DNA of 64,000 nucleotides from Methanococcoides vulcani (GTDB lineage Archaea > Halobacteriota > Methanosarcinia > Methanosarcinales > Methanosarcinaceae), in contig NZ_FOHQ01000002.1 of the NCBI RefSeq assembly GCF_900111645.1, forward strand, positions 186,001 to 250,000, in the 5' to 3' direction. Below, in pieces: positions 1 to 64,000 of this stretch; the first letter of the stretch is position 1, and each line of letters opens with the position of its first letter. Below the pieces are notes generated by a model. It did not search any database. It was not told where the DNA came from and saw nothing but the letters and a program-made list of their open reading frames with translations. A program made the position numbers and the translations under genes.

Positions 1-215
1 CCTGTTTGTTCGCCATGCATTCCGGAGCCGACATCAAGATTGTAGGTTGGTTGTGGGAGTTCAAGATCTTCGAAAAATACCCTGTCCATTTCATGGCTGT
101 AGTGCTGGCCGGTATGTAGTATGTAATAGTCAAGTCCCTGTTTTTCACATTCCCTTATTATGGGGCTCATTTTGATGATCTCAGGTCTTGTACCCAGGAC
201 AATAGCAACTTTCAA
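1..215 (-). CDS. wecB: UDP-N-acetylglucosamine 2-epimerase, N-terminal part (runs off the window)
   Basis: Only the first 71 codons are present; the gene continues past the window start. The protein opens with a short beta strand followed by GTRPEI at about residues 8-13, then a TGQH motif and a DxxF stretch, all typical of non-hydrolysing UDP-GlcNAc 2-epimerases, which make UDP-ManNAc for surface polysaccharide or S-layer glycans. The start is taken as TTG at 215, preceded by a GAGG-type ribosome site. It lies 32 bases downstream of a sugar nucleotide epimerase on the same strand, so the two probably form one surface-glycan operon. Family assignment is firm; exact substrate is inferred. Confidence 0.85.
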
Positions 216-247
216 TTTTATTCCTCGCTTCTGCTATAATAGTAGTT

Positions 248-1234
248 TTATGAACAGTTCAGTAATGAGTTCACAGTATCCTTCACAAAATCTTCTGATC
301 CTGTGTTGAGGTCCCATCCGAGATCATTCAGCTTATCGATCGAAAGCATCATTTTTGGGACATCTCCTTTCCATCCCCTACTACCGCCAGTATAACTGAA
401 TTTCACATCTTTAAGTCCCATTTCTTCAACGATGATTTCTCCTATCCTCGTTGGATTTGTAGTGTCCTCTGATCCAATGTTGAAGATGTTCACTTCATCG
501 TTACTTTTTTCGATAGCAAAAGTGATCGCATCCACACATTCTTTTACTGATAGGTATGATTTGGATTGTTTTCCATCTCCAAGTATCTCAAGATGGTTTG
601 GGTCATTTTTGAGTTTTTCAATAAAATCTACAATTATGCCATGAGTGCCTCTATTGCCAATTATATTGGCAAAACGGAATAGCCATGATTGCATGCTAAA
701 AGTATGTGAGTAAGATGTGATCAGAGCTTCACAGGCCAGTTTGGATGCACCATAGAGAGATATTGGGGCAAGCGGACCATAGTTTTCAGGTGTTGGGATG
801 ATCGTTGCTTCTCCATAGACTGTTGATGTGGATGTAAATGCGATCCTTTTAACTTCATTGATGCGCATAGCTTCCAGTACATTGTAGGTTGCGGTGATAT
901 TCTGGTCAAAGTGTACCTTTGTATCTGAAGCACCCAGTCTGACATCAGGATTAGCGGCCACGTGGAAAACAAGGTCTTTTTCTTTGCAGGCGTTCTGTAT
1001 TTCATCTGTGTTTAGCAGGTCACCTTTGATAAATGTAAAATTCGGATTATCTATATGTTGTTCCAAAAACTCCATTTTCCCTGAGCTAAGGTTGTCAAAC
1101 ACAGTAACAGAGTTTCCATCTTTTATCAATCGGTCTACGATATGGCTGCCAATGAAACCCGCTCCACCTGTGACTAATATCTTTTGTGCATCTTTTTCTT
1201 CATTACCAATGTCGGGTTTTGCTATGGGGATCAT
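248..1234 (-). CDS. NAD-dependent sugar nucleotide epimerase/dehydratase
   Basis: This is a 328-residue extended short-chain dehydrogenase. The NAD-binding glycine motif TGGAGFIGSH lies at residues 22-31 and the catalytic Tyr-x3-Lys at Y161/K165 with serine/threonine residues near 135-137. Such enzymes interconvert UDP-sugars (UDP-glucose or UDP-GlcNAc 4-epimerase, or a related dehydratase) in the cytoplasm. About 20 residues precede the Rossmann strand, which is longer than usual, so the true start could be internal, though no better one is visible. Its neighbour wecB suggests a role in surface-glycan precursor synthesis. The exact sugar is not determinable from motifs. Confidence 0.85.
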   Translation of the reverse strand: MIPIAKPDIGNEEKDAQKILVTGGAGFIGSHIVDRLIKDGNSVTVFDNLSSGKMEFLEQHIDNPNFTFIKGDLLNTDEIQNACKEKDLVFHVAANPDVRLGASDTKVHFDQNITATYNVLEAMRINEVKRIAFTSTSTVYGEATIIPTPENYGPLAPISLYGASKLACEALITSYSHTFSMQSWLFRFANIIGNRGTHGIIVDFIEKLKNDPNHLEILGDGKQSKSYLSVKECVDAITFAIEKSNDEVNIFNIGSEDTTNPTRIGEIIVEEMGLKDVKFSYTGGSRGWKGDVPKMMLSIDKLNDLGWDLNTGSEDFVKDTVNSLLNCS

Positions 1235-1354
1235 TGTAAATATCTCGCTTTTTGATCAAATTAATAATTTCAACAAAAATAGTCTCTACTAGCCAAAAAA
1301 CAGAGTTAAAAATAATACTAAGACGTTTTTTAGTAACGATAAACCTTTAGTAGG

Positions 1355-1501
1355 TCAGACTTCCAGTACTACACTTTCCGGCTCATCACCCATAGCCTTG
1401 GAACAACATCCAAGTGTGCAGTACAACTCCCTGTCTGCCACAATCTTATCTACTATGAACTTATTCCCGCATACGGGGCAGCTTTTTTCAACATACCTCA
1501 A
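1355..1501 (-). CDS. small zinc-ribbon protein, copy 1
   Basis: A 48-residue protein read by hand from a TTG start with a GGGTG ribosome site a few bases upstream. It has CPVCG at residues 8-12 and a second cysteine group (C-x3-CC) near residues 28-33, so it probably binds one zinc. It is clearly related to the gene at 4209-4460: both share CxxCG, then FIVDK, then a cysteine cluster. Function is unknown. Each copy is followed upstream (higher coordinates) by a truncated coaD fragment, suggesting the two were duplicated together. It has no neighbour in the same reading direction closer than the epimerase. Confidence 0.6.
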   Translation of the reverse strand: MRYVEKSCPVCGNKFIVDKIVADRELYCTLGCCSKAMGDEPESVVLEV

Positions 1502-1741
1502 TTTTTACACCCTTTGATATTTTTGCCCACCGAATAAATGATATGTAAAGTTAACTTGTTTTGTACCGAGGTATCCAATGGGAGTAAAAATATTTAAGCT
1601 AATTGGTTTGGTTTTTGAGTGTGTATATACAGTATGCTGTGTCGGTTTTCAGTGTTAACTTCGTAGTAAATGTTGTTTTCCTTTATCAAAGCCATCTTTT
1701 AAGCTCATATCAATGAAGCATCATTCACGTTTTTCCTTCGA

Positions 1742-1910
1742 TCCCTTCAAATGCCCGTGTACATCGATCTCCCCGTGTACGATCTTTGTGGAAGAAATAG
1801 GGATGTCATCGTCGGCCATGACGTGTTCTATTCTGATGATCTTTATCTCGGGCTTGCCGGAGGCCTTTCCTTAGTTCGTTGATCTTCAGGGCTACGGGGT
1901 AGGTTTCGGC
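1742..1910 (-). pseudogene. coaD remnant 1 (C-terminal third, frameshifted)
   Basis: About 170 bases closely match the 3' end of the intact coaD at 5873-6355, in the same orientation, with scattered substitutions. An extra base at about 1869-1871 (in the run after GGAGGCC) breaks the frame. Homology stops abruptly at about 1910, a few bases from the stop codon of the ATP-grasp gene. The remnant covers the ISSTR loop and C-terminus only and cannot encode an enzyme. It marks a recombination or insertion junction. Confidence 0.8.
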
Positions 1911-1917
1911 ATCAAGA

Positions 1918-3096
1918 TCATATGATTTTTAATGCTTTTAAGCATATGGCCCCAAGATTTAAAATTATATCTTTACAATCAACTAGAAATGGTTTGATGT
2001 CTCTTATATCATATAGTGCAAAATAAGTTTTGTCGGATTTGAATACGTTGTTTAAAAATATACGGTAGTACCCTCTTCTTGTAAGTGTATTTATTACTTC
2101 ATGCTTCAAATAAACAAAATGAATATCTTTATCTTTTATTTGAATTTGTTCTGGCACTTCTTTTCCAATTGCGTCTAAGTATTGGGTATATTGTATATTT
2201 ATTCCTGAGAGGTTCCCAACTCTGTGCCACATCATTGAGCGAAGATTTATTTCCATTAACTTGTATTTGTTATCCCTGTGATCATACTTGAACTCAGGTT
2301 GTGCTATTCCTTTTATGTCCATTCCATCCAGCAACGTTCTTCCTAAATTCAATACCTCTTCCGGAGCCTCATTGGAAGCACTTGAAAAGACCCCAAAATC
2401 ATCTGGATACTGGGATAACTTTTTGCCGGTCCATTCATTTGATATTTTTCCACTTTGACTTCGATATCCTACATAAGTATAGATATTTGATCCATTCCCG
2501 GGTATTACTTCAGATGCCAAAAATGAAATTCCCATCTTTAAATAATTCTGTAATTTTTCTCTATTATCTTCAAGATCATTTTTATCATTTAATTGTAAAT
2601 TCCTGAAAACCTGAACTTTTAGATCTTCTCTTTTATGAGGCTTTATTATTACTGGATATTGTATTGATGATATTTTCTCTATATCGTCAATAGTTTCTAT
2701 GTTCAATGTTTTTGGATATGGGACTCCAAGTTTTTCACAGTATGAGTATTGAACATATTTATCAGAAGATTCTAAGATATTTTCATAATTGAAAGGTAAA
2801 AAACAGAATGATCTGATCTCATGGTATATCGCGTGCAAATACTCCAATTCCAGATCATTTGTAGGAAACACAATAATTTTTTCATATATATCATGTAATT
2901 TTTTTATTTCCTGGGATAAACTCTCAGGCGTTTTATCGATCAATATGAAATTTTTAATTTTATTACTATGTGCTCCAACTCTTTTTCTCTCATCAAAAAG
3001 GATTATGTCATTTACACCCTTTTCGTGCAATTCCTGGATTATTGAATATCCGTTGACATATCCACCCAAAACCAGAGCGCAGTTATCGATCTTCAA
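1918..3096 (-). CDS. ATP-grasp ligase-like protein
   Basis: This protein has the layout of carbamoyl-phosphate-synthase-like ATP-grasp ligases. An N-terminal Rossmann-like region (VLGGY) is followed by the nucleotide lysine in PVIIKP and a metal-binding MEINLR segment near residue 300. Relatives join a carboxylate to an amine, often in surface polymer or peptide modification. A GTG at 3123 would also be open, but TTG at 3096 sits 5-6 bases behind a strong GGGGAGAG ribosome site and is preferred (392 residues). The gene is AT-rich and lies next to a polysaccharide deacetylase, between two coaD remnants. Substrate unknown. Confidence 0.75.
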   Translation of the reverse strand: MKIDNCALVLGGYVNGYSIIQELHEKGVNDIILFDERKRVGAHSNKIKNFILIDKTPESLSQEIKKLHDIYEKIIVFPTNDLELEYLHAIYHEIRSFCFLPFNYENILESSDKYVQYSYCEKLGVPYPKTLNIETIDDIEKISSIQYPVIIKPHKREDLKVQVFRNLQLNDKNDLEDNREKLQNYLKMGISFLASEVIPGNGSNIYTYVGYRSQSGKISNEWTGKKLSQYPDDFGVFSSASNEAPEEVLNLGRTLLDGMDIKGIAQPEFKYDHRDNKYKLMEINLRSMMWHRVGNLSGINIQYTQYLDAIGKEVPEQIQIKDKDIHFVYLKHEVINTLTRRGYYRIFLNNVFKSDKTYFALYDIRDIKPFLVDCKDIILNLGAICLKALKII

Positions 3097-3144
3097 AGTC
3101 TCTCCCCAAAATTTAATGAACACTGGTAAATTGATATTGTGTGA

Positions 3145-4191
3145 TCATAACTTACTCCACCATTCATACATCTCTTTCCCACTTGTCATCCAGGCATCTT
3201 TCTCATAACAATACTTTAAGATCTTCTTATATAATTCCAGATTCTCATCCTGCATGTATATGTTATGCCAGAGTATTGTGATAACACCATTGTACTTTTC
3301 GACAGTATCGATCAGTTGCTTTGCGAGGTTCCATGAGGCATTGAAATCTAATCTCATATAATTATTGGAAAGGCAACAGTCCATGATCGTTAGGGGAATT
3401 TCTATGATCTCACTCTCTTTTCCTGTTTTCAGGTCGATCGGTCTGAATGGATGGCACATTCCATTCCTGAAGCCTGCACAATCGTTATATCCGAATGTTG
3501 TATCGTATTTAAAACCGGCTTTACTTAACATATCCCAGGTCTCAGGAACCTTGAACCTTAAGAAATGGTTTCGATATCCTATTATGCTCTTTCCAAGGAT
3601 GGTTTCGAGTTTCTCTTTCCTTTTGAGGATGTCTTCGTAATTGTTATACGAGGCATGGCCTCCATGAAGGCCTACTTCCCATCCCCTGGAATCGATGTAT
3701 CTTATGTCATCCCTGATTGTCTGCAGCTCATAGTTATAGTCCTGTTCTCCAGGTTCAAGTGCAAGAAAATAGAAACTTGATTTGGCATCGTACTTTTCTT
3801 CCAGTTCCATTATCTCACGGAAGTTCCGGAATGGATGCTTCCGTTTGTCAACTGTATAGGTAAGGTAATCAACCGCATCTCTAATATTGCCTTTGATGGC
3901 AGATCTCATGGAAATAGATGCACAAACGAGGGGGTCCTGATGGGTTTCATCTATATCATGAGTAAGGCAGACTGCAAATTTCTTTCCATCCGGATATTCC
4001 GGTTTGAAGCCATTATCTACCAAATATCTGGAAACCTTTGGTTCAAAGACATCCCGGTTATTGCTCAAATAATGTGGAAACCGCTCATACTCGTCCAGAA
4101 ATAAAGGGTTGTATTCCTCCTTTTTCGTGAAAAGGTCCCATAGTTCCGTTTGTCCTTTCAATTTCTCGACCAATTTGTGATTTGGTATCAT
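3145..4191 (-). CDS. polysaccharide deacetylase family protein (NodB-like)
   Basis: The 348-residue protein has the NodB metal motifs: THDID at residues 77-81, which supplies the catalytic aspartate and a metal ligand aspartate, and HGGH at 175-178, which supplies the two metal histidines. These enzymes remove N- or O-acetyl groups from sugars of surface polymers. No signal peptide is visible, so a cytoplasmic lipid-linked or nucleotide sugar substrate is possible. It precedes the ATP-grasp gene by 48 bases on the same strand, suggesting co-transcription. Both lie between coaD remnants and look recently inserted. Confidence 0.85.
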   Translation of the reverse strand: MIPNHKLVEKLKGQTELWDLFTKKEEYNPLFLDEYERFPHYLSNNRDVFEPKVSRYLVDNGFKPEYPDGKKFAVCLTHDIDETHQDPLVCASISMRSAIKGNIRDAVDYLTYTVDKRKHPFRNFREIMELEEKYDAKSSFYFLALEPGEQDYNYELQTIRDDIRYIDSRGWEVGLHGGHASYNNYEDILKRKEKLETILGKSIIGYRNHFLRFKVPETWDMLSKAGFKYDTTFGYNDCAGFRNGMCHPFRPIDLKTGKESEIIEIPLTIMDCCLSNNYMRLDFNASWNLAKQLIDTVEKYNGVITILWHNIYMQDENLELYKKILKYCYEKDAWMTSGKEMYEWWSKL

Positions 4192-4208
4192 ATGATATCC
4201 TCAGATGT

Positions 4209-4460
4209 TTAGCTAACATCCCCTCTTATAATCTCTCGATAAATGAACCAAACATCAATTAATCTATAGGCTAGATCACGTTCCTGCAATCTACAACGAG
4301 GGGCTGATCTTCTCAGATCTGCACTAAATTCCACTGCAAACTGCTTGCTCGTGCTCTTCAAACAAGCCCCTGGCGTGCAACACAGATCACTTTTGGCTAC
4401 GCTCTTATCCACAATGAAATTACTGCCACATATAGAGCAAGTATTCTCTACACTAGTCAT
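4209..4460 (-). CDS. small zinc-ribbon protein, copy 2 (altered C-terminus)
   Basis: An 83-residue reading frame paralogous to the gene at 1355-1501: CSICG near residue 8, then FIVDK, then a cysteine cluster around residues 27-33. After the cysteine cluster the sequence stops resembling copy 1 and runs into arginine-rich text for about 45 residues. This suggests a frameshift or replaced 3' end, so it may be decaying. It lies directly upstream of the polysaccharide deacetylase (17 bases), so it could be the first gene of that small operon. Function unknown. Confidence 0.5.
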   Translation of the reverse strand: MTSVENTCSICGSNFIVDKSVAKSDLCCTPGACLKSTSKQFAVEFSADLRRSAPRCRLQERDLAYRLIDVWFIYREIIRGDVS

Positions 4461-4613
4461 ACTTACTACCTTAACACTCGATATATAGAATGCTCTAAAA
4501 ATATTTAAGCAAAATGGTTCTATTCTCTTTTATATATTAAAATAGAAACATAAATATTGGTGTAAATTAGTATTTTTGTAGGTGTGGGTAATATTTCACA
4601 CCAGAACGACATC

Positions 4614-5020
4614 TCAATTTAGCTTCAAATGGCCGTGTACATCGATCTCCCCGCGTACGATCCTTGTGGAAGAGATGGGTATGTCATCATCGGCCATGAC
4701 GTATTCTATCCTGATGATCTTGATCTCCGGCTTGCCGGATTCCTTTCTCAGTTCGTTGATCTTCAGGGCTACGGGGTAGGTTTCGGGGGAGACCACGATT
4801 GCATCGTAGTCGTCTTCCAGGGTGGTTCCGTAGGGGTCGGTGAGCATCTGGATCTGGTAGCGTTCTTTCGGGATGCCGAGCTCTTTGATAAAATCGGTGA
4901 GGTTCTTCTTGCGGGTGGGGTAGTCGGGGATGTCGCGGTTCTTTTCTCCGGCCATGTCGTCGGATGTGATGCCGATGTCCAGTATGTCGTCTCCGGCTGT
5001 CTCGAAGGCTTTCTTTATAT
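4614..5020 (-). pseudogene. coaD remnant 2 (5'-truncated)
   Basis: This stretch matches the intact coaD at 5873-6355 nearly base for base from about codon 24 to the C-terminus, in the same orientation and without frameshift. The homology ends at about 5020, so the first two dozen codons are gone. They include the glycine-threonine loop and the H-x-G-H nucleotide-binding motif. An ATG at 4955 would allow a 113-residue product, but it lacks the catalytic N-terminus. The tail differs from the intact gene (short LKLN ending). The MNT gene begins 28 bases from the break. Confidence 0.8.
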
Positions 5021-5047
5021 ATCAGCATCAGCATAGATTTGATTAAT

Positions 5048-5359
5048 ATGGTTGATCCGAAAAAGAATGAGGAAATTGGAACATATCTGCACAAATTACA
5101 TGAGATGCTCCCGGATCTGAAGAAAAGGTATCCGGTCAGTTATATGGGGATCTTTGGATCTGTTGTACGGGGGGAGCAGACCTCTTCAAGTGATCTTGAT
5201 ATTCTTGTAGAGTTCAATGGGACCATAACATTGCTTGGCTATGCACGTCTGGAAGAAGAGCTCTCACAGGCTTTTGGCGTGCGTGTGGACCTCGTATCCA
5301 AAAATGCCTTAAAACCACGCATTGGCCGGCATATCCTTGCAGAGGTGGTAGAAGCATGA
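5048..5359 (+). CDS. MNT-type nucleotidyltransferase (antitoxin of a HEPN/MNT pair)
   Basis: A protein of about 103 residues with the minimal nucleotidyltransferase signature: GS at residues 37-38 followed by D-x-D at 49-51. In HEPN/MNT modules the MNT protein neutralises the HEPN toxin, in studied systems by AMPylating it. The start is taken as ATG 5048; an in-frame TTG at 5039 is an alternative, and no clear ribosome site is seen. The stop overlaps the start of the HEPN gene by four bases (ATGA), the usual arrangement. The pair is transcribed against its neighbours and sits between coaD copies, as expected for a mobile defence or addiction cassette. Confidence 0.85.
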   Translation: MVDPKKNEEIGTYLHKLHEMLPDLKKRYPVSYMGIFGSVVRGEQTSSSDLDILVEFNGTITLLGYARLEEELSQAFGVRVDLVSKNALKPRIGRHILAEVVEA

Positions 5360-5697
5360 TCCGCAGTAGTGTTGATCACCTTGAGGATATCCGGAGTTCC
5401 ATAGATGATATTCTGACATTTGTGGAAGGATATACCTATGAACGTTTTGAGGATGACAAAAAGACCCAGTATGCTGTCATAAGGGCTCTGGAAGTGATTG
5501 GTGAAGCTTCCAAGAACGTATCTTCCGATGTAAGGTCACAGTACCCTTCTGTTCCATGGAGGGAGATGGCCTCAATGCGTGACAGGCTCATTCATGCTTA
5601 TTTTGGTGTCGATACGCGAATTGTATGGGACACGATACAACAGGATCTTCCATCTCTGGGCTCATCCATCAGCTTGATCCTTAATGATCTGGATTGA
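5356..5697 (+). CDS. HEPN-domain toxin (DUF86/HepT-like)
   Basis: A 113-residue, mostly helical protein with the HEPN RNase signature R-x4-H-x-Y at R75, H80 and Y82. HepT-type proteins cleave RNA and are held in check by the MNT partner encoded just upstream with an ATGA overlap. Length and motif fit the family well. Whether the module acts in phage defence, plasmid or island maintenance is inference. It is the only clear toxin-antitoxin pair in the window. Confidence 0.88.
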   Translation: MIRSSVDHLEDIRSSIDDILTFVEGYTYERFEDDKKTQYAVIRALEVIGEASKNVSSDVRSQYPSVPWREMASMRDRLIHAYFGVDTRIVWDTIQQDLPSLGSSISLILNDLD

Positions 5698-5872
5698 CCT
5701 TTTTTTATTCTTAGAAAAAGTTAGCATGTGCTTATAAAAAGAAACGTGTCTTAATAAGATGTATGCAGGTCATTTGTATATCTGCAACAGCTTCCTCTCA
5801 CTGCATGATCCGATCACACCCTGGTAGATCTTATGTCTTTGACCGGTGTGGTAAAAGGGCAAGTTTCTGAAA

Positions 5873-6355
5873 TTATTCGGGCTGCTGGTCCGGTGACCCC
5901 TTCAGATGCCCGTGTACATCGATCTCCCCGTGTACGATCCTTGTGGAAGAGATGGGGATGTCATCATCGGCCATGACGTATTCTATCCTGATGATCTTTA
6001 TCTCCGGCTTGCCGGAGGCCTTTCTCAGTTCGTTGATCTTCAGGGCTACGGGGTAGGTTTCGGGGGATACCACGATTGCATCGTAGTCGTCTTCCAGGGT
6101 GGTTCCGTAGGGGTCGGTGAGCATCTGGATCTGGTAGCGTTCTTCAGGGATGCCGAGCTCTTTGATAAAATCGGTGAGGTTCTTCTTGCGGGTGGGGTAG
6201 TCAGGGATGTCGCGGTCCTTTTCTCCGGCCATGTCGTCGGATGTGAGGCCGATGTCCAACATGTCGTCTCCGGCTGTCTCGAAGGCTTTTCTTATCAGTT
6301 GCTTGTGTCCGTCGTGGAGGTATTCGAAAGTTCCTCCTACCGCTGTTCTTCCCAT
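5873..6355 (-). CDS. coaD: phosphopantetheine adenylyltransferase, archaeal type (intact copy)
   Basis: A 160-residue nucleotidyltransferase that joins 4'-phosphopantetheine to AMP to make dephospho-CoA. Visible motifs are GGTF at 7-10, H14-x-G-H17 for nucleotide binding, and ISSTR at 135-139, which closes over the triphosphate. Length is normal for archaeal PPAT. It is the only complete one of three related copies on this strand. The C-terminal tail differs between copies, as if the 3' end had been exchanged. Confidence 0.88.
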   Translation of the reverse strand: MGRTAVGGTFEYLHDGHKQLIRKAFETAGDDMLDIGLTSDDMAGEKDRDIPDYPTRKKNLTDFIKELGIPEERYQIQMLTDPYGTTLEDDYDAIVVSPETYPVALKINELRKASGKPEIKIIRIEYVMADDDIPISSTRIVHGEIDVHGHLKGSPDQQPE

Positions 6356-6472
6356 TGTTCTCTGAAATGGGGTTTGTGTAACATAAGTCTTTGTGTTGGG
6401 TGATTGTTGATACTCTAAGATGTGTGGAGTGTTTCCACAATGACTTTATAATTTCCAGTCAATGTTTTTTTA

Positions 6473-7516
6473 ATGGGGTCTGAGCCATATTTCAAAAACA
6501 ATATCGTTAATAGAATTACATTAATGGATGGGTGTGCTATTTTTTTCATTGTACTCGCCCACGAATTAGAAGGTACAAACACACCTGACGCTTTGTTTTT
6601 GACCAAATATCTTGCAGTCTTTGGCTTAGTCTTATTTACTTTTTCTTCTGGATTAAAAATGGGTCTTAATCATTTTGATGAAATAAATGATAAAACCTTT
6701 TTAAGCAATTATTTTATTAAAAGATTTATCCGTCTGTATAAAGCTTATATTGGATATACTCTATTAGCATTTATTTCCTATTTTTCTGTTCTTTATATCT
6801 CGACATATTATCTGAAATTGAATTTTGTAGACTTCAATGAGTGGTGGAATAGCTTAAATGTAAATGACCTGTTTAATACTCTGATCGGAACTAATTTTGT
6901 TTCAGCTCATTTGTGGTATTTAGTTGCTCTACTTGCAATTACATCTGTTTGCTTTTCAATCATTTATTATTTTAATATCAAAACTTTATTTTTATTCATA
7001 TTCCCATTAATGATATTTGATATCATTTATTGGGACTATTTAATGCTCCATTCCATGATCTTGTTTAAGATTGTGGCATATATGCCGATCTATATTTTTG
7101 GAATTTTTTGTGGTCGTTATCTCATAGATCATATGAATAAAAATATCTTCCATGGACTTTCAATGTTTTTTATTGTGATCTTTTTATTGTCTGTTGCATA
7201 TCCAAACAATACAATATTAAAGTATGATATTTTGATATACGGATCTACTTTCCCACTGACGATGCTATTCGTATCATCCTATTTATTGAATTTTAACTAT
7301 ATTAATCAATTATTACTGATCTGTGGAAAATATTCATTTCAAATTTATTTATTTCATTGGCCACTAATATTACCAATATTAAGCAGATTAATTACAGATG
7401 TACTTTCCATCAATTATTTTATCATGCCTTATTTTGTAACAACTTTGGCAATTGCTTCTTGTATATGTGCATATAAAATTGTAAAAAAAATAAAATTAAA
7501 CATTTTATTTGAATGA
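6473..7516 (+). CDS. acyltransferase 3 family membrane protein
   Basis: A 347-residue protein with about ten hydrophobic segments. It starts with an R-x3-D segment and a first helix containing H-E, and has F-H-W-P in a late helix, both typical of acyltransferase 3 family proteins that O-acylate surface sugars or lipids. The coding DNA is markedly AT-rich compared with radA next door, which points to recent acquisition. It belongs with the surface-glycan genes at the window start. Acceptor and acyl donor cannot be told from sequence. The start is ATG 6473, without a strong ribosome site. Confidence 0.75.
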   Translation: MGSEPYFKNNIVNRITLMDGCAIFFIVLAHELEGTNTPDALFLTKYLAVFGLVLFTFSSGLKMGLNHFDEINDKTFLSNYFIKRFIRLYKAYIGYTLLAFISYFSVLYISTYYLKLNFVDFNEWWNSLNVNDLFNTLIGTNFVSAHLWYLVALLAITSVCFSIIYYFNIKTLFLFIFPLMIFDIIYWDYLMLHSMILFKIVAYMPIYIFGIFCGRYLIDHMNKNIFHGLSMFFIVIFLLSVAYPNNTILKYDILIYGSTFPLTMLFVSSYLLNFNYINQLLLICGKYSFQIYLFHWPLILPILSRLITDVLSINYFIMPYFVTTLAIASCICAYKIVKKIKLNILFE

Positions 7517-7673
7517 ATTTTTGATAACATTAATTATTTGGTTCAAGCACTCGATCTTTTTAGAGATAAAATACTTTCACACCGCTTAGCTCATGCTTAA
7601 ATACTCCGCGGAGATAAAGAAGAACGAATGTGCACGCTACGAGAAAAACTGTGCACCATAAGGAGCTATCAAA

Positions 7674-8651
7674 ATGAGTGAAGTTTTATTGGAAGATCTT
7701 GATCATGTGGGGCCGGCTACGGCGCAGAAACTTAAGGACGCCGGTTTTAATACGGTCGAGGCCATCGCTGTGGCATCCCCTGCAGAACTTGCCAACAGTG
7801 CGGAGATAGGAGAGTCAACTGCGGCTAAGATCATCAATGCGGCCAGGCAGGCTGCGGATATCGGGGGGTTCGAGACCGGGGACCTTGTGCTTGAGCGCAG
7901 GAAACTTGTGGGCAAGCTCTCCACCGGGTGTGAGGAGTTCAACGAGATGATGGGCGGTGGCATTGAGAGCCAGTCCATCACAGAGATGTACGGCGAGTTC
8001 GGCTGTGGTAAGACACAGGTCGCCCATCAGCTGGCTGTGAACGTGCAGCTGCCTCCGGAGCAGGGTGGATTGGGTGGATCGGTTGTTATCATCGATACCG
8101 AGAACACCTTCAGGCCCGAGAGGATCACACAGATGGTCAAGGGGCTTTCCGAGAAACATGGCGTGGAGTATGATCCTGAGGAGTTCCTCAAGAACATCCA
8201 TGTGGCACGTGCTTACAATTCCAATCACCAGATACTTCTTGTGGACTCAGCTTCCGAGCTTGCCAACGAGCTTAAGGATTCCGACATGCCTGTCCGTCTG
8301 TTGATCGTGGATTCCCTCACAGCCCACTTCAGGGCAGAGTATATCGGCAGGGGTACGCTTGCCGACAGGCAGCAGAAGCTTAACAAGCATCTTCACGACA
8401 TCCAGCGCTTTGGTGATCTTTTCAACTCCTGCGTGGTCGTTACCAACCAGGTCATGTCCAAGCCGGATGCATTCTTCGGGGATCCTACCAAGCCGATCGG
8501 CGGTCACATCCTTGGTCACACGGCCACCTTCAGGCTGTACATCAGGAAGTCCAAGGGCGACAAGAGGATCGTCAAACTGATAGACTCACCCAACCTTCCG
8601 GACGGCGAGGCTATCATGTCCATCACCACGGACGGACTTAGTGACGCATGA
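7674..8651 (+). CDS. radA: DNA repair and recombination protein RadA
   Basis: A 325-residue archaeal RecA/Rad51 recombinase that forms filaments on single-stranded DNA and drives strand exchange. An N-terminal helix-hairpin-helix domain covers about residues 1-60. The Walker A motif GEFGCGKT is at 107-114, and Walker B (LLIVDS) and the L1/L2 DNA loops follow. An AAGGAG ribosome site lies just upstream of ATG 7674. Length and motifs are full and normal. GC content rises sharply relative to the acyltransferase before it, marking the return to core chromosome. Confidence 0.97.
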
Positions 8652-8688
8652 GACAACCTTTAAGATACCTTCCGTCATATCTGAATGC

Positions 8689-9372
8689 ATGGTCTTCAAA
8701 GCCCTTGTAGTTGATATTGACGGAACTATAACCAATCACGACAGGACCCTGGATCTTCGGGTCGCGAAGAAATTCCGTGAGCTCAGGGTTCCGGTTATCC
8801 TGTCCACAGGTAATCCTCTCTGTTACGTCCATGCTGTAGCCAGGCTCATCGGCATCAGCGGAATGGTGATCGCAGAGAACGGTGGGGTCGTCTCCACCGG
8901 TTTTGACAGTCCTTCCATCATAGCCGATGGCATGGAAGAATGTGAAGAGGCGTATGAACTGCTATCCCGGTATTTTGATCTTGAAAAGCTCGATGCGGCA
9001 TACCGCAAGACCGAGGTCGTACTGCGCAGGGGCATGGATGTTACACAGCTTCGCAGGATCGTTGAGGACAACGGTATGGATGTGGAGGTAATCGACACGG
9101 GCTATGCCGTTCATATCAAGGACGGGAAAATTAACAAGGGCACAGGGCTTCACACCGTGGCCGGGCTGATGGGCATTCAGGCCTCTGATTTCCTGGCGAT
9201 CGGGGATTCCTGCAACGATGCCCAAATGATGCGTGAGGCAGGCCTTGGCATAGCTGTTGGCAATGCTGATGATGAGGCCAGGCAGGCGGCATCCATGATA
9301 ACGGAAGCCTCATTTGGCGAGGGTGCGCTGGAGGCCATCGAATATGCTCTCTCCAATGACCTTCTGGAATAA
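8689..9372 (+). CDS. phosphoglycolate phosphatase, archaeal HAD type
   Basis: A HAD-superfamily phosphatase of 227 residues. Motif I is DIDGT at residues 9-13 with the nucleophile aspartate, and motif IV is GDSxND near residue 180. The archaeal family dephosphorylates 2-phosphoglycolate, a by-product that would otherwise inhibit metabolism. The reading frame stays open back to a GTG at 8641 overlapping the radA stop, but ATG 8689 gives the usual N-terminus (MVFKALVVD) and is preferred. It follows radA on the same strand and may be co-transcribed. Confidence 0.88.
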   Translation: MVFKALVVDIDGTITNHDRTLDLRVAKKFRELRVPVILSTGNPLCYVHAVARLIGISGMVIAENGGVVSTGFDSPSIIADGMEECEEAYELLSRYFDLEKLDAAYRKTEVVLRRGMDVTQLRRIVEDNGMDVEVIDTGYAVHIKDGKINKGTGLHTVAGLMGIQASDFLAIGDSCNDAQMMREAGLGIAVGNADDEARQAASMITEASFGEGALEAIEYALSNDLLE

Positions 9373-9387
9373 AAGAAAAAAAGGACC

Positions 9388-9657
9388 TTACTGACGATCG
9401 TATGGCAGTCCCTTTGCCAGGACCTTGTCCACCACGATATAGTCCTTGATCGCGCTTACCGCTTCAAAAGGCACAATGAGATACTGACCGTCCTTCTGGT
9501 ACTTGGAAGTGTCAAGACCGATATCAGGCTTTATGATAAGGTCTTCCAGTTCTCCGGTCTTTCCATCCATTACGATGTTGTTCAATATGCCAAGCTCGGT
9601 TCCGTCAGTAGCCATTACCTGTTTGTTGGACAGGTTCTTTGCAAACACTTTTGCCAT
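9388..9657 (-). CDS. PRC-barrel domain protein
   Basis: An 89-residue single-domain PRC-barrel protein, recognisable from the order of short beta strands (VMATDGTELG, LEDLIIKP, YLIVPFEAV, YIVVDK). PRC barrels occur in photosynthetic reaction centre H subunits and RimM; stand-alone archaeal versions are common but functionally undefined, possibly RNA- or membrane-associated. It sits just downstream of cdc48 on the same strand, 31 bases away, and converges with the phosphatase gene. Function not assigned. Confidence 0.8.
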   Translation of the reverse strand: MAKVFAKNLSNKQVMATDGTELGILNNIVMDGKTGELEDLIIKPDIGLDTSKYQKDGQYLIVPFEAVSAIKDYIVVDKVLAKGLPYDRQ

Positions 9658-9688
9658 CTTTCGTCTCCCTCAGTAATTAACAGATTAT

Positions 9689-11905
9689 TTACATATATCC
9701 CATATAAGAACTTGTTTCTTGCTGGTGTGTACCACCCTTGAGCTTTTCCTGGATCTTGTTGTAGAACGTGGTCATGTCCTCGGTAATAGTAGGCTTGACC
9801 TTTTCCATGGCTGCAAGGAAATGGCGGTTCTTCACAAGCTCTGCTTCGAAGTCCTCACGCAGTGCAAGCATCACGGCTTCCCTGCACACGGACTCGATAT
9901 CCGCACCCACATATCCCTCTGTCATAGCTGCAAGCTCCGAAATGCTGACCTCGCCGTCCAGCGGGATGTCGCGTGCGTGTATCCTGAATATGCTCTCCCT
10001 TCCCTCCATGGTGGAATTGCCCACAAGCACCAGCCTGTCGAACCTTCCTGAACGCATCAGTGCAGGATCGAGCATGTCCGGTCTGTTGGTGGCAGCAATG
10101 ACCACTACCTCCTTCAGGGCTTCCAGTCCGTCCAGTTCGGTCAGCAGCTGGTTGACCACCTGCTGGGAAGCTCTTCCTGTCTCGCTGTCAGCCATACGGG
10201 TAGATGCAATGGAGTCTATCTCATCGAAGAAAATGATACATGGTGAGACCTGCCTTGCCTTCTTGAAAGTTTCCCGGATGGCCTTCTCGGACTCTCCCAC
10301 GAACTTGGAGATCATCTGTGGTCCCTTGATACTGATGAAGTTCGCATTGGACTCGTTCGCCACAGCCTGTGCGAGCAGTGTCTTTCCGGTTCCCGGCGGG
10401 CCATACAGGAGAATTCCCTTTGGTGCCTTGATACCCATCTCCATTATCCTGTCAGGACGTTTGATAGGCCACTCCACAGCCTCCACGATCTCCTGCTTTG
10501 CCTCATCAAGACCTCCGACATCGTCCCATTTAACAGAAGGCACCTCGACCAGCACCTCTCTCATTGCAGATGGTTCGACCTCTGTCAGTGCAGCCTCGAA
10601 GTCATCTGTCCGGACTATGAGCTTCTCCAGCACCTCCTCGGGTATCTCGTCCTCGTCAAGGTTGATCTCCGGGATGATCCTCCTTAAGGATCGCATGGAT
10701 GCCTCCTGTACCAGTGAAAGAAGGTCTGCACCAACGAATCCCTGGGTGTGATCTGCCAGGTACTCAAGGTCAACATCCTCTGAAAGGGGCATTCCCCGGG
10801 TATGGATCTGCAAGATCTCCAGACGGTCATCGCTGTCCGGCACGCCGATCTCGATCTCCCTGTCGAACCTTCCTGGCCTGCGCAGTGCAGGGTCAATGGA
10901 ATCCACACGGTTGGTGGCACCGATAACTACGATCTGTCCCCTCTCTTCCATACCGTCCATAAGTGTCAGCAGCTGGGCGACGACCCTGCGCTCCACTTCT
11001 CCTGTCACGTTCTCACGCTTTGGTGCGATGGAGTCGATCTCATCTATGAATATAATAGAAGGTGCATTCTCTGCAGCTTCCTCGAATATCTTTCTCAGGC
11101 GTTCCTCGCTTTCCCCGTAGAACCTTCCCATGATCTCCGGTCCTGCAATGTAGAGGAAGTTCGCCCTTGACTCACCGGCAACAGCCTTTGCAATAAGCGT
11201 CTTTCCTGTACCCGGCGGGCCGTACAGTATGACTCCCTTTGGAGGTTCGACATTAAGACGCTGGAAGATCTCATGGTGCTTCAGAGGCAGCTCGATCATC
11301 TCGCGTACTCTCTGGATCTCATCACCAAGTCCGCCAATATCCTCATAGGCGATCCCGCGGGCAGCGTCCTCATAACCCTTTGCAGGTTTCTGGCGCAGTT
11401 CGACCTCCGTATTTTCAGTAATGATCAGTATTCCCTCTTCCGGCGTTGCTTCGATAGCAACAAGAGGTATTGCCTGGTTGCCCGGGGTTGGCTGTGTCAT
11501 CGAACTTGTGATAGGGATGACATCTCCGGCAACAAAGGGATGTTTCAGGATATTATGTTTGATAATGGCCTGGATGTTGGTCCCGAATTCCATGCTAATT
11601 CCTTCGGGAGGTGCAAGCACGACCTTCTCCGCAGGGGTGACCTCTGCCCTTTTGATAACGGCCCTTTCCCCTATGCCCACTCCGGCATTCTGCCGGGTGA
11701 ACCCGTCGATGCGACCAATTCCCTGTCCCCAGTCCTGTCTGTCTGCACGCCAGACCTTTGCAGCCGTTGATTTCTTGCCTTCTATCTCTACGATATCCCC
11801 TGGTGAAAGCTGCAAGCTGAGTAAAGTGCTCGGATCAAGCCTTATGATTCCACGCCCGAAATCTATCGGATGTGCTTTTTCTACTTTGATCTGTAGTTCT
11901 TCCAT
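9689..11905 (-). CDS. CDC48/VCP-like AAA ATPase
   Basis: A 738-residue unfoldase with the full p97 layout: N-terminal double-psi barrel domain to about residue 180, then two AAA modules. Walker A GPPGTGKT appears at about 229-236 and 502-509, and Walker B DEID follows each. It extracts and unfolds proteins, probably feeding the proteasome. The open frame runs back to 11995, but ATG 11905 follows an AAGGATGA ribosome site and gives the standard MEELQIKVE start. The C-terminus is short and ends YMGYM. Together with PAN and a third AAA ATPase, the window holds three AAA machines. Confidence 0.95.
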
Positions 11906-12072
11906 TGGTCTCATCCTTAATTGTTTTACTATTTTATCCTGTCCAATGCATAAATAATATATGGTTCCATGCCCTGTTTTTGCATTCCGGAACATCCGGG
12001 CATAGGTGTTGGTATGCCAGCAACATGGAAATAAAAAGACCTTTGATACATATGCCCGTGGTCAGTCTCTGA

Positions 12073-12972
12073 TCATATCTTAAGGAACTCTTCAAGCCCC
12101 TGCTTAAGTCCCACCTTTGGTACAAAACCAAGTTCCTCTGCCTTTGAAATGTCCGCAACACTGTGTCGGATGTCTCCTGCCAGTGGTTCTTTGTGCTCGA
12201 TCTCAACATCCTTTCCAAAGAGTTCGATTACGATGCTCGCAAGTTCATTGATCGTGGTGCTCTTGCCGGTTGCTGCATTGAACACTTCTCCAACAGCCTC
12301 TTCTTTGTCAATGACAAGTTCCACCATGTCAACAATATCATGCACTGAGATAAAGTCCCTTGTCTGCTCCCCGTCACCGAAAGCGATCGGGTTCTGGCTG
12401 TTTCGCACTCTCTCCATGAACTTTGAGATCACACCGGAGTAAGGATTGGAAGGGTCCTGTCTGGGACTGTATATATTGAATGGTCGTATGCATACAGTGG
12501 GTAACCCGTATGCCCTGTTGTACATGAGGCAGTATTTCTCACCTGCCAGCTTGCTGGCACCATATGGGGAGTGGGGGTCCTGCGGGTGTTCCTCGCGGAT
12601 CGGCACTTCTATGGGGTCTCCGTATACTGCAGCTGAACTGAAATAAACGAACCTCTCAAGATCTGCTTCCCTTGCTGCCTCGAGCAGGTTAAGTGTGCCC
12701 ATGACATTGTTCTGTGCATCGAAAAAAGGTTCCTGCATGGACCTTGCAACGCTGATCTGGGCAGCAGTGTGTATCAGTATATCGGAATTCTTCACGAGAT
12801 CTGAAACATCATCCTGGATGTCGATCTTTACCACTTCCACATTTTCAGGCACATCTTCCCGTGTGGTGGATGAATGATTGTCCACTACAACAACTTCATT
12901 GTCTTCATGGAATCGATCAACAAGATAGCTTCCGACCTGTCCCAGGCCTCCTGTTATGAGGATCCTTTGCAT
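12073..12972 (-). CDS. NAD-dependent sugar epimerase/dehydratase (UDP-glucose 4-epimerase-like)
   Basis: A 299-residue extended SDR enzyme starting at ATG 12972, which places TGGLGQVGS at residues 6-14; the frame open further upstream lacks support. Catalytic Y137 and K141 are in SPYGASK. It most resembles UDP-glucose or UDP-GlcNAc 4-epimerases used for glycan precursor synthesis. It is a different lineage from the epimerase at 248-1234 and sits alone, downstream of a long gap containing possible small RNAs. Exact sugar unknown. Confidence 0.85.
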   Translation of the reverse strand: MQRILITGGLGQVGSYLVDRFHEDNEVVVVDNHSSTTREDVPENVEVVKIDIQDDVSDLVKNSDILIHTAAQISVARSMQEPFFDAQNNVMGTLNLLEAAREADLERFVYFSSAAVYGDPIEVPIREEHPQDPHSPYGASKLAGEKYCLMYNRAYGLPTVCIRPFNIYSPRQDPSNPYSGVISKFMERVRNSQNPIAFGDGEQTRDFISVHDIVDMVELVIDKEEAVGEVFNAATGKSTTINELASIVIELFGKDVEIEHKEPLAGDIRHSVADISKAEELGFVPKVGLKQGLEEFLKI

Positions 12973-13061
12973 AACATCTACAACGGGTGCTTTGTTTATA
13001 ATTATTTGGGAGATGTGGGTCACTTTGAATAATAATGATGAGTATACTCACATTACAAATT

Positions 13062-13087
13062 CATTCATAAAGTTAATATGCTATCAT
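13062..13087 (+). promoter_or_regulatory. promoter-like repeat box, copy 1
   Basis: A 26-base element with a TTAATAT TATA-like core that recurs at 13324-13349 with five differences. It precedes two hairpins at 13154-13230. The identical core in both copies is AAGTTAATAT. Interpreted as a promoter for a small RNA; this is inference from position and repetition. Confidence 0.4.
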
Positions 13088-13094
13088 TCGATTA

Positions 13095-13245
13095 TTATAT
13101 ATTAGGAAACATGCTACAATTTCATGATTATATTAGTACGTTCTGAAAAACAAAAGGTCGTGGTGGTGCGACCTTGGTGGTATGGGCGGCATAGGGTATG
13201 TCCGATCGGTGGGCCAATGGGTGGCCCGCCTGATCCATATCTGTT
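13095..13245 (+). ncRNA. candidate structured RNA A
   Basis: Within an AT-rich gap lies a GC-rich island with two strong hairpins. AAGGTCG at 13154-13160 pairs with CGACCTT at 13169-13175 (8-base loop). GGTGGGCCA at 13208-13216 pairs with TGGCCCGCC at 13222-13230 (one G-U, 5-base loop). A TATA-like box lies upstream at 13062-13087 and a T-rich run follows at about 13243-13271, as for archaeal terminators. No reading frame of note. Boundaries are approximate; no known RNA family recognised. Confidence 0.35.
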
Positions 13246-13323
13246 TTCTGATTTTGTTATTTCTTTCTTTATTATTCTGAATGGTTATATGTCGAAATGA
13301 TAATGCTAATAACTGTCTAAAAC

Positions 13324-13349
13324 CATTCGTTAAGTTAATATATTATCGT
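13324..13349 (+). promoter_or_regulatory. promoter-like repeat box, copy 2
   Basis: The second copy of the 26-base element at 13062-13087, sharing the AAGTTAATAT core. It lies 17 bases before the long hairpin starting at 13366. Role inferred as for copy 1. Confidence 0.4.
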
Positions 13350-13351
13350 CA

Positions 13352-13475
13352 GGTAGTGAGGCTAGCGTACGACCAATGCTACTTTATTGGTGGTATTGTC
13401 GTACGAGAAAAACGTTCTTTCATTTCGTCATTTCTATGACCGAATCGGGGGGGATATATCCAGTCCCCCTCTCAT
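13352..13475 (+). ncRNA. candidate structured RNA B
   Basis: CGTACGAC at 13366-13373 pairs perfectly with GTCGTACG at 13398-13405, and the loop contains an inner CCAAT/ATTGG pair that can extend or compete with it. Further on, a G-run at about 13447-13453 can pair with a C-run at 13464-13469. A promoter-like box precedes it. No protein-coding sense is seen. It could instead be a regulatory or termination structure for the convergent nikR transcript. Confidence 0.3.
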
Positions 13476-13547
13476 CCCCTCTGTTTTTGAGAACTTTGCT
13501 CTCAGGTTATTGCTTCATTAAAAAAGAGTAAAAAAGTGAAGAGACCT

Positions 13548-13970
13548 TCAGATCTTTTCTGCCGGAGGTGCTGTATTGAGTTTGACGTATTTGACACCTT
13601 TCAATGCCATGAGCCTCTCATCCATCTCTTTGATCTCCTCCCCTTCTCCGTCGAATATTATCACTTCAAGGCAGTTGTCATGGTCAAGGTGGATATGTAC
13701 GGAGGATTTAATGAGGTCTGAATAATCATGCTGGGTGTCTGCGATAGTGTTGGAAAGGCCTCTTTTTGTGTGGTCATAGATCAGAGTGATGGTACCAACA
13801 CGGCGTCCTTTTATGTCACTCATCCATTCATGCTGGTTTATGTAATTACGAATGGCATCCCTGATTCCCTCGGAGCGGGATGAATACCCTCTGCGTTCGA
13901 TGATCGAGTCAAATTTGGTCAGAAGGTTGTCCGGAAGGGACACTCCTATTCTCATAAGTTCCTGTTCCAT
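13548..13970 (-). CDS. nikR: NikR-type nickel-responsive regulator
   Basis: A 140-residue ribbon-helix-helix repressor with a C-terminal ACT-like nickel domain. The square-planar nickel ligand pattern of NikR is complete: H81, H92, H94 and C100, with the same spacing as in E. coli NikR. It should repress nickel uptake when nickel is sufficient; methanogens need nickel for F430, hydrogenases and CO dehydrogenase. ATG 13970 follows AGGTGA and is preferred to the GTG three codons earlier. No nickel transporter gene is adjacent. Confidence 0.9.
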
Positions 13971-14124
13971 TTTTTTCACCTAAGCGTGTAATTGACATAA
14001 AAGGTAATAAGATTATGTATCATTTTTCTTATTTTTGTTGCGTTCCTGTCCTAAAAAGTACACATAGCACATGTATTTATATTCAGCATTCCTATATAGT
14101 AGCTAAGATCTGGAGATGAATTTC

Positions 14125-14835
14125 ATGAAAACGGAAGAACTTTACTCAGGCAAGGCTAAGACCATTTACAAGACCGACAACCCCTCTGAGCTTATTTCAG
14201 AGTTCAGGGACAGTCTCACCGCTTTTGACGGTAAGAAGAAGAGTGAGGCCGCAAAGAAAGGTTATTACAACGCCCAGATCTCAAAGAAGATCTTCGAGAT
14301 GCTTGAGGAAGAAGGCATCAAGACACATTATCTTGGCATGGTATCCGACACAGAGATGCTCGTTAAGAAAGTGGAGATCGTTCTCATAGAAGTGATCCCA
14401 AGGAACATCGCAGCAGGTTCCATCACACGCAAGTATCCAATAGAAGAGGGTACTGTTTTCAAGGAGCCGGTACTGGTGTTCGATTACAAGAGCGATGAGT
14501 ACGCTGATCCGATGATCAACGACGACATTGCAGTCGCAATGGGTATTGCAACTCGCGAAGAGATCGATTACATACGCAGTATGGCCTTTAAGATCAATGA
14601 GATCCTCAAGAGCTACTTCGAAAGCAAAGGTTTCCTGCTTCCTGACTTCAAGCTGGAGTTCGGAAGAGTGGACGGTGAGATCGTACTTGCAGATGAGATC
14701 TCATGTGATACCTGCAGGTTCTGGGATGTCGAGACCGGAAAGTCCATGGATAAGGATATATTCAGGTTCGATAAGGGTGACCTCTCAAAAGCATATGAAG
14801 AGGTTGCACGCCGTCTTGTCCCTGAGATCTTCTGA
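14125..14835 (+). CDS. purC: phosphoribosylaminoimidazole-succinocarboxamide synthase
   Basis: SAICAR synthetase, the purine pathway step that adds aspartate to CAIR using ATP. The 236-residue protein has the N-terminal [12 protein letters not shown] loop and the IPRNIAAGS and DEISCDTCR signatures of the family. Two in-frame ATGs exist (14116 and 14125); a GGAG sequence nine bases before 14125 favours the second. It is followed after seven bases by an FAD oxidoreductase. purL, another purine gene, lies 7 kb away. Confidence 0.95.
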
Positions 14836-14842
14836 GGGGTAA

Positions 14843-16276
14843 ATGGAAAAATATGATGTCATCGTGGTCGGAGCCGGTGCAAGCGGGCTGCTGACCGCAC
14901 TTACATTATCCAAGCATGGCAAGAAAGTGCTCGTGCTTGAAAAGATGCATGATGTGGGGGGAAACTGCAACAGCTATACGGTAGATGGCTATCAGGTGGA
15001 CACCGGTCCCCATGCTATCACCCATCTTGCAGAAGGACCGCTCAGGCGTCTGATGGATAATTATTTTGATTACCAGCCGGTCTTCGAGAACTATGGTCAC
15101 TATTATGTGAGGACCGAGGACCGTTTCCTTAAGGTCCCATCCACCATCCGTGACTTCGTGACCTTTGATGTGTTCCCCAGGCTTGATCGCCTTGCTATCA
15201 CCCAGTCCATCACAAAGGCCCTGACTCTTTCCTCGTTCGGGTTCGACCTCTCAAAACAGTCTGTTTATGAATCCCTGCCGGCGAACCTCTCAAAGGAGAC
15301 CTATGAATTTGTAGATGCGATCTCCTATTTCCTTTCAGGTCGCTCCATGCATGAGACCTCTGCCCAGAGGGTGCTTGCAGGTAGCAGTTTTGTCAGGGAC
15401 AGTGTAACACAGGAGCAGTTCGAGGAATTTATAAAAGAAGAGAAGGTGCCACGCCCGGAGTCGATCCTCCAGTCAGTGCTGTCTTCGAACGTGCACACAT
15501 CCCTTTATTCAAGGATCAACAACGTTTCCAGTCTCGGAAGACTTGCCAAGAACAAGGTTCATCTCTCCCAGGGCTATCCTCGTAAGGGTTTAAAATCACT
15601 GCTGAATGCCATCCTTTATTCGCTGCCTTCATCTGTGGAGATCAGGACCGGGTGCAAGGTAGAACGCATACTTACAAAGGACGGGAAAGCATATGGTGTC
15701 GAAGCAGACACGATATATGAAAGTGACCTTGTGGTATACACCGGCTTTGCATCATCTTTGCCATCCCTTATGGATGACCTGCCGTCATCATATCTGGAAC
15801 TTCTGGATGGGGTCGTGCATAGCAAAAGCCTTACTGTCTGGCTGGGCCTTGACAGGGTCATGGACGAGTTCAATTACATGGGCTCTGAGATCTGGTTCAA
15901 GGACACACCATACTGGGCCATGCCCATCAGCAATTATGATGCGTCTCTTGCTCCCAAGGACAAACAACTTGTTGGATTTGCTTTCTTCCTTGATGAGAAT
16001 GAGGATGTAAAAAAAGGAATAAAGAATGCTTATGAGACCATCTACAGTGCCATTCCTTCTATACAGGATCGCGTGGAAATGAACCACGACCAGTTACTTG
16101 TACCCGAAAAGGCAGCAGTGACCATCGATGGTCAGTTTGCTGACATCCGTTCCCCTGTCAAGAACCTGTACATTGCAGGGACCGATACTGACAGGCGCAG
16201 CATGGGTGTGACCCGGGCTGCTTATTCTGTCATTGAATTGTTAAAAGTATTGAACGAGGACGGTAATCTTCACTGA
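14843..16276 (+). CDS. FAD-dependent phytoene desaturase-like oxidoreductase
   Basis: A 477-residue flavoprotein of the amine oxidase/phytoene dehydrogenase type. The dinucleotide motif VGAGASGL is at residues 9-16, followed by the E-K-x-GGNC stretch, and the C-terminal flavin motif NLYIAGTDTD. GAGGGGTAA precedes the ATG. In archaea such proteins act on isoprenoids (carotenoid, retinoid or lipid side-chain redox), but the substrate here is unknown. It is close behind purC on the same strand and its stop abuts the stop of the convergent DUF47 gene. Confidence 0.8.
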   Translation: MEKYDVIVVGAGASGLLTALTLSKHGKKVLVLEKMHDVGGNCNSYTVDGYQVDTGPHAITHLAEGPLRRLMDNYFDYQPVFENYGHYYVRTEDRFLKVPSTIRDFVTFDVFPRLDRLAITQSITKALTLSSFGFDLSKQSVYESLPANLSKETYEFVDAISYFLSGRSMHETSAQRVLAGSSFVRDSVTQEQFEEFIKEEKVPRPESILQSVLSSNVHTSLYSRINNVSSLGRLAKNKVHLSQGYPRKGLKSLLNAILYSLPSSVEIRTGCKVERILTKDGKAYGVEADTIYESDLVVYTGFASSLPSLMDDLPSSYLELLDGVVHSKSLTVWLGLDRVMDEFNYMGSEIWFKDTPYWAMPISNYDASLAPKDKQLVGFAFFLDENEDVKKGIKNAYETIYSAIPSIQDRVEMNHDQLLVPEKAAVTIDGQFADIRSPVKNLYIAGTDTDRRSMGVTRAAYSVIELLKVLNEDGNLH

Positions 16277-16966
16277 TCACCGTCTGAGGATCATTGTCCT
16301 TATCCTGTCGGCTGCATGCTCCGCCTTGTCTGCGATATCCGCAATGGTACGTACAAGTTCTACAAGGTGGAATACTCCCACAGCACCCAGCTCTTCTTCA
16401 TGTGAATATATCTCTTTGAGCAGGTCCTTCTCTATGAGGTCTACCCTGTGCTCCATTTCTTCAATAGTAGGTACCAGTACCAGAGACTCGTCGACCTCAC
16501 GTTTACTGAAGGACGTCTCAAGGATCTCGCTTAATGAATCCACCAGCTTCTCGTATGTCTCCACTGTCTCAAGTGTAAGTGCTGATAGCTCACAGAGGTT
16601 TGTCTTTATTGGATCCGGCATATCGCAGGGTCTCAATGTTAACATATAAGCAGCTTCCTGTGCCACATTTGCAATGGAATCCTGTGGTTTAAGGAAATTG
16701 AGCAGGTCCTCTGCTTTTACAGGCAGCATGATCGAGGATGACAGCTGTGCCCGGATGGTCTGCTTAATGATATCTGCCTCATGTTCGATACCGTCTATCT
16801 GATGGCTTAGCTCTTCCACAAGTGGCTGGTTAGTGCAGTATGCATTGACTGCCTGGTCCAGTATCTTTACGGTCTCCACTCCCTTGGATGCATGCAGGTA
16901 CAGTGGTTTGAAAGGCGATCTTGCAAATACGTCAAGTACAGAACGTATGTATTCCATTTTCTTCAT
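16277..16966 (-). CDS. DUF47/PhoU-like phosphate transport regulator
   Basis: A 229-residue all-helical protein of the DUF47 (TIGR00153) family, related to PhoU. It is encoded directly behind a PiT transporter with an ATGA stop/start overlap, the standard arrangement, and is thought to modulate that transporter. Acidic E/D-rich helices that may bind metal are visible around residues 40-60 and 190-220. The frame is open upstream to 17038, but ATG 16966 gives the family N-terminus. Confidence in family is high; mechanism is inferred. Confidence 0.87.
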
Positions 16967-18003
16967 AATCCAACCCCCAATAATGCCACGAAGACAAGTG
17001 CCGATGTAAATGCTGCAATAGGCACTGTGATGATCCATGACATCACTATCTTTCCTATAACACTAAGATCAACAGCAGCAAGACCTCCTGCAAGTCCAAC
17101 ACCAATTACTGAACCCACAAGGGTATGGGTGGTGGAGATGGGCAGGGAACTATAGCTGTGAAGAACGACAACGGATGCAGTTGCAAATTCTGCAGAGAAT
17201 CCCCTTGTAGGGGTAAGTTCGGTTATCTTTGTACCAATGGTCTCGATCACACGGTATCCCCATGTTGCAAGTCCGATCACCATTCCGATACCACCAACAA
17301 TAAGCACCCATATCGGTACCGTTGCTTCTGCAAGGTTAAGTGCATTAAGGCCTGCGTAAAGCGGTCCCACGGCGTTTGCGACATCGTTAGAACCATGTGC
17401 GAACGCAATGAAACAGGCAGTTCCGATCTGCAGGTACACGAACTTCTTCTCGATGTGATATGGGTTCTCCGCTTTTTGCAATAGCGTTACCCGGATAACA
17501 GAAAATATCAGATATGCGAGTACGGCTCCCAGTATAGGGGAGACCAGCCAGCTGCCTACGATCTTTGTAAGCACGGCCCAGTTGATGTCTGAGAGTAAAA
17601 TAATGTCCTGGTATACGGCAACAATTCCAAAACCAAGGACTGCCCCTACGATCGAATGTGTTGTCGATACTGGTAGGTTATAAAATGTAGCAAATGTGAT
17701 CCAGAATCCCGCGGCTAGAATTGCTGCAAGCATCCCTATCGCCACAAGGTTCGGGTCGATTGCCTTTATGGCATCAATAGGCACAATTCCTTTTGCAATG
17801 GTGGATGTGACCTTCTTTCCAAAGAAAACCGCTCCGACAAACTCAAAGACAGCTGCTACGATGATGACCTGTTTGATCGAGAGCGCTCCACTTCCAACAG
17901 ACGTTCCCATGGCATTAGCAAGGTCATTGGCACCTATGTTCCAGGCCATGTAAAGGCCGGCCAGCACTAATAAAACCACAATAGGGTTAAATAATTCTAT
18001 CAT
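16963..18003 (-). CDS. PiT-family inorganic phosphate transporter
   Basis: A 346-residue membrane protein with about ten helices and the repeated PiT signature, seen as GANDLANA in the N-terminal half and GSNDVANA in the C-terminal half. It imports phosphate by cation symport. It is co-transcribed with the DUF47 gene, which overlaps its stop codon by four bases. Length is at the short end of the archaeal range but both repeats are intact. Confidence 0.93.
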
Positions 18004-18079
18004 AATCCTCTTCCTGATCTTAGTCTTCGAGCCGTTAAGTTTGCATCTGTGATAAATGTATCAATATCCATTTTTTTGT

Positions 18080-19033
18080 TCATGCGATGGAAGTGATCTC
18101 TTCCCTTGCCTTTTGGGCCTCTTCATTATCCGGCTCAAGCTCAAGCAGGAGCTCATAGGTTTTCAGTGCATCGGCGATGTTGTCTTCCTGTACGCAAAGT
18201 TCAGCGGCATTGGCAAGTATATCCTTTGCTTCCTCTTTGTGTCCAAGCCTATATAGTAACTTACCTCTCTGTCTCCAGAGGTCCACGTTGGTCACATCGA
18301 TCTCAATGGCACTCTCTACTGCATTCAGAGCATCAAGATATGCATCCGGACTATTGGTAACGAGTGCTTTCATCTCCCATATCTCGGCAGCTGTAAGGAA
18401 ACATTCAAGTGCATCCTTTGATTGTCCGAGCCTTCGATGTGCCACTCCTTTTATGAATATCGGTTCAGTGGCATCTTCCATCAGGTCTATTGCAGAATCC
18501 AATGCACCGATCGCTGCACCATATCTCTCTAAGTTGAAAAGCACCATTGCATTGTTGTACCATGCATGCCCCATGTCGGGCTTAAGCTCAATGGCATGTT
18601 CAAAGTTTGCAAGTGCTTCATCCGTATTTCCCATTTCCGCGAGGATGCTGCCTCTTAAGAAATATGTATCAGCATCATCAGTAGCGACCTCGGCAAGCTT
18701 ATTGAAGGTCTCAAGTGCACTTTCAAGCTCTCCTTTAGTAGCAAGGACATTGCCTTTCAGTTTGAGCACTTCCGCATCGTCACCCAGCTTCAGAGCCTCT
18801 TCGGCAGCTTCAATTGCTTCATCAAAAAGGTGAAGCCCGAAGAGTATCTGTCCTTTGATGAGCCAGGCCACTGTGGGGTCCGGGGCGTGTTCGATAGCCT
18901 GTTCCACAACATCCAGCGCTTGCTCATGCTGCCTTTCCCTGCACAGAAGACGTACTTTGTTAAGCAGGAAATCTGCCAGTTCCTGTGGTGACATATTGTC
19001 TTGGTTCTCAGACATAATGCCCAATTGTATCAT
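18080..19033 (-). CDS. tetratricopeptide repeat protein
   Basis: A 317-residue protein made almost wholly of TPR units (recurrent A-W/Y-x3-G and A-x3-F/Y-x3-I/L spacing, about seven repeats), with no signal peptide or membrane helix. TPR proteins are cytoplasmic scaffolds for protein-protein contacts. No partner domain is visible. Starts at 19033 or 19015 (MSENQDN) are both possible, with no clear ribosome site. It stands between the phosphate transporter and nreA on the same strand but with gaps on both sides. Confidence 0.8.
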   Translation of the reverse strand: MIQLGIMSENQDNMSPQELADFLLNKVRLLCRERQHEQALDVVEQAIEHAPDPTVAWLIKGQILFGLHLFDEAIEAAEEALKLGDDAEVLKLKGNVLATKGELESALETFNKLAEVATDDADTYFLRGSILAEMGNTDEALANFEHAIELKPDMGHAWYNNAMVLFNLERYGAAIGALDSAIDLMEDATEPIFIKGVAHRRLGQSKDALECFLTAAEIWEMKALVTNSPDAYLDALNAVESAIEIDVTNVDLWRQRGKLLYRLGHKEEAKDILANAAELCVQEDNIADALKTYELLLELEPDNEEAQKAREEITSIA

Positions 19034-19058
19034 ACCATTTTAATGTCTTGCGGGAAGC

Positions 19059-20279
19059 TTACAAAAAAGAGTCCAGTGTTCTCTGGAAACGGACGTCTGA
19101 AAGCATTTTGGTCTTAGCTTTCCATTCCTGTGCAGGTGTACGGACACGCGTCGCCATATCATCAAGCGCCTCCTCTATCGTTTCAAAGGTACGTGGAATG
19201 GATGACATTGCATTTCGGGCAGCTTCCCGCACGACCCAGACACCCAGTGGTGCCCAGTACTCAGGTGTGATCTCCCTTATCATGAACACCGATGCCTGCC
19301 TGCCAGCGTCTTCCAGATATTCCAGGGCAGCGATGCGTGCTGCATAGTAACCTCCTGCAAGGTTCGAATATCCTTTCTTTCCATTGATATCTTCCATATC
19401 CTGCCCTATCCAGGAGGATCCGCCTGACCAGACCGACCGTTTCATCCAGATCTCCAGAAGCTCGAAGGAGAACACCCGTGGAACGAGCATTATCTCAAAA
19501 TAGTTCCCGAAACATCCGCCGCTGAACACGGATATCTCACTTACCAGTGGCATGTCCCGTACGTGGTCGATGATGTCCTTTCCTGCCATATCATCGGTTG
19601 CGGTTATAGCCCATCGGGTGGGCACAAGTTTGCGCTGCTGCCCCAGAAGACCGATGGAAAGCAGTCTGGTGATGTGTTCGGTAGGTATATCGCTCCTGAA
19701 AAGTTCGCATACGACATCCTTTGCAAGCGCATCGGTGTCATATGCCAGGTAGTCGACCTTCTTCGGGACCTTCGGGTTCTCTGCTATATCGAAGTCCTTT
19801 ACCGCTCCTGATGGTCCCATGGGTGTCAGGACACTGTCAAACTTCAGTTTCTGTTGAAGGGGTTTAGTGAACCATGCCTCTGTGTCTACCGGTGATCTGG
19901 AAAGGGCCAGCTCCTGTGATCTTTCCAGCAATCTGTCTGGCTTCATCGCATCTTTCACATTGATGGTCGTGTTTGCCCTGACAAGCTGGCAGCGGGCGGA
20001 TATCACATCCTGGATATCCATGGATAGCCATTGCTTGGGGTCTTCAAGCATCATTGCATCCTTTGCATCCACCTGGGGTGGTATCATCGGGCCGGCCGTA
20101 ACTTGTGGATAGCCGTATCTTCCCACAAAAACAGCTGGTGGGGATGCACCAAAAATAGAACCGTCTGTCGAGATCGCCGCTGTGGTATTCTCGGTTGACC
20201 TGAATTTTTCAAGGATCGGACATAAAGGTCGCCCGCAAAGTCCTTTTCCCTTACATTTTATACAAAGGCTTTTGCTCAA
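19059..20279 (-). CDS. nreA: Nre-family DNA repair protein
   Basis: A 406-residue archaeal Nre protein. The N-terminus has a four-cysteine zinc motif (C6, C9, C15, C20). The last nine residues, FQRTLDSFL, form a PCNA-interacting (PIP) box of the Q-x2-L-x2-F-L type. In Haloferax, NreA takes part in DNA damage repair and works with PCNA. The gene overlaps the preceding HTH gene by four bases (ATGA), so the two are an operon and the regulator may control it. Confidence 0.88.
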   Translation of the reverse strand: MSKSLCIKCKGKGLCGRPLCPILEKFRSTENTTAAISTDGSIFGASPPAVFVGRYGYPQVTAGPMIPPQVDAKDAMMLEDPKQWLSMDIQDVISARCQLVRANTTINVKDAMKPDRLLERSQELALSRSPVDTEAWFTKPLQQKLKFDSVLTPMGPSGAVKDFDIAENPKVPKKVDYLAYDTDALAKDVVCELFRSDIPTEHITRLLSIGLLGQQRKLVPTRWAITATDDMAGKDIIDHVRDMPLVSEISVFSGGCFGNYFEIMLVPRVFSFELLEIWMKRSVWSGGSSWIGQDMEDINGKKGYSNLAGGYYAARIAALEYLEDAGRQASVFMIREITPEYWAPLGVWVVREAARNAMSSIPRTFETIEEALDDMATRVRTPAQEWKAKTKMLSDVRFQRTLDSFL

Positions 20280-20638
20280 TCTTCCTCGTCACTTTTGCAA
20301 AGGATACAGTATTCTGCTCCGGGTACGTTCTTGTATAACCAACCTGAACGCTGTACGAACTTGCATACATTGCACATCCCTTCGGTTAATACCTTGTCAG
20401 ATGATCCGTTCACAAGTTTTGTGGCAAACGTCCTGATCTCTTCGATGGTCTCTTCTGAAAATCCAACCTCTGCTCCTCGTTTTGCACTGACGTACTGGGA
20501 GACGGCTGCTCTTGAAAGGCCTAATATGTCTGCGACTTGCTGTTGGGTGCATCCATGATCGACCATCATGGAACGTGCAAGCTCGGCACGTATGGCAGGC
20601 AATACTTTCTGTACCATTATCTCGCAGGTAGGTTTCAT
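20276..20638 (-). CDS. HTH transcriptional regulator with C-terminal zinc motif
   Basis: A 120-residue protein. A Cro/XRE-like helix-turn-helix (CTQQQVADILGLSRAAVSQY) lies at about residues 30-50 and a C-terminal pair of CxxC motifs (CNVC, CILC) could bind zinc or an Fe-S cluster. ATG 20638 follows AAGGAAA and is preferred over the longer open frame. It overlaps nreA by ATGA. It is a plausible sensor-repressor of that operon; the ligand is unknown. Confidence 0.8.
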   Translation of the reverse strand: MKPTCEIMVQKVLPAIRAELARSMMVDHGCTQQQVADILGLSRAAVSQYVSAKRGAEVGFSEETIEEIRTFATKLVNGSSDKVLTEGMCNVCKFVQRSGWLYKNVPGAEYCILCKSDEED

Positions 20639-20819
20639 TATTATATTTCCTTTTTTCGTCCTATATGTTCTTTTCGTCAGGTCGTTCAAGTTTGAGCATT
20701 TCAGCCGTATGTGCAGATACCTTCAAATTTAAAAAAGGAAACATGGCAATTCTGTATGGCCATGTTCTGTATTCGAAAAGTTAAATGAGTTGGCGATGCA
20801 CAATGTGCATATCAATTGG

Positions 20820-21128
20820 TCAGTCTTTGATCTGTTCCGGAGAGAAACCTTTCTGGACAAGGACTTCCTTCATACGGGTCAGATGGTTGCCCTGTAGTTC
20901 AACGGCACTTCCTTTTACAGTTCCGCCACATGCGAACTTTGATTTTAGGTATGTGGATAGCTCATGTAGGTCGATCTCGTTTGCATCGAATCCTTCCACA
21001 ACTGTAACTTCTTTACCGTATCGTCTTCTGTTCACTTTCACTGTAATTCGCTGTTGCTCCTTTGCCACTTCTTCGCATATACATAGCTCTGATGGCAAAC
21101 CGCAAACCGGGCACATTTCTGAACTCAT
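20820..21128 (-). CDS. SUI1/aIF1-family translation initiation factor
   Basis: A 102-residue protein with a short N-terminal cysteine group (CPVCG, CIC) and the SUI1 domain: TVVEGFD near residue 45, then the KFACGGTVK core and the ELQGNH segment. aIF1 binds the small ribosomal subunit and enforces correct start-codon choice. Length and motifs are normal for archaea. It is transcribed divergently from the DUF192 gene. Confidence 0.92.
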
Positions 21129-21208
21129 CTTCTGGTATTTCCTCCGATCATTTACTCACCTGTATACTATTTATATAAACAATAAACAGATATTAGATGT
21201 AATTCACA

Positions 21209-21562
21209 ATGTTATTAATATCTAATGGTGATGTCATTGCATCGGATGTTGAATATGCCAAAAGCATGTTCAGTCAGGCAAAGGGCCTGATGTTCAGAAG
21301 CTCTGTTCCGGATAGCTATGCTATGATCTTTGTGCTATCTTCCCCGAAGAAGATCTCCCTGCACATGCTCTTTGTTCCTTTCCCTCTGGACGTTCTTTTC
21401 CTGGATGATGAAAAAAGGATCGTGAAGACTACTTATCTTCGACCATGGGTAGGCCTGGGGGACTCCGGTGAAAAGGTAAAGTACATCATAGAGCTTCCCG
21501 CCGGCACAATTTCCCGTTATGATCTTTCGATCGGTGATCAGGTTATGTTCGATGGATCGTGA
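21209..21562 (+). CDS. DUF192 family protein
   Basis: A 117-residue DUF192 protein, recognised by the AKSMFSQAKGLMFR opening, the P-F-P-L-D-V-L-F-L-D centre and the IIELPAGT ending. Many bacterial members are exported; this one has no signal peptide and is probably cytoplasmic. The biochemical role of the family is not established. It is divergent from the SUI1 gene and precedes purL by 83 bases. Confidence 0.85.
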   Translation: MLLISNGDVIASDVEYAKSMFSQAKGLMFRSSVPDSYAMIFVLSSPKKISLHMLFVPFPLDVLFLDDEKRIVKTTYLRPWVGLGDSGEKVKYIIELPAGTISRYDLSIGDQVMFDGS

Positions 21563-21645
21563 ACTCCTATTACCTTTGGAAATCTTTATCTAATCTATGG
21601 TTTATTTAAGCCTAAATCATACTCCTTATATAATGAGGCGCACAA

Positions 21646-23793
21646 ATGTTACCGGAAAATGACCTGAAGATCATAACAGAAGAGATGGGCAGAGAACCAA
21701 ACCTTGTTGAACAGGGATGCTTTTTGAACCTATGGAGCGAGCATTGCTCCTACCGTTCCAGTGCTCCTTTGCTGAAGACCTTTACCACTGTTGGCGACCG
21801 TGTGATCATCGGACCCGGTGATGATGCCGCAATTATCCGTTTTGGTGATGGCTGGGTACTTGCCATTGGTATGGAAAGCCACAACCATCCTTCATATGTG
21901 GACCCTTACAACGGCTCCGCAACAGGTGTCGGTGGTATTGTGCGTGATATCATTTCCATGGGTGCCAGACCTATTGCACTGATGGATCCTCTTTATTTCG
22001 GTCCGCTGGACACACCGAAGAACCTCTACCTCTTTGAACATATCGTGGAAGGTATTGCAGGATACGGTAACTGTATCGGAGTTCCTGTTGTCGGGGGAGA
22101 GGCATATTTTGACGAGACATACAGCGGAAATCCGCTTGTCAACGTTGTCTGTGTCGGACTGGCCCGCGAGGAGAACATCGTGACCGCCTGTGCACAGAAG
22201 GCAGGCAGCAAACTGGTCCTTGTGGGTTCCACCACAGGACGCGATGGTCTTGGTGGTGCTTCATTTGCTTCCCGTGACCTTTCAGAAGCTGCAGAAGCAG
22301 AAGACCGTCCAAGCATCCAGATCGGTGATCCTTTCACTGAAAAGCTCCTGATCGAAGCAACACTTGAAACAATAGGTACCGGGCATGTGCTTTCATGCAG
22401 GGACCTTGGTGCCGCAGGTCTTGCAGGTGCCAGCTCTGAAATGGCATCCAAAGGCGATCTTGGAATGCGCCTGATAGCTGACAAAGTAATACTTCGCGAG
22501 TCCGGAATGACCCCTTATGAGATCATGATCTCCGAGTCCCAGGAACGTATCCTCTTTGAAGTTGCACCTGAGAATGTGGATGAGGTCCTCGACATCGCAA
22601 AGAAGTATGACCTTCACGCCAGCATGATCGGTGAGCTTACAGAGCGTCTCTATTACACCGTCGAGTTCGAAGGCGAGGTTGTCGCAGATATGCCTGTCAA
22701 GCTTCTCACAGAAGGTGCACCGACCTTTGAGCGCCCCTCAACAGCTCCTCAGGAGCGTGACATAGGGGATAAGCCAGAACTTCCAGCTGACCTGAAACAG
22801 GCAGTACTGGACATTCTTTCATCTCATAACATTGCATCAAAGGACTGGATATACAGGCAGTACGACCATGAGGTCCAGATCCGTACCGTGGACAAACCCG
22901 GCTCAGATGCAGCGGTCCTTCGCATTGCAGACGGCAAGGGCCTTGCAATGTCCTGTGGTTGCAATCCGGGACACACCCTTCTTGACCCGTATGAAGGCGG
23001 AAAAGGAACCCTCGTTGAGAACAGCATGAACCTTGCTGTAAAAGGTGCACAGGGTATAGCCCTTGTGGATTGCCTCAACTTCGGTAACCCCGAAAGGCCG
23101 GACATCTACTGGCAGTTCAAGCAGGCCATCCTTGGTCTCGGTGATGCTGCAAGGGATCTATCCATTCCGGTTGTCGGAGGTAATGTCTCCCTCTACAATG
23201 AGAGTGGTGAATACGGCACAGCTATCGTACCAACTCCCTCCATCGGTCTTATCGGAATAACCGATGACATTGAGACCGTCCCTGGTTCCTTCTTTGCAGG
23301 AGAGGGTAGCTCTGTGATCCTCGTGGGAAGCACCTTTGATGAACTGGGCGGTTCGGAATATTATAACATAAAAGGACTCAGGAGCAATGGTCGTGCGCCA
23401 AAGGTACGTGAAGACGCTCCCAATATAGTGGACTCCATCATAAATATCATCAGAAGTGGAAATGTCGTAGCAGCTCATGACGTGTCTGCCGGCGGACTTG
23501 CCGCAGCTCTTGCTGAGATGTGCAACGAAATAGGTGCAAACATCGATATCTCAGATGTCAGTGAAGATCTCAGACCTGATGATGTCCTGTTCTCAGAATC
23601 CCATGCAAGGGCTATCCTTGTAACCTCTGAGAAAGATAAGGTTGTCGAAATGCTTGGTGATATCCCATATTCCGTCATCGGTAATGTTGGCGGAGAGGAC
23701 TTACATATCAAAGGAAGGGAATTTGATATCTCCCTTTCCATGAAAGAGATCGCAGAAGCAAGATCAAGTCTCACAAAATTGATGATGGAATAA
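21646..23793 (+). CDS. purL: phosphoribosylformylglycinamidine synthase, PurL subunit
   Basis: A 715-residue FGAM synthase large subunit, which makes formylglycinamidine ribotide in purine synthesis together with PurQ and PurS. Seen are the [12 protein letters not shown]-binding histidine near residue 32, the MESHNHPS motif near residue 76, a G-G-x-G-I-V-R-D-I segment and the second-half [11 protein letters not shown]. It is the stand-alone archaeal length, without the glutaminase domain. PurS and PurQ are not in the window. A T-rich terminator-like stretch follows. Confidence 0.97.
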
Positions 23794-23807
23794 TTTCCAT
23801 TATCTTC

Positions 23808-23850
23808 TTGCTTTTTTTCTTTCTTCTTTTATCTTTTTCTCGACCCTTTT
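23808..23850 (+). terminator. oligo-T terminator after purL
   Basis: Several T-runs begin about 15 bases after the purL stop, the usual form of intrinsic terminators in archaea. No stable hairpin is needed or obvious. Assignment rests on composition and position. Confidence 0.4.
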
Positions 23851-23901
23851 AGCTAAATTGTAGAGACGATCGTCCCCTTGTATAGCTTCAATAAAAAAAG
23901 A

Positions 23902-25077
23902 TCATGCGAGCATTGTTATCTGCTCGACACCCTCTATCAGTGAATCAACCTCTTCTTCTGTATTATATAATGCAAAGGATGCCCGCACAGTGCCCTCAAC
24001 TCCCAGCATGTCAACGGACGGCATTGCACAGTGGTAACCGCTGCGAACACAGATCTTCCTGGTCTCGTCCAGTATCATGGCAACATCGTGCGGGTTCATA
24101 CCTTCCACATTGAACGGGACGACCGTCCTGTCCTTTGGCCCGTATACCTCCACGCCTTCGATCTCAGAAAGACGTTTTGCAGCATCTGTGGTTAGTTCCT
24201 TCTCGTGTTTCTCGATATCCTCCACACCTATCTCCTGTACGTACTCAACGGCTCTGCCAAGGCCGATAACTCCCGGGATGTTCGGGGTGCCTGCTTCGAA
24301 CTTTGAAGGGGAAGGTTCCAGCTCATAGCCTTCTGTAGTGACAGCATGGACAGTGCCTCCGCCAACGTAGGTCGGTTCAAGGGCATCCGGATCTTTGATG
24401 CAGAGTATTCCTGTTCCCTGAGGGCCAAGCAGTCCCTTGTGCCCGGGTGTGGCAAAGAAGTCGCATCCTATCTTTTTGATATCCACTGGCATATGTCCTG
24501 CCGACTGGGATCCGTCCACTAGCACCATTGCACCGCCTTTCTGTGCGATCTGTGTTATTTTCTCAACATCTCTTATCGAGCCGAAAACATTGGATACGTG
24601 GTTGACAGAAACGAGTTTTGTTCTGTCAGTAATTGCAGCATCAACATCTTTCGGGTTCACACGTCCTTCTCTGTCGGATCCTACGATGGTGACCTCTACG
24701 CCTTTTTCTTTTAATCTCATCCAGGGTAGGAAGTTTGAGTGATGCTCCACAAGAGTTGTCACAACGTGGTCGCCTGCTTCCCATTGAATACCAAGGGCGA
24801 CCATGTTGATACTTTCAGTTGCATTTTTGGTCAGGACGGTGCTTTCAGGAGTGGTGTTCAGGAACTCTGCAACTTTATCCCTTGCATCCTCGTAATTATC
24901 GGTAGTTTGCCTGGCGAGCCTGTGAGCTCCACGACCATGATTTGCTGCGTATTTGAAGAAGTAATCGTTCATGGCATTGACTGCCGGGACAGGCGTCTGG
25001 GTTGTAGCGCCATTGTCCAGATAGATCACTTCATCAAGGACGGGGAAATCTTTGCGTACGGAATGAATATCATACAT
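23902..25077 (-). CDS. cysteine desulfurase, SufS type
   Basis: A 391-residue class V aminotransferase-fold enzyme that releases sulfur from cysteine. The PLP lysine is in ATPGHKG near residue 214 and the persulfide cysteine in SGYHCAMP near residue 350. It would supply sulfur for Fe-S clusters, thiolated tRNA or, speculatively, the nearby McrA thioamidation system. Many methanogens lack or have few desulfurases, so its presence next to ycaO-tfuA is worth noting. No sufBC genes adjoin it. The small gene at 25121-25276 lies just upstream on the same strand. Confidence 0.92.
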   Translation of the reverse strand: MYDIHSVRKDFPVLDEVIYLDNGATTQTPVPAVNAMNDYFFKYAANHGRGAHRLARQTTDNYEDARDKVAEFLNTTPESTVLTKNATESINMVALGIQWEAGDHVVTTLVEHHSNFLPWMRLKEKGVEVTIVGSDREGRVNPKDVDAAITDRTKLVSVNHVSNVFGSIRDVEKITQIAQKGGAMVLVDGSQSAGHMPVDIKKIGCDFFATPGHKGLLGPQGTGILCIKDPDALEPTYVGGGTVHAVTTEGYELEPSPSKFEAGTPNIPGVIGLGRAVEYVQEIGVEDIEKHEKELTTDAAKRLSEIEGVEVYGPKDRTVVPFNVEGMNPHDVAMILDETRKICVRSGYHCAMPSVDMLGVEGTVRASFALYNTEEEVDSLIEGVEQITMLA

Positions 25078-25120
25078 ACACTTCCTTACGCAAGATAGCT
25101 AAAAATATGTTTTGCAGGCG

Positions 25121-25276
25121 TTATTTTGCCAGCATTCCGCCGAGAATGAACTTGTAAAGTTCCAGTTCTTCAGCATCCAGATTTTCAGTGGTCTGGCCAC
25201 TTACGACTGAATGGTATGTCCCGTCTTCTTCACACCGTCTATATTCATCACTTATTTTCGTGATATTTCTCATCAT
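25121..25276 (-). CDS. small acidic protein of unknown function
   Basis: A 51-residue reading frame found by eye. It begins with two ATGs right behind a full AGGAGG ribosome site and ends in TAA 44 bases before the cysteine desulfurase start. The product is soluble, acidic in its second half (LDAEELELY), with one cysteine and a C-terminal hydrophobic FILGGMLAK. I do not recognise the family. The strong ribosome site makes it likely to be translated, possibly in the same transcript as the desulfurase. Confidence 0.6.
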   Translation of the reverse strand: MMRNITKISDEYRRCEEDGTYHSVVSGQTTENLDAEELELYKFILGGMLAK

Positions 25277-25433
25277 ATATTTCCTCCTGTCTCTTCAATT
25301 GAGTTCTTAAAAATTTAGCCTGTAAAATGGGCTTAAACACAACATCATGTTTCTATAATATATAATCCTTTCGACTAACATCTTTCTCGGTTTTGTCGCA
25401 AGAAATATAAGTTGCAAAAGAGTTCCGATTAAC

Positions 25434-26714
25434 ATGTCCCATATCCCAATCGACCGATCATTACAGTATATGGATGGTACGCAGCGAGTTCTTGACGAGG
25501 AGACAACTCTTGGTAACACGAAACCCCACCTGAAAGAGATAGGGGTTACAAGGATAGCCAGTATCACCGATCTGGACCGGATAGGCATTCCGGTATTCTC
25601 TGCCATCAGGCCATCAGCTGCCGAAGGTGCTATTTCTATCTACTCCGGTAAAGGTTCTACCGAGTCACAGGCAAGGATCTCGGCCATGATGGAAAGCTTT
25701 GAGAGATGTCTTGCAGAGCGTGTAGGCGTAAATGCTGATATTGTCGAGGATGTGGTCGCAGAAGAGTTCGTTGAGTCTGTTGAAAATGCCGCGAAGGACT
25801 ATGAACTTCTTGATCCGCATAGCCTTCTTCTACCTGAACCATTGCCTCCGGAAAGCCTGGTGGAGTGGACTCAAGGCTGGGACCTTTTACGCGAGAAGGA
25901 GATCTATGTCCCTTCAAATGCAGTATATCATCCATACGATTCCCCGGGCATGTCCGCAAGGCTTTTCAGAAGCAATACCAACGGGCTTGCATCGGGAAAT
26001 GTCATAGAGGAAGCAATATTGCACGGTTTGCTGGAGGTCATCGAGCGTGATGCACTGAGCATTGCCGAATTCAACAGGAATCCGGGCAGGGAAATTGTCC
26101 TTACCGAAGATGATGGTACCAATTATGAGCTGATGAAGAAATTCGCATCTAACGGAGTACAGCTCAAACTATGGCTGCTTCCACACGATACGGGTATTAC
26201 CTCTGTTGTGGCAGCAACAGATGACCTGGACCTGAAAGATCCTGCTTTGCTTGTAATGGGTGCAGGTTCCCACCTGAAACCTGAGATCGCAATAAGAAGG
26301 GCCATCACCGAGGCTGCCCAGTCAAGGGTCGTGCAGATCCACGGTGCTCGTGAGGACACTGACAGGGAATCTTTTGTCAGGCAGATCGGGTATGAGCGTA
26401 TGAAGAGAATGAACAATTTCTGGTATGACGGGGCAGAGACCATCACAACCGGACAATTGAATGATATCTCCAGGTCAACTCCTGCAGAGAACATCGATGC
26501 TGTGCTCGATGAACTACGCAAGATCACGGACAGTACCATTGTGGTCGATCTTTCCCGCAAGAGCGTAGGTGTCCCGGTCGTAAGGGTCATAGTTCCCGGA
26601 TTCGAGCAGTACACACTTGACCGTGAACGTGTTGGCCATCGGGTGAGACAAGGGCGCAAACAATCAGCATCTGCCGAGAAACCCTGGAAAAGAAGGTTCG
26701 GCAAACGAAAGTGA
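25434..26714 (+). CDS. ycaO: YcaO-type McrA-glycine thioamidation protein (methanogenesis marker 1)
   Basis: A 426-residue YcaO enzyme. YcaO proteins use ATP to phosphorylate a peptide amide; in methanogens YcaO with TfuA converts a glycine of McrA, in the active site of methyl-coenzyme M reductase, to thioglycine. Conserved YcaO acidic motifs are seen in ESFERCLAER and LLEVIERDA, the ATP/Mg-binding glutamates. tfuA follows four bases downstream, confirming the pairing. The sulfur donor could come from the nearby desulfurase or from sulfide; this is inference. Confidence 0.93.
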   Translation: MSHIPIDRSLQYMDGTQRVLDEETTLGNTKPHLKEIGVTRIASITDLDRIGIPVFSAIRPSAAEGAISIYSGKGSTESQARISAMMESFERCLAERVGVNADIVEDVVAEEFVESVENAAKDYELLDPHSLLLPEPLPPESLVEWTQGWDLLREKEIYVPSNAVYHPYDSPGMSARLFRSNTNGLASGNVIEEAILHGLLEVIERDALSIAEFNRNPGREIVLTEDDGTNYELMKKFASNGVQLKLWLLPHDTGITSVVAATDDLDLKDPALLVMGAGSHLKPEIAIRRAITEAAQSRVVQIHGAREDTDRESFVRQIGYERMKRMNNFWYDGAETITTGQLNDISRSTPAENIDAVLDELRKITDSTIVVDLSRKSVGVPVVRVIVPGFEQYTLDRERVGHRVRQGRKQSASAEKPWKRRFGKRK

Positions 26715-26718
26715 TCCC

Positions 26719-27369
26719 ATGAGAGCAGTTATCTTTGCAGGTACGAGTATCAGCCACGAGGATTCAAAAGCTATCCTCGATGCCGTTTACCTGCCACCTG
26801 TGGCAAGAGGCGACGTCGATAAGGTGGCCGGCCAGGGTTATGACGTAATTGGCATCATCGATGGTGTTTTCTTTGACAGGGCTGCAGTAGCCCACAAGGA
26901 GATAATCCGCGCGATTAAAAAGGGCATCAAGGTAGTTGGCGGATGCAGTATGGGTGCGTTGCGTGCTTCTGAGCTTGACAGTCATGGCATGACCGGTGTA
27001 GGCAGGATCTATGGCTGGTACAGGGATGGTATCATCGAAGCGGATGATGAGGTTGCAGTGACAACCAATCCCGAGACCTTTGAACAGGTCTCAACACCGC
27101 TTGTGAACATAAGGGAGACCTTCCGGGCAGCCCTCGATGAAGGCATTATTGATAGTGGGACCTGCGAAGGTCTTATCAGGATAACAAAGAGCATCCACTA
27201 TCCTCAAAGAAGCTACCTTGGTATAATCAAAAAAGCAGTTGAGGGAGGACTTCTGGAAGACCGGGAGCCTCTGCTGGAATATTGCAGGAACAATGCCTCA
27301 GATGTAAAAAGGGAAGATGCAGTATTGGTGCTTCAGAAGGTAAAAGAGATCCTGGAAACAGGCGAATGA
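26719..27369 (+). CDS. tfuA: TfuA-related McrA-glycine thioamidation protein
   Basis: A 216-residue TfuA-like protein that partners YcaO in McrA thioglycine formation, probably handling sulfur delivery. The family core is visible: FAGTSI near the N-terminus, IGIIDGVFF and the GGCSMGALRASEL segment, which carries a conserved cysteine, near residue 75. It starts four bases after ycaO and is surely co-transcribed. Length is normal. It converges with a DtxR-family regulator gene. Confidence 0.93.
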   Translation: MRAVIFAGTSISHEDSKAILDAVYLPPVARGDVDKVAGQGYDVIGIIDGVFFDRAAVAHKEIIRAIKKGIKVVGGCSMGALRASELDSHGMTGVGRIYGWYRDGIIEADDEVAVTTNPETFEQVSTPLVNIRETFRAALDEGIIDSGTCEGLIRITKSIHYPQRSYLGIIKKAVEGGLLEDREPLLEYCRNNASDVKREDAVLVLQKVKEILETGE

Positions 27370-27372
27370 AGC

Positions 27373-27822
27373 TCATTCTTCCTTCTCTTCGTGGTGTTCA
27401 TGTTTAAGGTTACAGCTGTCATGTTCGATCCTGCCGCAAACCCCGAAAGCCGGATGTCCCATTGAATCGCAAATGGCATTTATGGCCTTTTTTGACACAT
27501 AACCTTCAAACCTTGCAACCTCTGCACATGATTCCTCTGCAGTGAGCCCGTAATGGTTAAGCATCAGGCTCAGTATCCTGTGCCTTCTCAACAGGAAATG
27601 TGCATAATCCTTTCCTTTTTCCGTAAGACTGAAACCCCTGTACGGAACATGGTTCACATATCCTGATGAAGCAAGCTCATTGATTGCTTTGGTAATGGTG
27701 GAAGGGTCCACGTTCATGTGGTTGGATATCTCGGTGGTGCGTACATTGTCGCTCCTTTCAAAAAGGTATTTCAGGTATTCGATCTTCCTTGGCGAAAGTT
27801 CCAACCCTGTTATATCATCCAT
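27373..27822 (-). CDS. DtxR-family metal-dependent transcriptional regulator
   Basis: A 149-residue protein with an N-terminal winged helix (recognition region VDPSTITKAINELASSGY) and a helical dimerisation domain with metal-ligand candidates (HRILSLML, E/C/E residues at about 95-103, H-P near 122). The C-terminus is histidine-rich (HEHHE). DtxR/MntR proteins sense Fe or Mn. It converges with tfuA and is near nudC; which promoters it controls is unknown. Confidence 0.85.
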   Translation of the reverse strand: MDDITGLELSPRKIEYLKYLFERSDNVRTTEISNHMNVDPSTITKAINELASSGYVNHVPYRGFSLTEKGKDYAHFLLRRHRILSLMLNHYGLTAEESCAEVARFEGYVSKKAINAICDSMGHPAFGVCGRIEHDSCNLKHEHHEEKEE

Positions 27823-27881
27823 ATGGAGGATTATGCAAAGATTTATTTAAAATTTGCGTGGGTACCAAAGATCCACCAGTT

Positions 27882-28688
27882 TCATTCACAATTTCCGTGT
27901 TTGTCTATGAAATGGTCTATGAGGGCACATGAGATGCTCTTCTTTCCCGGAAGCTTCGGAATGTCATCCACATGGAACCAGCAGGCATCCTCTATTTCAT
28001 TCACGTCGACATCGATCTTCCCTTCTGCAAAGTTCGCTGTAAATCCTAACATCAGCGAGGATGGGAATGGCCAGGGCTGGCTTGCAAAATAGTTCAGGTC
28101 CTTTACGAAAACGCCGACCTCTTCCTTAATTTCCCTGTGGGCTGCGTGCTCGATGGTTTCCCCGGCTTCCACAAAGCCTGCCACAAGCCCATAGACACCA
28201 TCCGGGAAATGCTTTGATCGCGTCATAAGAATGTGATCTTCCCTCTCTATCAGCACTATGACAGCAGGGCTTATCCGCGGGTATGCAATGTGGTCACAAT
28301 TATGGCATTGCATTCCGGTCTCTTCCGGGACGTAGTGGGTACTTCCTCCACATAACCCGCAGTATCGGTGAGTGCGGTAAAGATCAGCCATTTGAACTGC
28401 CCGGGAAGCAATACCGAGCATTTCCTCATCAATTGTACCATATAGGTCATGAAGGCCAAAGTACTGCATATTGCCTTCAACAAGCTCTTCCTCCGTTTCA
28501 AAACAGTAACATGGCACACCATATAGTGTTCCAATGTAGATCACTTCAGTGCTGTCGGGGATATGCTCTTTGGGATAGCATGAAAAATATTCATCAGGGT
28601 GACTTTCAGCATCGATCAGTATCTTTCTCTGATGCACAGGGAAATAAAGGGCTTTTCCTTCTGAATTGCTCTCATTGCCATGGAACAC
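27882..28688 (-). CDS. nudC: NADH pyrophosphatase (NudC-like Nudix hydrolase)
   Basis: A 268-residue Nudix enzyme that splits NADH (or removes NAD caps from RNA). It has a four-cysteine zinc ribbon (CGLC and CHNC), the Nudix box GFVEAGET...REIKEEVG, and downstream the SQPWPFPSS signature that specifies NAD(H) substrates. The only canonical start is GTG at 28688. The frame stays open for 16 more codons with protein-like text but without ATG, GTG or TTG, so the true start may be non-canonical or damaged. Confidence 0.9.
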   Translation of the reverse strand: MFHGNESNSEGKALYFPVHQRKILIDAESHPDEYFSCYPKEHIPDSTEVIYIGTLYGVPCYCFETEEELVEGNMQYFGLHDLYGTIDEEMLGIASRAVQMADLYRTHRYCGLCGGSTHYVPEETGMQCHNCDHIAYPRISPAVIVLIEREDHILMTRSKHFPDGVYGLVAGFVEAGETIEHAAHREIKEEVGVFVKDLNYFASQPWPFPSSLMLGFTANFAEGKIDVDVNEIEDACWFHVDDIPKLPGKKSISCALIDHFIDKHGNCE

Positions 28689-28798
28689 CAGTTCTTCAGT
28701 GGCAAAAGAGGTCGGTACTGTGTATTCATTAATATCACTTCATGAGGGGATGTTTTGAAAGGTGTTCACATCCAATGCATATAGTCTTTCGCTTATCT

Positions 28799-30091
28799 TT
28801 AGAATCCGGTATGATTGGCGTAGCGGCTCCACAGGTATAAAGTGGATATCCCCACGATAGCTATCAGTAACATTGTATTCCTTGAGCGGCAGTAGAGTTC
28901 CTTTGATCCGGATACCCTTATAAGGACCAGCTTGTTGAGCGTGCTGATGACCCCTGCTATCACTGCTGTCTGTGCAGCTACCGTATATGATACGTTCCCT
29001 GTGAAAGCCAGTGCAGCAACGGATGCAGTTACAGCTGAACTGCTGACAAGTCCTCCAAGTGCCGATGCATAGACCCCGGCAGTACCAAGGAATTCGCTTG
29101 AAATACTGGTGATGACCAGCAGGATGGTGAAGATCGCACCGAACCTGAAAGCAGGTTTTAATGCAAATGGTGAACCGATCTCCAGTGGTTCGGTCATAAC
29201 ATCATTTTCTTTCCTTCGGATAATGACGATGGCAAGTGTCAGTATGAGCATTGCTATTTGTGGAGGCAGCATCATCAGCATGGTACTTGCACTGGGGTCG
29301 ACTATCAATGCGATCAGGGTGTTGCTGATTATCATTGAGACGTTTGACATCAGTATCCCGATGTACAGTGCATCCATCAGGCTGGACCTGTTCTTTGACA
29401 TGGTTGCAAGCGCAACGGTGGTTGCCTCACTGCTTATGAACCCGCCAAAAAGCCCGGAATATGATATTCCTCCACGGGTCCCATCTGTCTTAAGGGAGAT
29501 GTAGCTGACAAAACCGATGAACATGACCAGTACCACGATAAGTATGGCTGATTTCAGGTTCAGAACTCCCATTACAGGCTCTTCCGGCATCAGCGGATAA
29601 AGAATGAAAGCGACCACAAGGAACTGGACCGCATTGATTATTTCGTCATCTGAGAGATGTTGTGCAAAGGAGTGAAGCGGTTTTTTCTCAATTAGCAGTA
29701 AAGTAATGAGCACAGCTATGATTATCGCAAAGAGGTAACGTCCTGTGGCTACCAGGACCCCAAGCAGGTAAGTTGAGAACAGTGCAATGGAACTTGTCAT
29801 TCCAAGTTTCCCGCTGGCTGTGTATATCCTGTACACGAGCACAAAACAGGAAGCTGCAACCAGTGCTGTGGTGATCTGCAATATGGCGATGTCCATCACC
29901 TCTGCAACATAGGTTGCAAGCATACCGATAAGACATACTATTGCAAACGTGCGCACACCTGCGAAGATCTCCTGATCCTTACGCCGATGCTCCCTTTCTA
30001 TACCTATCAGTATCCCTATCAACAGAGACAGGATAGCTTTTGTCAGAAAGTCGTATAATGCAGAGTCCAGCCCAAGGTCAAAAGTTAGCAC
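28799..30091 (-). CDS. MgtC/DUF4010 membrane protein
   Basis: A 430-residue protein with about twelve membrane helices. The N-terminal part (to about residue 150) is an MgtC/SapB-like domain, including GIEREHRRKD, and the rest is the DUF4010 domain. MgtC-like proteins are linked to magnesium limitation and ATP synthase control, but the transport activity of this fusion family is not known. It stands alone between nudC and a divergent rhodanese-like gene. Confidence 0.8.
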   Translation of the reverse strand: MLTFDLGLDSALYDFLTKAILSLLIGILIGIEREHRRKDQEIFAGVRTFAIVCLIGMLATYVAEVMDIAILQITTALVAASCFVLVYRIYTASGKLGMTSSIALFSTYLLGVLVATGRYLFAIIIAVLITLLLIEKKPLHSFAQHLSDDEIINAVQFLVVAFILYPLMPEEPVMGVLNLKSAILIVVLVMFIGFVSYISLKTDGTRGGISYSGLFGGFISSEATTVALATMSKNRSSLMDALYIGILMSNVSMIISNTLIALIVDPSASTMLMMLPPQIAMLILTLAIVIIRRKENDVMTEPLEIGSPFALKPAFRFGAIFTILLVITSISSEFLGTAGVYASALGGLVSSSAVTASVAALAFTGNVSYTVAAQTAVIAGVISTLNKLVLIRVSGSKELYCRSRNTMLLIAIVGISTLYLWSRYANHTGF

Positions 30092-30256
30092 AACGCAGTC
30101 CTCCGAAGTGGTATAGGAATTTTGTGTTCGATCACTTTATATTAATAATATATCTCATGACCCCTTATAGTATTTTTGAAGTCTTTGCGATATTGCCATC
30201 ACTTTTAGCATTTAGCATTCAACATTTAGCAGTTGGCATAACAATTTGCTTAATAG

Positions 30257-30622
30257 ATGGCTCAAACAGTATGGGATGTCCTAAATTTGATCGTTCAGCA
30301 GATATTTACAAGTGGAATCGCTCATAGTTCATACCTTCTTGGCGGTCATATACAAAACGCCATTATCATCCCGGTACACAAGCTCAGGGATTCGTATAAG
30401 GAACTTGATCCCGATGCAAAGACCGTGGTCATCTGCGGAAGCAGGCATCGCTCGAGCATGGGTGCAAGCATACTGCAACAGAAAGGCTTCAGTGATGTTT
30501 ACAATGTTTCCGGCGGGATGACCGGTTACAATGCTGCAGGATTTGGTCCTGATTGCCCGTTATGTGCATTCCATGGATATCTTCCGGGAAAGGCAAGAAG
30601 GATGAATAAAAAAGTTGCATAA
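30257..30622 (+). CDS. rhodanese-like domain protein (degenerate N-terminus)
   Basis: A 121-residue single rhodanese domain. The sulfur-carrying loop is C60-GSRHRSS, followed by the typical SGGMTGY ending. However, the usual D-V-R strand before the G-H-I motif is missing: residues 18-31 read differently from family members, so the N-terminal half may have mutated or a small indel may have shifted the frame locally. It ends three bases before the convergent NifX-like gene, near other redox and sulfur genes. Activity uncertain. Confidence 0.7.
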   Translation: MAQTVWDVLNLIVQQIFTSGIAHSSYLLGGHIQNAIIIPVHKLRDSYKELDPDAKTVVICGSRHRSSMGASILQQKGFSDVYNVSGGMTGYNAAGFGPDCPLCAFHGYLPGKARRMNKKVA

Positions 30623-30625
30623 CCT

Positions 30626-31006
30626 TCAAAGGCTATGCTGCGTCAGTCCGAATCCGCGATCCTTGCTCAGGTTTATGCTCTTCGGTCGGTAGAGGTCCCC
30701 TGCTTTCCAGGAATCGATGGCATCCTGTACCGTGCCATCAGCGCCTACAAAGATGTCGATGTTATTCTTGTTCAGCAGGTCAACGATCCTCTGGCCGACC
30801 CCTGAACAGAGAACTACATCTACTCCAACTTTCACCAGCAGTTCATGTGGAAGCCCCTTTCCTCCCACATGGACACTTGTGTTCTCAATGATCTCAATTT
30901 CTTCTGTTTCGCTGTCATAGATCGTGTATGTCGCAGCTTTTCCGAAATGAAGTTCGATATCATCGTCCAATCCACCTTTTTCCGTGCTGGGTATAGCAAT
31001 TTTCAT
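30626..31006 (-). CDS. NifX/NifB-C-terminal-like (Nitro_FeMo-Co) protein, copy 1
   Basis: A 126-residue protein of the PF02579 family that includes NifX, NafY and the molybdenum-copper orange protein of sulfate reducers. It shows the HFGKA and the E-N-x-S-V-H-x-G-G-K-G segment, and G-x-V-L-C-S-G-V-G-Q. It is paralogous to the gene at 34101-34481, lacking its histidine tail. The two flank a cluster of MinD-like ATPases, DUF1847 and a metallo-beta-lactamase. It probably binds a metal cluster; which one is not known. Confidence 0.85.
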   Translation of the reverse strand: MKIAIPSTEKGGLDDDIELHFGKAATYTIYDSETEEIEIIENTSVHVGGKGLPHELLVKVGVDVVLCSGVGQRIVDLLNKNNIDIFVGADGTVQDAIDSWKAGDLYRPKSINLSKDRGFGLTQHSL

Positions 31007-31103
31007 ATTCTCACCTTTTCTCCGGAAGAATATGTTCTCATTGTTTGATATACTTCTGCATTGTGTACGTTTTCAGTCATCCGGAAGTATGCGATCGAGC
31101 AAC

Positions 31104-31760
31104 TCAGAACTTGAAACGGGATCCTGCTGCAATAGGTACAAAAGTATTCGGGAATCTTGTTCTGATGGTCTCAATATTCGATGTGCAGTGTCCGGCACCA
31201 ATGAATTCCAGTCCATCCAGCAGATCGTATTCCTGGCTATCATGTAATCCTCCGATGATGCCACGTACATCTCCTGTGGATGCTGCTGTTCCGATTATTG
31301 TTTCCAGACCCGGGTGTGCACAGCCTGTAATTACGTATATCCCATTGTCCGTTTCAAGAATTAGTGACTGTTCCTTCGGGTTATTCCCAAGTTCACCTGT
31401 AGAAAAGACGTTGTTGCATATCCTGCATTTTTCGGTGACCTCGTGCAAAGTTGAATGGGTGGCTATCTCATTTTTAAGTTTTTCAGAAAATGATGCAGGG
31501 ACGTAAACATCAAGGTTATTGTTAGCATTCAGTATTTCCGGAACACCGCCTATATGGTCCCAGTGCTGGTGTGAAAGTACAAGAATATCAATATCCTCGA
31601 TAGGGATATTAAGTGCTGAAAGATTTTGCTTTAAGGCACATCCGTCCCAGCCGGTATCGAACATTATTTTGCTATCTTCGGTTTGTATATAACAGGAGAA
31701 CCCCCAGCCTTTCTGGAGTCCTTCTTTAGCTTCGTTGTCATAGACGATCGTGACATTCAT
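31104..31760 (-). CDS. metallo-beta-lactamase fold hydrolase
   Basis: A 218-residue MBL protein with the zinc motif SHQHWDH (H64, H66, D68, H69) and later GCAHPG and the histidine in GAGHCTS. It resembles archaeal proteins annotated as dihydropterin-ribofuranosylaminobenzene phosphate synthase-like, which contribute to methanopterin chemistry, but that is a loose label. ATG 31760 shares its A with the TGA stop of the DUF1847 gene, so it is translationally coupled to the cluster. Confidence 0.85.
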   Translation of the reverse strand: MNVTIVYDNEAKEGLQKGWGFSCYIQTEDSKIMFDTGWDGCALKQNLSALNIPIEDIDILVLSHQHWDHIGGVPEILNANNNLDVYVPASFSEKLKNEIATHSTLHEVTEKCRICNNVFSTGELGNNPKEQSLILETDNGIYVITGCAHPGLETIIGTAASTGDVRGIIGGLHDSQEYDLLDGLEFIGAGHCTSNIETIRTRFPNTFVPIAAGSRFKF

Positions 31761-32341
31761 CACATCTTCTCCATGCCGAAACGGTTCTTCAGGTAATATC
31801 CGGAATAGAGTGCTCCTGCAGGATTGTGTGCAAGGACCCTGTCCTTTACAATGAACGTCGTAACAGGAGCCTCAGAATACTTGTTGAACATTATGTCATG
31901 GCCCATGCAGAGTCCGACTATGATGTTAAGGTCGGTCTCCGCCCTGTTAAGCATCATTGCCTGGGCAATAGGATTGCAGGTAGTTTCCCTGCCATCCCTG
32001 ATCTTGTCAAGTCCATATTCTTCCTTGTCCACGCCACAGATCTTGCAGCATACGGACTCTACGATAAAATCCTTCTCAAGTATCCTGCAGAAGGTCCTGG
32101 CCTCATTCTCCAGTCCCACACAAAAAGCAACCCCAAGCTTACGATATCCCATCTCTTTTGCAAAAAGGATCAGCTCTTCAAGCCTTGTCTTCTCCATGTA
32201 GAAGTTCGCCTCTATCTTTGAAGCTACCTTCATCATCTCGAGGTCTTCTGACCTGTATTCTGCCTGTACTTCTGCCGGAGTACAGTCTTTTCCCTGCCTG
32301 CACCTTTTTGTATCACAGGATGCACATTTCATGGCCTTCAC
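31760..32341 (-). CDS. DUF1847 cysteine-rich protein
   Basis: A 193-residue protein with at least nine cysteines. CASCDTKRCRQGKDC opens the protein, CCKICGVD sits in the middle, and single cysteines are in FCVGLE, TCNP and GLCMGHD. It matches what I know as DUF1847, found in anaerobes and of unknown function; the cysteines suggest Fe-S or metal binding. It lies between a MinD-like ATPase gene and the MBL gene, with a stop/start overlap to the latter. Confidence 0.8.
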   Translation of the reverse strand: MKAMKCASCDTKRCRQGKDCTPAEVQAEYRSEDLEMMKVASKIEANFYMEKTRLEELILFAKEMGYRKLGVAFCVGLENEARTFCRILEKDFIVESVCCKICGVDKEEYGLDKIRDGRETTCNPIAQAMMLNRAETDLNIIVGLCMGHDIMFNKYSEAPVTTFIVKDRVLAHNPAGALYSGYYLKNRFGMEKM

Positions 32342-32368
32342 CTCTTAAAAGTTAATTTATTTTCTGGA

Positions 32369-33238
32369 TCATGGACTTTCACAGAGCTCTGACCTTACAG
32401 TTTTCCAGATTTCCCTGAGGTTTTCTGAGAACTCATTGTCTGCATATTCAATGACGGTCTTTTTTCCGATCATCGCTTTGTTCGGGATCGTGTCATATGG
32501 TAACTTTCCTGCTACGATGATGCCGTTTTCCTTACAGGAGATCTCGATCTGCTTTGTGTTCTCTTCATTGATGCTATATTTGTTAATACAGACGATAGCC
32601 GGTATCCTGAAGTGGTCAGTTACCTGTATTATCCTTTCCAGGTCGTGTATCCCTGATAGGCTTGGTTCTGTGACAATGAGGGCAAGGTCTGCACCGGTAA
32701 TGGCTGCTATTACGGGGCATCCGGTTCCGGGTGGTCCGTCACATATTATCAGTTCGGCTCCGTTCTCACCGGCAAGTGACGATGCATGTTCTTTTACTGC
32801 AGTGACCAGTTTGCCGCTTGCTTCTTCTCCGATCATGAGCTCTGCATGTACCATTGGACCATACCTGGTCATGGAATCAAAGACACTTCCGGATGGGTTG
32901 TTTATCATTTTGATGGCATTTTCAGGGCATACATATTCACAGACCCCGCAACCTTCGCATTTGCAGCTGTTTATGGAATGGTCAGTATAGATGGCATCAA
33001 AATTACAATTCTCGATACATATGTTGCATCCGGTACATCTTTCAGTATCGATATGTGCGATTTCCATCCCGTGGAAGTCGGAGGCCTCTGTTATCTCAGG
33101 CTCCAGGACCAGATGCAGGTTCGGTGCATCCACATCACAGTCCGCAATTATGGCATTCTCTGCCATTGATGCAATTGCAGCAGTGATGGTGGTCTTCCCT
33201 GTTCCTCCTTTGCCGCTGATGATGACAAGCTGTTTCAT
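32369..33238 (-). CDS. ferredoxin-inserted MinD-like ATPase 1
   Basis: A 289-residue P-loop ATPase of the Mrp/MinD superfamily with the deviant Walker A GKGGTGKTT at residues 9-17. Two 4Fe-4S motifs are inserted after the first third (CTGCNICIENC and CEGCGVCEYVCP), followed by the DGPPGTGCP switch. Such proteins accompany orange-protein/NifX genes in anaerobes. ATG 33238 overlaps the stop of the second ATPase gene by four bases. It likely couples ATP hydrolysis to assembly or insertion of a metal cluster; this is inference. Confidence 0.88.
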   Translation of the reverse strand: MKQLVIISGKGGTGKTTITAAIASMAENAIIADCDVDAPNLHLVLEPEITEASDFHGMEIAHIDTERCTGCNICIENCNFDAIYTDHSINSCKCEGCGVCEYVCPENAIKMINNPSGSVFDSMTRYGPMVHAELMIGEEASGKLVTAVKEHASSLAGENGAELIICDGPPGTGCPVIAAITGADLALIVTEPSLSGIHDLERIIQVTDHFRIPAIVCINKYSINEENTKQIEISCKENGIIVAGKLPYDTIPNKAMIGKKTVIEYADNEFSENLREIWKTVRSELCESP

Positions 33239-34092
33239 GCTTCTATCTCCCTGCCATATCTGTCCTGGATCGAGCTGTAGATATGTATGAACTTCTCTTT
33301 CCACTGTCCCATTTCCTGCACAAATGGTATCCCTTCCGAATACAACTGCGCGATCTTTGTGTCGTGGGGTATATTCATCAGTATCTCGATACCTTCGTTC
33401 ATGCAATATTCTTCAACACTATCATCACCGCTACCGCTTCGATTGATGACGATCCCATGTGGGATCTCAAGTGTTCGAACTACTTCCACTGCCAGTTTCA
33501 GGTCATGCAATCCAAAAGGAGTGGGTTCTGTAACAAGGATACAGTAGTCAACATCCTCAAGTGTTGTCAGGACCGGGCATGCGGTGCCCGGCGGTGCGTC
33601 AATGATGGCTGTCCTGCCCGGGTCTATGTTCTTCTTGAGCTCACTGATCACAGGTGAGGCCATTGTCTGCCCTATGTCCAGTAATCCTTCGTAGAGTTCA
33701 GGCCCGTTCTCATCGTCTGCAGAAGTTTTCCTGATGATCCCTGTAATGGTCTCATGCTTTTGTATGGCTCCTTCGGGACAGACCATTATGCATCCTCCGC
33801 AGCTGTGGCATAATGTTGGGAACGTCAGGATCTTGTTCGGGAGGGTAGCAATTGCGTTGAAACGGCAGAAGTCAGAACATTTTTTACAATATGTGCAGTT
33901 CTCTTCCACAATTTCAGGGATCATGGACGTTACTTCTGTGACCTGCTCAAGTTCCTTTTTGAGGAACAGGTTGCAGTTCGGTTCTTCAACATCACAGTCT
34001 ATGAGCTGTGCGTCCTGAATGGAAAGGGCAAGGTTCACAGCTACGGTAGTTTTGCCGGTACCGCCTTTTCCGCTTGCTATGGCGATCTTCAT
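33235..34092 (-). CDS. ferredoxin-inserted MinD-like ATPase 2
   Basis: A 285-residue paralogue of the neighbouring ATPase. The deviant Walker A GKGGTGKTT is at residues 8-16, followed by cluster motifs CTYCKKCSDFC and CHSCGGCIMVCP and the DAPPGTACP switch. Two such ATPases in tandem, beside a PF02579 protein, is the gene order known from the Desulfovibrio orange-protein locus. The gene starts eight bases after the NifX-like gene at 34101-34481, in the same operon. Confidence 0.88.
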   Translation of the reverse strand: MKIAIASGKGGTGKTTVAVNLALSIQDAQLIDCDVEEPNCNLFLKKELEQVTEVTSMIPEIVEENCTYCKKCSDFCRFNAIATLPNKILTFPTLCHSCGGCIMVCPEGAIQKHETITGIIRKTSADDENGPELYEGLLDIGQTMASPVISELKKNIDPGRTAIIDAPPGTACPVLTTLEDVDYCILVTEPTPFGLHDLKLAVEVVRTLEIPHGIVINRSGSGDDSVEEYCMNEGIEILMNIPHDTKIAQLYSEGIPFVQEMGQWKEKFIHIYSSIQDRYGREIEA

Positions 34093-34100
34093 GATATCAA

Positions 34101-34481
34101 TTAATGCTGATTGTGGTCGTGGTCATGTCCATGGTCCTGGCAGACGTTTTCACTGTTTGGGCTTGCAAGGTTGCCTGCTTTCCAGTCGAAAATGGCTGTT
34201 TCCACAGTTCCCTGTGCTCCGACAAAGACCTCTATATCAAAATTTGAGAACATGGTTACAGCCTTTTGTCCAAGTCCTCCGCAAAGCATAATATTGACAC
34301 CTGCCTCTGATAGTAGTTCCGGTGGCAGTCCAACGCCTCCGTTGTGCTGGCTTGTGTTCTCTACGATCATAACTTCATCTGTCTCTGTATCCAGTACAGT
34401 ATAGACCGGAACCATTCCAAAGTGCTGTCCTACATTATCTTCCAATCCACCATTTTTTGCAGAAGGTACGCATACTTTCAT
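34101..34481 (-). CDS. NifX/orange-protein-like (Nitro_FeMo-Co) protein, copy 2
   Basis: A 126-residue PF02579 protein, first gene of the cluster that runs down to the MBL gene. It shares HFG, E-N-T-S-x-H-x-G-G and L-C-G-G-L-G-Q with its paralogue at 30626-31006. It ends in a histidine/aspartate tail (HGHDHDHNQH), a likely metal-binding extension. It could carry or scaffold a metal cluster handled by the two MinD-like ATPases. Metal identity unknown. Confidence 0.87.
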   Translation of the reverse strand: MKVCVPSAKNGGLEDNVGQHFGMVPVYTVLDTETDEVMIVENTSQHNGGVGLPPELLSEAGVNIMLCGGLGQKAVTMFSNFDIEVFVGAQGTVETAIFDWKAGNLASPNSENVCQDHGHDHDHNQH

Positions 34482-34654
34482 CTTTTTTACCTCTCGTATA
34501 TGTTCAATTTTGATTTATTATGCTCATATACGATGAAGTATTTAAAATTAATGGGAAACATTGATATATTTACTCTCTTTTGTACATTTTAATCTTCGAG
34601 AGCTTCAATAGGGTGCCAACGAATTTATGTAGTTAAGTTTCATAATATACACGT

Positions 34655-35451
34655 ATGCTATCCTTCTTTGAAGCCGTTGTTCTTGGTATTGTTCAGGGGA
34701 CAGCGGAATGGCTGCCCATAAGCAGTGAAGGTATGACCTCCCTTGTAATGATCAATTTTTTTGGGAAAACACTTTCTGAAGCTATTCCTATTTCCATATG
34801 GCTGCATCTGGGAACTTTGCTGGCAGCAACGGTATATTTCAAAAAGGATGTGTTTGAGATCCTTTCAGGGCTTCCTGGCTATTTTCAAACCTTTTCTTCA
34901 GGTGGTCAACGCGACCCCATCATAAGTTTCCTCATAATTTCTACGATGCTTACGGGTATTGTCGGCTTGCCTCTGGTGCTGCTCGCAACGGACCATTCTG
35001 AGATAAGTGGTGCATCAGCAACAGCTCTTATTGGTGTCATGCTGATCGTGACCGGTGTCCTTCAGAGGACTGCGTCACGTGGCGTCACAAAAAAAGTATC
35101 CCTGGTAATCCGGATTCTTTCATCACGGGTATCCTGCAGGGATTTGCAGCAGTACCGGGTATTAGTCGTTCCGGTATCACAATGTCTGCTCTCCTCCTGC
35201 GCAAGTTCGATACGGAAGATGCCATAAAACTGAGCTTTCTAATGAGCATCCCGGCTGTCCTGGCAGCGGAGATCGGTATCGGTCTTATGGGTGCAGTTAC
35301 ACTTGACATCTATTCTCTGGTAGCTCTGTTCTTCTCGTTCGTTTTCGGGCTTATTACAATAGATGTTTTCCTTAAGGTTGCAAAAATAGTTGATTTCTCT
35401 TACTTTTGCATTGGTCTTGGCATCCTCAGTGTGTTGGCACTTTTCCTCTGA
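34655..35451 (+). CDS. uppP: undecaprenyl-diphosphatase-like UppP, interrupted by a -1 frame change
   Basis: An integral membrane phosphatase of the BacA/UppP family, which recycles polyprenyl diphosphate carriers for glycan synthesis. The first frame covers about 145 residues, with GTAEWLPISSEG near residue 15. At an A7 run (35089-35095) the family sequence jumps to the -1 frame, which carries the essential PGISRSG motif and the last helices to TGA 35449-35451. Joined, the product is about 265 residues, the normal length. In the zero frame the run is read A-AAA-AAA, a classical slippery heptamer. It is either a recent one-base deletion, a sequencing error, or real recoding. Confidence 0.75.
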
Positions 35452-35559
35452 TCTTGATCATTTAAGCTCTTTAGTTCCGACTGGATGCCGAAGATGGTCC
35501 CTTTTTGATTTTGAAGGGTGCAGATAAAAATGGAATGAATGCTGGATAAGCTCAGGGTG

Positions 35560-35640
35560 AAGTTCAGAACAGAATAAAATCCGGACAGAATAATCAGAAC
35601 GGGATAAAACCAGGACAGAATGAAGTTCAGATCATAAATG
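35560..35640. repeat. short degenerate tandem repeats downstream of uppP
   Basis: The stretch between uppP and mtbA contains repeated units of the type ACAGAATAA / GGACAGAAT / GAAGTTCAG, separated by near-identical bases. No reading frame or hairpin stands out. It looks like local slippage in non-coding DNA. Confidence 0.4.
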
Positions 35641-35678
35641 AATTAAAAAAAGAAATTAAAGAAAAAAGAATTGGACAA

Positions 35679-36710
35679 TTAGTATGTCCAGTTCTTTGCA
35701 GCTTCGATCATTGCCTGAAGGTTCTCGGTTGGGGTCTGGCTTACGATACCACAGCCAGGTGAGAGAAGTCCCTTGCCATCGAGTTCCTTGAGTACTCTCT
35801 CGGACTCTGCTTTGACGTTTGCTACGTCTGTGTTCCAGAGGCAGTTGACTGGGTCGAGGTTACCGACGATGAGTGCCTTCTCTACCTTGCTGACAGCGGT
35901 TGCTGCGTTAACGTTCTGGTCGACACTGATCGCGTCTACACCACAGGTCTCCATGAGTGCAAGACCTTCGGTTGTGTCACCACAGATGTGGAGTACAGCT
36001 GGTACACCACGCTCGTGGAGTGCGTCAATGAGCTTCTGGTGGAATGGTACTACGAACTTTGCGTAGAAGTCTGCACCGATAAGTGAGTAGCTTGCGGTTG
36101 GGTCAATGATGGAGAATACACTTGCTCCACTGTCGACCTGTGCGAGTGCGTATTTGATTGAGAATTCGGTTGTGAAATCCATTATCGCAAGACCGTATTC
36201 CTCCTTTGTCATGATGTCCATGAACCAGGAGTCGCCGGTGATGTGCTGTGCAAGTGAGAAAGGACCGATCATACTTCCGATGATTGGGAGCTCTTCTCCA
36301 TACTTGTCAGCGAGGATCTTGATTGATTCGAGGACGACGGAGGTTCTCTTGCTTGAGTCTGTGACATCGTATCCTTCGAACGGCTTGAGGTCATCCAGGC
36401 TGTTTACAACGTGTTTGATGACGGATGGTTGCTGTACCTTTGTACCGTCCTTGATTTCACAGCCGAAGAACTCTGCTTCTGCGGTGATGTCGAATGGGAC
36501 ACGGATCGCTTCGAATCCGACAACTGTGTGTCCAGCTTCTGCAAGTGCAGCAAGCTGTGCAGCATCATAGTTTGCTTCTGGCCAGAAGGTGTTTACTGCT
36601 TCCATCTGGTCTACAGTTCCGGTCTGTGTGACACAGACAGCTGGCATCCTGTCGACTTTCTCTCCATTCATTACGCGGATTAATCTTTCCTTTGGTGTGT
36701 ATTCGGACAT
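35679..36710 (-). CDS. mtbA: methylcobamide:CoM methyltransferase (MtbA/MtaA family)
   Basis: A 343-residue zinc enzyme of the uroporphyrinogen-decarboxylase fold that moves the methyl group from a corrinoid protein to coenzyme M. The zinc ligands H241-x-C243 and C320 are present. MtbA serves methylamines and MtaA methanol; the placement right after the pyl operon on the same strand argues for MtbA, though sequence alone does not prove it. It has its own strong TATA box and an AAAGGAG ribosome site, so it can be expressed independently of pyl. Confidence 0.88.
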   Translation of the reverse strand: MSEYTPKERLIRVMNGEKVDRMPAVCVTQTGTVDQMEAVNTFWPEANYDAAQLAALAEAGHTVVGFEAIRVPFDITAEAEFFGCEIKDGTKVQQPSVIKHVVNSLDDLKPFEGYDVTDSSKRTSVVLESIKILADKYGEELPIIGSMIGPFSLAQHITGDSWFMDIMTKEEYGLAIMDFTTEFSIKYALAQVDSGASVFSIIDPTASYSLIGADFYAKFVVPFHQKLIDALHERGVPAVLHICGDTTEGLALMETCGVDAISVDQNVNAATAVSKVEKALIVGNLDPVNCLWNTDVANVKAESERVLKELDGKGLLSPGCGIVSQTPTENLQAMIEAAKNWTY

Positions 36711-36754
36711 TTACATTCTCCTTTATACTAGATCCTTTATAATCACTAAAAAGG

Positions 36755-36769
36755 TACATACGCTATGTA
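36755..36769 (-). promoter_or_regulatory. palindrome at the expected mtbA transcription start
   Basis: TACATA-CGC-TATGTA is a perfect inverted repeat. It lies between the TATA box at 36775-36785 and the mtbA ATG, about where transcription should begin. A position overlapping the start site is typical of archaeal repressor operators. Regulator unknown. Confidence 0.45.
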
Positions 36770-36774
36770 TTTGC

Positions 36775-36785
36775 AATATATATAC
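36775..36785 (-). promoter_or_regulatory. TATA box of mtbA
   Basis: On the minus strand GGTATATATATTGC is a strong archaeal TATA element, about 65 bases before the mtbA start codon. The implied transcript has a leader of roughly 45 bases. Confidence 0.55.
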
Positions 36786-36917
36786 CTTTTTGTTTGGTAA
36801 AAATCACTTGCAATAGTCGCATTGGACAAGTATTATGGATTTATTTTGGTGATTTTTGTTATGGTTTCAGCAAACATTTCTTCCTGCCAAAACACCGTAT
36901 ATTTTTTTACTTTAATC

Positions 36918-37697
36918 TTATAAAACTGAATAAAGCATTGCTGCTACTCCAATTACCAGTGGTTCCATTACAAGGTCGATGTCATACTTCTCGACAAGTT
37001 CATCCGGCAGGGCGCATGGGATGCCGGGGGTTGATACAAGACAGCGTTCTGCGATCATTCCTTCTGATATGGTATTCGCATTGGGTGTTGCCTCAAAGAC
37101 CATCGAGAACTTCCTCGGGCTCTCAATATCAAAGGCTTTCACACCAAGTTCTTCTATTGCCTTGTTCATGAAATCGGTGTTCGGATCGCATGCATATACG
37201 TTGAATCCCTTCTCTACAAGGTGTGACGCACCGGCATAACCTACACGTCCAAGACCTATCACCAGTACATCCTTCGAATCGGTGTGCTTATATCTTGAAG
37301 CTATCTCCGAATAGATCACGCCGGTGCATACATGGTTGGTTGCTATCTTACCGTTCCTCAGGTTGTGGGCAACGAAGATGTGGTCATCTGCCATCAGTAT
37401 GATGTCTGCACCATTTGCTACTGCCTGATGGTATCCTGTTATGTCGGGATGCTCAGTAATAAAACCTTCAAGTCCGAAATATTCGGTTATTGCAAGCAGG
37501 GATGATGAGAAATTCCCGATGATACCGTTGCCGGACGTGATGGGTACGATCCCCACCTTCCGGGAGTCGGGGGTAGTACCATAGACGGCCTCGCATATCT
37601 GTGCGATATCCATCCCGGTGGCTTCTTTGATGATGTTATTGTTCATGTTGAGTTTGTTCAACAGGTCTTCCAGGTCTTCAGGTGTCAATAGTGCCAT
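36918..37697 (-). CDS. pylD: pyrrolysine biosynthesis protein PylD
   Basis: A 259-residue dehydrogenase that performs the last step of pyrrolysine synthesis, oxidising the lysine-derived dipeptide so that the pyrroline ring closes. The Rossmann motif VIGLGRVGYAG is near residues 145-155. Length matches known PylD. It follows pylC by 12 bases as the last gene of the pylT-S-B-C-D order. Confidence 0.95.
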   Translation of the reverse strand: MALLTPEDLEDLLNKLNMNNNIIKEATGMDIAQICEAVYGTTPDSRKVGIVPITSGNGIIGNFSSSLLAITEYFGLEGFITEHPDITGYHQAVANGADIILMADDHIFVAHNLRNGKIATNHVCTGVIYSEIASRYKHTDSKDVLVIGLGRVGYAGASHLVEKGFNVYACDPNTDFMNKAIEELGVKAFDIESPRKFSMVFEATPNANTISEGMIAERCLVSTPGIPCALPDELVEKYDIDLVMEPLVIGVAAMLYSVL

Positions 37698-37709
37698 AAT
37701 GATTACCTC

Positions 37710-38792
37710 TTAAAATCCATAATGTTGTCCGATATATGCAATTGCTCTGTTACGTGCGATCTGTGCTGCATTTTCATCGATGCCCCTTGAGATGAGGGTG
37801 AATACAGTGTCCTTCCCATCGGACCTGAATATTTCAAGTCCGTTCTCCTCATGGAACAGGTCATAGCTGTCTCCCATGGACAGGACGTGTTCTCCAACGG
37901 GCACAAGTTCACCATCTTTCAGCAATAAGTGCTCAAAGATACAGTATCCTTTTTCAGGTGCCTTTTCGATCTCAGTTACACCTTCAGTGAATGCCTGCAT
38001 CAGCATTTCTACAAGATTGATACCACTTGAATGGTATACCGCCGTTGGTGTCTGGCTTGGGAACCGGGCATCGATCTCGAGAACTTTAAGTCCCCTGTCG
38101 GAAGCGATCGCCTCTACATCCATGATCCCTTTCAGGTTGAGATTCGCGGCAAGACTGTGTGATATCTGCCTGAATTCCGGGTCATGGTCGATAGGCGTTA
38201 TCATATGACAATCGTAGGTGTCATCGATATGCACCTTTGTTTCCTTCACCACAGCAAAATGCTTACCATCACCGATGATCTCCAGTGATACAACATCACC
38301 TTCCAGATATTCTTCGATCATCATGGTAGGGTCGATCCCTTCAAGTCCACTGTCATCGTAAATGATACTGGTTCCGATGCTGCTGCTTTCACATGGCGGT
38401 TTGACAAAATATGGTGGTTGGGATGGTCTGTCATCCGGAGTTGGTACTCCTATGGATACAAAATATTCCTTTGACCTGTTTTTGTCCATGCTGATGTGGT
38501 ATGCATCAAAATCAAAAAGAACGGGACAATCCAGCTTGCAGCTGATATTCCTTATGAAGTTCAGGGTATTAAGGTTCTCATTTACCGGTATTATGGCATC
38601 GACATTCCTTGAGATGCCGATAAACCTTTCCGGTTCCTGAATTACGTCAAAACAGAAGAATCCGTCAACAACATTGCGGATAAGGGGCTTCTCGTTCCGG
38701 TCTATCAGAACAACATTCATCCCCGCTTTCCTGGCAAGATAGCTCACTTCGAATCCCTGAAGCTTGCCTCCTATTAAACAGATCGTCGTCAT
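37710..38792 (-). CDS. pylC: 3-methylornithine--L-lysine ligase PylC
   Basis: A 360-residue ATP-grasp ligase that joins 3-methyl-D-ornithine to lysine in pyrrolysine synthesis. It has the N-terminal CLIGGKLQG strand-loop, the FVKPPCESSS ATP lysine loop and the LEIDARFPSQTPT metal/substrate segment. ATG 38792 is preferred and lies one base after the pylB stop, so the two genes are translationally linked. Confidence 0.95.
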   Translation of the reverse strand: MTTICLIGGKLQGFEVSYLARKAGMNVVLIDRNEKPLIRNVVDGFFCFDVIQEPERFIGISRNVDAIIPVNENLNTLNFIRNISCKLDCPVLFDFDAYHISMDKNRSKEYFVSIGVPTPDDRPSQPPYFVKPPCESSSIGTSIIYDDSGLEGIDPTMMIEEYLEGDVVSLEIIGDGKHFAVVKETKVHIDDTYDCHMITPIDHDPEFRQISHSLAANLNLKGIMDVEAIASDRGLKVLEIDARFPSQTPTAVYHSSGINLVEMLMQAFTEGVTEIEKAPEKGYCIFEHLLLKDGELVPVGEHVLSMGDSYDLFHEENGLEIFRSDGKDTVFTLISRGIDENAAQIARNRAIAYIGQHYGF

Positions 38793-38793
38793 C

Positions 38794-39846
38794 CTATCGC
38801 CCCAACAACTTCTCGAACTCACTTTGTTCAGCGGGTTCCATACCCATTGTCTTCAGTCTGGCGATAACGCTCTTAACATCCCTGTCCCTCTCGGCATGTT
38901 CCCTGTCGTAGTTCACGACACCTTCAAGAGATGAATTGGAAGATATTATGGATGTGACGACGTTTGCTCCTGCATTTAACCTGTGGACCATTCCATCGAT
39001 CCCTTCAAGGTCAAGTGATGCCGGAATAAGCTTGTCCGGGTAGAGCAGGCGCAGTATGGAGATGATCTTCAGTTCTGATGAGCTGTCCCTTACTTCCTTT
39101 CCTTCCAGCGGCGTTCCCTGTTGCGGGAGGAATGTCATCACACGTACCATATCTGGATTTGATGTTGCTAATCCTCTCAATGATATGATCGTGGACTCAA
39201 TATCCGGTTCCACTTCTGTTAGGATACCATCCTCAACACAATAGCCGATCTTTTTAGCATGGTTCCTTGAATTGATCCTGCCTTCAAATGATTGCTCGAC
39301 CCTTAATTGCTTGTACAGTTCCATGTCATAGGTTTCCTGATACAGGGCAAGGAAGTTGGCACCGTTGTCCTTGAGCATTTCAAGGGTATCGTTGTCAACA
39401 ACTCCTGGGGAGATCATGATAGGTTTTCCGACTTCTTCCTTTACGGTCCTGACAAATTCTGCCAGTCGTTCAGGTTTGTTGTGGAAGTATGGGTCTTCTC
39501 CCATTGTGAGGTCGACCATGTGTACATTTTCGGTCTTGATCACCTGGCAGATCTTCCTGATGTCCTCTACGCTAAGACGGTATCTGTCAATTTTGTTGGC
39601 ATTGTTGTAATAACAGAATGTGCATTTGTTCTTGCAGTATGTAGAAAAGTACACAAAGCTGTACATGAACACCTTATTTCCGAAGAAATTGTCTCGGATG
39701 TGTCGTGCCACATAGTGCAGTTTTTCAATTTCATCAGGGCTTTCAGTCTCAAGAAGGCTCCTGATATCATCATCGGACAATTGTGACCCGTCTATGATCT
39801 GCTCTGCATAGTTGTCAAGGTCTTCATTATCCATGTTCTTAAACAA
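38794..39846 (-). CDS. pylB: methylornithine synthase PylB (radical SAM), UAG-terminated
   Basis: A radical SAM mutase of 350 residues that rearranges lysine into 3-methylornithine. The 4Fe-4S motif C-x3-C-x2-C is in YCKNKCTFCYY. The start is taken as TTG 39846, five bases after a GAGGTGA ribosome site that overlaps the pylS stop; ATG 39834 is the alternative. The gene ends in TAG, the pyrrolysine codon. Readthrough would add Pyl plus 42 residues to a TGA at 38665-38667, in a frame different from pylC. Confidence 0.93.
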   Translation of the reverse strand: MFKNMDNEDLDNYAEQIIDGSQLSDDDIRSLLETESPDEIEKLHYVARHIRDNFFGNKVFMYSFVYFSTYCKNKCTFCYYNNANKIDRYRLSVEDIRKICQVIKTENVHMVDLTMGEDPYFHNKPERLAEFVRTVKEEVGKPIMISPGVVDNDTLEMLKDNGANFLALYQETYDMELYKQLRVEQSFEGRINSRNHAKKIGYCVEDGILTEVEPDIESTIISLRGLATSNPDMVRVMTFLPQQGTPLEGKEVRDSSSELKIISILRLLYPDKLIPASLDLEGIDGMVHRLNAGANVVTSIISSNSSLEGVVNYDREHAERDRDVKSVIARLKTMGMEPAEQSEFEKLLGR

Positions 39847-39856
39847 GATGTTCACC

Positions 39857-41110
<1,254 letters not shown>

Positions 41111-41207
41111 CTATTGCGAAGTACTTCATATTATCATCATCCTTTACTTACACCCGATGTCTGTCACATCATGGCGCTATATGTTTTAATGGAAAGCCAT
41201 GTCCATC

Positions 41208-41279
41208 TGGCGGAAACTCCGGGAATCTAACCCGGCTGAACGGATTTAGAGTCCGTTCGATCTACATGATCAAGTCTCC
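41208..41279 (-). tRNA. pylT: tRNA-Pyl (anticodon CUA)
   Basis: A 72-base tRNA including encoded CCA. The acceptor GGAGACT pairs with AGTTTCC (one G-U), discriminator G. The anticodon CTA is encoded at 41247-41249, reading UAG. It has the hallmarks of tRNA-Pyl: an extended anticodon stem, a very short D loop and a minimal variable region. The sequence around the anticodon (GGACTCTAAATCC) is that of known tRNA-Pyl. It precedes pylS, the order seen in methanogens. Confidence 0.97.
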
Positions 41280-41566
41280 ATGTTGTGTATGATAAATGTT
41301 TATGGATACTCTGGCTTTCCTTACATATTCGTGATGAACATTTGGTGGATATAACATCCAGTGACACCACTGATACACTCTCATTGATGGGTTCTATATT
41401 TAAGAATTTCGGATTAATTGTTTTTTCTGCAAATCATATCTGTGAACACTTGCAGTTGGTCAATTTTAGGATCTGGATGTAGGCTTGCTATAGATGCCGT
41501 TTCTCTTCGGAAAAGAAACTGGTCGGAAATGTAAGGTCGAAGTTTCTAAAGAAAAATTTACATAAA
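41280..41566. other. intergenic region between pylT and cobD
   Basis: About 290 bases separating the divergent pyl and cobalamin units. Nothing resembling a protein, tRNA or cobalamin riboswitch (no B12-box consensus) was seen. It should contain the pylT promoter; a TTTATCATA stretch on the minus strand at about 41289-41297 is a possible but weak TATA element. Confidence 0.5.
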
Positions 41567-41574
41567 TTAATATA
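41567..41574 (+). promoter_or_regulatory. TATA box of cobD copy 1
   Basis: TTAATATA lies 37 bases before the GTG start at 41604. The same box at the same distance precedes cobD copy 2, so the promoter was duplicated with the gene. The implied leader is only about ten bases. Confidence 0.55.
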
Positions 41575-41603
41575 GCTTTTGTTCATATCATAGCACGATT
41601 AAT

Positions 41604-43106
41604 GTGACGATGAATCTGGAAGCTGAAAGAAGCTTACCTCTCAAAAAACATATCATAGATCTTGTGCCTGCATCGCATGGTGGTCTTGTGCGAAAGGCAT
41701 CGCAGGAATACGGGATATCTGAGTCGGATATCATAGATATGAGCGCAAGCCTGAACCCTTTAGGCAGCCCATTCGATCATCCGGAATACGGTCTTGACCT
41801 GTCTTCTCTCTTTGCCGCTTCGAAGCCGGGGATGTATCACTATCCTGATAACCGTTATCTCCAGTACAAGGAGGCTGCAGCATCCTTTTTGGGTGATGGC
41901 ATAAATGCCGTGAACATAGTTCCCGGTAATGGTTCATGCGAGACCATTCGTCTTGTTGCAGAATGTATGCTTGATACAAATGATACTGTGGGGATACCAC
42001 AGCCAACTTTTGATGAGTATGAGCAGCAGTGCAGGATAATGGGTGCGAACATCCGTTATTTTGAGCACGAAGGCCTGATGGATATCTCCGATGAGGCATT
42101 GGATGACGTAAAGATCCTCTTTGTCTGCAATCCTAACAACCCTACGGGCAAATTGATACCCAGAGATGATATCCTTGACCTTGCAAAGCGTTGTGAGGCA
42201 AACGGTACTCTTCTGTTCGTCGACGAAGCTTTCATCGAACTTGCTGACCCTTCCCAGAGCGTGGCTGATGTGGCTGCGACAAATGATCATGTCTTTGTAC
42301 TTCGTTCTCTCACCAAGAACTTTGCAATACCGGGCATCCGTCTGGGATTTGGTGTTGCATCTGAGAAGATGGCGCTTGCATTGAATACTGCAAGACTTTC
42401 ATGGAACCTTGGTTCTGTTCCTGATGTTGTTGGTACGTCCCTTCTGGAGATGGAGGGCGGATGTTACAGTAAATACCTTGCACTATCCCGCAGTTTCATT
42501 GAGCAGGAGCGGGACTATCTTGTAGAGCGTCTTTCTGGCATCTATGGTTTTAAACCCCTTCCAAGCACTGTGAACTATGTTCTTGTTGACATCAGTCAAC
42601 TTCTGATGGATTCAGTGGAGCTTACAGAACGGCTTGCATCCCATGGTATCCTTGTGAGGGATTGCAGTTCTTTCTATCTGCTGGATAATGATTACATAAG
42701 GATCGCAGTTCGCACCCGGGATGAGACCGATCTTCTGATCCAGGCCATTGGTGATGTTCTGACCGAGTCTGGAAAAGAGTATGCCGAGGAGAAATTAAAG
42801 CAGACCATCGAGTGTGCGGCATCCGGTGAACCTGCATCCAGAAATACCTGTGAGTATTATCCATGCCACTTCCCGGGTCAGGACTGCACTTTCTGCTTCT
42901 GTCCGTTCTATCCATGTGAGGATTCCCGCACAGGAGGGCGCTGGATAGACAGTACCACTGGCGGCAAGGTCTGGAGCTGTGAGGGTTGTACTATAATCCA
43001 CAGGAAAGAAGTTGTACAGGATGTTCTGAAGATCCTCATGCGTGATATTGAGACCGAGGATAACCTGAAAGTAGCCTGGGAAAGAGTAATTGTTCCCAAT
43101 CTTTGA
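41604..43106 (+). CDS. cobD: threonine-phosphate decarboxylase CobD with C-terminal cysteine-rich domain, copy 1
   Basis: A 500-residue PLP enzyme of the histidinol-phosphate aminotransferase fold that makes aminopropanol phosphate for the cobamide nucleotide loop. The PLP lysine is in RSLTKNF near residue 232, preceded by NPNNPTG. About 130 residues form an extra C-terminal domain rich in cysteines (YYPCHFPGQDC, FCFCPFYPC, WSCEGC), as in Methanosarcina CobD. It starts at GTG 41604 or ATG 41610. A close paralogue lies at 43949-45445. Confidence 0.9.
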   Translation: MTMNLEAERSLPLKKHIIDLVPASHGGLVRKASQEYGISESDIIDMSASLNPLGSPFDHPEYGLDLSSLFAASKPGMYHYPDNRYLQYKEAAASFLGDGINAVNIVPGNGSCETIRLVAECMLDTNDTVGIPQPTFDEYEQQCRIMGANIRYFEHEGLMDISDEALDDVKILFVCNPNNPTGKLIPRDDILDLAKRCEANGTLLFVDEAFIELADPSQSVADVAATNDHVFVLRSLTKNFAIPGIRLGFGVASEKMALALNTARLSWNLGSVPDVVGTSLLEMEGGCYSKYLALSRSFIEQERDYLVERLSGIYGFKPLPSTVNYVLVDISQLLMDSVELTERLASHGILVRDCSSFYLLDNDYIRIAVRTRDETDLLIQAIGDVLTESGKEYAEEKLKQTIECAASGEPASRNTCEYYPCHFPGQDCTFCFCPFYPCEDSRTGGRWIDSTTGGKVWSCEGCTIIHRKEVVQDVLKILMRDIETEDNLKVAWERVIVPNL

Positions 43107-43168
43107 TCGGTTTTCATGCTCTCTGATCAGAGCATATTTTCCGATCACCTGTAATATGGAGAATTGAA

Positions 43169-43774
43169 ATGGATGCTATCATTATGGCAGGTGGCCTGAC
43201 GCAGAGGTTAGGTATGGAGGAGAAAGCATGTGTCATGCTCCTGGATAGGCCACTTATCAATTATCTTCTTGATTCCCTTCTTGGTGCAATGCATATCGAC
43301 CGGGTATTTGTTCAGGTGTCTCCCTATTCCCCGGACACTGAACGATGTGTGAAAGATACCTACCAGGGCAGGGTCTTAATTCTCAGGACCTCTGGCGACA
43401 ATTATGTGGGTGATATGGTAAATGCCGTAAGGGATTCCGGGAGCACCGGTCCTGTGATGGTGTTGATGCCGGATCTCCCGCTGGTAACATCGGAACATAT
43501 AGATATGATGGTAAAAGCCTATGATAAAGTTGGCTTCCCTGCCATGTCGGTGTATGCTCCCATTGGTCTGTATCGTGAACTTGGGTTGAGGCCGGGTACC
43601 GTTTTCAACAAAAAGGGTGAAATGCTTGTTCCTGTGGGGATCAATATCCTTGATTCAGTAACTATAGATGTAGAACAGAAAGATACTGATTACCTTGTTG
43701 ATATTCCTGAGATCGCTATCAGTGTCGATTCCGTGGAAAGTCTTCACAAATGTGAAGAAATGTTGTTGAGATGA
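43169..43774 (+). CDS. cobY: adenosylcobinamide-phosphate guanylyltransferase CobY, copy 1
   Basis: A 201-residue archaeal CobY, which transfers GMP from GTP to adenosylcobinamide phosphate (the non-orthologous replacement of CobU). The nucleotide-binding motif is MAGGLTQRLGMEEK at residues 6-19, with a later LMPDLPLV metal site. It follows cobD copy 1 and repeats the cobD-cobY order seen with the second copies. It differs at many positions from the CobY at 47853-48461. Confidence 0.9.
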   Translation: MDAIIMAGGLTQRLGMEEKACVMLLDRPLINYLLDSLLGAMHIDRVFVQVSPYSPDTERCVKDTYQGRVLILRTSGDNYVGDMVNAVRDSGSTGPVMVLMPDLPLVTSEHIDMMVKAYDKVGFPAMSVYAPIGLYRELGLRPGTVFNKKGEMLVPVGINILDSVTIDVEQKDTDYLVDIPEIAISVDSVESLHKCEEMLLR

Positions 43775-43911
43775 ACGTCTACTGTATTTGAATCAAACCA
43801 AACTGATTATCTTTGTTCTTATTTCCTCTGGTTTACTTCAGAAATTTGTTGGTTACGGCATCGGTTTTAATTCAATCTCAGATTCCCTTAAAGAAACCTA
43901 AATTGAATAAC

Positions 43912-43920
43912 TTAATATAT
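43912..43920 (+). promoter_or_regulatory. TATA box of cobD copy 2
   Basis: TTAATATAT lies 37 bases before the GTG start at 43949, with flanking similarity to the promoter of cobD copy 1. Confidence 0.55.
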
Positions 43921-43948
43921 TTGCTGTTCTTTACATTATTCGATAAGC

Positions 43949-45445
43949 GTGTCGTACAAAAAACAAATCCCTCTTAAAGATCATGTTGTAGAACTAGCCT
44001 GTCCTGCTCACGGTGGCCTTATACGCGAGATGGCTGGCCGTTATGGCATTCCGGAATCGGAGATGCTGGACATGAGCGCCAGCCTTAATCCTCTGGGAAG
44101 CCCCTTTGATCATCCTTCAGGCGGTCTTGACCTCGATGATGTCATGGAACGGGCAGCGCAAAGATTTGGCCAGTATCCGGATAATCGCTATCTGGAATAT
44201 CGTTCTGCAGCGGTCAATTTTCTGGGCAACGGACTTTCTGTTGATAATATTGTTCCGGGCAATGGTTCCTGCGAGATCATAAGGCTCGTAGCAGAAGCGG
44301 TGCTGGAACATGACGATATTGTGCTCATACCCCACCCCACTTTCGGGGAATATGAGCAGCAATCCAAAGTTGCAGGGGCAGATGTGCGCTACATAAAACA
44401 GGAAGAGGTCATGGGACTTTCGGACGATGTTCTTGAAAGTGCAAAGATCCTCTTTGTGTGCAACCCAAACAACCCGACCGGTGAATTACGCAAGAGAGAA
44501 GACCTTCTGGACCTTGCAGAAAGGTGTGCATTGAATCACACACTTCTTTTCGTTGATGAGGCTTTCATTGAACTTGCCGATGATCCGTCCCAGAGCATTG
44601 CTGATACGATTGACAACAATGATCATCTGTTCATACTTCGCTCGCTGACCAAGGATTTTGCAATTCCCGGGGTCCGCATTGGTTTCGGTATAGCTTCAAA
44701 AAGAATGGCAGAAGCACTTAACACTGCAAGGCTTTCCTGGAACCTTGGTTCTATCCCCGAGGAGATCGGGGTGGCACTGATGAACATGGAAGGCGGATGT
44801 GACAGCCCTTATCTTGTTCAGTCCCGTGAAGCCATAAAGAAGGATAGGGACTATCTCATAGAACGTATCTCAAGGATACGCAAGTTCGTTCCGATAGATA
44901 CAAAGATCAATTACATTCTTGTAGACATAAGCGATTCAGCATTTGATTCGACCGAACTGACCGAACGTCTCGCCTCCCATGGAGTGCTTATCAGGGACTG
45001 CAGTTCATTCCCGTTCATGGGAAAGGATTACGTCCGGATAGCTGTCAGGCCTAAGGAAGAGACAGACCGGCTTTCACGTGCAATAGGAAAGGTTGTCGTG
45101 GAAAAAGCACGGGAAAATGCAAGATCTGATCTTATTGACATGCTTGAGAGCGGCAACGCAAAACCACAGGGCCCGAATACCGATTGTCCGTATTATCCAT
45201 GTCATCATTTCCCTGGTCAGGACTGCACATTCTGCTTCTGTCCGTTCTATAAATGTGAAGATGAACGAACCGGGGGCAAATGGGTAGACCGCTCAAGTGG
45301 CGGCAAGGTCTGGAGCTGTGAGGATTGTGTTCTGGTACACCAAAAGGACGTGGTGGAAAAGATACTCCATGAGCTCTCCGGCGAAGGCAGCATGGAAAGT
45401 AAATTGAAAAAAGCATGGAATAAGGTGATGGAGCCTCTCCTATGA
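43949..45445 (+). CDS. cobD: threonine-phosphate decarboxylase CobD with C-terminal cysteine-rich domain, copy 2
   Basis: A 498-residue paralogue of the gene at 41604, collinear throughout, with PLP lysine in RSLTKDF, NPNNPTG, and the same cysteine-rich tail (YYPCHHFPGQDC, FCFCPFYKC, WSCEDC). Start is GTG 43949. The stop overlaps the cbiB start by four bases (ATGA), so this copy belongs to the cbiB-cobZ-cobS-cobY operon and is likely the ancestral one. Both copies keep all recognised active-site residues. Confidence 0.9.
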   Translation: MSYKKQIPLKDHVVELACPAHGGLIREMAGRYGIPESEMLDMSASLNPLGSPFDHPSGGLDLDDVMERAAQRFGQYPDNRYLEYRSAAVNFLGNGLSVDNIVPGNGSCEIIRLVAEAVLEHDDIVLIPHPTFGEYEQQSKVAGADVRYIKQEEVMGLSDDVLESAKILFVCNPNNPTGELRKREDLLDLAERCALNHTLLFVDEAFIELADDPSQSIADTIDNNDHLFILRSLTKDFAIPGVRIGFGIASKRMAEALNTARLSWNLGSIPEEIGVALMNMEGGCDSPYLVQSREAIKKDRDYLIERISRIRKFVPIDTKINYILVDISDSAFDSTELTERLASHGVLIRDCSSFPFMGKDYVRIAVRPKEETDRLSRAIGKVVVEKARENARSDLIDMLESGNAKPQGPNTDCPYYPCHHFPGQDCTFCFCPFYKCEDERTGGKWVDRSSGGKVWSCEDCVLVHQKDVVEKILHELSGEGSMESKLKKAWNKVMEPLL

Positions 45446-46437
45446 TAGAACCATTTCTTCCTGATGCCGATCATCTCATATCGGTGCTTCTCCTTGCAAC
45501 TGCATTTGATCTGTTAATAGGTGAACCTCCGGTATCTCTGCATCCGGTGGTGTGGATCGGTAATGTCATAGCATTCTTCAAAAGATCGGCCCCTGCTACC
45601 CATAGGAAGCTCTATGGTGTGTTGTTCGCCCTTGTCGTTATACTGTTCGCATCATCTATTGGCTACGCTGTACTGCTGGTTGCAAACCTCTCTATACTGC
45701 CTGGTTTTGTGGTACTTCTTATTGAAGCGTATTTCCTCAAGTCCACTTTTGCCATACGCCGCCTTATAGAGGCTGCTATTGAGGTCAATACTGAGCTGGA
45801 AAAAGATGATCTGCCTTCTGCACGTAAGAAGTTATCCATGTACGTCAGCAGGGACACTTCACAACTAAGTGAAGGTCAGATATCTTCATCTGTGATCGAG
45901 ACCTGTTCAGAGAACTTCGTGGATGGTATCTTGAGCCCGCTATTCTATTATGCGATCCTCGGCCCCTATGGGCTAATAGGTGCATACGCATTCAAGGCAG
46001 TGAGTACCCTCGATTCAATGGTAGGTTACATGGATGAGATGCACAGGGACCTTGGATATTTCTCGGCAAAGACCGACGATGTCCTCAACTGGATCCCGGC
46101 ACGTATTTGTGTTATTTATATTACTCTTGGATCTGTCCTTGCGGGAATGATCTCAAAAGGAAAGAAACTTGACCCTGGTGGTGCGATCAAGTGTGCTACC
46201 AGTGACTGCCGTTCCTGTTCATCACCGAATTCAGGTTATCCGATGGCTTCTGTGGCCGGTGTGCTTGGTGTGCGCCTGGAGAAACCTGATACCTATGTGA
46301 TCGGGAAGGACTTCTCCATGCCTGTTGCAGAAGATATAAAACAAGCATCAGTGGTAATTGCTGCAGCCTCGATACTTGCAGTAATTTCGTTTGCAGGCTT
46401 AATCTATATAATTTCAGTTATAATCAACTACATCTAA
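45442..46437 (+). CDS. cbiB: adenosylcobinamide-phosphate synthase CbiB
   Basis: A 331-residue membrane protein with about five helices, of the CbiB/CobD-like amide synthase family that attaches aminopropanol phosphate to cobyric acid. Family segments seen are P-P-V-S-L-H-P-V-V-W-I-G near the N-terminus, VSRDTSQL, ETCSENFVDG and the NSGYPMASVAG loop. It overlaps cobD copy 2 by ATGA. The product of CobD is its substrate, which fits the operon. Confidence 0.93.
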   Translation: MIEPFLPDADHLISVLLLATAFDLLIGEPPVSLHPVVWIGNVIAFFKRSAPATHRKLYGVLFALVVILFASSIGYAVLLVANLSILPGFVVLLIEAYFLKSTFAIRRLIEAAIEVNTELEKDDLPSARKKLSMYVSRDTSQLSEGQISSSVIETCSENFVDGILSPLFYYAILGPYGLIGAYAFKAVSTLDSMVGYMDEMHRDLGYFSAKTDDVLNWIPARICVIYITLGSVLAGMISKGKKLDPGGAIKCATSDCRSCSSPNSGYPMASVAGVLGVRLEKPDTYVIGKDFSMPVAEDIKQASVVIAAASILAVISFAGLIYIISVIINYI

Positions 46438-46450
46438 TCATACCATATGA

Positions 46451-47059
46451 GTGATCATTATGAAACTTTCAGATATAGACTCTCAGGACCTGAAAAAGGA
46501 CCAGCCAAAAGAACTGGATGGTGATATCAACTACGATATCATTGACATACTGGAGGAGGAAGGTATAACCGTGGAGATGCTTGTGGATACTGCTCTTGAG
46601 CTTTATGCTCCGCATCCCGGTCTGGAGACCAGGGAGATCGCAGAGGAGCGTTTCAGGAAGGAGCTTGATATCGCGGTATCTGATGCCAACCTTTGCCTTC
46701 TGATCTATTCCGGCATCCTTCTGGAAAGGGATGGTGAGGACGGTAAGCTGCCAAATATCAGTAGAAGTTCTTATGAGAAAGACCTGACATTCATCATCGC
46801 CGATGAGGTCATCGGAATGAGCATTGCCAAGTATATCAGTGGTGATAAAGGCATGTTCGAGTTCGTGCGTTTCGATAAACAGAAACCCGGCATCCTCTCT
46901 AAGTTAGGTCCATTCATGGATGATGTGATAGGCGGTCTCATCGGTGGGGTTTCAGCTAACATGTACACCAGGGGTATGGCTGAAGCTGCTGAGGTTGAAA
47001 AAAAGTCACGTAAAAATAAAGATAACAATAAAGACATAAGTGGTGTGATAGCAGCATGA
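46451..47059 (+). CDS. cobZ: alpha-ribazole phosphatase CobZ
   Basis: A 202-residue protein resembling phosphatidylglycerophosphatase A, known in Methanosarcina mazei as CobZ, the replacement for the CobC phosphatase. A possible active acidic segment is FIIADEVIGMS near residue 120. A lysine-rich C-terminus follows a short hydrophobic glycine-rich stretch (GGLIGG). It overlaps cobS by four bases and sits in the nucleotide-loop operon. The start may be ATG 46451 or the internal ATG at 46460. Confidence 0.82.
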   Translation: MIIMKLSDIDSQDLKKDQPKELDGDINYDIIDILEEEGITVEMLVDTALELYAPHPGLETREIAEERFRKELDIAVSDANLCLLIYSGILLERDGEDGKLPNISRSSYEKDLTFIIADEVIGMSIAKYISGDKGMFEFVRFDKQKPGILSKLGPFMDDVIGGLIGGVSANMYTRGMAEAAEVEKKSRKNKDNNKDISGVIAA

Positions 47060-47868
47060 ACAATTTTTTGCTCGCTCTCAGGACAAGTTTTGGATTCCTT
47101 TCCACAATACCTGTAGGTATTACGATGGAAGGGCTGGATGAGCTGGTAAAGCGTAGCTATCTCCAGACATTCACAGGTGTGGTCCTTGGTCTTATGATCG
47201 GAGCCTTTGCTTTTATTACTGAGACCGTGATGCCGGACCAGATCAGTGCAGTTCTTATCATGGTCTTTATTTACTATCTTACAGGCCTGAACCATCTTGA
47301 TGGCCTGGGCGATTTTGGTGATGGGGCGACTGCGCACGGTTCACTTGAAAAGAAGATAAAAGCGCTCAAGGATGTTGCCCTTGGTATCGGAGGAGTGGGT
47401 TATGCAGTTCTTGCATTGCTTGCTCTGTATGCATCCATTTCTGCCCTTCAGGCGGAACTCATATTCTTCTCGGACAATGCTGCTTTCATGCTTGCAGTCT
47501 CAATGCTTGTAGCTGAGATCGGTGCCAAGCAGGCAATGCTTACTGTTGCTGCATTTGGAAAACCCATCCATGAAGGTCTTGGTTCCATGATAATCAACAG
47601 CACGACCTTCCCGAGGTATGTCGTATCCTTCATACTCGGTGCTGTAGCAAGTATACTGGCGTTTGGGTCTGTCGGTATGGTCGGGTATGTGGCAGCTATA
47701 ATTACCGCATTTGTTATAATTAATATCTCCAACCGTCATTTCAAAGGTGTAAACGGGGATTGTATCGGAACTGCCAACGAGATCGCACGTATCATTGTAC
47801 TGATCGTAATAACTCTTATGGTGGTCGCTATTAACGGGAATGGAGGTCTGCTTTGGACGCTGTTATAA
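47056..47868 (+). CDS. cobS: adenosylcobinamide-GDP ribazoletransferase CobS
   Basis: A 270-residue membrane enzyme (about seven helices) that joins alpha-ribazole (or its phosphate) to adenosylcobinamide-GDP, completing the cobamide. The family signature N-H-L-D-G-L-G-D-F-G-D-G lies near residues 77-88. It overlaps cobZ upstream and cobY copy 2 downstream (16 bases), so translation of this operon is tightly coupled. Confidence 0.93.
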   Translation: MNNFLLALRTSFGFLSTIPVGITMEGLDELVKRSYLQTFTGVVLGLMIGAFAFITETVMPDQISAVLIMVFIYYLTGLNHLDGLGDFGDGATAHGSLEKKIKALKDVALGIGGVGYAVLALLALYASISALQAELIFFSDNAAFMLAVSMLVAEIGAKQAMLTVAAFGKPIHEGLGSMIINSTTFPRYVVSFILGAVASILAFGSVGMVGYVAAIITAFVIINISNRHFKGVNGDCIGTANEIARIIVLIVITLMVVAINGNGGLLWTLL

Positions 47869-48461
47869 TGGCAGGTGGGCAGGGGCTTCGACTTGGGATG
47901 GGTGAAAAACCATGTGTCGAACTTCTTGGTAAACCTCTCATAAGTTATGTGATCGATTCCCTTGAAAGATCTTCGCACATCGAACGCATATTTGTGGCAG
48001 TATCGCCTTCAACACCCGCGACTGAAAAGCTTGTAAGGGAGCAGTATGGTGACCACATACAGGCTGTCAATACAGCAGGTGATAACTATGTTGGGGATAT
48101 GGTCTATGCTGTGGAGAGTTCCGGTATAGACGGGCCTGTTATGATTATAATGTCTGACCTGCCTCTTGTGACCCCGGAACTTCTGGATTCTATCATTGAT
48201 GCTTATGAGGCATGTGGAAAGGCATCCATGTCGGTCTTCATCCCGCTTTCTCTTTGCAGTGAGGTTGGTATAAGGCCGGACACGGTCTTCAATTGGGCCG
48301 GGAAGCTAATTGTGCCTGCTGGTATCAATATTCTTGATGGGAAGCATATCAATGAGGAGCAGGACTATCACAATTACATGCTGGAAGACCATGAGGTCGC
48401 GTTGAACATAAATACGGCGGAAGACCTGAAACATTGTGAAGCTATTCTCAAAAAAAGATGA
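47853..48461 (+). CDS. cobY: adenosylcobinamide-phosphate guanylyltransferase CobY, copy 2
   Basis: A 202-residue CobY with MAGGQGLRLGMGEK at the nucleotide site and IMSDLPLV later. It starts at TTG 47853 inside the end of cobS. It is collinear with copy 1 at 43169 but diverged at many positions. As part of the overlapping operon it is probably the ancestral copy. Confidence 0.9.
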   Translation: MDAVIMAGGQGLRLGMGEKPCVELLGKPLISYVIDSLERSSHIERIFVAVSPSTPATEKLVREQYGDHIQAVNTAGDNYVGDMVYAVESSGIDGPVMIIMSDLPLVTPELLDSIIDAYEACGKASMSVFIPLSLCSEVGIRPDTVFNWAGKLIVPAGINILDGKHINEEQDYHNYMLEDHEVALNINTAEDLKHCEAILKKR

Positions 48462-48489
48462 TCCTTTCTAATATTCAGGGAGCTTAAAT

Positions 48490-48858
48490 ATGGTAGAATT
48501 TGCAACGCTGGGCGATAAAAAATATTCCCTGCAAACAATAAAGCTGGTTACAGGTGATATCTCTGCTGGCACTGACATTCACAATATTCCTGAGGAGCAG
48601 CTTCTTCTCTGTGAGGCAATAGATGATCCTTACCTGCTTCCATTCCTTCTGGAGAAGTTCTATATGATGGTGATCAAGGATGCAGAACAGTTCAGGTTGT
48701 GCCTTATAAGGATACAGGTCGATTCGGATATGCGCCTTAATGAGGATATCCAGAAACATCAGCATCGTAGATATGTTTCCCGAACGATAGAGAAGTTGAT
48801 GTACCGTGATATTTTCCTTGAGATCGAAAGGGAGGAGGATGTTGGTATTGAGGCTTGA
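48490..48858 (+). CDS. unrecognised 122-residue protein
   Basis: A soluble mixed alpha/beta protein that I do not recognise. It has two cysteines, a central hydrophobic YLLPFLLEKFYMMVI stretch and an acidic C-terminus (EIEREED). It starts 28 bases after cobY with an AGGGAG sequence nearby and may be the last gene of the cobalamin operon. No motif assigns a function. Confidence 0.6.
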   Translation: MVEFATLGDKKYSLQTIKLVTGDISAGTDIHNIPEEQLLLCEAIDDPYLLPFLLEKFYMMVIKDAEQFRLCLIRIQVDSDMRLNEDIQKHQHRRYVSRTIEKLMYRDIFLEIEREEDVGIEA

Positions 48859-49086
48859 ATTGTTTGATGGACCGACGGTAGAATCTATAGTTTAATTCTG
48901 AGAATCTGTGTGGAAATAAATCATTTTTTATATCATAACAAGGCATACTGGTATAGATATCACAGACATTTTAGGGTGCTTGTCTATATGAGTAGTGGGA
49001 AAAAAGTATTCATTATGTTCTGTCAGGATCTCAAGATTCGATTTTGAAAATATCTACATGATCTAACTATATTATCAGGTGTAAAG

Positions 49087-49818
49087 ATGGCTGATGAAGT
49101 AACTCAAGAAAGGGTTAGCACGGGAATTCGTGGATTGGATGAAATGTTACGCGGAGGTTTCTTCAAAGGGACTGCCAATGTGGTCTCAGGAAAATCCGGT
49201 ACAGGTAAGACTATCTTCGGGACCCAATTCCTGCTGGAAGGTATCGAAAAAGGTGAAACCGTAATGTGCATCATCACATCCGAGGAATCCAAGTCTCTCG
49301 TGCGTGAAATGCAATCATCCTTCGGATGGGATCTCGATTCAATGGTCACAGAAGGCAAGCTGGTATTTGTAGACATTACAGACCCAAGCCTTCGTCTCCA
49401 GAAGAGTGTGGAGATCGCTCCGACAGAGCTTATCAAGAGCTTCAAGAAACTGGTGGAAAGCAAGATAGAGGAAACAAAACCTGATCGTGTCTTCATCGAT
49501 TCCATTGAAGCAATGTTCCTTGCGATCGAGTCTAACTACAAGTTGCGCACATTGATCGATGATATCTTTGGTATCTTCAGGAAACGTGACGTTACAGCTC
49601 TTGTAACTGTGGGCGTTATGTTCGGACTGGACGAGATGGTGGAATATGGTGCAGATTCTGTTATCAAGCTGGGCCGCGAGATCATAGGAAGCAACCTGCA
49701 GCGTACTATCTATGTAATGAAGCTCAGGGGTTCAGGTACCATCAACGAGGTAAGGGTGCTCAATATTTCTGACAGTGGTATAGCTGTGCTTGCTCAGTCA
49801 CCATATCTCGAGAAATGA
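49087..49818 (+). CDS. KaiC-like RecA-superfamily ATPase
   Basis: A 243-residue single-domain KaiC/RAD55-type ATPase. It opens with STGIRGLDEMLRGG, then Walker A SGKSGTGKT at about 36-44 and Walker B RVFIDSIEA near 140. Single-domain archaeal members often act in signalling (e.g. with chemotaxis or gas-vesicle systems) rather than clocks. It is monocistronic, with a 228-base upstream gap in which no gene is visible. Role unknown. Confidence 0.85.
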   Translation: MADEVTQERVSTGIRGLDEMLRGGFFKGTANVVSGKSGTGKTIFGTQFLLEGIEKGETVMCIITSEESKSLVREMQSSFGWDLDSMVTEGKLVFVDITDPSLRLQKSVEIAPTELIKSFKKLVESKIEETKPDRVFIDSIEAMFLAIESNYKLRTLIDDIFGIFRKRDVTALVTVGVMFGLDEMVEYGADSVIKLGREIIGSNLQRTIYVMKLRGSGTINEVRVLNISDSGIAVLAQSPYLEK

Positions 49819-49844
49819 TTAACGGATAAATGAAAAGGTGCCTT

Positions 49845-49895
49845 TCAGGGTGCCTTCTTTTTTACTTTCTTTTTTACTTCGTTTGTTTTTTTATT
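49845..49895 (+). terminator. T-rich terminator after the KaiC-like gene
   Basis: The stretch repeats GGTGCCTT twice in direct orientation and continues with several T-runs, the composition of archaeal intrinsic terminators. Confidence 0.4.
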
Positions 49896-49950
49896 CGCAG
49901 TCACAGTTTATTTATTTAATTATGTGATCTACTTTATTTTACAGAAGTAT

Positions 49951-50634
49951 TTACAAAAGATACCAGTCCATATCATTGGTGGAATGGTCATCATGAACTC
50001 CCACGGTACGTTCCGGAATATCCAGTATATCTGTGATGGAGTCTGAAAAGTCCTGAAGATACTGGCGCTGGCTGAGGCTTCCGTACTTAAAACGCTTGTT
50101 CGGGTTAGCGACCTCTTCCATTGTCTTCCTGTCAGGGACAATGACAACGTCAATGTTGGTCATTTCAACTGCCTTCTCCATGGCTGTCCTGAAGTCCCCT
50201 ATACAATAGGCAATTCGATGCTTGTAATTGTCGCGTGTTCTTTCCAGGTATTTTGCAAGCCTCTCGCTTTCCATCTTGATAAAATCACGTTTTATCTTAG
50301 CGACATTGCACTTCCCCATCATGAACTTGTAATCAGTGAACGGGTATTCGGTATCTATCTCACGTGGCGTGATCCCGCAGGTGCCAAATACCACTACATG
50401 CGCATCCTCTTGTTCGAGTATGCCGAAGATAATGCGGTCATACATCTTGTGTGAGGGGCTGGTATGATATGGTTTCCTCATGGCGCAGGGTACGAAGATG
50501 CAGAAATCCCTTTTAGGGGGCTGGTATTCGGAAAGTACCCACTCATTGGCACGTATCATATCGGGGTGGTATATCAGGCGTTCTGTATCCAGTGGTTCAC
50601 TTGAACGTTCATTTTCAGGAATTATAGTTGTCAA
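49951..50634 (-). CDS. stand-alone DUF5591 (archaeosine synthase core-like) protein
   Basis: About 227 residues. The PC-x3-KPY-x-T-S-x-S-H motif (VPCAMRKPYHTS) marks the DUF5591 domain that forms the catalytic core of archaeosine synthase ArcS, where the lysine forms an adduct with preQ0. Here it stands alone, without the PUA and TGT-like domains. A longer frame to 50706 would give a hydrophobic N-terminus, but it crosses the TATA box at 50655-50670. TTG 50634 is chosen, and a leaderless transcript would begin there. Activity on tRNA is inferred. Confidence 0.75.
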   Translation of the reverse strand: MTTIIPENERSSEPLDTERLIYHPDMIRANEWVLSEYQPPKRDFCIFVPCAMRKPYHTSPSHKMYDRIIFGILEQEDAHVVVFGTCGITPREIDTEYPFTDYKFMMGKCNVAKIKRDFIKMESERLAKYLERTRDNYKHRIAYCIGDFRTAMEKAVEMTNIDVVIVPDRKTMEEVANPNKRFKYGSLSQRQYLQDFSDSITDILDIPERTVGVHDDHSTNDMDWYLL

Positions 50635-50654
50635 GGTGTGAGGATTCTGATAAA

Positions 50655-50670
50655 CTATATATATAATTAA
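50655..50670 (-). promoter_or_regulatory. TATA box for the DUF5591 gene
   Basis: CTATATATATAATTAA on the plus strand gives a strong minus-strand TATA element. Its centre is about 28 bases from the TTG at 50634, predicting a leaderless or near-leaderless mRNA. It is also within the divergent spacer before the HTH gene. Confidence 0.5.
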
Positions 50671-50746
50671 CGACGTGAATATTATGGTTTTGTATAAACT
50701 GTACAAGAGTGATTACTAAGTATCTTTAATCTATAAGTGGTGAATA

Positions 50747-51121
50747 ATGACAACATCGATTCGGGAAATGTTAAGGGCTAACTGTGAATGTGACGATGTG
50801 GCAAAGTGTATCTTAGGTTTAAAAGCACTTGATATGGGTGCATACAAATGCCTGCTGGTCAATGGACCCATGACCGCGGAAAGTCTGGGGGAGCATCTTA
50901 ATAGGGAGCGAAGTACTGCATACCGCTCATTACAGAACCTGATATCATGCGGACTTGTCTATCGTGAGACCAAGACCATCGATATTGGTGGCTATTTTTA
51001 TGAATATGTGGCTGTTGATCCTAAGAGGGTCAAGGAAATGCTCAAGGAAAATGTCGAACAGTGGTATGAGAAGGTCAGCGGCCTGATCGAGAATATCGAT
51101 AAAGAGCTCCTTGGGAAATAA
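50747..51121 (+). CDS. TrmB-like winged-helix regulator
   Basis: A 124-residue protein with a winged helix (TAESLGEHLNRERSTAYRSLQNLISCGLVYRE region, residues 44-76) followed by an amphipathic helix for dimerisation (VKEMLKENVEQWYEKVSGLIENI). It has two N-terminal cysteines (CECDD) that might sense metal or redox state. It is divergent from the DUF5591 gene and may regulate it. Confidence 0.8.
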   Translation: MTTSIREMLRANCECDDVAKCILGLKALDMGAYKCLLVNGPMTAESLGEHLNRERSTAYRSLQNLISCGLVYRETKTIDIGGYFYEYVAVDPKRVKEMLKENVEQWYEKVSGLIENIDKELLGK

Positions 51122-51190
51122 CCGGTTCTATTATAACATTTGACAATATTCGGTATTATCTCTGATATTTTGAAAAAAGAGGGATTATTC

Positions 51191-52381
51191 TCATAATCCG
51201 TCAACAAATGTACCGATTCTGTCAATAGCTTCCTTGATATCTTCCCTTGATGCTGCATAGGCACAGCGAAGGAATCCTGCTCCGGTCTCACCGAAGATAT
51301 CTCCTGGAATTGTAACAACGTTCTGCTCGTTGAGCAGCCTTTCTGCAAATTCGTCAGATGTCAGCCCTGTACTTTTGATGGATGGGAATGCATAGAATGC
51401 GCCTCCTGGATTGAAGCAATCCAGGCCGATATCGTTCAATCCGCCGACTATGAGCTTCCTGCGCCGGTCGTATTCACGGACCATCTTCCCCACCTCTTCC
51501 TCGCCATTGCGAAGTGCTTCGATAGCACCGACCTGGGCAGTTATTGGAGCGCAGAGCATGGAATACTGGTGGATAAGCATCATCGAATTGATTATCTCAG
51601 GGGCTGCCATTGCATATGCCATCCTGAATCCTGTCATTGCATATGCCTTTGAGAACCCGTTCAGCATGATGGTTCGATCACGCATTCCTTCAAGGGCTGA
51701 AAAACATGTGTGCTTTCCCTTGTAGGTAAGTCTCTCATAGACATCATCGGATATCATCATGATATCATGTTCTACGATGACGTCTGCAATGGCTTCCAGT
51801 TCATCTCTGTCCATTGTGGCGCCGGTAGGATTATTGGGATAGTTTATGATAACCGCTTTTGTTTTGTCCGTAATGGCGGCCTCGATCTCCTCGGCTGTGA
51901 TCCTGAAATCATTCTCTCCCTTTGCACCAATGGTAACAGGAACTCCGCCTGCGAATATTATGGAAGGTACGTAGGCCACATATGATGGCTGCACTACGAT
52001 GATCTCATCACCGGGGTTCACGATAGCCCGTATTGCAAGGTCAAGTGCCTCACTGACGCCTGTGGTGACCAGTATCTCGTTTGTTGGGTCGTAGTAGACA
52101 TTGTGCCTTTTTGTATATGTCCTTGAGATCTCTTCGCGAAGCTCCATGAGCCCATAGTTAGAGGTATAGGATGTTTCCCCGTGTTCAATAGAGTGTATGC
52201 ACGCCTCCCGGATATGCCATGGTGTCACATAATCAGGCTCTCCAACTCCGAGGGAGATTACATCCTCACTGTCTGACGCCATGTCGAAGAACTTTCGAAT
52301 GCCCGATGGGGGTACTTTTTGCATACGGTTCGATACAAACCGGGAGGGGTTACATTGTGTTCTCAAGATAGATGCCTCCAT
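51191..52381 (-). CDS. class I/II PLP aminotransferase
   Basis: A 396-residue fold-type I aminotransferase. NYPNNPTG and the PLP lysine in NGFSKAYAMTG near residue 245 are present, and R-x-A-Y (GFRMAY) follows. Archaeal relatives act on aspartate, alanine or aromatic amino acids; the exact pair is not clear from sequence. It lies 36 bases behind an Lrp/AsnC regulator gene on the same strand, a common coupling in archaea. Confidence 0.88.
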   Translation of the reverse strand: MEASILRTQCNPSRFVSNRMQKVPPSGIRKFFDMASDSEDVISLGVGEPDYVTPWHIREACIHSIEHGETSYTSNYGLMELREEISRTYTKRHNVYYDPTNEILVTTGVSEALDLAIRAIVNPGDEIIVVQPSYVAYVPSIIFAGGVPVTIGAKGENDFRITAEEIEAAITDKTKAVIINYPNNPTGATMDRDELEAIADVIVEHDIMMISDDVYERLTYKGKHTCFSALEGMRDRTIMLNGFSKAYAMTGFRMAYAMAAPEIINSMMLIHQYSMLCAPITAQVGAIEALRNGEEEVGKMVREYDRRRKLIVGGLNDIGLDCFNPGGAFYAFPSIKSTGLTSDEFAERLLNEQNVVTIPGDIFGETGAGFLRCAYAASREDIKEAIDRIGTFVDGL

Positions 52382-52417
52382 TATGAATGGGGAAAGCAGG
52401 TTAGAAGAAAAAAAATA

Positions 52418-52909
52418 TTATGGGGAGACTGCCAGTCTCTTGACCTGATCAGGTTCATCCAGAATCAGCCCATTTTCCTTGTAGGTCTTCAGAACAAAGT
52501 GTGTGGCAGTGCTCTGGACCTGGTCCAGTGTCGCTATCTTCTCCGCTACAAAGAAGGCGACCTGTTTCATGGAATTGCCGCGCACTGTAATAGAAATGTC
52601 ATGCTCTCCGGAAAGTAGCCTTACTGAGCGTACTTCCGGGAACTTGTAAAGCCTCTCGGCAATTGCCTGATATCCCAGTTTGCGTTCCAGTTGAACCTTA
52701 AGTTCAATGATAGCATAAACGTAGTTCTCGCCTGCCAGTTCCCAGTCGACGATAGTCTTGTATTTGCGAATGATCTTCGCTTTCTCAAGATATTCGATCT
52801 TCCGGCTCACTTCCTCAACGGTCATGCCGGTGAGTGCTGCGATTTCTTCTGGTACGATCCTTGCGTCTTCTTCAAGGATCTCCAGTATGTTGCGTGTTTG
52901 CTCATCCAT
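52418..52909 (-). CDS. Lrp/AsnC-family regulator
   Basis: A 163-residue protein with an N-terminal helix-turn-helix (residues 12-50, VPEEIAALTGMTVEEVSRKIEYL region) and a C-terminal RAM ligand-binding domain (LLSGEHDISITVRG). Lrp-type regulators sense amino acids. Cotranscription with the aminotransferase suggests the enzyme's amino acid is the ligand. Confidence 0.9.
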   Translation of the reverse strand: MDEQTRNILEILEEDARIVPEEIAALTGMTVEEVSRKIEYLEKAKIIRKYKTIVDWELAGENYVYAIIELKVQLERKLGYQAIAERLYKFPEVRSVRLLSGEHDISITVRGNSMKQVAFFVAEKIATLDQVQSTATHFVLKTYKENGLILDEPDQVKRLAVSP

Positions 52910-52953
52910 GCCTGAAACATCCCGGGGTTAAAAAAAGATGATCAAGTGAATAT

Positions 52954-53331
52954 TTACTCGATCAATACTGCGTTGACCACGCCATCCTGCCCAGGGCGGC
53001 TTGTGACAATAGCATTACCTATTGCGGTCTTGATAACTGAGCCCTTTGTGATGGTGTTACGTCTGATGTAGTGCTCGTTTGCAGCGTTGTCAACAACTGT
53101 TTCGATAGCTGAAACAACTGTCTTTCCGTCTGAAGGGGTTGTGACGTTTGCAACGTTACTCTGCAGGAGCCTTACTTTCCTGTTTCCGCCACGTGTTGAT
53201 ATGTTCTTCCTTTTTGTATCAGCAACATGTGTTTCTGCAGGCTCACGTCCGAGTTCATGTTTCCTCTTACCACGTGATGATTTGATCTTTGCTCCTGTGT
53301 ATTTCCTTTTTGATCTTCCCTGAAATTGCAT
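52954..53331 (-). CDS. rps8e: 30S ribosomal protein S8e
   Basis: A 125-residue basic ribosomal protein unique to archaea and eukaryotes. The conserved start [10 protein letters not shown] and the R-x-N-x-I-T-K-G-S-V-I segment identify S8e. It is a single gene with its own spacer. Confidence 0.97.
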
Positions 53332-53513
53332 AAATTTGTCCTCTTATTTATTATTAGTAGAATGAATCTCTATCATATATAATCGGTTAATGGACTTCCT
53401 TTACTAATAGGATTCTATATGAACTTTTCGAGCCGCTCAGCTTTGCCGTAAGTATCCATTGGGGATGCAAATGTGATAACAGATAAATAATTTTATCGCA
53501 TAATACTTCCTAC

Positions 53514-54428
53514 ATGCTTCTTGTAACATTTTTAGGGACGGGTGGTTCTTTACCCACCAAGAACCGCAATCCTTCCGCGATCATGGTCAACAGGGATGGT
53601 GAACTCATCATGTTCGACTGCGGGGAAGGTGCTCAGCAGCAGATGATGCGTGCAAAGACCGGAATGATGAACCTCTCATCTATATTTATCACGCATTTCC
53701 ATGCAGATCACATTCTCGGTATACCCGGTCTTGTACAGACCATGTCCTTCCAGGGCAGGACCGAACCACTCACCATATATGGTCCGGAATGGGTGGAAGA
53801 GTTCGTAAAGTTGCTCTCGGCCCTTGGCTACTACAAGCTGAAGTTCGAGATCAAGGCTGTCAGGATGGAGCGCGGTGATGTTGTAAAGCGGGATGGTTAT
53901 TCTGTTGTTGCTTTACAGACAGAACATAATGTACGCAGTATCGGGTATGCTCTAGTAGAAGATCCGCGGCCGGGAAAGTTCGATCGGAACAAAGCTGTGG
54001 AACTTGGTGTTCCGGTCGGTCCGCTCTTTTCAAAACTTCATAAAGGGGAGGATGTGGAAGTGGATGGCAGGGTCATAAGCTCTGAAGATGTGGTGGGTGA
54101 GTCCCGTCCCGGAAGGACTATCATCTACAGCGGTGACACGAGACCATGCAGGGATATTCTGGAAGCTAGTGAGAATGCTGATCTCCTTATACATGACGGA
54201 ACGCTTGCTGACGAAAAGCTGGAATGGGCAAAGGAAGCAAAGCATTCAACAGCAGGCGAGGCTGCAGCACTGGCAAAGAAAGCGGGTGTCAAAAGACTGG
54301 TGCTGACGCACATCAGTTCAAGGTATTCAGATGATGTTTCTCCTTTGCTAGAAGATGCAAAAGCAATATTTAAGGATGTTATAATTGCAGAAGACCTGAT
54401 GTCCATCGAAGTCCCTTATCAGGGATGA
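53514..54428 (+). CDS. rnz: ribonuclease Z
   Basis: A 304-residue tRNase Z that cuts precursor tRNAs 3' of the discriminator. The MBL zinc motif is THFHADH near residues 60-66; HST and the later THISSRY histidine complete the site. In this organism both visible tRNA genes encode CCA, in which case RNase Z processing is usually less needed for them. Length is normal. Confidence 0.95.
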   Translation: MLLVTFLGTGGSLPTKNRNPSAIMVNRDGELIMFDCGEGAQQQMMRAKTGMMNLSSIFITHFHADHILGIPGLVQTMSFQGRTEPLTIYGPEWVEEFVKLLSALGYYKLKFEIKAVRMERGDVVKRDGYSVVALQTEHNVRSIGYALVEDPRPGKFDRNKAVELGVPVGPLFSKLHKGEDVEVDGRVISSEDVVGESRPGRTIIYSGDTRPCRDILEASENADLLIHDGTLADEKLEWAKEAKHSTAGEAAALAKKAGVKRLVLTHISSRYSDDVSPLLEDAKAIFKDVIIAEDLMSIEVPYQG

Positions 54429-54501
54429 ATAAGCTTCGATAATTGTCATTTTCTGCATTACACAACTTTTTTAAGTTCAGGCACCCAAACTATTACTTGT
54501 A

Positions 54502-55263
54502 ATGGTTGGTGGTGCCATGTTAGATGAACGACATACGTACAAGTCTCATGATTCTGATGGAAAAGAAGTCATTGATCCCTATCATATAAATGAGTTCAAT
54601 GATGTGATAATGAAGATAGCTTCCCTGAAGGACAAGGATCTCCGGATATCCCGGGGCATCGATACAATTACGACTAAGGTCTGTAATACTGCAATACGGC
54701 TTGCAAAAGATGATCATGAAATGCCCTTAGATCGTATTGATCAGGCAATTGCACTGAATTTTGCAAGTTCAGAGCAGGTAGAGCATGATATTAACAGGAT
54801 CATCTCTGAAAAGATGAACCTTGGTCAGATGTTCCGATACCCTGAAACCTTCCGTTATGACCAGATCCGTAAGAAGGACCTTGTTCCTCGTAAAGTTCCT
54901 GAGGAAAAGAAACTGGGCATCAATATAAATTATGCAATAGAGGCATTATATGCACAGGAGAATTCCGCAGACCAGTGGAATATTATTGTCAATCATGAAT
55001 GGTTCGAGCTTAGTACTGAACCGATCTTCGATCTGATGCCCGAGATGTTGCCTTCAAATTCGGAATATGACACAACAGCGGGGGTGGTTAATATACTCCA
55101 CTTCTTCGATATGGATTCAATACGCAGGGAGTGGTCAGGTCCTGTCGATCTGTTCTATCAGGGGTGTGTGGATACATTAATGGAGCACACTGTTGCTGAA
55201 ATTGAGGTTCCTGATGAAAATGGTCTTAGTCACACTTACAAGATTGAGTGGATCGATGAATGA
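54502..55263 (+). CDS. unrecognised 253-residue protein
   Basis: A soluble acidic protein that I cannot place in a family. It has a helical N-terminal half (about 1-110) with several IxxKxxDxR-type helices and a C-terminal half with YNYAIEALYAQ-like and WNIIVNHEWFEL segments. ATG 54517 is better placed behind GGTGGT than ATG 54502. It stands alone between RNase Z and convergent genes. Function unknown. Confidence 0.7.
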   Translation: MVGGAMLDERHTYKSHDSDGKEVIDPYHINEFNDVIMKIASLKDKDLRISRGIDTITTKVCNTAIRLAKDDHEMPLDRIDQAIALNFASSEQVEHDINRIISEKMNLGQMFRYPETFRYDQIRKKDLVPRKVPEEKKLGININYAIEALYAQENSADQWNIIVNHEWFELSTEPIFDLMPEMLPSNSEYDTTAGVVNILHFFDMDSIRREWSGPVDLFYQGCVDTLMEHTVAEIEVPDENGLSHTYKIEWIDE

Positions 55264-55328
55264 GTGACGACTGAATAAATTAAACAATACATTAAATAAC
55301 AAATAAAAAAGTAAACGCTGGGGTATGA

Positions 55329-55598
55329 TCAGATCATAGTCCAGTCCAGTTCGTTATCGTTTTCATCATAGAGGTGGACTTCCATGGACATTTCCTCTAA
55401 TCCATAAGGCAGTTCCTTTACACCTATGAAGAGTGAATCTCCGATGTTTACGTTGAAACCATCTGCCTTGACCTTCGCAAAGTATACTCTGCCTCCGGAT
55501 TCCACGTCCTCGACGGTAACTCCTTTCCACTGCTTCAGGTTGTCAATAATGTTCACTACTTTGCATTCGAACCTGTCATTTTCTTTGATGGTGGTCAT
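55329..55598 (-). CDS. unrecognised 89-residue beta-rich protein
   Basis: A small acidic protein of mostly beta strands (ENDRFECKVVNII, VYFAKVKADGF, SLFIGVKELP). The spacing suggests an OB-like or other small barrel, but this is impression, not a motif match. It is separated from the AAA ATPase gene only by the latter's downstream end and is on the same strand. Function unknown. Confidence 0.6.
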   Translation of the reverse strand: MTTIKENDRFECKVVNIIDNLKQWKGVTVEDVESGGRVYFAKVKADGFNVNIGDSLFIGVKELPYGLEEMSMEVHLYDENDNELDWTMI

Positions 55599-55637
55599 AA
55601 TATCACATTTAACTTATTAGGATTAAGCTTCCATTTT

Positions 55638-56636
55638 TCATATATAAAGTCTATTCAAAGCACCGGTGTCTTCTTTTTTCACCAGTTTGGAAATAGCATT
55701 CTCAAAAAGTTCCTGTCTGACCTCTTCTTGGTCATCTATGATCGCCTGGTGCAATGCATTCTTGAGAACTTTTTCCACGATGTCCCTTCCTGAAAGCCCT
55801 GCTGTAAGCTTTGCGATCCTTTGCAGGTCAATATCTCTGGCAGGAAGCGGGAATGTGCTGATGTTCTGTTCGATTATCATATAGCGGTCCTGCTCATCAG
55901 GTAACATGAACTCGATCTCTTCCTCAAATCTGCTCCTTACGGCAGAATCAAGGCTATCGATGCGGTTCGTTGCTCCGATGGTGCAGACTCCCTTACGCTC
56001 TACAATTCCATCCATTTCGGTAAGGAGTGCGTTCACGATCTCTGCAACATCTCCTCTTAGTTCCTGGAATTTCCTGTCCAGTGCAATGGCATCCAGTTCG
56101 TCAATGAAGATTATGCATGGCTGCATCTCTTCAGCCCTATCGTAGAGCTGGTGTATCTGACGGGCACCTTCTCCTACAAATTCCCCAATAAGTTGTGTGG
56201 CTTTTATAGGTAACAGTGGTACCTCTGTTTTGTTGGCAAGGGCTTTTGCGAGCATTGTCTTGCCGGTCCCGGATGGGCCAAAGAACAGTACATTTCGGGG
56301 TGCCCATTTACCAAACCTGTCCGGTTCTTCGAGAAAACGCTCGATAAGCTTACATTTCCTGCGGGCAGTTGTCTGGCCGATAACATCTTCAAATGTGATC
56401 CTGGTCGCAAACTCAGGTGTAATAGGGATCTTTTCATCCTGATTGACAATGATTGTGGTTTCCATTCCAATGACCGATTCGGGTGGTTCCACGTCGAGGA
56501 CCTTGTAAGCAAAGTCGGGATACATCCTGTGGTCAAAAAGGTATTCTCCCTTGCGTGCCAGAAACCCCTTCCACTGCTTTCTTGCATAATGTTCGAAGAT
56601 ATCTGGATCCTCTATCTCGGGATATTCATCAAGCAT
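55638..56636 (-). CDS. AAA ATPase (single module)
   Basis: A 332-residue protein with one classical AAA module: Walker A GPSGTGKT near residue 120, Walker B FIDELDA, the arginine finger region RSRFEEEIEF and a C-terminal helical lid. A short N-terminal domain precedes it. Only ATG 56636 is available, without a ribosome site. The same frame stays open for 42 more codons upstream to 56762 with convincing protein text but no ATG, GTG or TTG. The N-terminus may be lost or start non-canonically. Substrate unknown. Confidence 0.83.
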   Translation of the reverse strand: MLDEYPEIEDPDIFEHYARKQWKGFLARKGEYLFDHRMYPDFAYKVLDVEPPESVIGMETTIIVNQDEKIPITPEFATRITFEDVIGQTTARRKCKLIERFLEEPDRFGKWAPRNVLFFGPSGTGKTMLAKALANKTEVPLLPIKATQLIGEFVGEGARQIHQLYDRAEEMQPCIIFIDELDAIALDRKFQELRGDVAEIVNALLTEMDGIVERKGVCTIGATNRIDSLDSAVRSRFEEEIEFMLPDEQDRYMIIEQNISTFPLPARDIDLQRIAKLTAGLSGRDIVEKVLKNALHQAIIDDQEEVRQELFENAISKLVKKEDTGALNRLYI

Positions 56637-56762
56637 ACTGCTAAGCGGATACCCCTGAGGCTTTAGTATGACTATGTCTGCAGTGGAGTCGGATGGCTCG
56701 ATGTTCTCTTCCCGATTTCTTTTTAGTGTTGTCTTCTGGGCAGATCTGACTATTTTATCAAC

Positions 56763-57111
56763 TCATTTTCGTCTTACAATGGGGTATTAGTAAACGATCT
56801 GATTTAATCTATTTCCTGAAAGCTCCTCCTCTATATATTACATGGACCTCTCATAATAGATATAATACTTATCTTAGAATGGGGCAACTAATTACATTTC
56901 TGTATATGACCTTAACGGGATAATTATTATATATTGACTTGTGATGTATTACATGAAAAAAATGATAGTTCTATAAATATGTTTTATCCTGTGCCAGAAT
57001 GTGTGCATGATATCAGGTTTGTTAGTGTGCTTTCCTTAATATGATGGTACACAGGTCCACCTGATAAACTTAAAACAACATCTATCAATTTTTAATAATA
57101 ATCGTTCAAAA
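56763..57111. other. AT-rich intergenic region
   Basis: About 350 bases between the divergent AAA ATPase and response regulator genes. A TATTATATATTG stretch at about 56925-56936 is the best promoter-like element. No gene, tRNA or stable hairpin was recognised. Confidence 0.4.
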
Positions 57112-57117
57112 GTGGTA

Positions 57118-57492
57118 ATGATGGAGCAAATTTTGGTTGTGGAAGATAATCCAATGAACATGGAACTGACCGTGGTCCTGCTGGAATCCTGGGGCTACAA
57201 GGTTGGGCAGGCAGAAGATGGTGCACAAGCTCTTAAAGAAGTTAAGGGGGGCAATTATGACCTCATTTTGCTGGATATGCAGCTTCCTCGTATGGATGGG
57301 CTTGAGGTACTTGAGTATCTTAAGAATGATCTGGAAACTGCAGATATACCTGTGGTAGCCCTTACAGCCCATTCAATGACCGGTGATGGGAGTAAGTTCC
57401 TGGATGCCGGATGTACGGGGTATATTTCCAAACCCATCAATGTTCCGGAATTCAGGGATCAAATAGCTGATTACCTAAAGGGGTCTGCTTAA
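57118..57492 (+). CDS. stand-alone response regulator receiver protein
   Basis: A receiver domain of about 124 residues and nothing else. The phosphoacceptor is the aspartate in LLDMQLP, with acidic residues in VVEDNP and the conserved lysine in ISKPIN. Start at ATG 57118 or 57121 (GTG 57112 also open). Single-domain regulators pass phosphate or bind partners. It is 22 bases before a histidine kinase gene and probably forms a phosphorelay with it. Confidence 0.9.
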   Translation: MMEQILVVEDNPMNMELTVVLLESWGYKVGQAEDGAQALKEVKGGNYDLILLDMQLPRMDGLEVLEYLKNDLETADIPVVALTAHSMTGDGSKFLDAGCTGYISKPINVPEFRDQIADYLKGSA

Positions 57493-57514
57493 CTGCCTTA
57501 TTTTTGGTGTAAAA

Positions 57515-58993
57515 ATGAATGACAATTCTGTTCCAAAAATACTGGTCGTCGATGATGAACCGTTAAATGTGGAGCTAATGGAGGTCTATCTTTCCGGGGA
57601 TTATGAGGTTATCCCTGCTTATGGTGGAGCAGAGGGACTTGAAAAGGTGAGAACTGAAGACCTCGATCTGGTCCTTCTCGACGTCATGATGCCTGGGATA
57701 AGTGGTTTTGATGTTTGTAGGACCCTGAAGGAGGATCCTCTTTATCAGTTCATACCTGTTGTTATGGTAACTGCCCTTTCAGGTAAAGATGATAAGATAA
57801 AAAGTATAGAGGCAGGTGCGGACGATTTTCTTTCAAAACCAGTTGACAGGCTTGAGCTTGAGACAAGGGTTAAGTCCCTCATAAAGATCAGGCAATTGCA
57901 TACTAGCCTCCTGGCCCAGCGTGATCAGGCACAGAACTATCTTGACGTTGCAGGTGTCATTCTTCTGGTACTGGATAAGGACCAGAATGTAACTCTTATC
58001 AACAGGAAAGGTTGTGAGGTCCTTGGAAGAAGTGAGGAGGGGATCCTCGGGAAGAATTGGTTCGATTCATTCCTGCAGCCAGAGAAAGCCGAATACCCCA
58101 AAAAGGTATTTTCCCGCTTGCTCGAGGGTGGAATTGATGAATTGGAATACTTTGAGAACCCAATACTCACTGCCGACGGTGAAGAACGGCTAATAAGCTG
58201 GCATAATTCCATTCTTACGGATAAGAAGGGCAATGTTACAGGTGTCTTAAGTTCCGGTGAAGATATCACGGAACGTACAAAAACAGAGGCCGCATTGAAA
58301 GATTATGCAAAGCAGCTGGAGCATTCCAACGAATTGAAGGACCTTTTTATCGATATTATCAGGCATGATCTTATGAATCCTGCTGGTGCTGTAAAAGGCT
58401 TCACCGACCTGCTCCTTAAGAGGGGTAAGCTTGAAGATGGGGACCTGCGTATGCTTCAGGCGATCAAACGTACGAACACTAAACTGATCACTATGATCGA
58501 AAGTGCGGCTACTTTTGCAAAGATCGAGTCAGTTTCTGAGGTAAAGCTCAAGAGGATGGATCTCGGGGGGATCCTTAACAACGTTGCGCAAACCCTTGGG
58601 CCACAACTGAAAGGAAATAGGATAAAACTGAATATGTCAATTGAAGGTCCTTATCCTGCACTTGTCGATCCGATGATCGAGCAGGTCTTTGTGAACCTTC
58701 TTTCAAATGCAATAAAGTACAGTCCTCAGAATACCTGTGTTTCTGTGGAAATGGAGGATCTTGGCAGGGAATGGAGGGTCAAGGTCATAGACCAGGGTTT
58801 TGGTATCCTTGATGAAGATAAAGAACTGGTCTTTGAACGTTTTAAGAGGATGGATAAAGGTAATATCAAAGGCACAGGCTTGGGTCTTGCTATTGTCAGG
58901 AGGATCGTTGACTTGCATGAGGGTAAAGTCGGTGTTGCTGACAATCCGAATGGAAACGGCAGCATTTTCTGGGTCACTTTGAAAAAGCCATAA
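57515..58993 (+). CDS. hybrid receiver-PAS-histidine kinase
   Basis: A 492-residue soluble kinase. Domains in order: receiver (about 1-125, phosphoacceptor in LLDVMMPG), PAS (about 140-255), HisKA with H-box IRHDLMNPAG near residue 285, and HATPase with N-box NLLSNAIKYS and G-box GTGLGLAIV. No membrane segment, so it should sense a cytoplasmic signal through PAS or respond through its own receiver. It pairs with the receiver gene just upstream. Confidence 0.92.
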   Translation: MNDNSVPKILVVDDEPLNVELMEVYLSGDYEVIPAYGGAEGLEKVRTEDLDLVLLDVMMPGISGFDVCRTLKEDPLYQFIPVVMVTALSGKDDKIKSIEAGADDFLSKPVDRLELETRVKSLIKIRQLHTSLLAQRDQAQNYLDVAGVILLVLDKDQNVTLINRKGCEVLGRSEEGILGKNWFDSFLQPEKAEYPKKVFSRLLEGGIDELEYFENPILTADGEERLISWHNSILTDKKGNVTGVLSSGEDITERTKTEAALKDYAKQLEHSNELKDLFIDIIRHDLMNPAGAVKGFTDLLLKRGKLEDGDLRMLQAIKRTNTKLITMIESAATFAKIESVSEVKLKRMDLGGILNNVAQTLGPQLKGNRIKLNMSIEGPYPALVDPMIEQVFVNLLSNAIKYSPQNTCVSVEMEDLGREWRVKVIDQGFGILDEDKELVFERFKRMDKGNIKGTGLGLAIVRRIVDLHEGKVGVADNPNGNGSIFWVTLKKP

Positions 58994-59132
58994 TTCTGCT
59001 TATCTACTCTTTTTAAATCTTTATTTTCATTCGGTTTTGTTTTTTTTTGTATAGCGTTGCTGCTGGTTCCAACAACTTTAATATAGATGTATCCAATGAC
59101 CATTTGGATTTTAATTATCATGAGGCAGTAAT

Positions 59133-59909
59133 ATGAAACTTGATGAGGTCACAATTTCAAGAGCGATTATAGACGAGTTCTCTAAAGTATTCCTTGATTA
59201 TACAGAAGTTGATGTTGCACTTGTGGGTGGAGGTCCTGCAAATCTTGTAGCTGCAAAATATCTTGCAGAAGCCGGGTTAAAAACGGTGATCTATGAGAAG
59301 AAATTGTCCATTGGTGGCGGCATGTGGGCTGGCGGTATGATGTTCCCGCGCATTGTTGTCCAGGAAGAGGCACGCCATATACTGGATGATTTCGATATTA
59401 CCTATCATGAATACGAGAAAGGTTATTACATAGCCAATTCCGTTGAGTCTGTTGGCAAGCTCATAAGTGGTGCAACAACTGCAGGTACTGAGATATTCAA
59501 CCTTGTGAATGTTGAGGATGTCATGATAAGGGAAAATGATGAGGTATGTGGCCTTGTTATCAACTGGACCGCTGTGGAGATCGGAAGACTTCATGTTGAT
59601 CCTCTGGCAATACGTGCCAAGGTCGTGGTCGATGGTACCGGTCATGAGGCAGCTGTCTGTAACACTGTGCAGCGCAAGGTTCCAGGCGCAAAACTGGGAG
59701 ATCTTGGTGTTGTCGGTGAGAAGCCAATGTGGGCGGATGTGGGTGAACGTATGCTTCTGGAAACAACAAAGGAAGTATATCCAAACCTGTATGTTGACGG
59801 AATGGCAGCCAATGCTGTAGCTGGTGCACCACGTATGGGTCCGGTATTCGGTGGAATGCTTCTTTCCGGTAAACAGGTGGCTGAGCTTATTATTGAAAGG
59901 CTCAAATGA
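59133..59909 (+). CDS. thi4: thiamine thiazole synthase/ribose-1,5-bisphosphate isomerase family protein
   Basis: A 258-residue archaeal Thi4. The NAD/FAD motif VGGGPANLVAA lies at about 30-40, then YEKKLSIGGGMWAGGMMF, DGTGHEAAV and the C-terminal PRMGPVFGGMLLSG. Methanogen Thi4 enzymes are reported to build the thiazole of thiamine catalytically from sulfide. No other thiamine genes adjoin. Length normal. Confidence 0.9.
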   Translation: MKLDEVTISRAIIDEFSKVFLDYTEVDVALVGGGPANLVAAKYLAEAGLKTVIYEKKLSIGGGMWAGGMMFPRIVVQEEARHILDDFDITYHEYEKGYYIANSVESVGKLISGATTAGTEIFNLVNVEDVMIRENDEVCGLVINWTAVEIGRLHVDPLAIRAKVVVDGTGHEAAVCNTVQRKVPGAKLGDLGVVGEKPMWADVGERMLLETTKEVYPNLYVDGMAANAVAGAPRMGPVFGGMLLSGKQVAELIIERLK

Positions 59910-59963
59910 AGCTTCTATCTTCATTTTGAGGAAAAAGCTTATCTAACAAAAGTACTAGTATAA

Positions 59964-59984
59964 GGTGCTTCGCTGTGAAGCACC
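59964..59984 (+). other. inverted repeat upstream of tRNA-His
   Basis: GGTGCTTC and GAAGCACC form a perfect 8-bp stem with a GCTGT loop, ending ten bases before the tRNA. It could be a thi4 terminator, an operator at the tRNA promoter or part of the tRNA leader. Confidence 0.5.
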
Positions 59985-59994
59985 CTATTACCGT

Positions 59995-60069
<75 letters not shown>

Positions 60070-60405
60070 TTCCTTTTACTATTCTAAAATTGTTATTTTT
60101 GAATCTTCTTAGGAATTATCTTTAAATTCGTCTTAATAATTCTCTTATAATTCTCTTATAATTTATCTTAAGATTTATCCTATAATTATTTCATAATTTA
60201 TCTTGGAACTCTTCCATATAACACACAATGTTGATACACTCTTTATGTTAACATTTCAACTCTTGACTTTTTATTGTCAATGTCTTAGTACAGTGCTTTA
60301 GCTACTTCTGTATTTTACAGTTTTAAAAGCGTACTGGAAATTACAAAGGCCAGTTATGTGATAATGAATTTAAAAAAAGAAACAATGCGGCTGTGATAGC
60401 CGCTA
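60070..60405. other. AT-rich region with TTCTCTTATAAT-type repeats
   Basis: About 335 bases without a gene. Between 60128 and 60205 the units TCTTATAATT and TTTATC recur in loosely tandem fashion. The rest is AT-rich with no hairpin or frame of note. It holds the end of the DUF356 transcription unit. Confidence 0.5.
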
Positions 60406-60753
60406 TTACATTTCGAATGCCCTGTCAAATTCAGGATATAGTTCTGAGTTATCTGCAAGTTCCTCGAAGGCCTCATGTCTTGGACTGACGATCACAACAT
60501 GTGCAGGAGGATGTATCTTCCTTAACTTACTGATCGCAGCACCTGCATTGGTATCAAGTTCCACCAAAGCAGCAGAATTGCATCTTGCTTTTAATGCTAC
60601 TCCGGAAACGCTTACAAGAAGCTGATCTGCATATTCTGGTTCGATCCTTTTTGGATTTGAGCCAAATTTCATACTCCCATAGTGTTCAAGATCGTGCAAA
60701 GCTATTTTAATTTTGTTCGGGTCCTCTGCCCGAATCACCGCAAAAGATTTCAT
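60406..60753 (-). CDS. DUF356 family protein (methanogen-specific)
   Basis: A 115-residue protein of DUF356, a family restricted largely to methanogens and of unknown function. ATG 60753 follows a GTGGGGA sequence; the frame open five codons further is not needed. It has two beta-alpha units (SFAVIRAED, HVVIVSPRH). No neighbour suggests a role. Confidence 0.8.
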   Translation of the reverse strand: MKSFAVIRAEDPNKIKIALHDLEHYGSMKFGSNPKRIEPEYADQLLVSVSGVALKARCNSAALVELDTNAGAAISKLRKIHPPAHVVIVSPRHEAFEELADNSELYPEFDRAFEM

Positions 60754-60873
60754 TTTTTGTCCCCACATAAACTTTATTGAAGTTTAATAAAATGAATAGA
60801 GTCATAAAGATATATCAATCTTTGGATATTGTTCTCTATTTTATTATTTTATGACTTCAAAGAAAAGTAATCT

Positions 60874-61683
60874 TTACTTGCCCAGTTCCTTTGACCTTGT
60901 GGAGGATTCAATTACTGCATTCATGAAAGCAGCCCTGATCCCACTCTCTTCGAGGGTGTGTATTCCTCGGATCGTGGTTCCTGCAGGGGATGTCACCATG
61001 TCCTTAAGTTCTCCTGGGTGCATTCCGGTCTCAAGGACCATCTTTGCAGCACCAAGCACCGTCTGTGCGGCAAGTGTTATGGCGCTTGCACGGTCAAGCC
61101 CTTCATAGACTGCACCGTCCGCCATTGCTTCGATAACAGGGAATATGTATGCAGGACCACTGCCTGAAAGTCCCGTGACCGCGTCCATGAGCTTTTCCGG
61201 GACTTCGATAGCACTTCCGAGGGACCTGAAGACCTCAAGTGCGACCTCTGCATCTTCTGCGGTTGCGTTCGTTCCGGTACATATGGCCGATGCAGCTTCA
61301 GCGACTGTTGCAGCGATATTTGGCATTACGCGTATGACCCTTGTATCGCTGTTCAACTCGTCTTCAATAGCAGCAAGGGGGACGCCGGCAGCAATTGATA
61401 TTACGAGCTTGTCGGATGTGATGTCATCTTTTATCTGTGCAAGTATGCCTTTAAGTATCTGTGGTTTTATTGCAAGAACAACAATATCGGAGTTCACGAT
61501 GGTATGGGCGTTATCTGTGGAGACGCTGATGCCCAGTTCATTGTTAAGCTTCTTTAGGGCAGGTTCGTAGACATCGCTTGCATAGATGCTGATGTCACTG
61601 TGTGCTCCAAGAATACCTCTTATAAGGGATTCTCCCATTTTTCCTGTGCCTATGAATCCGATCTTCTTGTCTGTAAGGTGCAT
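60874..61683 (-). CDS. proC: pyrroline-5-carboxylate reductase
   Basis: A 269-residue ProC, which reduces pyrroline-5-carboxylate to proline with NAD(P)H. It has the Rossmann motif GFIGTGKMGE near residue 9 and the C-terminal signature GSGPAYIFPVIEA ... HPGELKDMVTSPAGTT. Length is normal. In methanogens with pyrrolysine the family also lies close to the chemistry of pyrroline rings, but nothing here links the two. Confidence 0.96.
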   Translation of the reverse strand: MHLTDKKIGFIGTGKMGESLIRGILGAHSDISIYASDVYEPALKKLNNELGISVSTDNAHTIVNSDIVVLAIKPQILKGILAQIKDDITSDKLVISIAAGVPLAAIEDELNSDTRVIRVMPNIAATVAEAASAICTGTNATAEDAEVALEVFRSLGSAIEVPEKLMDAVTGLSGSGPAYIFPVIEAMADGAVYEGLDRASAITLAAQTVLGAAKMVLETGMHPGELKDMVTSPAGTTIRGIHTLEESGIRAAFMNAVIESSTRSKELGK

Positions 61684-61775
61684 GTTTTTTCCTTTTCCTG
61701 ATTAGAAATATTTGATGCTTAGTCCGTTTGAATAAAATAGAAAGGTCATTTAATGAATGACCCTGGGTTGCTTTC

Positions 61776-62270
61776 TTATTTTCTCTTGATGGTCACAATA
61801 TCGCCAAGTGTCGTACCTTTGTTCAGGCGATCAGCATTCCATTCCCCTTCGCCAAGGCGTTCTGTAAGGTGGATATTGAGTGTTCTCTCGATCTTCTTTC
61901 TTACAGAATCTTCGGGGATGATCTCTGCTCGTTCGATCTTCTTGATAAGTGATGCCTTTTCCTTTACCTTTGTGGCAAGCACTTCCTGGCTCCATCCTCG
62001 TTTTTCACGGGCATCGCGTATGATCTTGTCGTATTCATCAACAAGTTCATCGTTAAGTTCTGCAAAAGGATCGCGTCTTTGTCCGGTCTTTTTAGGGACA
62101 TCTCTTCTTATTTGGGGAGATACTGGTGATATCTTCCTGGATACGGGTGAGCGAGCTTTTACTGCAGTTCCATACTGTGAGCATTTGCTGCACACTTTAA
62201 GCTGGCTTCCGTCAATTGTGACTTCTACTGCCTGTCCTTTGATCTCTGTGCCACATATTTCGCATTGCAT
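61776..62270 (-). CDS. mbf1: multiprotein bridging factor 1 homologue
   Basis: A 164-residue archaeal MBF1. An N-terminal zinc ribbon (CEICG, CSKC), a linker, and an XRE-type helix-turn-helix (GWSQEVLATKVKEKASLIKK, about residues 92-111). It bridges TBP and regulators in eukaryotes; in archaea it is tied to stress and translation. Divergent from PAN. Confidence 0.93.
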   Translation of the reverse strand: MQCEICGTEIKGQAVEVTIDGSQLKVCSKCSQYGTAVKARSPVSRKISPVSPQIRRDVPKKTGQRRDPFAELNDELVDEYDKIIRDAREKRGWSQEVLATKVKEKASLIKKIERAEIIPEDSVRKKIERTLNIHLTERLGEGEWNADRLNKGTTLGDIVTIKRK

Positions 62271-62353
62271 CTGGTATCATCTCTTAAAGGCTCTTTGCAT
62301 TGCTCTTTACGAAAGGGCTATATATCGTCTCTACTTAAATATTATTCGGGACT

Positions 62354-63637
62354 ATGAGCGAAACAATTGATGATGAACCAAGAAACGATAACTACGGCTT
62401 CCATAGTATTGGTAATAATGCCGGGGATCTCGTTTCCGGAAGTGACGAGGACTTTTCTAAATATCTGCTGGATCGAATGAAGCAGCTGGAGTCTCGCAAC
62501 ACGCTCCTTAAAGAGCAATGTGGGCAGATGGAGTCTGAAAAGCGCTTTATGGAATCCCAGAAGCTCAAGTATGAGCGTGAGTCTCACAGGCTCCAAACGG
62601 AGCTGGATCAGTTGAAATCCGTGCCTCTGGTAGTTGCAAATGTGGTTGATGTTTTTGATGATGACAAGGTTCTGATCAGAAGCAGCACCGGTCCGCAATT
62701 CCTTGTAAAGGCGTCTCTGGAACTTGATAAGGATATGCTGGCTCCCGGTGCCAGGGTGGCTTTGAACCAGCAGACATTAGCCGTCGTTGAGATCATTCCT
62801 GAATCAGATGAGCCGGTTGTATCTGCTATGGAAGTGATCGACTCTCAGGAGGTCGATTATTCCCAGATAGGTGGGCTCGATGATCAGATAAGGGAGATCA
62901 GTGAATCAGTTGAACTCCCTCTCACAAGGCCGGAATCCTTTGTGCGCATAGGCATCTCCCCGCCGAAAGGGGTAATGCTTTATGGTCCTCCCGGAACCGG
63001 GAAGACGCTGCTTGCCAAAGCTGTGGCACACAGGACGCATGCTACCTTCATAAGGGTGGTCGGTTCTGAACTTGTACAGAAATACATAGGCGATGGTGCA
63101 AAACTTGTGCGCGATATCTTTGAGATGGCAAGAAAGAAAGCACCTGCGATCATATTTATCGATGAGCTGGATGCAATTGCTGCTACGCGTTTGAACGATA
63201 CCAATGGTGCGGACCGTGAGGTACAGCGAACTCTCATGCAGTTGCTTGCCGAGATGGACGGTTTTGATAACAGGGGCGATGTTCGCATAATAGCCGCAAC
63301 CAACCGTCCGGATGTGCTTGATCCGGCAATAATCCGCCCGGGAAGGTTCGACCGTGTGATCGAGATCTCTCTTCCTGATCAGATCGGTCGTGAGACTATA
63401 TTCCGCATTCATACTGACCGGCTTTCAATTGATGACGATGTTGATCATGCGAAGCTGGCCAAACTCACTGAAGGTGCAAGTGGTGCGGATATAGGAGCTA
63501 TTGTTATGGAGGCCGGTATGTTCGCGGTTCGCCAGAACAATGACAGTATCAGTATGTCTAACCTGCTTGAAGCCGTGGACAAGGTCATGTCATCACCGGA
63601 TGTCATAACTGACCAGTCCCTTCAGATGTTCTCATAA
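62354..63637 (+). CDS. pan: proteasome-activating nucleotidase PAN
   Basis: A 427-residue AAA unfoldase that feeds the 20S proteasome. It has an N-terminal coiled coil (about 35-85), an OB domain, the AAA module with Walker A GPPGTGKT near residue 209 and Walker B FIDELDA. The C-terminal three residues are M-F-S, a variant of the HbYX motif that opens the proteasome gate, with phenylalanine in place of tyrosine. Divergent from mbf1. Confidence 0.94.
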
Positions 63638-63655
63638 CACTTTCAGATCGGTCGT

Positions 63656-64000
63656 GTGAGCTTGGTTTTTCATATCAAACCGGAGATAAGGATCCTTGGT
63701 ATCGATGATTCTGCACTGATACGTGACAACATACTGATAGTCGGGGCTTTCTTCCGGGGCGGTCAGTGGCTGGATGGGGTGATGCGTTCTGAGGTCACCC
63801 GGGACGGGATGGATGCTACTGACAGGATCGTGGGAATGGTAACTTCAAGCAAGCATTATGATCAGATAAGGGTCATTATGCTGGATGGGGTTACATACGG
63901 TGGTTTCAATCCGGTGGATATTGTAAGGTTGAACGAGGAAACCGGCATCCCTGTTATTGTCCTTATGCGTGAGATCCCGGATCTTGAAAAAATAAAAAGT
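63656..64000 (+). CDS. DUF99/UPF0215 family protein, N-terminal part (runs off the window)
   Basis: The first 115 codons of a DUF99 protein, identified by RILGIDDSA near the start, the VMRSEVTRDGMDAT segment and IMLDGVTYGGFN. The family is archaeal, resembles endonuclease V-type folds and lacks a settled function. GTG 63656 is used; TTG 63662 is an alternative. It follows PAN by 18 bases and is probably co-transcribed. Confidence 0.8.
   Translation, partial: MSLVFHIKPEIRILGIDDSALIRDNILIVGAFFRGGQWLDGVMRSEVTRDGMDATDRIVGMVTSSKHYDQIRVIMLDGVTYGGFNPVDIVRLNEETGIPVIVLMREIPDLEKIKS

Follow-up and report, generated by a model that had tools for sequence, protein, structure and literature searches.

An archaeal operon with its own parts, including a cysteine-rich DUF1847 protein, resembles the orange-protein system of sulfate-reducing bacteria

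Introduction

The Desulfovibrio orange-protein (ORP) complex combines Orp3 and Orp4, two MinD-type ATPases with two [4Fe-4S] motifs each, with the PF02579 protein Orp8; it also includes Orp5, a small [2Fe-2S] protein, and Orp9, which is MrpORP. In vitro, the complex with Orp3/Orp4 takes Fe-S clusters from MrpORP, which sits at one cell pole, and a putative role of the complex in cell division has been proposed (PMC6345978). For IssA, the thioferrate storage protein of Pyrococcus furiosus, a MinD pair goes unmentioned in the describing paper (PMC5524996). FsrII, an F420-dependent nitrite reductase, is known from ANME-2c (PMC9295563). Demand for Fe-S clusters is very high in methanogens and ANME, whose Fe-S trafficking is largely open (PMC8351635). 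The accessible portions of papers on Fe/S in methanogens name IssA-like or ‘dinitrogenase cofactor’ proteins and do not describe the archaeal cluster reported here. The literature searched held nothing specific on archaeal NifX/MinD clusters and neither a purification nor a deletion of the proteins, in line with the initial annotation, which knew of no defined role in archaea.

Results

The window, the whole stretch of 64,000 nucleotides from Methanococcoides vulcani that was analysed, contains six minus-strand open reading frames at positions 30626-34481 in the order NifX1, MinD1-Fd, MinD2-Fd, DUF1847, MBL and NifX2 (Table 1). NifX1 and MinD1 are separated by 8 nt, MinD1 and MinD2 overlap by 4 nt (ATGA), 36 nt lie between MinD2 and DUF1847, DUF1847 and MBL overlap in TGATG, and NifX2 follows MBL after 97 nt; the coordinates thus bear out the overlaps and the gap described in the initial annotation. 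Position, strand and families of the six genes were verified as well. Pfam assigns PF02579 to NifX1 (E 7.5e-17) and NifX2 (E 1.5e-19), ParA/CbiA together with 4Fe-4S (Fer4) domains to both ATPases, PF08901 to the DUF1847 protein (E 4.7e-54; 182.7 bits against a gathering cut-off of 25) and Lactamase_B to the MBL protein (E 2e-15).

Table 1 Features of the operon, in positions of the window
Feature	Position	Strand	Description
NifX1	34101..34481	-	126 aa, single-domain PF02579, C-terminal Cys/His/Asp tail (NVCQDHGHDHDHNQH)
MinD1-Fd	33235..34092	-	285 aa, MinD/ParA-type ATPase, two-cluster ferredoxin domain inserted
MinD2-Fd	32369..33238	-	289 aa, ATPase, paralogue of MinD1-Fd
DUF1847 protein	31760..32332	-	190 aa, 11 Cys, ATG start; GTG at 32341 is a possible start
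MBL-fold hydrolase	31104..31760	-	218 aa, complete HxHxDH motif
NifX2	30626..31006	-	126 aa, PF02579, without metal tail
Likely promoter/5' region of the operon	34482..34654	-	TTTTAAAT box at about 34540-34547; GAGAGGT as ribosome-binding site ahead of NifX1; both identified by eye

The gene order is far from chance. Among 60 related genomes, adjacent doublets account for 53 of the 56 MinD-Fd occurrences, and of 39 DUF1847 copies, 26 have a MinD-Fd pair within 5 kb, where about 0.5% would be expected for a randomly placed gene. The tight functional unit that had been claimed is supported; the core of NifX and the MinD pair was not found split up in most relatives. The module occurs in most sampled relatives and throughout the genus of the window, and spans three archaeal phyla as well as bacteria.

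The PF02579 carriers fall into two recurrent kinds. One bears a Cys-His tail and stands beside MinD1, where most PF02579 proteins directly preceding MinD1 share a C..HxH tail; the other has an RFGRC motif, often with an RG-rich, IssA-like tail. The His/Asp tail noted for NifX1, lacking in NifX2, is real and belongs to the wider Cys-His tail of that NifX subfamily. NifX2 had been counted as part of the tight unit and is indeed present; because a gene of its type follows MBL only in the genus of the window and its close relatives (L032-L034, L052), it falls outside the widely conserved core.

PF02579 is the NifX/NifB C-terminal domain, which would be in keeping with a literal NifX, an accessory of nitrogenase cofactor assembly. 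All sampled congeners, however, carry the cluster, yet neither they nor the own genome yielded a nifD match above cut-off: most sampled congeners gave only a CfbD-like match of CfbD size, and the match in the own genome was partial (102 bits; cut-off 654). The nifD search thus largely rules out the NifX proteins of the window as parts of nitrogen fixation, and a nitrogenase accessory has next to no probability.

MinD-Fd proteins occur as an obligate pair. In the phylogenetic tree, MinD1 and MinD2 form separate, fully supported clades, and the two paralogues are mirrored in archaea and bacteria. All eight ferredoxin cysteines are invariant in 83 of 83 aligned relatives. The only conserved cysteines outside the ferredoxin domain are C33 (in a DCDV motif), C172 (kept in 82/83) and C230 (79/83); the alignment has no extra CxxC column pair and hence no conserved C-terminal CxxC cluster motif as in Mrp/NBP35. 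C172 lies seven residues after the Walker-B aspartate, the same spacing as that of the NifH cluster ligand Cys132 after Asp125. Searches by Foldseek with the AF2 model of MinD1 (pLDDT 95.9) returned MinD (1ion) as the top match, the Fe-S carriers ApbC and Cfd1 within the top 13 and, lower in the list, nitrogenase-like DPOR chains (2ynm, 6uyk). Both ATPases exceed the gathering threshold of 27.1 for PF10609 (Mrp/NBP35, NUBPL) with 65.3 and 42.5 bits, aligning to only part of the profile.

The MinD fold with 1ion as best match, and the putative division role of the ORP complex with its polar MrpORP (PMC6345978), could suggest that the pair organises the cell in the manner of MinD/ParA, as the initial annotation implied by pointing to cell division. 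The link proved weak, and spatial positioning is very improbable. The ATPases stay far below the MinD division models (TIGR01969/TIGR01968), reaching 58.7 and 61.4 bits against a curated cut-off of 201.75 for the archaeal model TIGR01969, and we reject a true MinD division ATPase. Positioning has no need of invariant Fe-S cysteines, and the neighbouring genes indicate Fe-S and metal handling. A simple moment scan, which is weak evidence, gave no strongly hydrophobic membrane helix at the C-termini (mean hydrophobicity about -0.4).

The DUF1847 protein has eleven cysteines (C3, 6, 11, 17, 71, 82, 95, 96, 99, 119 and 142) and not nine as counted initially; C3, C6, C11, C17, C96 and C119 are invariant in an alignment of 70 sequences. 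Its AF2 model, confident at pLDDT 89, shows a Rossmann-like fold and a motif of four cysteines at the N-terminus. One metal site is predicted at C3/C6/C11/C17 and another at C71/C96/C119/C142/H145. No solved relative was found: the structure search by sequence returned no reliable match, and that by fold gave none at E ≤ 0.001. Weak matches to Dph2, aspartate racemase and carbamoyltransferase indicate no more than ‘Rossmann-like’ and were discarded. The literature searched makes no mention of DUF1847. Since the gene is often solitary and some genomes have it without any MinD-Fd pair, its function is not wholly dependent on the pair; it also occurs in Clostridia-like and Desulfurobacteriaceae MAGs.

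The MBL protein carries the HxHxDH zinc motif as SHQHWDH, and HxHxDH and G[CS]xHPG are retained in 47 of 47 relatives. Its closest solved chain is 7dck (E 3.5e-37), on which the literature searched held nothing specific. The enzyme has no obvious fit with a cluster-transfer scheme. DUF1847 and MBL, introduced in the initial annotation as additions of the methanogen version, are not fixed: in Methanosarcina, ANME and bacteria both also stand apart from the cluster, and they are detachable parts.

The recurring neighbours, which are evidence by association, comprise Mrp/NBP35, DUF134, radical SAM proteins, a fusion of a CDF transporter with PF02579, a NifU-type scaffold that in 12 loci stands shortly ahead of DUF1847, and the F420-dependent sulfite/nitrite reductase FsrII, of which 18 of 31 copies adjoin these genes, the own genome included. 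In relatives, the Mrp neighbours measure some 280 aa; L045, the one that was scanned, lacks a PF02579 domain. The own genome has two paralogous clusters besides that of the window, one with a decayed DUF1847 and one with FsrII. A 642-aa Fsr-type gene lies within paralogous clusters of the own genome (L167) and of Methanohalophilus (L039, L054); L036, L039 and L047 are assigned to FsrII on the basis of a family HMM and a protein search.

FsrII in the paralogous clusters, together with the two invariant [4Fe-4S] motifs on each ATPase, the cysteine at the NifH ligand position and DPOR among the structural matches, would also suit an ATP-driven electron pump. MinD1-MinD2 would then act like the nitrogenase Fe protein or other archerases and push low-potential electrons via the ferredoxin domains into a redox centre of NifX, DUF1847 or FsrII, without cluster transfer. 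We consider this rather unlikely, since ApbC and Cfd1, Fe-S carriers that have no role in electron transfer, are also among the best structural matches, the operon of the window has no dedicated oxidoreductase, and Mrp and the NifU scaffold as neighbours suit assembly better.

Metal homeostasis or detoxification is an unlikely explanation. Efflux systems do not typically include ferredoxin-type ATPases, a NifU scaffold, Mrp or FsrII, and the cluster of the window has no transporter, even though the CDF-PF02579 fusion adjoins the MinD-Fd pair in several genomes, as well as in the third cluster of the own genome, a gene with a heavy-metal-binding N-terminus lies near L167, and NifX proteins bear Cys-His tails. 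In such a system, NifX would sequester Cu, Mo or Zn, comparable to the Mo-Cu cluster of orange protein, the fusion would export the metal and the ATPases would gate loading.

Discussion

The operon is best read as neither a division system nor a part of nitrogen fixation. We propose, with about even confidence, that it is an anaerobic module for the transfer or repair of metal-sulfur clusters, most likely iron-sulfur clusters, of the orange-protein/IssA kind. Gene order, conservation, motifs, pairing and neighbours are read from sequence, and from them we infer the identity of the cluster, the direction of transfer, the clients and the conditions. An inorganic Fe/S or hetero-metal unit would sit on the small PF02579 proteins, and the Cys-His tail of NifX1 may assist in metal loading; the bound metal could be Mo/Cu instead of Fe. 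Comparable to Cfd1-Nbp35 or the NifH dimer, MinD1 and MinD2 would act as an ATP-dependent heterodimer, in which the inserted 2x[4Fe-4S] ferredoxin domains and the switch cysteine at the NifH position may let the nucleotide state govern acceptance, reduction or release of the cluster. DUF1847, which has four cysteines in an N-terminal site and others where Rossmann strands end, may be a cluster-binding scaffold, a sensor or a client, and the MBL enzyme an accessory hydrolase. The module would serve Fe-S-rich enzymes, among them the F420-dependent sulfite/nitrite reductase of the paralogous clusters, and would probably do so when cells face iron, sulfur or oxyanion stress.

Going further, we speculate, while holding it to be rather improbable, that this is an undescribed ATP-powered system of strict anaerobes for Fe-S repair and delivery. 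The MinD-Fd heterodimer, two tailed PF02579 carriers and DUF1847, as a new family of Fe-S proteins, would jointly restore the metal of Fe-S enzymes that sulfite, nitrite or oxygen has damaged and would in some lineages be physically coupled to the oxyanion-removing FsrII. That FsrII is linked to PF02579/MinD-Fd genes offers a first physiological handle, and the module brings in DUF1847 as a domain family new to the literature searched and to solved structures. Because the genetically tractable Methanosarcina acetivorans encodes DUF1847 and PF02579 proteins, the question is directly testable.

With Cfd1-Nbp35 and Mrp-ApbC, the MinD-Fd pair shares deviant Walker-A P-loop ATPases working on Fe-S clusters and the heterodimer analogy. 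The cluster site of Nbp35/Mrp is a C-terminal CxxC, whereas the sites of MinD-Fd are the inserted ferredoxin domain and the switch-II cysteine. IssA belongs to the same domain family (PF02579/IPR003731), and the own-genome NifX paralogues L051 and L167 have RG-rich cationic tails like it; in the operon itself, in contrast, the cationic glycine/aromatic-rich C-terminal tail of IssA is absent, the tail of NifX1 being acidic/His and NifX2 having none. FsrII is a neighbour encoded in the paralogous clusters, outside the operon of the window.

In conclusion, the archaeal operon resembles the little-understood orange-protein system of sulfate-reducing bacteria, with parts of its own including the cysteine-rich DUF1847. 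The likeness to the Desulfovibrio system pointed out initially holds, in that a single-domain PF02579 protein and two MinD-type ATPases with two [4Fe-4S] motifs each match Orp8 and Orp3/Orp4, compared by description only (PMC6345978), and that an Mrp-type carrier lies nearby in several archaeal relatives. Unlike the ORP complex, the cluster of the window has no MrpORP, i.e. no Mrp fused to PF02579, and the archaeal cluster has no sigma-54 context; additional to the ORP complex are DUF1847, MBL, the Cys-His tail, the NifU scaffold and the links to FsrII.

Results

Composition and surroundings of the operon. Open reading frames and Pfam matches confirmed the six genes of the initial annotation at their positions on one strand. 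Gaps of 8, 36 and 97 nt separate NifX1 from MinD1, MinD2 from DUF1847 and MBL from NifX2, while MinD1 and MinD2 overlap by ATGA and DUF1847 and MBL by TGATG; the order is identical in the close match from Methanococcoides alaskense (L052). The host is a pyrrolysine-using methanogen of the Methanosarcinaceae with its tRNA-Pyl at 41208. The MtbA-like methyltransferase gene keeps its position upstream of the operon in Methanohalophilus and Methanococcoides relatives. The UppP/BacA-like gene, transcribed divergently from the operon, is broken in two by a frameshift close to a run of seven A at about 35087, which suggests either gene decay or a homopolymer error; near the cluster of one congener (L032) a 51-nt remnant alone was found. 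In the MBL-rhodanese remnant, the N-terminal ~20–39 residues are fused to the C-terminal rhodanese part and the middle is absent; the full protein of congeners has about 470–590 aa.

Genes of the operon and adjoining features in the window
Feature	Position	Strand	Family or content
NifX1	34101-34481	minus	PF02579 (Pfam)
MinD1-Fd	33235-34092	minus	CbiA/ParA + Fer4 domains (Pfam)
MinD2-Fd	32369-33238	minus	CbiA/ParA + Fer4 domains (Pfam)
DUF1847	31760-32332	minus	PF08901 (Pfam)
MBL	31104-31760	minus	Lactamase_B (Pfam)
NifX2	30626-31006	minus	PF02579 (Pfam)
MBL-rhodanese remnant	30257-30622	plus	
Split gene	34655-35451	plus	Undecaprenyl-diphosphatase (UppP/BacA-like)
Upstream genes	35679-41279	minus	MtbA-like methyltransferase, pylD, pylC, pylB, pylS-like, tRNA-Pyl

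Conservation across relatives. Sixty related genomes, including that of M. vulcani, were searched for DUF1847, the MinD-Fd pair, MBL and PF02579, and the positions were compared. DUF1847 was present in 37 of them and the MinD-Fd pair in 44 (both in 36, DUF1847 only in one, the pair only in eight, neither in 15), with a Fisher p of about 1e-7, uncorrected for kinship. Among 56 MinD-Fd groups, 53 were doublets, 47 had a PF02579 gene nearby, DUF1847 lay within 5 kb of 26, and 28 had MBL. Two thirds of the DUF1847 copies (26/39) had the pair at a distance of 5 kb or less, whereas chance placement would give about 0.5%. Due to these co-occurrence and proximity counts, PF02579, MinD1 and MinD2 are the core unit, with DUF1847 and MBL as frequent yet detachable partners; the position of NifX2 after MBL is a trait of the genus.

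A scan of the genome collection with a DUF1847 alignment as query gave 80 named loci from Methanosarcinales, ANME, Thermoplasmatota, Hadesarchaea and several bacterial groups, with PF02579-PF02579-MinD1-MinD2-DUF1847-MBL as a repeated order. Recurrent further members (Pfam) are radical SAM, Mrp/NBP35 (PF10609), DUF134, DUF169 and DUF89/ARMT1-like proteins, and a NifU_N scaffold lies shortly upstream of DUF1847 in 12 loci. Among the surveyed loci, DUF1847 is solitary in Methanosarcina, ANME-1 and most bacteria. In 32 genomes with solitary loci, the MinD-Fd pair or one member was found elsewhere in 24 and no MinD-Fd in eight, including both Bacillota MAGs (L093, L098), Syntrophomonadaceae MAGs (L121, L123) and Desulfurobacteriaceae (L129); many of these genomes are incomplete MAGs.

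Also recurrent are a cation-efflux (CDF) transporter to which PF02579 is fused as the C-terminal domain and a protein of 642 aa whose FrhB/FdhB and NIR_SIR domains identify it as of the F420-dependent sulfite-reductase type (FsrII). Of 31 Fsr matches across relatives, 18 have a PF02579 or MinD-Fd gene or, in a single instance, a DUF1847 gene no more than 4 kb away, and in Methanohalophilus (L039, L054) the gene lies within the operon, flanked by PF02579 and MinD1. The ANME-2c FsrII reduces nitrite with F420H2 (PMC9295563); when that paper was searched for the terms MinD, operon, neighbourhood and dinitrogenase, none of them occurred.

Paralogous clusters. On contig C5 of the M. vulcani genome, L051 has the order PF02579 (RG-rich tail)-PF02579-MinD1-MinD2-MBL. 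Because a frameshifted DUF1847 remnant (L051:6541-6735; matched also in genomes G008 and G009) lies between MinD2 and MBL, this cluster must once have had the same order as the operon and have lost DUF1847 later. A PF02579 protein at L051:9974-10648 carries a possible metal- or mineral-binding tail, in which repeated PVPYHM units precede a coiled-coil-like charged end. The third cluster (L167:3361-9630, contig C9) reads PF02579 (RG tail)-PF02579 (Cys-His tail)-FsrII-CDF/PF02579 fusion-MinD1-small cysteine-rich protein with a CGGC motif-MinD2, flanked by two divergent DUF169 genes and an adjoining NadA-like gene.

MinD-Fd ATPases. A tree of 100 proteins separates MinD1 from MinD2 (support 100/98), each with archaeal and bacterial members; therefore, the duplication is older than the dispersal of the pair, which is what one would expect of an obligate heterodimer. 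The root is unsure because long branches meet at the base. None of the eight ferredoxin cysteines varies among 83 aligned sequences; 82 of these have C172, seven residues past Walker-B Asp165, and 79 have C230. The NifH cluster ligand Cys132 likewise lies seven residues past Asp125, a likeness in spacing. In the congener locus L033:7297-8639, MinD1 is missing and MinD2 lacks the Walker-A P-loop, with PF02579 genes, DUF1847 and MBL kept; this natural loss could inform function.

DUF1847 protein. The protein contains 11 cysteines, correcting the earlier count of nine. In 70 sequences C3, C6, C11, C17, C96 and C119 are invariant, and C71, C95, C142, H145 and H169 occur in at least 90%. In the AlphaFold model (pLDDT 89) a Rossmann-like alpha/beta domain follows the four-cysteine segment, with C71, C95/C96 and C142 at or just past strand ends, from which two metal sites are predicted. 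Sequence search found no solved relative, a fold search with the model gave no match below E 0.001, and DUF1847 is unmentioned in the literature searched. A second, Methanosarcina-like subtype (L035, L038, L041, L044, L045, L046) has lost the C-terminal part with C142/H145/H169. Because it still mostly stays within PF02579-MinD clusters, the N-terminal cysteines and C96/C119 are suggested to be the essential part.

Discussion

The most economical reading, to which we give about even chances, is a module for metal-sulfur cluster transfer or repair. Its observed basis is gene order, pairing, motifs and neighbours. Clusters would be moved between proteins, ATP would drive this movement, NifX could be the carrier, and DUF1847 might serve as scaffold, sensor or client.

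The MinD1 model (pLDDT 95.9) matches MinD, ApbC and Cfd1, followed further down by DPOR chains. We consider an ATP-driven electron pump a minor possibility. Spatial positioning is very improbable; MinD1 and MinD2 score far under the MinD family cut-offs. Metal detoxification, to be weighed beside the CDF fusion, seems unlikely. A nitrogenase role is essentially excluded by nifD searches: M. vulcani and G009 did not exceed about 100 bits where the cut-off is 654, most sampled congeners gave only CfbD-size matches of about 30 bits, and one (76% complete) gave none.

Most PF02579 proteins directly before MinD1 end in a Cys...His-x-His tail; in the other PF02579 protein of the cluster an RFGRC motif is usual and an RG-rich tail frequent. 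IssA, the thioferrate storage protein of Pyrococcus furiosus, is proposed to bind thioferrate through a cationic tail rich in glycine and aromatic residues (PMC5524996). The likeness to the orange protein (ORP) complex of Desulfovibrio, proposed initially, stands for two central elements common to both (PMC6345978), whereas the MrpORP fusion, a defining element of that complex, is absent. The operon is best called an ORP/IssA-type module and not assigned to the ORP complex proper.
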